From a virus: a stretch of DNA of 21,364 bases. The stretch spans positions 1 to 21,364 of the IMG/VR virus record IMGVR_UViG_3300044678_001569. The stretch is one strand, 5' to 3'. Under the pieces are notes generated by a model. The model saw nothing but the letters and a program-made list of their open reading frames with translations, had not been told where the DNA came from and searched no databases. The translations under genes were made by a program, and so were the position numbers. Every line of letters begins with the position of its first letter. Within the stretch, counting starts at the first letter, position 1. Shown in pieces: positions 1 through 21,364 of this stretch.

Positions 1-44
1 GCCTGCTCAGTCAGTGACTGCGGTTGCGATTCGATAATGTTCAT
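1..44 (-). CDS. Start of an early-operon gene cut by the window edge
   Basis: An ATG at 44-42 overlaps the TGA stop of the HD phosphohydrolase gene (ATGA arrangement) and stays open to the window edge, reading MNIIESQPQSLTEQ. The 4-base stop/start overlap is the same coupling seen at most junctions in this window, so this is probably a real gene. Too little is visible to name a function; in related phages this slot often holds replication or recombination genes, which is inference only. Confidence 0.5.
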   Translation of the reverse strand, partial: MNIIESQPQSLTEQ

Positions 45-535
45 ATCTCTGCTTTCAATTTTTCAAACTGGTAAACAAATTCCGCTGGAGCTGCGTACCA
101 CGCGCAGCAGTAGTTCTCGGAGGCAAATTTTGTTGAGTTCAACTGACCGGCCAAATACTTGTTGAGCGATGCAAACTCCTGAGCACCGTGCAGGATGTCA
201 GCGGTGTGAACTCGTGTTGTGTCGGTCCATTTCAAGCCGAGTTTTGTTTTCAAAACTGCGTCAGCTTCTTCCTGCTTTTTCCGGGTGAATTCACACTTAA
301 ACTCACGAGGAATTTCACCGCTCAGAATTTCGTGAGCGTCGTGGACCAACGCCCAGATCTGCTCCTGCGGTGACAGGTCTTTGCAGAGATGCCAGACGTG
401 TACCGAGTGCCGCAGCACTGTGCTTTCCGGATGTTGACCACCAAAACGATAAAGCCTCTGGAGACAATCCGCAGTCCATTGCGGATCTGCAATCACACGA
501 TCAGCCCACTGTTCCACGTCGGTTACAAAACCCAT
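41..535 (-). CDS. HD-domain phosphohydrolase (YfbR-like nucleotidase type)
   Basis: 164 residues, a normal length for small phage HD-domain hydrolases. The metal-binding pattern is visible: H43 in RHSVHVWH, the H65-D66 pair in ALVHDAHE, E69, and a distal D113 in HTADILHGAQE. The GEIPREFK segment after the HD pair matches the usual G(D/E)IP..(L/F)K turn of the YfbR-like family, whose members act on deoxynucleoside monophosphates or related nucleotides. A role in adjusting nucleotide pools during phage replication is inferred. A terminator hairpin lies just upstream (550-576), and a GAGG precedes the ATG (TCGAGGTTTTGCGATG), so this gene begins a partly separate translation unit. It overlaps the next gene by 4 bases. 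Confidence 0.8.
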   Translation of the reverse strand: MGFVTDVEQWADRVIADPQWTADCLQRLYRFGGQHPESTVLRHSVHVWHLCKDLSPQEQIWALVHDAHEILSGEIPREFKCEFTRKKQEEADAVLKTKLGLKWTDTTRVHTADILHGAQEFASLNKYLAGQLNSTKFASENYCCAWYAAPAEFVYQFEKLKAEI

Positions 536-549
536 CGCAAAACCTCGAT

Positions 550-576
550 AAAAACAGCCCGGCCATCGACCGGGCT
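550..576 (-). terminator. Intrinsic terminator between the DUF669 and HD genes
   Basis: On the minus strand there is a perfect 7-bp stem (AGCCCGG at 556-562 pairing with CCGGGCT at 570-576), a 7-base loop, then G and five T (554-550). It lies 20 bases after the DUF669 stop and 15 bases before the HD start. It is within the early operon, so it may be partial or need antitermination. Confidence 0.75.
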
Positions 577-595
577 TCGTGCGAAAAACAACAGA

Positions 596-1075
596 CTACC
601 AAGGCGATTTTGCTGGCGCGGCTTCTGGCTCGAATGCCTGCTCTACGAGATTTTGGGCTGGCTGTTGCGTGGCGGTTTGCTGTAGCAAACGAGCCTTGTA
701 GCCTTTGATCTCGTTCCGAGGATTGCCGTTTTGATCCTTGCCCACTGCCACCTTGATCATCAGCGGTTTGTTGTGCAGCTCCTCGCTCACCTTTGGGTCA
801 GGAACGTTGACAGCAACGCACACAGCCTTCAGTTGTGACCGCCCAATCTGTTCCGCCTGCTGCGATTTGTTCTTGACGTTCAAACCGTCGAACAGAGTTC
901 GGTTTTGATACTTACCGGAAAGAATCTGCAGCGTCAGATTCAACCGCTGTCCGCTGCCGTCCTTTGTCGGCTTCATTTCTGACTTCGTGATGACGGCCGG
1001 ATACTCACCCGGCTCAATCACCTGAAAGTCATTCGCCTTAACGTCTTTCAAACCCAGATCACCGAGACTTGCCAT
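596..1075 (-). CDS. DUF669-family protein, probable ssDNA-binding role
   Basis: 159 residues. The N-terminal half has the DUF669 pattern: a start rich in small residues, then VIEPGEYPAVITKSE, then a beta-strand block with LNLTLQILSG and RTLFDGLNV, followed by a helix and LKAVCVAVNV. In phages this family is commonly encoded beside a Sak4-like ATPase and is thought to be a single-strand binding or recombination accessory protein. Here the Sak4-like gene lies immediately upstream (54-base gap). The C-terminal tail is rich in Gln, Ala and Pro and ends in acidic and hydrophobic residues, like the flexible tails of SSB proteins. The ATG has a GGAG 11 bases upstream. Function is family-based inference. 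Confidence 0.7.
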   Translation of the reverse strand: MASLGDLGLKDVKANDFQVIEPGEYPAVITKSEMKPTKDGSGQRLNLTLQILSGKYQNRTLFDGLNVKNKSQQAEQIGRSQLKAVCVAVNVPDPKVSEELHNKPLMIKVAVGKDQNGNPRNEIKGYKARLLQQTATQQPAQNLVEQAFEPEAAPAKSPW

Positions 1076-1129
1076 AACTCACTTCTCCACTCAAAAAGAT
1101 GAAACTCAAACACCACTCACAAACTGTGA

Positions 1130-1855
1130 TCACTTCGGCCAATAGCTCTGATAAGCCGCCCAACTGAATTCAATTTCCGGAGGCATCGCCAGGCGGTTCT
1201 TAGCCCTGACTGCTGCCGTTTCCTGCGTTCGCACGTATCGCTCATTGAGATCAATGGCAACGTTTCGCTCTCGATTGAATCCCTGATCCTCTTTGCGGAC
1301 CGCAACGCGATAAGACGCGAATAACAATTCATCCGTCCATTCAGCCCACATAGCACTTGCCGCATCGTGCATCGCAGGCTGGTAACGGTCGTAACTGTCT
1401 TGGTCTGGGCTCTCAAAACGTTTGACCGCAGCATGAGCGAGCAACACAATTGCCATGTTGCGTTCGCTTCGGCAGTGCTCCAAAGCCAGCATGACCTTGT
1501 CCCAATATCGCAAAGCCTGCTTGTAACCAGCTCCGTAGCCGATGTCCGCAATGGAATCCTTTCCGGCCGCTGTTGCCACCTCGTGATGAATCAGCGATTC
1601 CAGCCAGTCCATCGAGTCAATCACCACAGTGAAAAACTCATGCTTCTGCGTTCCGATCCACAACAGCGCTTCCATCACCTGACCAAACGTTGTCAGATGC
1701 GGAGTTCGCTGGCAGTCGATGTTGTTGAGTCCATCTTCAAGGTTGACAATCACAGCACCGGGAGCACCCGCCGCCCATGTGCTTTTTCCGATGCCATGCG
1801 TGCCGTACAGCATGCACTTTCTTGGAGCCTTTGTTTTTCCGCTCAGTATCTTCAT
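1130..1855 (-). CDS. Sak4-like RecA-fold ATPase (AAA_24 type)
   Basis: 241 residues, typical for phage nucleotide-binding proteins of the Sak4/AAA_24 group. The Walker A motif is GTHGIGKST (residues 18-26). The Walker B strand is FFTVVIDSMD (74-83) with D80 as the likely Mg-coordinating Asp, and AIVLLAHA further on fits the sensor strand. Sak4 proteins are RecA-like single-strand annealing or recombination proteins that work with a partner SSB; the DUF669 gene just downstream is the expected partner. The ATG overlaps the DUF1064 stop by 4 bases (ATGA), which implies coupled translation. A plain recombination ATPase or a RecA paralogue are alternatives. Confidence 0.8.
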   Translation of the reverse strand: MKILSGKTKAPRKCMLYGTHGIGKSTWAAGAPGAVIVNLEDGLNNIDCQRTPHLTTFGQVMEALLWIGTQKHEFFTVVIDSMDWLESLIHHEVATAAGKDSIADIGYGAGYKQALRYWDKVMLALEHCRSERNMAIVLLAHAAVKRFESPDQDSYDRYQPAMHDAASAMWAEWTDELLFASYRVAVRKEDQGFNRERNVAIDLNERYVRTQETAAVRAKNRLAMPPEIEFSWAAYQSYWPK

Positions 1856-2193
1856 TTCTTCCTCTTCTTCTTCCTCAAACCCGTTTCCAAAATCACCACA
1901 CCAAACACTGCTTCCATCAATTTTTTCTTCAGGTTGTAGACGGGCGTTTTCATGCCTTTCACGTCTTCAACAACCTCTTTGCCGTTCTCGATGTAAACGA
2001 AGTCCGCGACATATCGGCAAACCTTTTTTCCGTTCACTGTGATCTGATACGGAACCTGCAAACGCAGGTCTGTAATTAGCCCGGCTGACTGAATCACCTT
2101 CAGCACGCCGTACCGTGTTGCTTCTGCTTGTGAGTCAAACGTGATCCCGTCAACGACTGTCTTTTTTGCGCCGTATTTCGATCGTCGCTGCAT
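1852..2193 (-). CDS. DUF1064 phage endonuclease-like protein
   Basis: 113 residues. The N-terminus SKYGAKKTVVDGITFDS followed by QAEATRY is the DUF1064 signature. The core carries D64 (YVADFVY) and E76-D77-x-K79 (VVEDVKG), a PD-(D/E)XK nuclease arrangement with E24 as the extra upstream acid. The C-terminus is strongly basic (LRKKKRKK), consistent with DNA contact. Members are common in phage early regions beside annealing ATPases and are presumed nucleases, perhaps resolving recombination intermediates; no specific substrate can be read here. It lies 9 bases after the CsrA gene and overlaps the Sak4-like gene by 4 bases. Confidence 0.8.
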   Translation of the reverse strand: MQRRSKYGAKKTVVDGITFDSQAEATRYGVLKVIQSAGLITDLRLQVPYQITVNGKKVCRYVADFVYIENGKEVVEDVKGMKTPVYNLKKKLMEAVFGVVILETGLRKKKRKK

Positions 2194-2202
2194 GGCGGTT
2201 GT

Positions 2203-2421
2203 TTACTTTCGCTGCGACTTTGGAACGGTCTTGACTTCACCACGAGCGATACGGTGGAACACTTCCAGCCGATGAACTTTCACTGATGACTCAGCAGTGA
2301 ATCCAAGCCTGGCTTTGTCACCGCGAATCTCACAGGCCATAACGTCAATGACTTGCGGTTCTGGACTAGGCGGAACAATGATGCGAACGACTTCATCCTT
2401 TTCACGAGTCAAAATAAGCAC
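2203..2421 (-). CDS. csrA: CsrA/RsmA-family RNA-binding translational regulator
   Basis: 72 residues. The N-terminus MLILTRE and the C-terminal block RGDKARLGF...VKVHRLEVFHRI are the two conserved RNA-contacting segments of CsrA. R6 and R51 (in VHRLEV) correspond to the two arginines of the classical RNA site. The segment between them has about seven extra residues (VPPSPEP) compared with E. coli CsrA, and the usual GE after the first strand is replaced by DE. CsrA dimers bind ANGGA motifs over ribosome-binding sites and change translation or mRNA stability. The start is GTG with a consensus AAGGAG six bases upstream, so strong translation is expected. A phage copy could redirect host or phage mRNAs; the targets are unknown. 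Confidence 0.9.
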   Translation of the reverse strand: MLILTREKDEVVRIIVPPSPEPQVIDVMACEIRGDKARLGFTAESSVKVHRLEVFHRIARGEVKTVPKSQRK

Positions 2422-2427
2422 AGCAAA

Positions 2428-2433
2428 CTCCTT
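2428..2433 (-). promoter_or_regulatory. Consensus Shine-Dalgarno of the csrA-like gene
   Basis: AAGGAG lies six bases before the GTG start at 2421 and fixes that start. It also contains a GGA preceded by A-rich sequence, the core of a CsrA binding motif, so self-repression of translation is possible but unproven. Confidence 0.7.
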
Positions 2434-2445
2434 TTCGATTAGTTA

Positions 2446-2507
2446 AAAAAAACCTGCGAACAGCCCCGACGTGACTGCTTAAAAACGCCGGACCGCATGA
2501 CTGTCCG
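2446..2507 (-). terminator. Two weak terminator-like elements upstream of csrA
   Basis: On the minus strand a 5-bp stem CGGAC/GTCCG (2503-2507 with 2489-2493) is followed by GCG and five T (2485-2481). A second, very small CTG-TTCG-CAG hairpin is followed by eight T (about 2462-2446). Either could reduce read-through into csrA or act as an attenuator. Both stems are short, so this is tentative. The region 2422-2593 otherwise holds no gene I can support. Confidence 0.3.
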
Positions 2508-2593
2508 CAGGAGTGCAAAAAGAGGCCGCAATTCTTTCGCGACGGGCGCGTAACCGTGATGACTTCAATTCATCGCCTCTGTGATGCGCCGCA

Positions 2594-2677
2594 TCACTTC
2601 CAAAGATTTGCTTCAATGGCCCCGGCTGCAAAAATCCCCGCCAGTACCACGCAAAAAAGAGCAACGCAAAAATCCAT
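2594..2677 (-). CDS. 27-residue single-span membrane peptide
   Basis: ATG at 2677, one base after the stop of the upstream gene, preceded by a perfect AAGGAG with 7-base spacing (2685-2690). This is one of the strongest ribosome-binding sites in the window. The 27-codon product begins MDFCVALFCVVLAGIFAAG and ends IEANLWK, so almost the whole peptide is one membrane segment. It lies in the early operon between an unknown gene and csrA. A longer TTG-started frame (2479-2703) covers the same bases but has no comparable ribosome-binding site and a tail of unlikely composition. Function unknown; membrane-acting small phage proteins are plausible relatives. Confidence 0.5.
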   Translation of the reverse strand: MDFCVALFCVVLAGIFAAGAIEANLWK

Positions 2678-2678
2678 G

Positions 2679-2900
2679 TCAGTGCTCCTTGTGAAAGTCC
2701 CAAGGTTGCAAAGATTCGTCTGGTGACGTTTCACCAACGACTGCGAGTGCCTGTTTCGGAATCACAGGAACGATGCCGCGACGGCTCCACTCGACTGCTT
2801 TGCGGACAAGCTCAATTGGCTGAGACGCAATGTCGTCAGGCATTTCGCTTTCGTTGATTCGCCGCCAGCGAGCTTTGAGCGTTAAAAGTTCTCCGCTCAT
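2679..2900 (-). CDS. Small early protein of unknown function (73 residues)
   Basis: The ATG overlaps the stop of the GIY-YIG gene by 4 bases (ATGA). The product is soluble, with a basic N-terminal helix (LLTLKARWRRI), a middle segment ELVRKAVEWSRRGIVPVIPK, and an acidic end. No family is recognised. Its coding nature is supported by the overlap with its upstream neighbour and by its stop codon sitting between the AAGGAG and the ATG of the membrane peptide downstream. Confidence 0.6.
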   Translation of the reverse strand: MSGELLTLKARWRRINESEMPDDIASQPIELVRKAVEWSRRGIVPVIPKQALAVVGETSPDESLQPWDFHKEH

Positions 2901-3274
2901 CGTGCTGCCTCCAATTCGAGGTCAGCGTGCGAATCTACTGCAGTTGCATTCAGAATCGGAGGTCGGCCGTTAATCTTTGCTCTCATTGAATATGAGCGAA
3001 TAAGGCACGACTCAATTTGATACTCAGATAGCCAATGACCAACGTTAACAGCTGGTTCACACTCAGCCAATTTGACTATTTCAACTCGAATGTCTTTTGC
3101 GAGGCACTCAGATAACCACACGTAAACTGGCCTGTGCATCTCCTGCGATCTTGCAGCTAAGCTGATGTGCTGCTTCAGGCGATGGCTAAGTTCTCCAGTG
3201 GTTATTCCGATATATCTGACATGACCGCCAGATTCTCGAAGACCATAGAACAACGTTTTGCGAGAAAACGCCAT
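2897..3274 (-). CDS. GIY-YIG nuclease superfamily protein
   Basis: 125 residues. The N-terminal block LFYGLRESGGHVRYIGITTG followed by RLKQHI matches the GIY-YIG fold: the first strand (FYGL in place of GIY), the second strand YIG, then the basic helix with the conserved Arg. A later IESCLIR may carry the catalytic Glu helix, although I cannot assign the Glu with certainty. Free-standing members are common in phage early regions and are presumed DNA nucleases. It is the first gene after the repressor-controlled early promoter at 3448-3476, with a leader of about 165 bases. No strong ribosome-binding site is seen. Confidence 0.7.
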   Translation of the reverse strand: MAFSRKTLFYGLRESGGHVRYIGITTGELSHRLKQHISLAARSQEMHRPVYVWLSECLAKDIRVEIVKLAECEPAVNVGHWLSEYQIESCLIRSYSMRAKINGRPPILNATAVDSHADLELEAAR

Positions 3275-3447
3275 ATGTTCACGCTAATCGCCTTCCATGC
3301 GAAAGGCAGATTCCATCTGCGTCACATCTCCGACCACAATCAATGCGCGACGGAAGGACTCGAAAGCCCAGTGACAAAGTCTGATTTAGATAAGACTCAG
3401 CCCCGGTTCGACGCGGTTCCGAATCTCCATAACTCAACACTGCGAGA

Positions 3448-3476
3448 ACAATATTCCAATCGGAATATTCTGTCAA
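3448..3476 (-). promoter_or_regulatory. Predicted early-operon promoter
   Basis: Minus-strand TTGACA (3476-3471), a 17-base spacer, and TATTGT (3453-3448). The -35 matches the sigma-70 consensus fully and the -10 matches four of six positions. The spacer is filled by a palindrome shared with the repressor promoter. It lies 31 bases after the repressor gene and faces the GIY-YIG gene, so it is the best candidate for the lytic early promoter. Confidence 0.7.
3450..3469. promoter_or_regulatory. Operator 1, palindrome within the early promoter
   Basis: AATATTCCAATCGGAATATT is a perfect 8-bp inverted repeat around AATC. It lies between the -35 and the -10 of the early promoter and overlaps the -10, so a bound repressor would block RNA polymerase. 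Read on the minus strand, it shares CCGATTGGAATA exactly with operator 2 read on the plus strand. Confidence 0.7.
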
Positions 3477-3507
3477 CGCCGCATGTTCAGAAATTTTATC
3501 AATTTGT

Positions 3508-3756
3508 TCAAGACGCGCGTCGCTTTGGAAAGTCCATAAGCGCATCGCTAGTAACGCCAAGGGCTTCCGCAACATTACGCAACAGCAGTGCGTTTGGAAG
3601 TATTGCTCCGCACAGAATTTTTGAAACGAATCCTTGGCTAACTGTAGCCGCATTTGCCAAATCAACTTGTGTCATCGCGCGTGCGTCCATCAGTCGCCGA
3701 ACGTTTGCTGCGATATTTTCCTTGGCTTGAATTTCGTCCAACATTTCTGTTTGCAT
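3508..3756 (-). CDS. XRE/Cro-CI-type repressor, HTH domain only
   Basis: 82 residues from ATG 3756. Residues about 18-72 form a complete HTH_3 fold: NVRRLMDARAMTQVDLA, then the turn and recognition helix ATVSQGFVSKIL, then LLLRNVAEALGV. There is no C-terminal dimerisation or self-cleaving peptidase domain, so induction by RecA-stimulated cleavage is unlikely. A frame with a TTG start at 3783 exists, but it would begin inside the -35 to -10 spacer, so ATG 3756 is chosen. A near-consensus promoter ends six bases before this ATG, which implies leaderless mRNA, as for lambda cI made from PRM. Matched palindromes at its own promoter and at the early promoter support a lysogeny repressor role. Confidence 0.85.
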   Translation of the reverse strand: MQTEMLDEIQAKENIAANVRRLMDARAMTQVDLANAATVSQGFVSKILCGAILPNALLLRNVAEALGVTSDALMDFPKRRAS

Positions 3757-3762
3757 CCCGTG

Positions 3763-3790
3763 AGTATACCGATTGGAATACAATTGTCAA
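3763..3790 (-). promoter_or_regulatory. Predicted repressor promoter, probable leaderless transcript
   Basis: Minus-strand TTGACA (3790-3785), a 16-base spacer, and TATACT (3768-3763). Six bases then separate the -10 from the ATG at 3756, so the natural start of transcription falls on or beside the A of ATG. The -35 abuts the T-run of the tRNA terminator just upstream. Confidence 0.75.
3764..3781. promoter_or_regulatory. Operator 2, palindrome within the repressor promoter
   Basis: GTATACCGATTGGAATAC is an imperfect palindrome (7-bp arms with one mismatch around a 4-base centre). It lies between the -35 and the -10 of the repressor's own promoter. It shares a 12-base identical block and the same dyad with operator 1, suggesting autoregulation by one protein. 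Confidence 0.7.
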
Positions 3791-3864
3791 AATAAAAGCC
3801 TGAGTGGTCGAACGCTCAGACTGACCAGACTTTGAATCAATCAGAAAGAGCACACTCAGGCTTT
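3791..3864 (-). terminator. Intrinsic terminator after tRNA-Leu
   Basis: A perfect 12-bp inverted repeat (AAAGCCTGAGTG at 3795-3806 with CACTCAGGCTTT at 3853-3864) starts two bases after the end of the tRNA. On the minus strand the second arm runs into CTTTTATTTTG. The loop is 46 bases, long for a terminator, and contains a smaller self-complementary stretch. It would insulate tRNA transcription from the repressor promoter that begins at its T-run. Confidence 0.65.
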
Positions 3865-3865
3865 A

Positions 3866-3951
3866 TGCGGTCAGTGGGATTCGAACCCACACGGGCCGTT
3901 AAGCCCACTGGCTTCTGAGACCAGCTTGTCTACCAATTTCAACACGACCGC
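3866..3951 (-). tRNA. tRNA-Leu, anticodon CAG
   Basis: 86 bases on the minus strand. The acceptor stem GCGGTCG pairs with TGACCGC. The D arm is TTG/CAA around AAATTGGTAGA. The anticodon arm is CTGGT-CTCAGAA-GCCAG with anticodon CAG, reading CUG. The long variable arm TGGGCTTAACGGCCCG is typical of class II tRNAs (Leu, Ser, Tyr). The T arm is GTGGG-TTCGAAT-CCCAC and the discriminator is A, as expected for Leu. CCA is not encoded (TAA follows). All arms pair well, so the gene looks functional. It lies between the integrase and the repressor, in the expected attachment region. It could be phage cargo or an att-linked copy. Confidence 0.93.
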
Positions 3952-4154
3952 TTTTCCCAATGTTTTCACAACTTTCGCGCCATTTCCTGAAGGGACCGCG
4001 ACGGACTACCAACGGGGTGGCTCGCGCTAGCTTTCATCAATTTTTTTGAAACGTTCGCAATTAATGTGATGAACGTTTTTTCGCCGAAATATAGGGTGAC
4101 TCACCGCAGCCCCTCTTCGCCAGTGAATGGAGTCACGTCACTGGATAAACCACG
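3952..4154. other. tRNA-integrase intergenic region with several inverted repeats
   Basis: No gene is seen. An 8-bp repeat AAACGTTC (4049-4056) / GAACGTTT (4071-4078) is followed by more T on the plus strand. Two interlocked 7-bp repeats follow: GTGACTC (4096-4102) / GAGTCAC (4130-4136), and CCAGTGA (4120-4126) / TCACTGG (4138-4144), the last ending 10 bases before the integrase ATG. In a lambda-like map this is where attP and the integrase and excisionase arm sites lie, so these are candidate recombinase or regulator sites. No attachment core can be identified without the host sequence. Confidence 0.45.
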
Positions 4155-5021
4155 ATGCACATAGTTGACCACGCGCGGGAATACTGTGCCCGCAAACAGA
4201 TCGCGAAAACACCCATCTACGCTTGCCAGCGAGTCGCTGAAGTGATTGGCGAAATCGAAGCCAGCCAAGTGACTCAGGACCACGTCGAGCAGTACGTTGA
4301 GCAGGCCCGCCGCGATAAAGTCCCGGAATGGACCATTAAAGGCGCTGTCAAGGACCTGCGAACAATTGTGATTGACGCCGGCGGTCCAGCACTTTCCAAT
4401 CCAGTGCGAAAACCGAAGCCCGATCCTAAGCCCTGCGAAATTGCCGACCTTGATCTGATCTGGCAATGGCTCGCACCATGGTCCTGCCAATTGATTGTGC
4501 TGACCTATTGGTGCGGAATTCGTTTAGAAGACGCAATACGGCTGCAACTGAAGGTAGATCCAGCTTGGCGGTCAATTACGTGGGACGCCAACAAAACCGG
4601 CCACCGTCATCGAATTCCAGTTCCGCCATGGCTCCGAAAATGGCTGGCGCCCGTGCGACTGCCGTACTTGAAAAGCAACGACCATGCCCAAACGATTGTC
4701 CGAGGAGAACTGGATCGAGTTTGCCAGATTGCAAAAGTGCCCCGGATTCTGCCCAGCCAGATACGAGATCGGGGAATCACCGAATGGTCGAAGGTATCTT
4801 CTGACGCCGGTGCCTTGCTGCATGGTCACGGACTTGGAACGCGAGACCATTACGTCCCGGCTCTTGAAATCTTGACGGCCGCAATGGACCGGGTAAGGGT
4901 TCCGGCCGCGTTTGGGGCTGCTCAGTCGTCAGAAGACAGCCTTCTGTCGGCCTATCGCCGTCTTGACCCGTCTGCTCAGGGACTGGTCAGCATGACTGCG
5001 GAACGGCTCGCGGCGGGGTGA
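4155..5021 (+). CDS. int: Tyrosine recombinase, phage integrase
   Basis: 288 residues, shorter than lambda Int. The helical N-terminal part (about 1-90) looks like a SAM-like core-binding domain, with no obvious arm-binding domain before it. The catalytic part has R123 in YWCGIRLEDAIRL, K147 in WDANKTGHRHRIPVP, R204 in PSQIRDRGITEW, a His in LLHGHGLGTRDHYV (H223 or H225) and Y233 as the probable nucleophile. The usual first His of the HxxR box appears to be Ser (SQIR). It is the only gene on the plus strand and converges on the late operon, with a terminator at its end. It would integrate and excise the phage; the attachment site is probably in the region just upstream. Confidence 0.88.
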   Translation: MHIVDHAREYCARKQIAKTPIYACQRVAEVIGEIEASQVTQDHVEQYVEQARRDKVPEWTIKGAVKDLRTIVIDAGGPALSNPVRKPKPDPKPCEIADLDLIWQWLAPWSCQLIVLTYWCGIRLEDAIRLQLKVDPAWRSITWDANKTGHRHRIPVPPWLRKWLAPVRLPYLKSNDHAQTIVRGELDRVCQIAKVPRILPSQIRDRGITEWSKVSSDAGALLHGHGLGTRDHYVPALEILTAAMDRVRVPAAFGAAQSSEDSLLSAYRRLDPSAQGLVSMTAERLAAG

Positions 5022-5073
5022 AACGCAGCGACCCTCAACCGATCGGCTGAGGGCCTTGCCAGACTGCGTTTTT
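5021..5073 (+). terminator. Terminator between integrase and the end of the late operon
   Basis: Nested hairpins: an inner CCCTCA (5032-5037) / TGAGGG (5048-5053) containing CCGATCGG, and an outer AAACGCAG (5021-5028) / CTGCGTTT (5064-5071). T continues to 5073 on the plus strand. It begins at the last base of the integrase stop and fits rho-independent termination of integrase mRNA. The inner stem could also stop late mRNA coming from the right. Confidence 0.65.
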
Positions 5074-5085
5074 GAGTCGCGTTAT

Positions 5086-6801
5086 TTATCCACTCGACTC
5101 CGGGCCGTAACTATGCGTCATCATGTTTCTATAAACTTCTGAGGCCTCGCGCCCGACCCACTTTTTAAGCGTCTGCAGGTTCACGTCTCTGACCGCATTT
5201 CGCGATGGTTTCCACCCTCGTGATTGTCGCCCTTCAACGCCCTTCATGCCAACGCACAGTGATTGCGTGCCGTCCGCGTCGCGCCACGTAAACGTGCTGC
5301 CTTTCCATGCTCGCCACAACCGCAAGTCAACGGAAGGATGCCAGCCCTGTGCACATCGCTCCAGCGTTCCGAGCACTGCCCGAGTCATGCCTGTCCTGCA
5401 CAGGCTCGCGTGATGCTCCGACTGGTGGTTGTGCCGAAACGACCTGTGCCGCAGGTAGTAGTATTTTGCACCAAACTCGCCAACGAGATCCGCCCGCTGA
5501 AGTCGACCGACCATCGTAGACAGGTAGTGCGGTGCGTAATAGTCGTCATCCTCGACAACAAAAATGCACTCACCTTCAATGTGCGGGATCGCGGCTCGAA
5601 GATTGCGACAAAGCGAATGGTGAGGCATTGGACGTTGTCGAATGTAGTGTTGCCCCATCGTGCAGGTTGTTGGCTCGACACCATCGTCGACCACGATCCA
5701 CTGAATCTGACCCGTGTAAGTCTGTCGACTCATCCATCGCTCGCACAGAGCAAACGCTTCCGGCCTGTCTCCGGTCGGGGTGATTACTGTCACCCGTGGC
5801 GGATTCCACCAGTCCTGTGACCAGTCCTTCGCAACTCGATTGCGGGTCAGTTTTCTGTCTGCGTAAATCGCTGCCGTGTCGCCGGTGTGTTGCACAAGAG
5901 ACGGATTGTGAGTGAGGACAGGTATGTCTTGCTCAGCACATGCCCGGTGAATGAGTTGATCAACACAATCTGCTTTTGGCCATTTTGCCCATTGCGCCGT
6001 CTGCGTAATGGTTTGCAGCGTCGACCGCCGCATGAGCAATGCCAACGAACCAATGAGCGGCTGCCGGATCTTTGCCCACTTGTCGATACTTTGCTGCCGC
6101 GTTCCAGACGTGTAAAGCGAAAGCACCTCGTTTGTCAGGTTAAACTGCCTAAGATAGTCAGCAGTGTGAGACGATACGGCAATATCGTCCTCGCAAAGTA
6201 AAAACCATTCCGCTTCCGTGGTTGCCAGCAGATCGAGGCACATTGCCTTAAATGATCCAATCGGCCCTTTTTTTGTCGTCCAAACAACGTCACCTGCCAC
6301 GCCCGCATCTGGCTCGCAATATGTTTTGACGTTGCGAAATCCGGCTGTTTGCAGACTGGCAATCGTTTCTTGCCATCTGGCAGTGATCCGTTTGGCAATT
6401 CTTACAGCGGGCTGAATCGTTGTGACGAACTTTAGCGGGTACGATAGCGGCTGGCTGACCGGTGCAGGTTTGGGAACGATTGAATTGATAAGGTCAGACA
6501 CCATTGCGATCCGCTCCGGTGTCTTCATTCGATCTGGCCACGAGATTTCAGCAGCCAGCTTTTTTGCAATCGCATCGTGATCATGCGTGGTAATTTGATT
6601 CAGCGATTGCAAATATGCCAAACATGTTCCACAGGTTACTTTAATGCCCGCTGATGATTCGATTGCAGCTTTGATCTGGTCGCCAACTGTTGAAACGTTT
6701 TCGGCCACCGTCGCATTCACAAACGCAACGACCGCACCGCTTGCCTGCAGTTTGTGGCGAATAACGCCGGCCTCTGTTACTCGCTTGCGAATCGTTACCA
6801 T
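5086..6801 (-). CDS. Tandem glycosyltransferase (two GT-A-like domains)
   Basis: 571 residues from ATG 6801. The open frame extends to 7335, but that part lies over the upstream tail gene in another frame and is rejected. The ATG overlaps the stop of the 44-residue membrane peptide (ATGGTAA). Residues 1-110 form a helical domain with C57 and C60. Residues about 123-310 look like a first transferase domain with an EDD motif (204-206) after WFLLC. Residues about 335-540 look like a second, GT2-like domain: RVTVITPTGDRPE, IVVDDG (369-374), and EDDDYY (417-422) as the metal-binding acidic motif. Both acidic motifs are intact. It closes the late operon. Glycosylation of the virion or of the host surface is inferred; the sugar and acceptor are unknown. 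Confidence 0.75.
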   Translation of the reverse strand: MVTIRKRVTEAGVIRHKLQASGAVVAFVNATVAENVSTVGDQIKAAIESSAGIKVTCGTCLAYLQSLNQITTHDHDAIAKKLAAEISWPDRMKTPERIAMVSDLINSIVPKPAPVSQPLSYPLKFVTTIQPAVRIAKRITARWQETIASLQTAGFRNVKTYCEPDAGVAGDVVWTTKKGPIGSFKAMCLDLLATTEAEWFLLCEDDIAVSSHTADYLRQFNLTNEVLSLYTSGTRQQSIDKWAKIRQPLIGSLALLMRRSTLQTITQTAQWAKWPKADCVDQLIHRACAEQDIPVLTHNPSLVQHTGDTAAIYADRKLTRNRVAKDWSQDWWNPPRVTVITPTGDRPEAFALCERWMSRQTYTGQIQWIVVDDGVEPTTCTMGQHYIRQRPMPHHSLCRNLRAAIPHIEGECIFVVEDDDYYAPHYLSTMVGRLQRADLVGEFGAKYYYLRHRSFRHNHQSEHHASLCRTGMTRAVLGTLERCAQGWHPSVDLRLWRAWKGSTFTWRDADGTQSLCVGMKGVEGRQSRGWKPSRNAVRDVNLQTLKKWVGREASEVYRNMMTHSYGPESSG

Positions 6802-6929
6802 TGCTGTGGATAGTGGTGTTGAAATTCGTATGTGTTGAACCACGCTCCTGCCGCCGATGATGACAGCACAGCGACAACCGCAATGATTGCGACCATCAAC
6901 GGCCACTGGCACAAACGAATTACAAGCAT
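6795..6929 (-). CDS. 44-residue single-span membrane protein
   Basis: ATG at 6929 lies 10 bases inside the end of the upstream tail gene. Its TAA (6797-6795) overlaps the glycosyltransferase ATG, giving ATGGTAA. The frame therefore exactly bridges its neighbours, which supports a real gene. The product has a short N-terminus (MLVIRLCQWP), one hydrophobic segment MVAIIAVVAVLSSSAAGAWF, and a polar, His-rich end (HHYPQQW). A small holin-like or tail-assembly membrane protein is conceivable, but no endolysin is nearby and nothing shows the function. There is no strong ribosome-binding site, so it probably relies on coupling. Confidence 0.6.
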   Translation of the reverse strand: MLVIRLCQWPLMVAIIAVVAVLSSSAAGAWFNTYEFQHHYPQQW

Positions 6930-7543
6930 GGATTAGGCCCGTCTGAAAAGGGACACTCGCCAACCAACACGCCATTTCCGCCCGTGCTCGTAGGGCCGCT
7001 GGCGCTCCAGAATAAAAAGTCGTAAACGCCACGCCCGGCAGGCACGTCCAGAAAACGAATCCACGATAATCGCGTCTGACACGGGGGGGCCGCTTCTGAC
7101 CGCCCGCAGCACAGCTCGTAATCGTAGTGGATAGTGTGTGACAGCATATCGTCGCTGTACATGATAAAATAATACTCACACGGACGCACGATTTCATCAT
7201 CAACGTACGGGGATAATCCCGAAGGATTTGACGCGCGACGCACCAACACGCCCGGCAGTGACAACGGATCCAGCCCGCACGGAATAGTGATATTGAATCC
7301 GTCCCAATTGACGGGAATTGCGGTGTCCTCTCCAATGACCCACTTTTCTTGCCCGCTTGTGATTGTGTACGGGACAGACCCAGAAACGACCGCGCCTGCG
7401 CAAGTGTCGCCCGGAATGGTTGTCGATTTCAATGTGCCTTTAAGGCATGTCAGCGGTTCGGAAAACTCACAATCGCAAGGGGCGTTTGGGCATCCACCGC
7501 AGCAGCATTTAAGATAATCCGGTTGCCCGAACAATCCAGCCAT
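6920..7543 (-). CDS. Cys-rich distal tail-region protein, unknown function
   Basis: 207 residues from ATG 7543, which overlaps the previous stop as TAATG; a start nine codons earlier (7570) is possible but less likely. The N-terminus has a dense cysteine cluster (CCCGGCPNAPCDC) after MAGLFGQPDYLK, and further Cys pairs occur at ELCCGR and along the chain. The rest is beta-rich (GSVPYTITSGQ, FNITIPCG, RLSWIRFLDV). The cluster suggests bound metal or disulfides. It belongs to a set of three consecutive distal genes after the tape measure, where baseplate or fibre proteins normally lie, so a tail-tip role is inferred. No family is recognised. Confidence 0.7.
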   Translation of the reverse strand: MAGLFGQPDYLKCCCGGCPNAPCDCEFSEPLTCLKGTLKSTTIPGDTCAGAVVSGSVPYTITSGQEKWVIGEDTAIPVNWDGFNITIPCGLDPLSLPGVLVRRASNPSGLSPYVDDEIVRPCEYYFIMYSDDMLSHTIHYDYELCCGRSEAAPPCQTRLSWIRFLDVPAGRGVYDFLFWSASGPTSTGGNGVLVGECPFSDGPNPCL

Positions 7544-8163
7544 TACGACCCGCTCCCAGATGCAGGGCATTCACCGCATATAATTTCGTCGCACTCCTTG
7601 CCGACAAAGATGATTGGAGTTTTCCCGATGAGCACTGGCGGCCCATCTGGAGCACAGCAATCCCATCGTTCGCGATATTGCACGATATGCTCTTGGTAGC
7701 CTCGCACGATTCTCCACGGCGTTACGCCAGCCGCCGCTGTACCGCTGACTTTAGCCACGACGCAATCGGTTCCCAGCAATAGCGGAATCGTGACTGACTG
7801 CGGGTCGTAGGCGAGGACATAGGTGCCATTTCCGATGACCTTTATCGGAGGTGGGCTCAAAGTCAATTCGCAGCCGGACGCACTAGCGCTTCCGCTTGCA
7901 TCGCCTGCACATGGATTGCAATCTTCTTCGCCGGATCCTGACGCGACGCTTTCTTCAATTGTGCCGAGTTCGACTGTGTACAACCCGCATGAATGTACGG
8001 TGTGTATTTTCCCGTCGCGAACCGATCCACCACCGCTGATTTCTTTTTGCTGCCATCGCCCGCGATGCGGCTGTTCATTCATCATCCTGCGAGAGACTTC
8101 ACGCGCAATCTGCTTGTACTCGCCGTACCCTGCTTCGTTAAAGCCAATCGCAACGTCAGTCAT
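7543..8163 (-). CDS. Distal tail-region protein with Ser-Gly-Ala linker, unknown function
   Basis: 206 residues. The N-terminal part (about 1-70) is followed by a low-complexity Ser/Gly/Ala linker (VASGSGEEDCNPCAGDASGS), then a beta-rich part (PIKVIGNGTYVLAYDP) and a Cys-containing end (WDCCAPDG, ICGECPASGSGS). The protein ends in the same Gly-Ser repeat found in the upstream gene product. It starts with a 4-base overlap at 8163 and ends with TAATG at 7543. Its position after the tape measure suggests a distal tail or fibre component. This is inference; no domain is recognised. Confidence 0.7.
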   Translation of the reverse strand: MTDVAIGFNEAGYGEYKQIAREVSRRMMNEQPHRGRWQQKEISGGGSVRDGKIHTVHSCGLYTVELGTIEESVASGSGEEDCNPCAGDASGSASASGCELTLSPPPIKVIGNGTYVLAYDPQSVTIPLLLGTDCVVAKVSGTAAAGVTPWRIVRGYQEHIVQYRERWDCCAPDGPPVLIGKTPIIFVGKECDEIICGECPASGSGS

Positions 8164-9020
8164 GATAATGGCAGTGCGGAAAAGTCTTTGGTTTCGTACA
8201 CCGTGTCATACCGATAGACAGCATTTGCAGGAGTCGGATTTTCCAATGCCCTACCGGCCCCGTCCAATGGAACTGGCGCAGCCGGTAGCTCGTCGTCGCC
8301 AAGATTTCTGATGTTTTCCAGCCCCGGCGATCCGCTTCCACTCCCGCTGCCTGAATCGACAATTTGACGGAAGCCTGCATCCAAAACCTTGGAAAGCCAG
8401 CCTTGCTTTTGCAAATGAATGGTAAACGTCACCGTGCGGAATGATGTTCCGTTGCGGGACTGTTTTGGCGACACTGAAATGTTCTGCATTTTTGCCAAGC
8501 CAGCCCCGACCGTAACTCCGTCAACGATAAATGACGCTGAGTTTACTGCGTCCTGGTACGTCATAACCCACGTTGGAACCGTTGCCAGATTTTTTGAAAC
8601 AGTCACGTATGGCCGTGAGTCATCAATCATGATTGGTGGGTCGAACGGATCGCCAGCACTGTTTACAATCGCCTCCCCTGCGTAGTTGGTGATCGCGGCT
8701 TTTTGAAACTGCTCAGACCCCCACGTAATTTCTGCAGGATCGCTTGTAGGAATCTCAGCCAACTCGCGTTCGGTCGAGTATTCGGCGGTAACAGTCCAGC
8801 CCTTCCACGGGTCAGACGGGTCTACCTGCAGCGTCGTACACCATGCTCCAGCGTCGTCTGGGTGAACTTCACCAATCACCGGCAATGACGCATGTGAACC
8901 AACATGGTACGCTCTTTCAGTTTTCGCTGACGTAATCAACTTGAATGAGCGCGTATAACTCCGAGCCCCTTTTGTGTTGGTCGCTGGAGCGTGCCTTTCG
9001 CCAAGGTATGTAATCGTCAC
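8160..9020 (-). CDS. Tail-region structural protein with Gly-Ser tract, unknown function
   Basis: 286 residues. Mostly beta-type sequence (GWTVTAEYST, WVMTYQDAVNSASFIVDG, FRTVTFTIHLQKQGW), then a Gly-Ser tract (IVDSGSGSGSGSPG) and a C-terminal segment (YRYDTVYETKDFSALPL). It resembles phage proteins encoded between the tape measure and the fibres, possibly a distal tail or baseplate component, but I do not recognise a defined family. Four-base overlaps at both ends place it firmly in the late operon. Confidence 0.7.
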   Translation of the reverse strand: MTITYLGERHAPATNTKGARSYTRSFKLITSAKTERAYHVGSHASLPVIGEVHPDDAGAWCTTLQVDPSDPWKGWTVTAEYSTERELAEIPTSDPAEITWGSEQFQKAAITNYAGEAIVNSAGDPFDPPIMIDDSRPYVTVSKNLATVPTWVMTYQDAVNSASFIVDGVTVGAGLAKMQNISVSPKQSRNGTSFRTVTFTIHLQKQGWLSKVLDAGFRQIVDSGSGSGSGSPGLENIRNLGDDELPAAPVPLDGAGRALENPTPANAVYRYDTVYETKDFSALPLS

Positions 9021-9241
9021 TTTTCGACCTCCTCGGCAACACCTTCAGCAATGGCTTTTTCCGCTGACTCACCCTCTAAAATCGTGCCCCTGCGATAAAC
9101 CGCCCACAATCCCGTGATAGGTGATTCTGGATTTTCCGGGTCTGTTCTCGTTACTCGTGCAAAGCGAATAGCAGCCCTTCGCTCTGGACTCCAGTGCAAT
9201 GCAGTTTCTTCCCATCGAGTGACGTTCAAGATTGCTTTCAT
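9017..9241 (-). CDS. Small late protein (74 residues), unknown function
   Basis: Lies directly after the tape measure with ATGA overlaps at both ends (9241/9238 and 9020/9017), strong evidence of a real coupled gene. The sequence has a Trp-containing start (LNVTRWEETALHW), a charged middle rich in Arg and Pro, and an acidic helical end (EKAIAEGVAEEVEK). No family is recognised; tail assembly is inferred from position. Confidence 0.65.
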   Translation of the reverse strand: MKAILNVTRWEETALHWSPERRAAIRFARVTRTDPENPESPITGLWAVYRRGTILEGESAEKAIAEGVAEEVEK

Positions 9242-10773
9242 AAAAACTGTAGCCCCATCGTGACAAACTTCTGCGGCTTGTTTTCCTTTAATGCCTGCTT
9301 GAGTTCTTTAGTTTGCTTTTCAGTTGCCGTGACGTTCGGGTCTTTGCCTCGCTTTAGCATTGCCGCAAAGATCGTTGAGAATGCTTCTTGAGAGCCTTGT
9401 GCCATTGCTCCAGCAAGTTGTGGTTCCTGCTTTTTGATTGTGTCCTGTTGCTCACGCTCCGTGCCAAGCCAGTTTGAAAACGTTCCGGCGATTGCATTTG
9501 CTTGGATCTTGGCACGGTCGATCATTCCGCCAGCACCGCTCACAATTGATGCTGCGATGGGATCGTTGCCGATAGCCGTAAACATTTTGCCCAATGCTGC
9601 ACCTATGTCAGCGGATTTCGGCTTCATGTTTTCCAATACGCCCGCAGCAAAGCCCGGTTGCCTTGGTCCTTGCCATTGAAAAGGTGCTCGGCCATTTCCT
9701 TGCTGGCCGCCCGGCATAACCTGCCCTAACAATCCTTTGAGTCTTGCCCGAGCAACCGCCATGTCTTGCTCACCGGGCTTTCTCTGGTTCAGTGCGTTCA
9801 ATGCGTCCATCGCCTGCCCTTCAACTGGATTGATCAGCCCCATCCAGTCAATTTTCAGAGCATCCGCTACCATGTCCTTCAACATGGATTTCCATTTTTC
9901 TTTGACCGACAAAAACGCAACGTCCATTGATGCGTCAATCACGTCGCCGATAAACTTAACCTTGTCTGGAAGTTCATTGAACTTGGCCAGTATCTTGTTG
10001 GCCTCTGACACCATTTCTGTCAGTTTCGGAAGGATGGCTTCGCCAATCCCTCTCCCGATTGATTTGACGTTGTCGATCAACGTAGATGTCTGACCCTGAA
10101 ACGTCTGACTCATTTCGACCATCATGCCAGCAAAGTCGCCGCCCTCTGATGTCATAGCCTTCAACGCTCGTTCCAGGTGGCCAAAGTTTACTTGGCCCTT
10201 TTCAACCGCTTCCCTGACGTTGCCAAACTCCTTCGCCAGCTCTGCAGAGATATTGATTCCGCGTCCCTGAAGCTGATTGATGTCTTCCATGAACAAACGG
10301 CCTTGAATGCGAGCCTTGCCATAAATTTCTGCCAGTTCCGTCAATGGAATTCCCATGCCGGAAGACAGTTCACCCAGCGTTTTCAGTTCGGTAATCACAG
10401 TTCCGGCGTCTCCGCCGAACGCCAGCAACTGCTTTGCGGCCTGCGTGATTTCCATTGACTCAAAAGGCGTGCTGGCTGCAAACTTGTTTATCTGATCCAT
10501 CACCCGCGCGGCTGATTCGGCAGATCCTGTAAGCACCTTGAACTGCACGGATGCTGTTTCTGCAGACGCCGCAAGCCCTACCGTTCCAGACGCCAAACCC
10601 AACATGCTGGATGCTGACGATTTGAAGATATCCACGATTGCAATGCCGGAAACGATCTTTGTAACGTCGGCCGCAAAGCTGCGAGTTTCCCCGCGTGCTT
10701 TTGATAAGCCGCTTTGAAACTTGCGGCCATCAACGCCAAGCCTGGTTACAAGATCGCCAGCAATGACTGCCAT
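9238..10773 (-). CDS. Tail tape measure protein
   Basis: 511 residues. The N-terminal part shows the tape-measure pattern: GDLVTRLGVDGRKFQSGL, a hydrophobic segment near residues 37-70, SVQFKVLTGSAESAARVMDQ, then FESMEITQAAKQLLAFGGD and QLQGRGINISAELAKEFG, as in the TIGR02675 tape-measure N-terminal family. It sets tail length and may carry membrane-entry segments. By the rule of roughly 0.15 nm per residue, a tail near 75 nm would follow. The ATG overlaps the stop of the frameshifted chaperone (TGATG). It is short for a siphovirus tape measure, and no peptidase or lysozyme domain is seen. Confidence 0.85.
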   Translation of the reverse strand: MAVIAGDLVTRLGVDGRKFQSGLSKARGETRSFAADVTKIVSGIAIVDIFKSSASSMLGLASGTVGLAASAETASVQFKVLTGSAESAARVMDQINKFAASTPFESMEITQAAKQLLAFGGDAGTVITELKTLGELSSGMGIPLTELAEIYGKARIQGRLFMEDINQLQGRGINISAELAKEFGNVREAVEKGQVNFGHLERALKAMTSEGGDFAGMMVEMSQTFQGQTSTLIDNVKSIGRGIGEAILPKLTEMVSEANKILAKFNELPDKVKFIGDVIDASMDVAFLSVKEKWKSMLKDMVADALKIDWMGLINPVEGQAMDALNALNQRKPGEQDMAVARARLKGLLGQVMPGGQQGNGRAPFQWQGPRQPGFAAGVLENMKPKSADIGAALGKMFTAIGNDPIAASIVSGAGGMIDRAKIQANAIAGTFSNWLGTEREQQDTIKKQEPQLAGAMAQGSQEAFSTIFAAMLKRGKDPNVTATEKQTKELKQALKENKPQKFVTMGLQFL

Positions 10774-11114
10774 CAGTTCATTCCCGCTAGCATTCGCAAA
10801 TGGGAAGCAATCGCAATGGCGCTTTGCTTAGGCGAAAGCGCTTTCGGCTTGGTTCGCTTTTTGTGTTTTGCAATCCACGGCATGAAATCACGGTCTTTCA
10901 TTTCCTGCCCCATAAACGCCGCAATCATTCTGCCGATCTTTGTGAGAATCCGGCAGACTGCCTCACTTGTTCCAATCGGTTCAATCATGTCCTTTGCACA
11001 CCATTCATCGAATTGTTGGTGTGACATTTTCGACAGCATTTCATCAACATCAGTCGTTCTTGCAACGTGTTCAGCCAGTCGAAGTGCTGTCAGTCTTCGA
11101 GGGCTGCGTCTGAG
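10773..11114 (-). CDS. T domain of tail assembly chaperone, made by -1 frameshift
   Basis: This frame is entered from the upstream G gene by a -1 slip at A AAA AAC (11120-11114). It is open from codon CTC at 11114 through LRLAEHVART, then MLSKMSHQQFDEWCAKDMIEPIG, to TGA at 10773, adding 113 residues. The MSHQQFDEWCAKDM.EPIG block is the usual pattern of gpT-like C-terminal domains (MS..EF.EW.A...IEP.G). The fused GT protein would be 237 residues (124 from G plus 113). GT binds the tape measure and recruits tail tube subunits, as gpG/gpGT do in lambda. An independent start at 11039 is possible but has no good ribosome-binding site. Confidence 0.8.
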   Translation of the reverse strand, partial: LRRSPRRLTALRLAEHVARTTDVDEMLSKMSHQQFDEWCAKDMIEPIGTSEAVCRILTKIGRMIAAFMGQEMKDRDFMPWIAKHKKRTKPKALSPKQSAIAIASHLRMLAGMN

Positions 11115-11485
11115 TTTTTTGCGATCTTCTCGATATCCTGCTCTGAGAATCCCGACAGATCCAAGGCGACGTTTACCAGTCGTTCAATCACATCGCCGCG
11201 ACGTTTTCCAAGCTGCTCAATCTGATCCGCAGTAAACAATTGAACGCCGTCATCGTTTCGGCAGCACTCGACAAGAATCCTTTCGCGGACCTGCAGTTTA
11301 TGCTTCGCTCGCTTTGACTCAGACAACCGACTCTGCTGGTCTTCCCATGCCGAACGCTCACGGGGAGTCATGCCCCACACTGGAATGACCATACCGGGAC
11401 CAAGTTCAGGAACTGGCACGTCCTTTTTCGCCTGGGCAAGTTCTGGAGATGTCAAAAATTGTTCGGCCGTTGGAATCACTCTCAT
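11090..11485 (-). CDS. Tail assembly chaperone, G form
   Basis: 131 residues. Lies between the tail tube and the tape measure, the invariable position of gpG-like chaperones. Sequence features include a basic-acidic middle (MTPRERSAWEDQQSRL and KRAKHKLQVRERILVECC) and an ending with SGFSEQDIEKIAKNSDAALED; such N-domains contain ERE/RER-type helices. The slippery heptamer lies eight codons before its stop. Most ribosomes would stop and make G, and a minority would shift and make GT. The start is fixed by a 4-base overlap with the upstream gene. Confidence 0.75.
   Translation of the reverse strand: MRVIPTAEQFLTSPELAQAKKDVPVPELGPGMVIPVWGMTPRERSAWEDQQSRLSESKRAKHKLQVRERILVECCRNDDGVQLFTADQIEQLGKRRGDVIERLVNVALDLSGFSEQDIEKIAKNSDAALED
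11114..11120 (-). promoter_or_regulatory. Programmed -1 ribosomal frameshift site A AAA AAC
   Basis: On the minus strand the G-frame codons GCA AAA AAC (11122-11114) contain a canonical X XXY YYZ heptamer in the right phase. Slipping by -1 enters a frame that stays open into the T-like domain. No stimulatory hairpin was resolved by eye downstream, although GC-rich complementary stretches follow. Confidence 0.85.
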
Positions 11486-11871
11486 TCGTCATCCTCTTCA
11501 GTGTCGTCGTCGTCCGGCTCGACCCAATTCGGGCCGGGAATGTCGTTTCCGTTTTCGTCGTAGCCAAGGATTTCGCCGCTTCGAAATCGCTCGCGGTCTT
11601 CTGGATCGATTGCGCGAGCCAGCATTTCGCGAGACAGCAGCACGTCCGCCCGTCTGCTCGTCCAGCCCTTGCAGGCTTCTTCGGCTTCTGCGTCCGCAGG
11701 CTCACAGTCTCCATTGCCGACAAGCAATTGAGCCCCGCGACGATCGACCTCAACAACCGCTCCGAGCTTCCAGTATGGCTGCCCGGAGCTTCTGTCGATT
11801 TGATCCGCGTTTTCCGGAATGTCGAATGCCGCTGCAACGCCGTTATCTGATCTGACAAACTTGATCTTCAA
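11482..11871 (-). CDS. Acidic late protein between tail tube and tail chaperone
   Basis: 129 residues from TTG 11871, chosen because GGAG lies six bases upstream of it; the TTG two codons earlier (11877) directly abuts that GGAG. The N-terminus reads KIKFVRSDNGVAAAFDIPE and the C-terminus is a run of Asp/Glu (EPDDDDTEEDDE). No family is recognised. Genes in this slot are often tail chaperone partners or tail tube accessories, which is inference. It ends with a 4-base overlap with the G gene. Confidence 0.6.
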   Translation of the reverse strand: MKIKFVRSDNGVAAAFDIPENADQIDRSSGQPYWKLGAVVEVDRRGAQLLVGNGDCEPADAEAEEACKGWTSRRADVLLSREMLARAIDPEDRERFRSGEILGYDENGNDIPGPNWVEPDDDDTEEDDE

Positions 11872-11883
11872 GGCCAACTCCGA

Positions 11884-12300
11884 TTATGTTGAGTAAGCAA
11901 GCAGACCGGTAATCTTCAGGCTCACGTCAGCCTTTAATCCGTCGTTCATGGCTCCGGTGAACCCAAATCCCACGCCCGCTGATGTGAACTGCATGGCAAC
12001 GGACGATGCAGCCGTGGTTTTGATGTCCCAGACGCAAGAAGCAGGAGTTGTCACCAAGTCAGTGATTGCTTGATGACCGGCCAGCATGTCGTCGTAAAAG
12101 ATCGTGAACCCAAAGTTTCCGCCCTCTGAGTAGCCTGTCTGACTGTACTCTTTCCCGGCTCCGGACGTGTCCAGAGTTGTGGCGTCAAACGTTTCCGATT
12201 CCGCTCCGTCGTGATTGAAGTCAGTGATCTGAGCAACGGCCGTGAGCGATGCTGAGATTGTCTGTCGGATGATCGTGCCTTTGCACCGAATCTTGGCCAT
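11884..12300 (-). CDS. Major tail tube protein
   Basis: 138 residues. The pattern fits phage tail tube proteins: a beta-rich N-terminus (TIIRQTISASLTAVAQITDF), the ETFDATTLDTSG block followed by a glycine-containing EGGNFGFTIFYDD, then a helix with a following WDIKTT strand, and a repeated beta pattern at the end. It would polymerise as hexamer rings to form the tail tube. It has a strong ribosome-binding site (TAAGGA, eight bases before ATG), in keeping with a highly made structural protein, whereas most neighbours rely on coupling. It is small for a tail tube protein and has no added Ig domain. Confidence 0.8.
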   Translation of the reverse strand: MAKIRCKGTIIRQTISASLTAVAQITDFNHDGAESETFDATTLDTSGAGKEYSQTGYSEGGNFGFTIFYDDMLAGHQAITDLVTTPASCVWDIKTTAASSVAMQFTSAGVGFGFTGAMNDGLKADVSLKITGLLAYST

Positions 12301-12311
12301 TTGCTTTTTCC

Positions 12312-12713
12312 TTATGTGTTGAACTGAACATCAAGATCCAGCGTCACGACATGGACGCCAACGTCTGAACCATCCTGCGGAGCTTCGTAGTCGTCGCTTT
12401 CGTCATTCATCACAACCGCGCCAATTGTGTAGCTTCCTGCCGTCCCAGAGTAATCATCCAAAAACACCCTTACAGCGTTCGCTAATTCCTCTGCCTTGAC
12501 GCTGGTTGTGGCTCTGCAATCGATGTCGAATGTGATAAACCGAAGTTGCCCAGACCCGCCATCCATGCTGGGGTTTTCTTCGCTGCTCATCTGAGTAATA
12601 ACGATGTGTGGAAACGCGGCTTTCTGTGGTGCCTTGGTGACGTAGACTCGCGACCCGCATATTGCGTTGACCGTCGTTTCGTTTGTCAGCAATGACACCA
12701 ATCCGCTTTTCAT
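12312..12713 (-). CDS. Tail terminator/completion protein (DUF3168-like)
   Basis: 133 residues. The order SLLTNETTVNAICGSRVYVTKAP..AFPHIVITQ fits the DUF3168 family: a short helix, then GSRVY, a PHIVI strand, and later strands (LRFITFDIDC, a helix with VRVFLDD, and HVVTLDLDVQF). These proteins cap the tail tube and join it to the head. The position between the HK97-gp10-like gene and the tail tube is standard. It overlaps its upstream neighbour by 4 bases. Confidence 0.8.
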   Translation of the reverse strand: MKSGLVSLLTNETTVNAICGSRVYVTKAPQKAAFPHIVITQMSSEENPSMDGGSGQLRFITFDIDCRATTSVKAEELANAVRVFLDDYSGTAGSYTIGAVVMNDESDDYEAPQDGSDVGVHVVTLDLDVQFNT

Positions 12714-13282
12714 ACCGCACTGATACCCTTTTTGGCCGCTTCCTTTTCAACGTTTTGTTGAATACTTGCCCTCAACACTGCTAGCATTTCCGACTTTGCT
12801 CCTGTGACTATCTCTGACACACCGGGAATCTGCTGTTTCATTCTGCCTGTGTCTCTCACGACGTTTCCGTTTAGTCTTCGGGAAACGACATCAGATCCAC
12901 CAGTTTTTCGCCGCCTTCGCCGTGTTGTAAATCCGGTGACGCGGTCTGCTGTTCCAACAAAAAACCAATGCACATTCGCCGATGAAATACCAACTCCGGG
13001 CCTGTTTTTGCGTGGTTTTCGGTCGCCCTTTTTCTTCTTTTTTTCTCCGACTGCAGCTCCAATTTTTACAGACGCCACGCCAGCGTTTTTCTTCGTCTTT
13101 ACTGATTTCGCTTTAATGAGCTTTTTGACATCCTTTAACCTGCTTGGAATCTTTGCCTTCACTCTCTTGACTGCAATCCGGCCAGCTTTCATAAGCCCCG
13201 GCCTAGCAATCTTGTTTGCCATACCTTTGGAAAGGTTGTCGTACAGCCGGTTCAGTTCGGCAACACCTGTCACCGCAGACAT
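12710..13282 (-). CDS. HK97-gp10-like tail-component/connector protein
   Basis: 190 residues from ATG 13282, which overlaps the upstream stop as TGATG; a GTG one codon earlier (13285) is also possible. The pattern fits the HK97 gp10 family: VAELNRLYDNL, ARPGLMKAGRIAVKRVKAKIP, SSANVHWFFVGTADR, then the C-terminal VRDTGRMKQQIPG and helix. It is very basic, with a Lys/Arg/Gly insert (EKKKKKGDRKPRKNRPG) and a TTRRRRRKTGG stretch, which is more than usual. It acts in head-tail joining or tail completion. Confidence 0.75.
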   Translation of the reverse strand: MSAVTGVAELNRLYDNLSKGMANKIARPGLMKAGRIAVKRVKAKIPSRLKDVKKLIKAKSVKTKKNAGVASVKIGAAVGEKKKKKGDRKPRKNRPGVGISSANVHWFFVGTADRVTGFTTRRRRRKTGGSDVVSRRLNGNVVRDTGRMKQQIPGVSEIVTGAKSEMLAVLRASIQQNVEKEAAKKGISAV

Positions 13283-13626
13283 CACACCACCTTGCGACGG
13301 GTCAAAATCTGAATTTCCTCATGGTCCATATCCACGTCGATCGCTGTCAAAATCTCGTAAACGTTTCCCTCAAACACCAGTCGCATGTCGGGTGTCACGT
13401 TCTGCAAAGTCGTCGACCATTGTGCCGTCCATGCCTGATCGGTGTCCGCGTTGACTTGCTGAACTTTCCAAAACTCTCGACCGCCCTTCGTGATGACCTT
13501 ACAGAACGCGGTGGCGTAGGTTTGCCAGTTGCTGCCTGTTGTCAGATCGACGTGCCCGTGAGCGTCTGGAGTGCCCACAGCCTTTTGAATCGTCACCTTC
13601 TTGTTGTATTCGGAAAGGCATGTCAT
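13282..13626 (-). CDS. Head-tail adaptor / head-closure protein (SPP1 gp16-like)
   Basis: 114 residues. NKKVTIQKAVGTPDAHGHVD, then W.TYATAFCKVITKGGREF, then the late DMRLVFEGNVYEILTAIDVD give the head-closure family order (PF05521 type), with the conserved GREF..Q and GN.YEI positions. It seals the portal-connector channel after packaging. A 4-base overlap with the upstream connector gene and TGATG with the downstream gene place it in the standard connector module. Confidence 0.85.
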   Translation of the reverse strand: MTCLSEYNKKVTIQKAVGTPDAHGHVDLTTGSNWQTYATAFCKVITKGGREFWKVQQVNADTDQAWTAQWSTTLQNVTPDMRLVFEGNVYEILTAIDVDMDHEEIQILTRRKVV

Positions 13627-14195
13627 CCCTGTGCCACTCCGTAACCAGTCCAGGCCAGTTGATTCATCAGCCTGTCATAGACTGCTCGGCTTCCAGTGCA
13701 GTCTTTCCAGTTCATTTTGCCGAGTTCTTTGATTGCCAGCTTTGCCTCGACCGGAACAGCCGACGCTGCTCCGTATCCGCAAACCATCTCAACCTGAACT
13801 GCGTTCGGCCGTTCGATTTGAACCATTGGCCATGAGTAGCCAAGTTTCAGTTCAATCTCCGGCGGTGTTTCGATCAAATTCGTCCAGTAGTCGCCGACTG
13901 GCAACGTCTGAAGCGTCTCTGATTCGTCGTAATACTTGACGAAGTTGATTGCAGACACCGGCGCGAGACGGATTTCGATTTCGTCCTCATCCGGGAAGTC
14001 GTCCATGTACAACGTAACTGTCTGAGTGATCAACTTCCGATAACTGTCGTGCTCCACTTGTTTGCGGCACACTTTCAGCAGTTCGGTGAGTTGTTCGTCA
14101 AAGTCACAACCAGTCACGCGCAAAGCGTCTTTGAACTGATCAAGCGTGATCGGCTCCGTTGTCGGCTCTGTCGTGACTTTGTAGGTTGTGCTCAT
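13623..14195 (-). CDS. Head-tail connector protein (gp6-like)
   Basis: 190 residues. The N-terminus (EPITLDQFKDALRV, FDEQLTELLKVCRKQVEHDSY) matches the phage gp6-like connector family, followed by TVTLYMDDFP, IRLAPVSAINFVKYYD, and a C-terminal VCGYG...AVPVEAKLAIKELG helix. This protein forms a ring under the portal. Its ATG overlaps the stop of a 57-residue gene by 4 bases. Confidence 0.85.
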   Translation of the reverse strand: MSTTYKVTTEPTTEPITLDQFKDALRVTGCDFDEQLTELLKVCRKQVEHDSYRKLITQTVTLYMDDFPDEDEIEIRLAPVSAINFVKYYDESETLQTLPVGDYWTNLIETPPEIELKLGYSWPMVQIERPNAVQVEMVCGYGAASAVPVEAKLAIKELGKMNWKDCTGSRAVYDRLMNQLAWTGYGVAQG

Positions 14196-14365
14196 CGTTT
14201 CGATCGACGCTTTTTCGCTTGATGCTGCGGCTGCTGCATGCCCTGAGTCGTGAACTCAGCAGTGCCCGCCATGACAAGAGTTTTCATGATGCCAAGAGGT
14301 AGCCGGGAGTCTTGCGACCCCACGGCCCGCCCTTGCCAACCACGGAGGAACGTGATTGTGTGCAT
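14192..14365 (-). CDS. 57-residue late protein between capsid-associated and connector genes
   Basis: ATG at 14365 lies three bases after the stop of the upstream gene, and its TGA overlaps the connector ATG (ATGA), so the frame fills the gap exactly. The product begins MHTITFLRGWQGRAVG, continues LPLGIMKTLVMAGTAEF, and ends in a basic tail (QAKKRRSKR). The order FL..(W/Y).G...G, then a helix ending in an ...GTAE-like turn, resembles very small phage proteins often found just before head-tail connectors. Function unknown; a minor head or connector accessory is inferred. Confidence 0.65.
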   Translation of the reverse strand: MHTITFLRGWQGRAVGSQDSRLPLGIMKTLVMAGTAEFTTQGMQQPQHQAKKRRSKR

Positions 14366-14368
14366 GGT

Positions 14369-14821
14369 TTACGCTCGCAGGATTTCGTTTGCACCGGCTT
14401 CGCTGATAGTCGTTGGCGAAACCTGTGGACGGCTGAGAATTCCAAGAATCGTCACGAAACCACCAGCAGCACCGTCGCCAATCGTTGCCGTTACGTCGAT
14501 GTAACGACGCTTGCCCTTGAGGTCGATCTGAGCAATCTGAAACAGATTGTCATCGGTTGCTGATGGCAGGGCCGAGGTGCTGCCGTCAATGTTTGTTGAC
14601 GTGCCCCAAACGAGGCCAGTGATCGCGGAGTGACCACTGCCAGCCGTGTCTGAATGAGTCACTGACAGTGCAGTCATAGCAATGTCAGTGGCTCCGAGGT
14701 AAACGATGATTGTCAAGTATGACCAGCCGAGTGTATCAATCTCGGCTGTTGTCAGCGTCGTGTTGTCTGCAATCGCCGCTGGTGGCGTGATGCTCACAGT
14801 TCTGAAGTCGAGTCGGTTCAC
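14369..14821 (-). CDS. Probable capsid-associated (decoration-like) protein
   Basis: 150 residues from GTG 14821, with AGGA ten bases upstream. The sequence is almost all beta-type with many Thr, Ala and Ser (WSYLTIIVYLGATDIAMTAL, FQIAQIDLKGKRRYIDVTAT) and a glycine-rich turn (IGDGAAGGFVTILGIL). Its position directly after the major capsid gene, its small size and its composition suggest a capsid decoration or head-fibre protein. No named family is recognised. It is separated from the capsid gene by a hairpin. Confidence 0.55.
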   Translation of the reverse strand: MNRLDFRTVSITPPAAIADNTTLTTAEIDTLGWSYLTIIVYLGATDIAMTALSVTHSDTAGSGHSAITGLVWGTSTNIDGSTSALPSATDDNLFQIAQIDLKGKRRYIDVTATIGDGAAGGFVTILGILSRPQVSPTTISEAGANEILRA

Positions 14822-14856
14822 TTTATTGATTCCTGTTCAGGATGATTGCAAAGAGT

Positions 14857-14881
14857 GCGGGGCTTCAACGCGAAACCCCGC
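14857..14881 (-). terminator. Hairpin after the major capsid gene
   Basis: GCGGGG (14857-14862) pairs with CCCCGC (14876-14881), with two further A-T pairs inside after one mismatch. On the minus strand it lies 19 bases after the capsid stop and is followed by ACTCTTTGC, with only three consecutive T. It may be a partial terminator or an mRNA-stabilising 3' hairpin that raises the capsid level. Confidence 0.4.
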
Positions 14882-14900
14882 GTATAGTGTCAGCCGTTAA

Positions 14901-16343
14901 TTAGCTTGCTGCCATTTCCAAGGCCACGATTGGCCCTGCGACCGAATCAGTGCCAAAGTCATGACAGACGAAGTCGTTTCGGCTGGTTGCCTTCACTGCA
15001 ATCTGATCGCGTTCCCAGACTGACTGACCGCCCACGGAAACCTGATCAGAAAACTCAACGTTCATCATCCGACGATCACCGAACTGGCAGCCCAATGCGA
15101 GATCACCAAAGATGACAGGAATCTGACTGTTGGCTGCAACTGACGGCATGACCTGCGAGAACTCGACAGGATAGCCAAGGAATCGCGGAGCAATTCCGCT
15201 GACAATGTCGCCGGCAGTTGTTCCCCCGGCTGCAAGAGCCAGCGGTTGCATGACACCGTAAAAGAAGCTGCGATGGCAAACCCAGCGAGGGCTTTGCGAT
15301 GCGTACTGTGGAAGTGCGGCCATGACGCTGTTGAAGTTGCCCAGCGTCAGTTCGCTGTAGGCATTTCCTGCTCCGACAATAATGCCTGGGGCAGTACCAG
15401 CGGTCAGCGTTGCAAGCTTTGTAACGATGCCAACGATACCATTGAACGCTGACGTGCCTGTTCCGGTGAACCCTGCGAGGTCTTCCGTGTAAGCAAACGC
15501 CAAAGCAATTTCGCGGATCAACTCGTTCGCAATTGAAACCACCGAATCCTCAGACAGTTCGTTGCTCATGCGAGTCAAAACCATCCACTTTTTGGCAACG
15601 AGTTTAACTTCGTTCCACTTTGCGTCGGATTCTGTTCCGGCGTTGTTTTCACCAACCGCATAAGCAGTCAGTCCGCCGATTCGTCGCGGAGTAGTTTTCG
15701 TTTCCGAACGCATCAACACCGCTGGAACCAAGCGGCGAATAACGCCGTATTGCTCAACGAGTCGGATGATATCCGTTGAAAATTCGTCTGGGACAAAGAT
15801 TCCAGCCCCAGAAACGTCGCTTCCGCCTTCGCCGTGAACGTTCATCAGCCCATTTTGCTGACAGAATTCGACAGCGTTATAGAACTGGAACTTGCCAGGC
15901 ATACACATCGTGGCTGTGGCGAGTGCCCACTGGCCGAAACGATAAGCTCGCTCAACTGGCTGCCGTCCTGCTTCGTCCGCTTCCGGCGCGAAGTTTGTTG
16001 GATTGAACCGGCGAACGTTGGCAGGCAATTTGAACGCACCGTTGCCGCCATTTGATGGCATCGCTGGTGCATTCGTGCCAATGTTCTTGATGCGGTTGAC
16101 AAGCGGATTCAGGCGAGTTGCCTTGAGCCGATTCTGTGCGTCGAGTGCTTTCGCGGCTCGATCGTTTGCGGCCTGAAGTTCATTGATCTTTGCAGTCAGG
16201 GCTTCTGCCTGATTGTGCAAATCCGTGATTTTCTTGTCATCGTCTTCGCTGAGTGAGCCAGCCGTCACGCCTGCGTCAACCAGTGCCTGTGCCTGATCGA
16301 GAAGAGCGGTCCGCTCGCCAACAAGTTTCTGAAATTCGTCCAC
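14901..16343 (-). CDS. Major capsid protein, HK97 fold
   Basis: 480 residues from GTG 16343, with AAAGGA nine bases upstream. Residues about 1-75 form a charged coiled coil (LSEDDDKKITDLHNQAEAL, KINELQAANDRA), the expected scaffolding delta domain removed by the prohead protease. The mature part follows: GAGIFVPDEFSTDIIRLV, GVIRRLVPA, KWNEVKLVAKKWMVLTRMS, ELIREIALAFAYTEDLAGF, then RFLGYPVEFSQVMP and FGDLALGCQFGDRRMMNVE. These are the usual E-loop, spine helix and A-domain blocks of the phage_capsid family. An extra stretch near residues 130-165 (RFGQWALATATMCMP) lies between scaffold and core. The gene is flanked on both sides by hairpins. Confidence 0.93.
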   Translation of the reverse strand: MDEFQKLVGERTALLDQAQALVDAGVTAGSLSEDDDKKITDLHNQAEALTAKINELQAANDRAAKALDAQNRLKATRLNPLVNRIKNIGTNAPAMPSNGGNGAFKLPANVRRFNPTNFAPEADEAGRQPVERAYRFGQWALATATMCMPGKFQFYNAVEFCQQNGLMNVHGEGGSDVSGAGIFVPDEFSTDIIRLVEQYGVIRRLVPAVLMRSETKTTPRRIGGLTAYAVGENNAGTESDAKWNEVKLVAKKWMVLTRMSNELSEDSVVSIANELIREIALAFAYTEDLAGFTGTGTSAFNGIVGIVTKLATLTAGTAPGIIVGAGNAYSELTLGNFNSVMAALPQYASQSPRWVCHRSFFYGVMQPLALAAGGTTAGDIVSGIAPRFLGYPVEFSQVMPSVAANSQIPVIFGDLALGCQFGDRRMMNVEFSDQVSVGGQSVWERDQIAVKATSRNDFVCHDFGTDSVAGPIVALEMAAS

Positions 16344-16384
16344 TGTGTTTGATCCTTTGATTTTGAGTCAGGACCAAACGAAAA

Positions 16385-16439
16385 CAGCGTCGGTCGCTGA
16401 CAGGTTTGGAAATACCAAAACTGCAAACGACCGACGCTG
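16385..16439 (-). terminator. Long inverted repeat between protease and capsid genes
   Basis: A perfect 12-bp inverted repeat CAGCGTCGGTCG (16385-16396) / CGACCGACGCTG (16428-16439) encloses 31 bases that hold a second small hairpin (TTTGG/CCAAA). On the minus strand the second arm is followed by TTTTCG. It lies 81 bases after the protease stop and 42 before the capsid GTG. It may be a terminator, an mRNA processing site or a stabilising 5' structure. Confidence 0.55.
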
Positions 16440-16519
16440 CTCATGCACATCAGATCGAAGTTTGCCCGCGTGCCCTCATGGGTCGCTGAGCTGACGCGTG
16501 AATTGTTAGCGGATGAACG

Positions 16520-17206
16520 TCAACGTGTCAATGCTCGTTTCCACATTCGCAAACGATCGGCACTGACAGAGTTCTTCGGCTTGCTTCCCTGCGGAGTTTT
16601 GCCAGTGATCTGGATAACCTCATCGACATAGCCCGCAGCCTTTGCTTCGGACGCTGTGAAGTGCGTTCCATCGCCATGTGGCCCGATCAGATGCGACTTC
16701 GTGACCTCGACAGAATTACCCGTGCGCGTCGCGTAAAGTTGCTCAAGATCCGCGTCCAGTTTTTCCATCATCAGCAGCGTGTCTGCAATGTCCGCCTTGT
16801 GGCCCATCGCAATGCACAGCGAATAATGCGGATGGAACTTACTCGTAGCATAAGCCTTGATAGTATCGCACGCCATCACTGCAAGACTGGCCGCCGATCC
16901 TGCCAGCCCTTCAATGATGCCGGTTGTCGGTCCAGTGTGGGCCTGAATCGCGTTGAAAATGGCAACCCCGTCATAGGCCAGCCCGCCAGGGGAATTGATG
17001 TAAAGGTTGAGAGGCTTGCCACGATTTGACATCAGCACTTTACTGATTGATGCCGAGTCCGTTTGCGTGTATTCGTCACCAACAATTCCGTGAAGCCAAA
17101 CGTCGACGCTGTCAGCCTGGACAGAACAAGTGATTTTGAAATCGGAATCGAACACGGCATCGTAAAGCCGTGGAATCGTTGCCGTGAGTTTTGTTTGTGG
17201 TCTCAT
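16520..17206 (-). CDS. ClpP-like prohead maturation protease
   Basis: 228 residues. ClpP fold motifs: LYINSPGGLAYDGVAIFNAI (strand, oxyanion-hole GG and helix), the nucleophile region EGLAGSAASLAVMACD with Ser in AASLA, and a His in YSLCIAMGHKAD as the likely second catalytic residue. The later TASEAKAAGYVDEV is the usual (W/F)..EA...G..D end. The His context (AMGHKAD) is less standard than MIH.P. Its position between portal and capsid identifies it as the protease that trims the capsid delta domain. It begins one base after the stop of the upstream gene. Confidence 0.9.
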   Translation of the reverse strand: MRPQTKLTATIPRLYDAVFDSDFKITCSVQADSVDVWLHGIVGDEYTQTDSASISKVLMSNRGKPLNLYINSPGGLAYDGVAIFNAIQAHTGPTTGIIEGLAGSAASLAVMACDTIKAYATSKFHPHYSLCIAMGHKADIADTLLMMEKLDADLEQLYATRTGNSVEVTKSHLIGPHGDGTHFTASEAKAAGYVDEVIQITGKTPQGSKPKNSVSADRLRMWKRALTR

Positions 17207-17207
17207 G

Positions 17208-17555
17208 TCAATACTCGCTCGCTTCTAGTGCTCGGGTGTCTTCGTTCTCAATCCATCTTTCAACAGCGTCTAGCCGTTTTTCAAGTGCCTTTAACTGCTT
17301 AGGCGATTCATTTTCAAGGGACTCTAACCATACAGACGGCAACACCTCGCCGCCAATAAATTCCGATGACTGTAACGCGATGCGAATTGTGTGTTCACTT
17401 ATGAGCGATACGCCTAGAGCTTTCGCGTCACCTGGAAGAGGATTTTTCGACACGACATAACTGCGAGGTTTAATGTTTGCACTGAGCCCATTGCAAAGCT
17501 CGGTCAACAGGTCCGTAGATATGTCAAGAAAAGCAACTTGCCCGCCGTCGCTCAT
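17208..17555 (-). CDS. Late protein of unknown function between portal and protease
   Basis: 115 residues. Starts with a 4-base overlap on the portal stop (ATGA) and ends one base before the protease ATG, so it is almost certainly translated. The C-terminal third is a charged helix likely to be a coiled coil (KQLKALEKRLDAVERWIENEDTRALEA). The N-terminal part is mixed alpha/beta (SDGGQVAFLDISTDLLTELC). No family is recognised. A scaffold-like or capsid-assembly accessory role would fit the position and the coiled coil, but this is speculative. Confidence 0.65.
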   Translation of the reverse strand: MSDGGQVAFLDISTDLLTELCNGLSANIKPRSYVVSKNPLPGDAKALGVSLISEHTIRIALQSSEFIGGEVLPSVWLESLENESPKQLKALEKRLDAVERWIENEDTRALEASEY

Positions 17556-19186
17556 TTCACCGCCGCCTTCAAAAGATTATCAACCAGAATTTCGCCACGA
17601 TCAGACCAGCACGCAACCAGATCCCTGACGTGAGTTTCAAGCGTTGAACTTGTCGCCACTCCGGCCACGTCCATGACCTGACGCTTGCTTTCCTCGGTAT
17701 GCTTCGCGATTGCGACGACCGTTTCCGGAGACTGCCAGCCAAGATCGGCCGTAAACGTGTCTGTCCATGTCTGATAAATTGCATCCACGGCCGACAGAAA
17801 ACCGTCTGACCGTTTCGACGCTCGGACGATGCGGTCTTTCTCGATCTGCAGGGCATTTGTCACGGAACTGGCAATCATCGCACGCAAAACGCTGTTTTGT
17901 GGCGTTTGTGGTGGCGAATTGTCGCCGGTTTGCGCAGAATTCTGCACAGCCGGAGCAGGCTTTTGAACCGGCTCAACACCGTCTTCCATCCAGTTCGCCG
18001 GGTGGAATCGCTTGTCACCGTCCGGCCCTATGTCAGGCATGTTCATCATTCTGCGGCCTTCGTTCCACGTAATGAGCCCCATTTCCGTTTGGCGATAGAT
18101 TCCGTTGACCTTTGTCTCAAAGCTCATCTGAATCAAGGCTTCGCGATTGAACTCGAAGAAATGGGTATTGTTCTTTCGCTGCCGATCGGTGAGCAGTTTT
18201 CGCTTCGCCTCTCGCTCGTGCCGCTTCAGCCACACGTTGAGGCAGTCATCCAGCAAGGATTGATTCTCTGACTCCAGACTGTTGTGGCTCGTGCGGGTAT
18301 CGTCTCCCAGCTTGTGCGGCGGAATGCCGTAAATGTTTCCGATCGTAGCCCTGATTTCGTATTGCCGCGTTTCAAGGAACTGTGCCTGATCGTTGGTGAT
18401 GGTGAGTTGCTGAAACTTGGCCCCGTCCTGCAACAACGCAACCTTATGAGCCTTCTGAAGCCCTTGCGTCATCTTCTCCCATGCGTCGATTGTGTTCCTG
18501 ATCTTCTCTTCGCTGAAGTGCCCCGGAATCATCAGGATTCCGCCAGCATTAGAGCCTTGCCCAAAGAACCGGCCGCCGAACTGCTGAGCCGCCATGCCGA
18601 CGCCCAAAGCATCCTTCATGATGTCGATGACGTTGATGCCTTGGATTCCGTTGTGGCTCAAACCTTTGATATGATAAACGTCACGCTGCGGAAACTTGAT
18701 TTCCTCGTGATCAATTCGCGTAACGTACCACAAAGCGCCGTCGTAGAATGCCGGGTACGTCTTTTGCGGATCAAGCAAATACATCTCAAGCGGATTGCCG
18801 CGTGAGTCCCGATCAATCACCGCGTATCCGTTGCCGTACAGAGCCGCCATCGCTGTGATGACTTCGATGAATGTGCCAGCGTCCATGTTCTCGTTGATGT
18901 CGCCGGAAAACATGATGTTGGCCGGGTGCTGTTCGTCATAGGTGCGGTCGCTGCCGTTACGCTGGAAGCAATCAAACGGGAGACACGACACTCTGGAACT
19001 AATCAGATTGATGGCACGCCAGAGCGGCGGGTAGCCCATCGCCGACATCGGCGTAACTCGGACGCCTGCCGATGACTTGCCGCCGCCGATGATTGATGTC
19101 CATCCACCGGGATCCCGCGCGGAAAGGTTCTGCAGACCGCTGCCGATCGGGGATGGATTCGCGATGATTTCGCTGACGCCGTACAT
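17552..19186 (-). CDS. Portal protein, HK97 type
   Basis: 544 residues. The phage_portal (PF04860) pattern is clear: PPLWRAINLISSRVSCLPFDCF, HPANIMFS, FIEVITAMAALYGNGYAVIDRD, LDPQKTYPAF, DVYHIKGLSHNGIQGINVID, and FGQGSNAGGILMIPG. Then come ETRQYEIRATIGNIYGIPPH and the clip/wing region HNSLESENQSLL...RKLLTDR. The last 130 residues are an extended tail rich in Pro and Gln plus a helical end, longer than many portals. It forms the dodecameric ring for DNA entry. It begins ten bases after the terminase stop. Confidence 0.92.
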   Translation of the reverse strand: MYGVSEIIANPSPIGSGLQNLSARDPGGWTSIIGGGKSSAGVRVTPMSAMGYPPLWRAINLISSRVSCLPFDCFQRNGSDRTYDEQHPANIMFSGDINENMDAGTFIEVITAMAALYGNGYAVIDRDSRGNPLEMYLLDPQKTYPAFYDGALWYVTRIDHEEIKFPQRDVYHIKGLSHNGIQGINVIDIMKDALGVGMAAQQFGGRFFGQGSNAGGILMIPGHFSEEKIRNTIDAWEKMTQGLQKAHKVALLQDGAKFQQLTITNDQAQFLETRQYEIRATIGNIYGIPPHKLGDDTRTSHNSLESENQSLLDDCLNVWLKRHEREAKRKLLTDRQRKNNTHFFEFNREALIQMSFETKVNGIYRQTEMGLITWNEGRRMMNMPDIGPDGDKRFHPANWMEDGVEPVQKPAPAVQNSAQTGDNSPPQTPQNSVLRAMIASSVTNALQIEKDRIVRASKRSDGFLSAVDAIYQTWTDTFTADLGWQSPETVVAIAKHTEESKRQVMDVAGVATSSTLETHVRDLVACWSDRGEILVDNLLKAAVK

Positions 19187-19196
19187 TCAAAGCACC

Positions 19197-20879
19197 TTAG
19201 AAAAGAACGACGCCTGAACCGGCGGTGGAATATGCAAAGCTTGACTCACCCTTTTCGACACCAGCAAGAGCCATGACGGCCGCCTGCATTCCGTCGATTG
19301 TCCGAACATCATCTTTCCCGTTGGGTTTGCAGAGCAGGCCATTCTTTCCCCTCGTCACGTTGCTGGCTTGCCATGCGGCGATCGGGTTTCCGTCGTGGGT
19401 CAACTTGTGAGACATCACGAGCTTTTCAAATTCCTCAATTGGCTCATTCAAAATGAATGGACCTTGACCGCATTCTTCAATTGGAAACTCTGCTGGTCGA
19501 TGCTTCCAAGTTCCGTCGCTGTTCTGCTCTCCAACCATCACTCGCTGAATCAAATAGTCTGCAAATCGCTTGTCATAAAGTAGCTTTTGAATCTGAAAAC
19601 GCTGCCCAATTTCGCACAGAGTTGACCAGACATAATCATAGTCGATCCAGTCACCATCTGTCAGGGTCAATTGAGCTTTTTCGTCATGCTCCCAATCTGT
19701 GAACGGAGCTGCTGCAACACGTTGTTTTGCCGTGTCTTCAGGCATCCAAAACCACCATCGAAAGTGCAGCGTGCCGTCATGGTCCTTGAAGCAAAGACAC
19801 AACGCGGTCAGGTCGCGAGTTCTTGACAGGTCAAGACCTGCCCAGCATGGCAGCGTCTCAAGATGCTCCCAAGGAACTTCACGTCGGCACGCCTCCCAAT
19901 CGTGAGCTTGCAGAAATGGATTCGACGACTGCTGCCAAATGTTCAGCCGGTACATCTTGAACGTCCGCAACGCTGACGGCGTATCGCAACTCTGCAGGTC
20001 GGCAATAAACTCCTCTTCTCCTACAGTGTGGCCCCAAGCTGGATTCGCCATCATGCCAAATTTGATCGGGTCTTTCTTCAAATCGTCGTCAGTCAGGTCC
20101 GGTGGTGCCTCGTGCCAGTCGAAGAAAAACGACTCGTTCTCAAATGCCCCAGATTCGACCCGCTTGCCGTAATCGTAACGCTGCTTTCCGTAGCTCGTTG
20201 GATCGTTTCCAGCCGTCGTCACTTGGATAATCATCGGCTCCGATCGGCTGATACCCATGCGGCTGATTCGCTTCATAAACTCAGCGTCGACAACGTGGAT
20301 TTCATCCACTGAGCATGATCCGTTCAGCCCTTCTTTTGACTTCTGAGAGGCAACGTTGTCGCTGCTTAGAATCCTCATTGCTGAGTTGGTTTCGTCGACC
20401 GTGATGCTTGAATCAGTCTTGTTGATCCGCATGTAGGCTGATAGCGTTGGCGATGCCTGAACCATCTTGATTGCGTGGCCCTGAACAATTCGAGCCTGCT
20501 GCCCGTCCTTGGCCGCTGTGTAAACGTTTTGGCCTGGCTCACCGTCACCGTCAAGCAGGTAGAGATCCCACCAAGCTACCGTTGGAGACTTTTTGTTTTT
20601 CTTTGGCTTACCAATCAACGCTTCTCGGAATCGCCGCACTTCGCGTTTCCACCGAGCAGACATCTTGACCCAGCCAAACAGCCGCATTGCACAATCGGCC
20701 TGCCAGTCGCTGGCAATCAAGGGCAGTCCAGCACAGTCACCTTCCCAGAGAACCAGATTGTCACGCGCCCAGTCGATGACGAACTGACCGCGAGCTTCGT
20801 CCATGCGGCATCCGTTGAAAGCCGCTTTTTCGTCGGCTTCGTTTCGAATCCATCGCTTTGTGACTTTGTCGATTTTCAC
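19197..20879 (-). CDS. terL: Terminase large subunit
   Basis: 560 residues from GTG 20879, which overlaps the small-subunit stop as GTGA; the longer frame from 20990 would overlap it by 115 bases and adds implausible sequence. Motor domain: LIASDWQADCAMRLFGW, then a degenerate Walker A (KPKKNKKSPTVAWW), the VYTAAKDGQQARIV strand-helix, and Walker B CSVDEIHVVD. Nuclease domain: CWAGLDLSRTRDLTALCL with the first metal Asp, LYDKRFADYLI, and the terminal KDDVRTIDGMQAAVMAL. It belongs to the HK97/lactococcal-type terminase group and packages DNA by powering translocation through the portal and cutting the concatemer. Confidence 0.92.
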   Translation of the reverse strand: MKIDKVTKRWIRNEADEKAAFNGCRMDEARGQFVIDWARDNLVLWEGDCAGLPLIASDWQADCAMRLFGWVKMSARWKREVRRFREALIGKPKKNKKSPTVAWWDLYLLDGDGEPGQNVYTAAKDGQQARIVQGHAIKMVQASPTLSAYMRINKTDSSITVDETNSAMRILSSDNVASQKSKEGLNGSCSVDEIHVVDAEFMKRISRMGISRSEPMIIQVTTAGNDPTSYGKQRYDYGKRVESGAFENESFFFDWHEAPPDLTDDDLKKDPIKFGMMANPAWGHTVGEEEFIADLQSCDTPSALRTFKMYRLNIWQQSSNPFLQAHDWEACRREVPWEHLETLPCWAGLDLSRTRDLTALCLCFKDHDGTLHFRWWFWMPEDTAKQRVAAAPFTDWEHDEKAQLTLTDGDWIDYDYVWSTLCEIGQRFQIQKLLYDKRFADYLIQRVMVGEQNSDGTWKHRPAEFPIEECGQGPFILNEPIEEFEKLVMSHKLTHDGNPIAAWQASNVTRGKNGLLCKPNGKDDVRTIDGMQAAVMALAGVEKGESSFAYSTAGSGVVLF

Positions 20880-21325
20880 CGCTGCCGTCTCATCCTCGCT
20901 TGTGCTGTTTCTTGTGTTACGTTGACTCGTGATCTTGATGCTGGAGTCAACCCAAATTGACACAGATACTTGTGCATTTCTGCCGAGCAACGTAGTGCAA
21001 TTTTCGATGATGGGTTTTCATACGAGCCATGCTCCGAACTCAGAACGGCCCCCTCTCTTGCCACTGCCCGCAATGCGTCTCGCCATGTTCCATAAAGCAC
21101 ACAATACTGCTCCATCGCGGCACGGTCTGGAAGAGTCATTACCTTCATTGATTTGATTTCCTCCATGATTCGAATCCACTCCTTTCTGGCATCGCCTTTC
21201 ATCCATGCTGGACAGTCCGGAGTTTCTGCAGGCACTTGCGGCTCTGCCTTGTTTCGCCGTTGCGGATTCTTGGCAAAGTCGCCGTGAAGAATTTTGAGGG
21301 CGGTCGGTTTCGGCTGTCTGGCCAT
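20876..21325 (-). CDS. terS: Terminase small subunit, P27 family
   Basis: 149 residues. The N-terminus ARQPKPTALKILHGDFAKNP, then EPQVPAETPDCPAWM, KEWIRIMEEI, LPDRAAMEQYCVLYGTW and the closing LCQFGLTPASRSRV are the P27 small-terminase pattern (LK...G, CP.WL, L...D...L..YC, and FGLTPSSR). It recognises phage DNA and hands it to the large subunit. This is the first visible gene of the late operon. The 39 bases upstream show no clear promoter; they hold A/T-rich sequence with an AATTTCAAAAATTTT near-palindrome. Confidence 0.9.
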   Translation of the reverse strand: MARQPKPTALKILHGDFAKNPQRRNKAEPQVPAETPDCPAWMKGDARKEWIRIMEEIKSMKVMTLPDRAAMEQYCVLYGTWRDALRAVAREGAVLSSEHGSYENPSSKIALRCSAEMHKYLCQFGLTPASRSRVNVTQETAQARMRRQR

Positions 21326-21364
21326 TCTACAATTTCAAAAATTTTGTGGAAAAATGCGTGCGAG

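Follow-up and report, generated by a model that had tools for sequence, protein, structure and literature searches.

A candidate two-layer lysogeny switch, with a protein repressor and an antisense RNA, in a group of uncultured phages

The putative repressor gene and its matched operators

The window analyzed here (W) is the whole of the linear IMG/VR virus record IMGVR_UViG_3300044678_001569, which is 21,364 nt long. The minus strand of W carries, in this order, a tRNA-Leu(CAG), a hairpin with a U-rich tail, a promoter, an HTH gene, a second promoter, a leader of ~170 nt, and the early genes. In a consensus scan, the repressor promoter (TTGACA-16-TATACT; positions 3763 to 3790) matches at 11 of 12 positions and the early promoter (TTGACA-17-TATTGT; 3448 to 3476) at 10 of 12, so that the two same-strand promoters of the original prediction are present exactly as they had been written. 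Based on its sequence, we assign 3790 to 3763 to a probable sigma-70-like promoter, and an equivalent promoter is found in 11 phages. The gene for the putative repressor (3508 to 3756, with its ATG at 3756) lies on the minus strand between the two promoters, both of which face left, as had been proposed. The early-operon leader (3275 to 3447, minus strand) runs from the early promoter to the first early gene.

Each promoter overlaps a palindrome, and the two palindromes share CCGATTGGAATA and are found at the positions given previously. Operator 1 (GTATTCCAATCGGTATAC; 3764 to 3781, minus strand) has 7 of 9 pairs, and operator 2 (AATATTCCGATTGGAATATT; 3450 to 3469, minus strand) has perfect 8-bp arms. 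They had been described as lying between the -35 and -10 boxes; they are indeed located in the promoters, but both extend beyond the spacer and overlap the -10 box. The 15-mer ATACCGATTGGAATA, when up to 2 mismatches are allowed, occurs only at the two operator places in the whole record, while its reversed control occurs at 0 places, and the likeness of the two sites was reached in 0 of 300 shuffles of one region. A looser, more degenerate operator pattern gave 10 occurrences where 5.4 were expected, which is no enrichment, and a palindrome search of viral contigs returned 55 stretches, the known relative L034 among them. The two promoters are the best two promoter-like sites in positions 1 to 8000, although the number of such sites there (7, compared with 4.8 [standard deviation, 2.2] in shuffles) is not in excess, and the case therefore rests on comparison between phages.

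The product of the gene is 82 residues long and has Pfam matches above the cutoff to HTH_3 (8.1e-06) and HTH_31 (1.1e-06) and to nothing else, which agrees with the earlier description of a protein of this size without a self-cleavage domain. Its PHROG matches are repressor families, and its single match among solved structures is a chain named DBP48 (E value of 0.0018). The predicted repressor transcription start in W coincides with the ATG of the gene itself, with the -10 box ending 6 nt before it. This gap is 6 to 8 nt in 11 of 11 phages (the -10 boxes were picked visually, and those of L004, L097, and L102 are weak). Transcription would then begin on the start codon or immediately beside it, and the regulator mRNA is therefore predicted to be leaderless.

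Relatives were collected as seven contigs via the integrase, two via the leader pattern, and two with this layout via a ParB-methylase profile, and the final set comprises 11 distinct phages including W; L006 was left out because it is a near copy of L005. The query that yielded L102 and L104 also yielded L101 and L105, in which the cassette is absent. Among the 11 phages, seven types of small HTH regulator occupy the one slot. The regulator of W is kept only in L003/L008 (76% identity), and this sole phage also keeps both palindromes, so that the original prediction survives a refutation that it had itself named, the disappearance of both sites from relatives with the gene. An HTH_17/MerR-like regulator is found in L005, L009, and L010, an HTH_17/MerR-like regulator of another type in L104, a weakly classified HTH regulator in L007 and L096, and other XRE types in L004, L097, and L102.

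Each phage has its own regulator-specific operator pair, before and after the regulator gene (e.g., TTTGTTGTATCAAACAAAT and TTTGTTGTATCCAACAAAT in L097). The true operator pairing in the 11 phages was reached by 0 of 200,000 shuffles. When each regulator type was represented by a single phage, 50 of 200,000 reached it, which is about the rate of the single best of 5,040 orderings. The operator matches of L007 and L009 are individually weak, and the upstream operator of L004, L097, and L102 is not in the spacer but precedes or overlaps the -35 box. The 11-phage comparison strongly supports a co-directional arrangement in which an HTH regulator has matched operators both at its own promoter and at the early promoter. 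The part of the original prediction that made this a lysogeny switch is less direct, as the lysogeny role is read from the position of the gene beside the attP and integrase, the predicted leaderless start, and the placement of the operators. On this basis, the 82-residue HTH protein is probably the lysogeny repressor, and no other repressor-like gene was recognized among the early proteins scanned in the window.

A predicted hairpin RNA complementary to the early leader

Directly upstream of the regulator promoter, all 11 phages have a predicted hairpin RNA of the same layout. In W, this predicted antisense RNA (3791 to 3864, minus strand; fold of -31.4 kcal/mol) consists of an outer stem, an inner hairpin, and a U-rich tail. 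The RNA adjoins tRNA-Leu/attP in the phages where those are present, and a scan of positions 1 to 8000 listed no promoter for it upstream on the same strand near the tRNA. Rfam recognized no family other than tRNA, and its C4 model was without a match at E 1 (five sources) and at E 10 (positions 3270 to 3870).

Side-by-side reading of the sequences located the complement of the inner loop in the early leader, with the regulator gene in between. Folding and a collinear-block search gave a second contact, in which the junction after the inner hairpin complements a leader hairpin loop. On the minus strand of W, site A in the inner hairpin loop (CAAAGTCTG; 3826 to 3834) is the 9-nt complement of site A' in the leader (CAGACTTTG; 3375 to 3383), and site B at the 3' junction of the RNA (GTTCGAC; 3807 to 3813) is the 7-nt complement of site B' (GTCGAAC; 3406 to 3412). 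The contacts are in antisense-consistent order, and the spacing from B' to A' is 19 to 23 nt in all phages. Next to site A' is the closing stem (GTCAC/GTGAC) of a branched leader domain (3321 to 3375, minus strand). This conserved domain was seen by eye and in folds, and its pattern is common to 8 of 9 related records. Site B' is held in a terminator-like leader hairpin in L007, L096, L097, and L102.

The two sides of each contact vary together. At site B, L005 has GTCTCAC/GTGAGAC and L009 has TTCTCAC/GTGAGAA, which differ in one compensatory pair. Site A is GCAAGTC/GACTTGC in L010, ACAAGTC/GACTTGT in L004, and GACAAGATC/GATCTTGTC in L097. Integrase arm-type sites were considered as a cause of the repeated AAGTC/GACTT and are disfavored, as in the stretch read the hairpins of L097, L102, and L104 have neither a tRNA half nor this integrase beside them.

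The contact sites were initially picked by eye and tested afterwards, with L009 trimmed to its homologous interior for the complementarity analysis. For nine phages, 3 of 200,000 shuffles did as well as the true RNA-leader pairing. For six nonredundant types, 283 of 200,000 did so, as would be expected for the single best of 720 orderings. In the 11 phages, the observed sum of RNA-leader complementarity was reached by 0 of 200,000 shuffles and, with untrimmed leaders, by 0 of 100,000 permutations, although these are not independent trials because the phages are related. A permutation of site B only supports that contact separately. There was no signal when direct identity was counted instead of the complement or when the start of the regulator coding sequence was the target in place of the leader. 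Two phages fetched after the model had been formed also fit it: L102 has contacts of 11 nt (site A, where the sequence differs greatly) and 6 nt (site B), and L104 has contacts of 8 and 7 nt, respectively.

In the RNA, the contact sites have unpaired fractions of 0.67 and 0.71, compared with an average of 0.33. In the leader, the value is 0.81 for B' and 0.47 for A', compared with 0.38, so that A' is barely more open than average. The predicted gain from joint folding is -8.6 kcal/mol for cognate pairs and -3.7 kcal/mol for noncognate pairs. For W alone, the gain is just -3.8 kcal/mol, and another place on the minus strand equals the complementarity score of the leader, so the match in W is not unique and W is not persuasive by itself. 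Across the comparison, 11 of 11 phages have two collinear candidate contacts complementary to their own early message.

The genes that follow the leader were also inspected. In W, the first early gene (2897 to 3274, minus strand) has a weak match to the GIY-YIG nucleases that is below the cutoff (Pfam E value of 0.019), and no relatives of this gene were found. Several phages have a homing-nuclease-like first gene after the leader (GIY-YIG-like for W and L005 and HNH-like for L008 and L096, the assignments in L005, L008, and L096 being made by eye), and in other phages this gene resembles that of a ParB-like methylase. In the phage of L008, the leader domain recurs after an HNH gene, at positions 1960 to 2080 of L098, and CAGACTTTG of this second copy also complements that phage's own RNA loop. 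This arrangement would fit an insertion of the HNH gene, together with a new leader, ahead of the original one. W also encodes a CsrA-like protein at 2203 to 2421 (Pfam CsrA, 5.5e-11), and the leader hairpin GCAGATGGAATCTGC carries GGA in its loop. Control of the leader by CsrA via GGA motifs was rejected, as GGA counts are not above those of shuffles except in L104. The leader pattern has seven matches in bacterial genomes, four of them apparently in one protein-coding gene and none with the cassette, and we take these to be chance.

The integrase, the tRNA, and the putative attP

A 288-residue integrase (4155 to 5021, plus strand; PHROG integrase E value of 1.7e-08) faces away from the switch, and relatives that are 74 to 90% identical are present in seven viral contigs. 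Its profile found 0 relatives in bacterial genomes and the protein 0 matches among INPHARED phages, and therefore no host was identified. Beyond it, 5086 to 7335 on the minus strand is a 749-aa open reading frame with a match to glycosyltransferase family 2 (E value of 7.4e-07). The tRNA-Leu with anticodon CAG (3866 to 3951, minus strand; ARAGORN; Rfam RF00005, 52.9 bits) is directly upstream of the hairpin RNA. A putative attP core, TTCAGGA (3985 to 3992, minus strand), matches the anticodon loop of a tRNA-Leu(CAG), was placed at these coordinates by exact match, and is invariant in an alignment of seven relatives. W, L008, and L010 have this core together with a complete tRNA-Leu(CAG), and L004, L005, L007, L009, and L096 have only the 3' half of a tRNA at the attP, just upstream of the RNA. 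In the stretch read, L097, L102, and L104 have neither a tRNA half nor this integrase beside the hairpin.

In mycobacteriophages, tRNA-dependent lysogeny involves a short attP core and a complete phage tRNA of the same isotype, and in integration-dependent immunity the attP is beside the immunity region (PMC10865867, PMC4557955). W likewise has a putative short core, a full tRNA, and a putative attP beside the proposed immunity region; unlike in integration-dependent immunity, the putative attP of W is outside the repressor gene. The phages with a full tRNA and short core and those with only the 3' half look like the pair of tRNA-dependent and tRNA-restoring attP types known in mycobacteriophages (PMC10865867). 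A possible but doubtful extension is that immunity is coupled to integration: the RNA, which lies directly after the tRNA 3' end, would have no phage promoter and would be switched on only when integration brings a host tRNA-Leu promoter in front of it. Integration could put such a promoter before the RNA because the attP with the tRNA 3' half adjoins it upstream, but L097, L102, and L104, which lack the tRNA-half arrangement, weigh against coupling as a general rule. If true, the RNA would report that the phage has integrated.

A proposed two-layer switch and its alternatives

We propose that this region is a two-layer lysogeny switch made up of a protein repressor and an antisense RNA, a reading to which we give a probability of about 0.7 from the sequence comparisons above. 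In the first layer, the 82-residue HTH protein, made from an mRNA predicted to be leaderless, would bind both matched operators. Binding to operator 1 in its own promoter would give autoregulation, and binding to operator 2, in the early promoter downstream on the same strand, would give repression. In a lysogen, the protein would be expected to keep both promoters down, although its own promoter must fire at times. The early leader starts 24 to 63 nt after the regulator stop codon, and since no terminator is apparent between the regulator and the early operon, read-through into the early operon is expected. The original prediction raised this problem. A likely solution that it missed is the predicted antisense-type RNA, joined in four relatives by a terminator-like leader hairpin.

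In the second layer, the hairpin RNA would pair by its loop (A) and 3' junction (B) with A' and B' of the leader. Early expression, including that from repressor transcripts that read through, would thereby be blocked, and an incoming phage's message could also be silenced in trans. The block may act on translation or through premature termination. The terminator-like B' hairpin in the four relatives hints at attenuation as in P4, and the position of A' beside the closing stem of the branched domain would fit refolding or a block of translation.

These data can also be read as a switch that is operated by the protein only, with the hairpin only terminating the tRNA or upstream unit, so as to shield the repressor promoter, and with complementarity that is incidental or reflects inverted DNA sites of a protein. 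The hairpin does have the form of a terminator in W and its relatives, the leader match is not unique in W alone, and the DNA sites of a changing protein would likewise vary in step. However, the permutations and the out-of-sample results with L102 and L104 argue against this reading, as do two separate contacts in antisense order, at constant spacing and mostly in unpaired parts. Moreover, L005, L009, and L010 have the same regulator but differ at the contacts, and therefore the regulator is not a protein that recognizes them. We consider this explanation unlikely. Pairing in cis, as a long-range fold of a single transcript that spans the tRNA, the repressor gene, and the early leader, is very improbable: both elements are on the same strand ~400 nt apart, but the upstream element precedes the repressor promoter and ends in a terminator-like hairpin, and transcripts from either recognized promoter therefore lack it.

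A further explanation concerns the first layer only, and we think it possible, though doubtful: the HTH protein may be an early regulator of the Cro-like or controller type, acting to limit its own operon, with the true repressor outside an incomplete record. The W record is 21 kb, compared with up to 38 kb for its relatives; the protein has 82 residues and no cleavage or oligomerization domain; and controller proteins of restriction-modification systems share the leaderless start and the promoter palindromes (PMC4824078). Against this, the gene is beside the attP and integrase in W and in the integrase relatives, and the scanned early proteins of W include no other recognizable repressor.

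The proposed two-layer switch has partial parallels in known systems. The c4 RNA presents its two contacts in loops. In phages P1 and P7, c4 is a small antisense RNA that matches the early message and sets immunity specificity (PMC12197685). The predicted W RNA is similar in being a small phage RNA with two candidate contacts to the early message, but c4 comes from the same operon as its target and controls an antirepressor, whereas the W RNA is separated from its target by a protein repressor gene that has a promoter of its own, has the early leader as its predicted target, and does not match the Rfam C4 model. The antisense CI RNA of P4 has two complementary targets in its own phage and causes premature termination in lysogens (PMC4825925). 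The W RNA is likewise complementary to its own phage at two sequences; unlike W, where a proposed protein switch is also present and the predicted RNA gene is upstream of it, P4 has CI RNA as its main immunity factor, processed from the leader. Lambda cI is an autoregulated HTH repressor with a leaderless mRNA (PMC3017554), and the putative W repressor resembles it in its HTH domain, predicted leaderless start, and operator in its own promoter. In lambda, however, the promoters diverge and CI carries a cleavable dimer domain, whereas those of W are co-directional and its protein is HTH only. C proteins such as that of Esp1396I are small HTH proteins with a leaderless gene and palindromes in their own promoter and that of another gene (PMC4824078), a pattern that W shares. 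Unlike for these proteins, no restriction enzyme and methyltransferase pair was recognized beside the W gene, whose neighbors are weak GIY-YIG, CsrA, DUF1064, Sak4-like, and SSB-like genes. A literature search that covered few subscription journals found nothing closer to the combination than c4 and P4 CI. Antisense RNA immunity is already known from these two systems, and what appears to be new here is a protein repressor together with an antisense RNA.

If this reading is right, one compact cassette of RNA, repressor, and early leader carries two exchangeable specificities, and, as the protein-operator and RNA-RNA specificities vary separately, immunity groups would be readable from sequence. 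Two-contact antisense immunity of the P1/P7 and P4 kind would gain an uncultured phage group, the handling of read-through in a co-directional switch would be explained, and immunity might be linked to integration at a tRNA gene.
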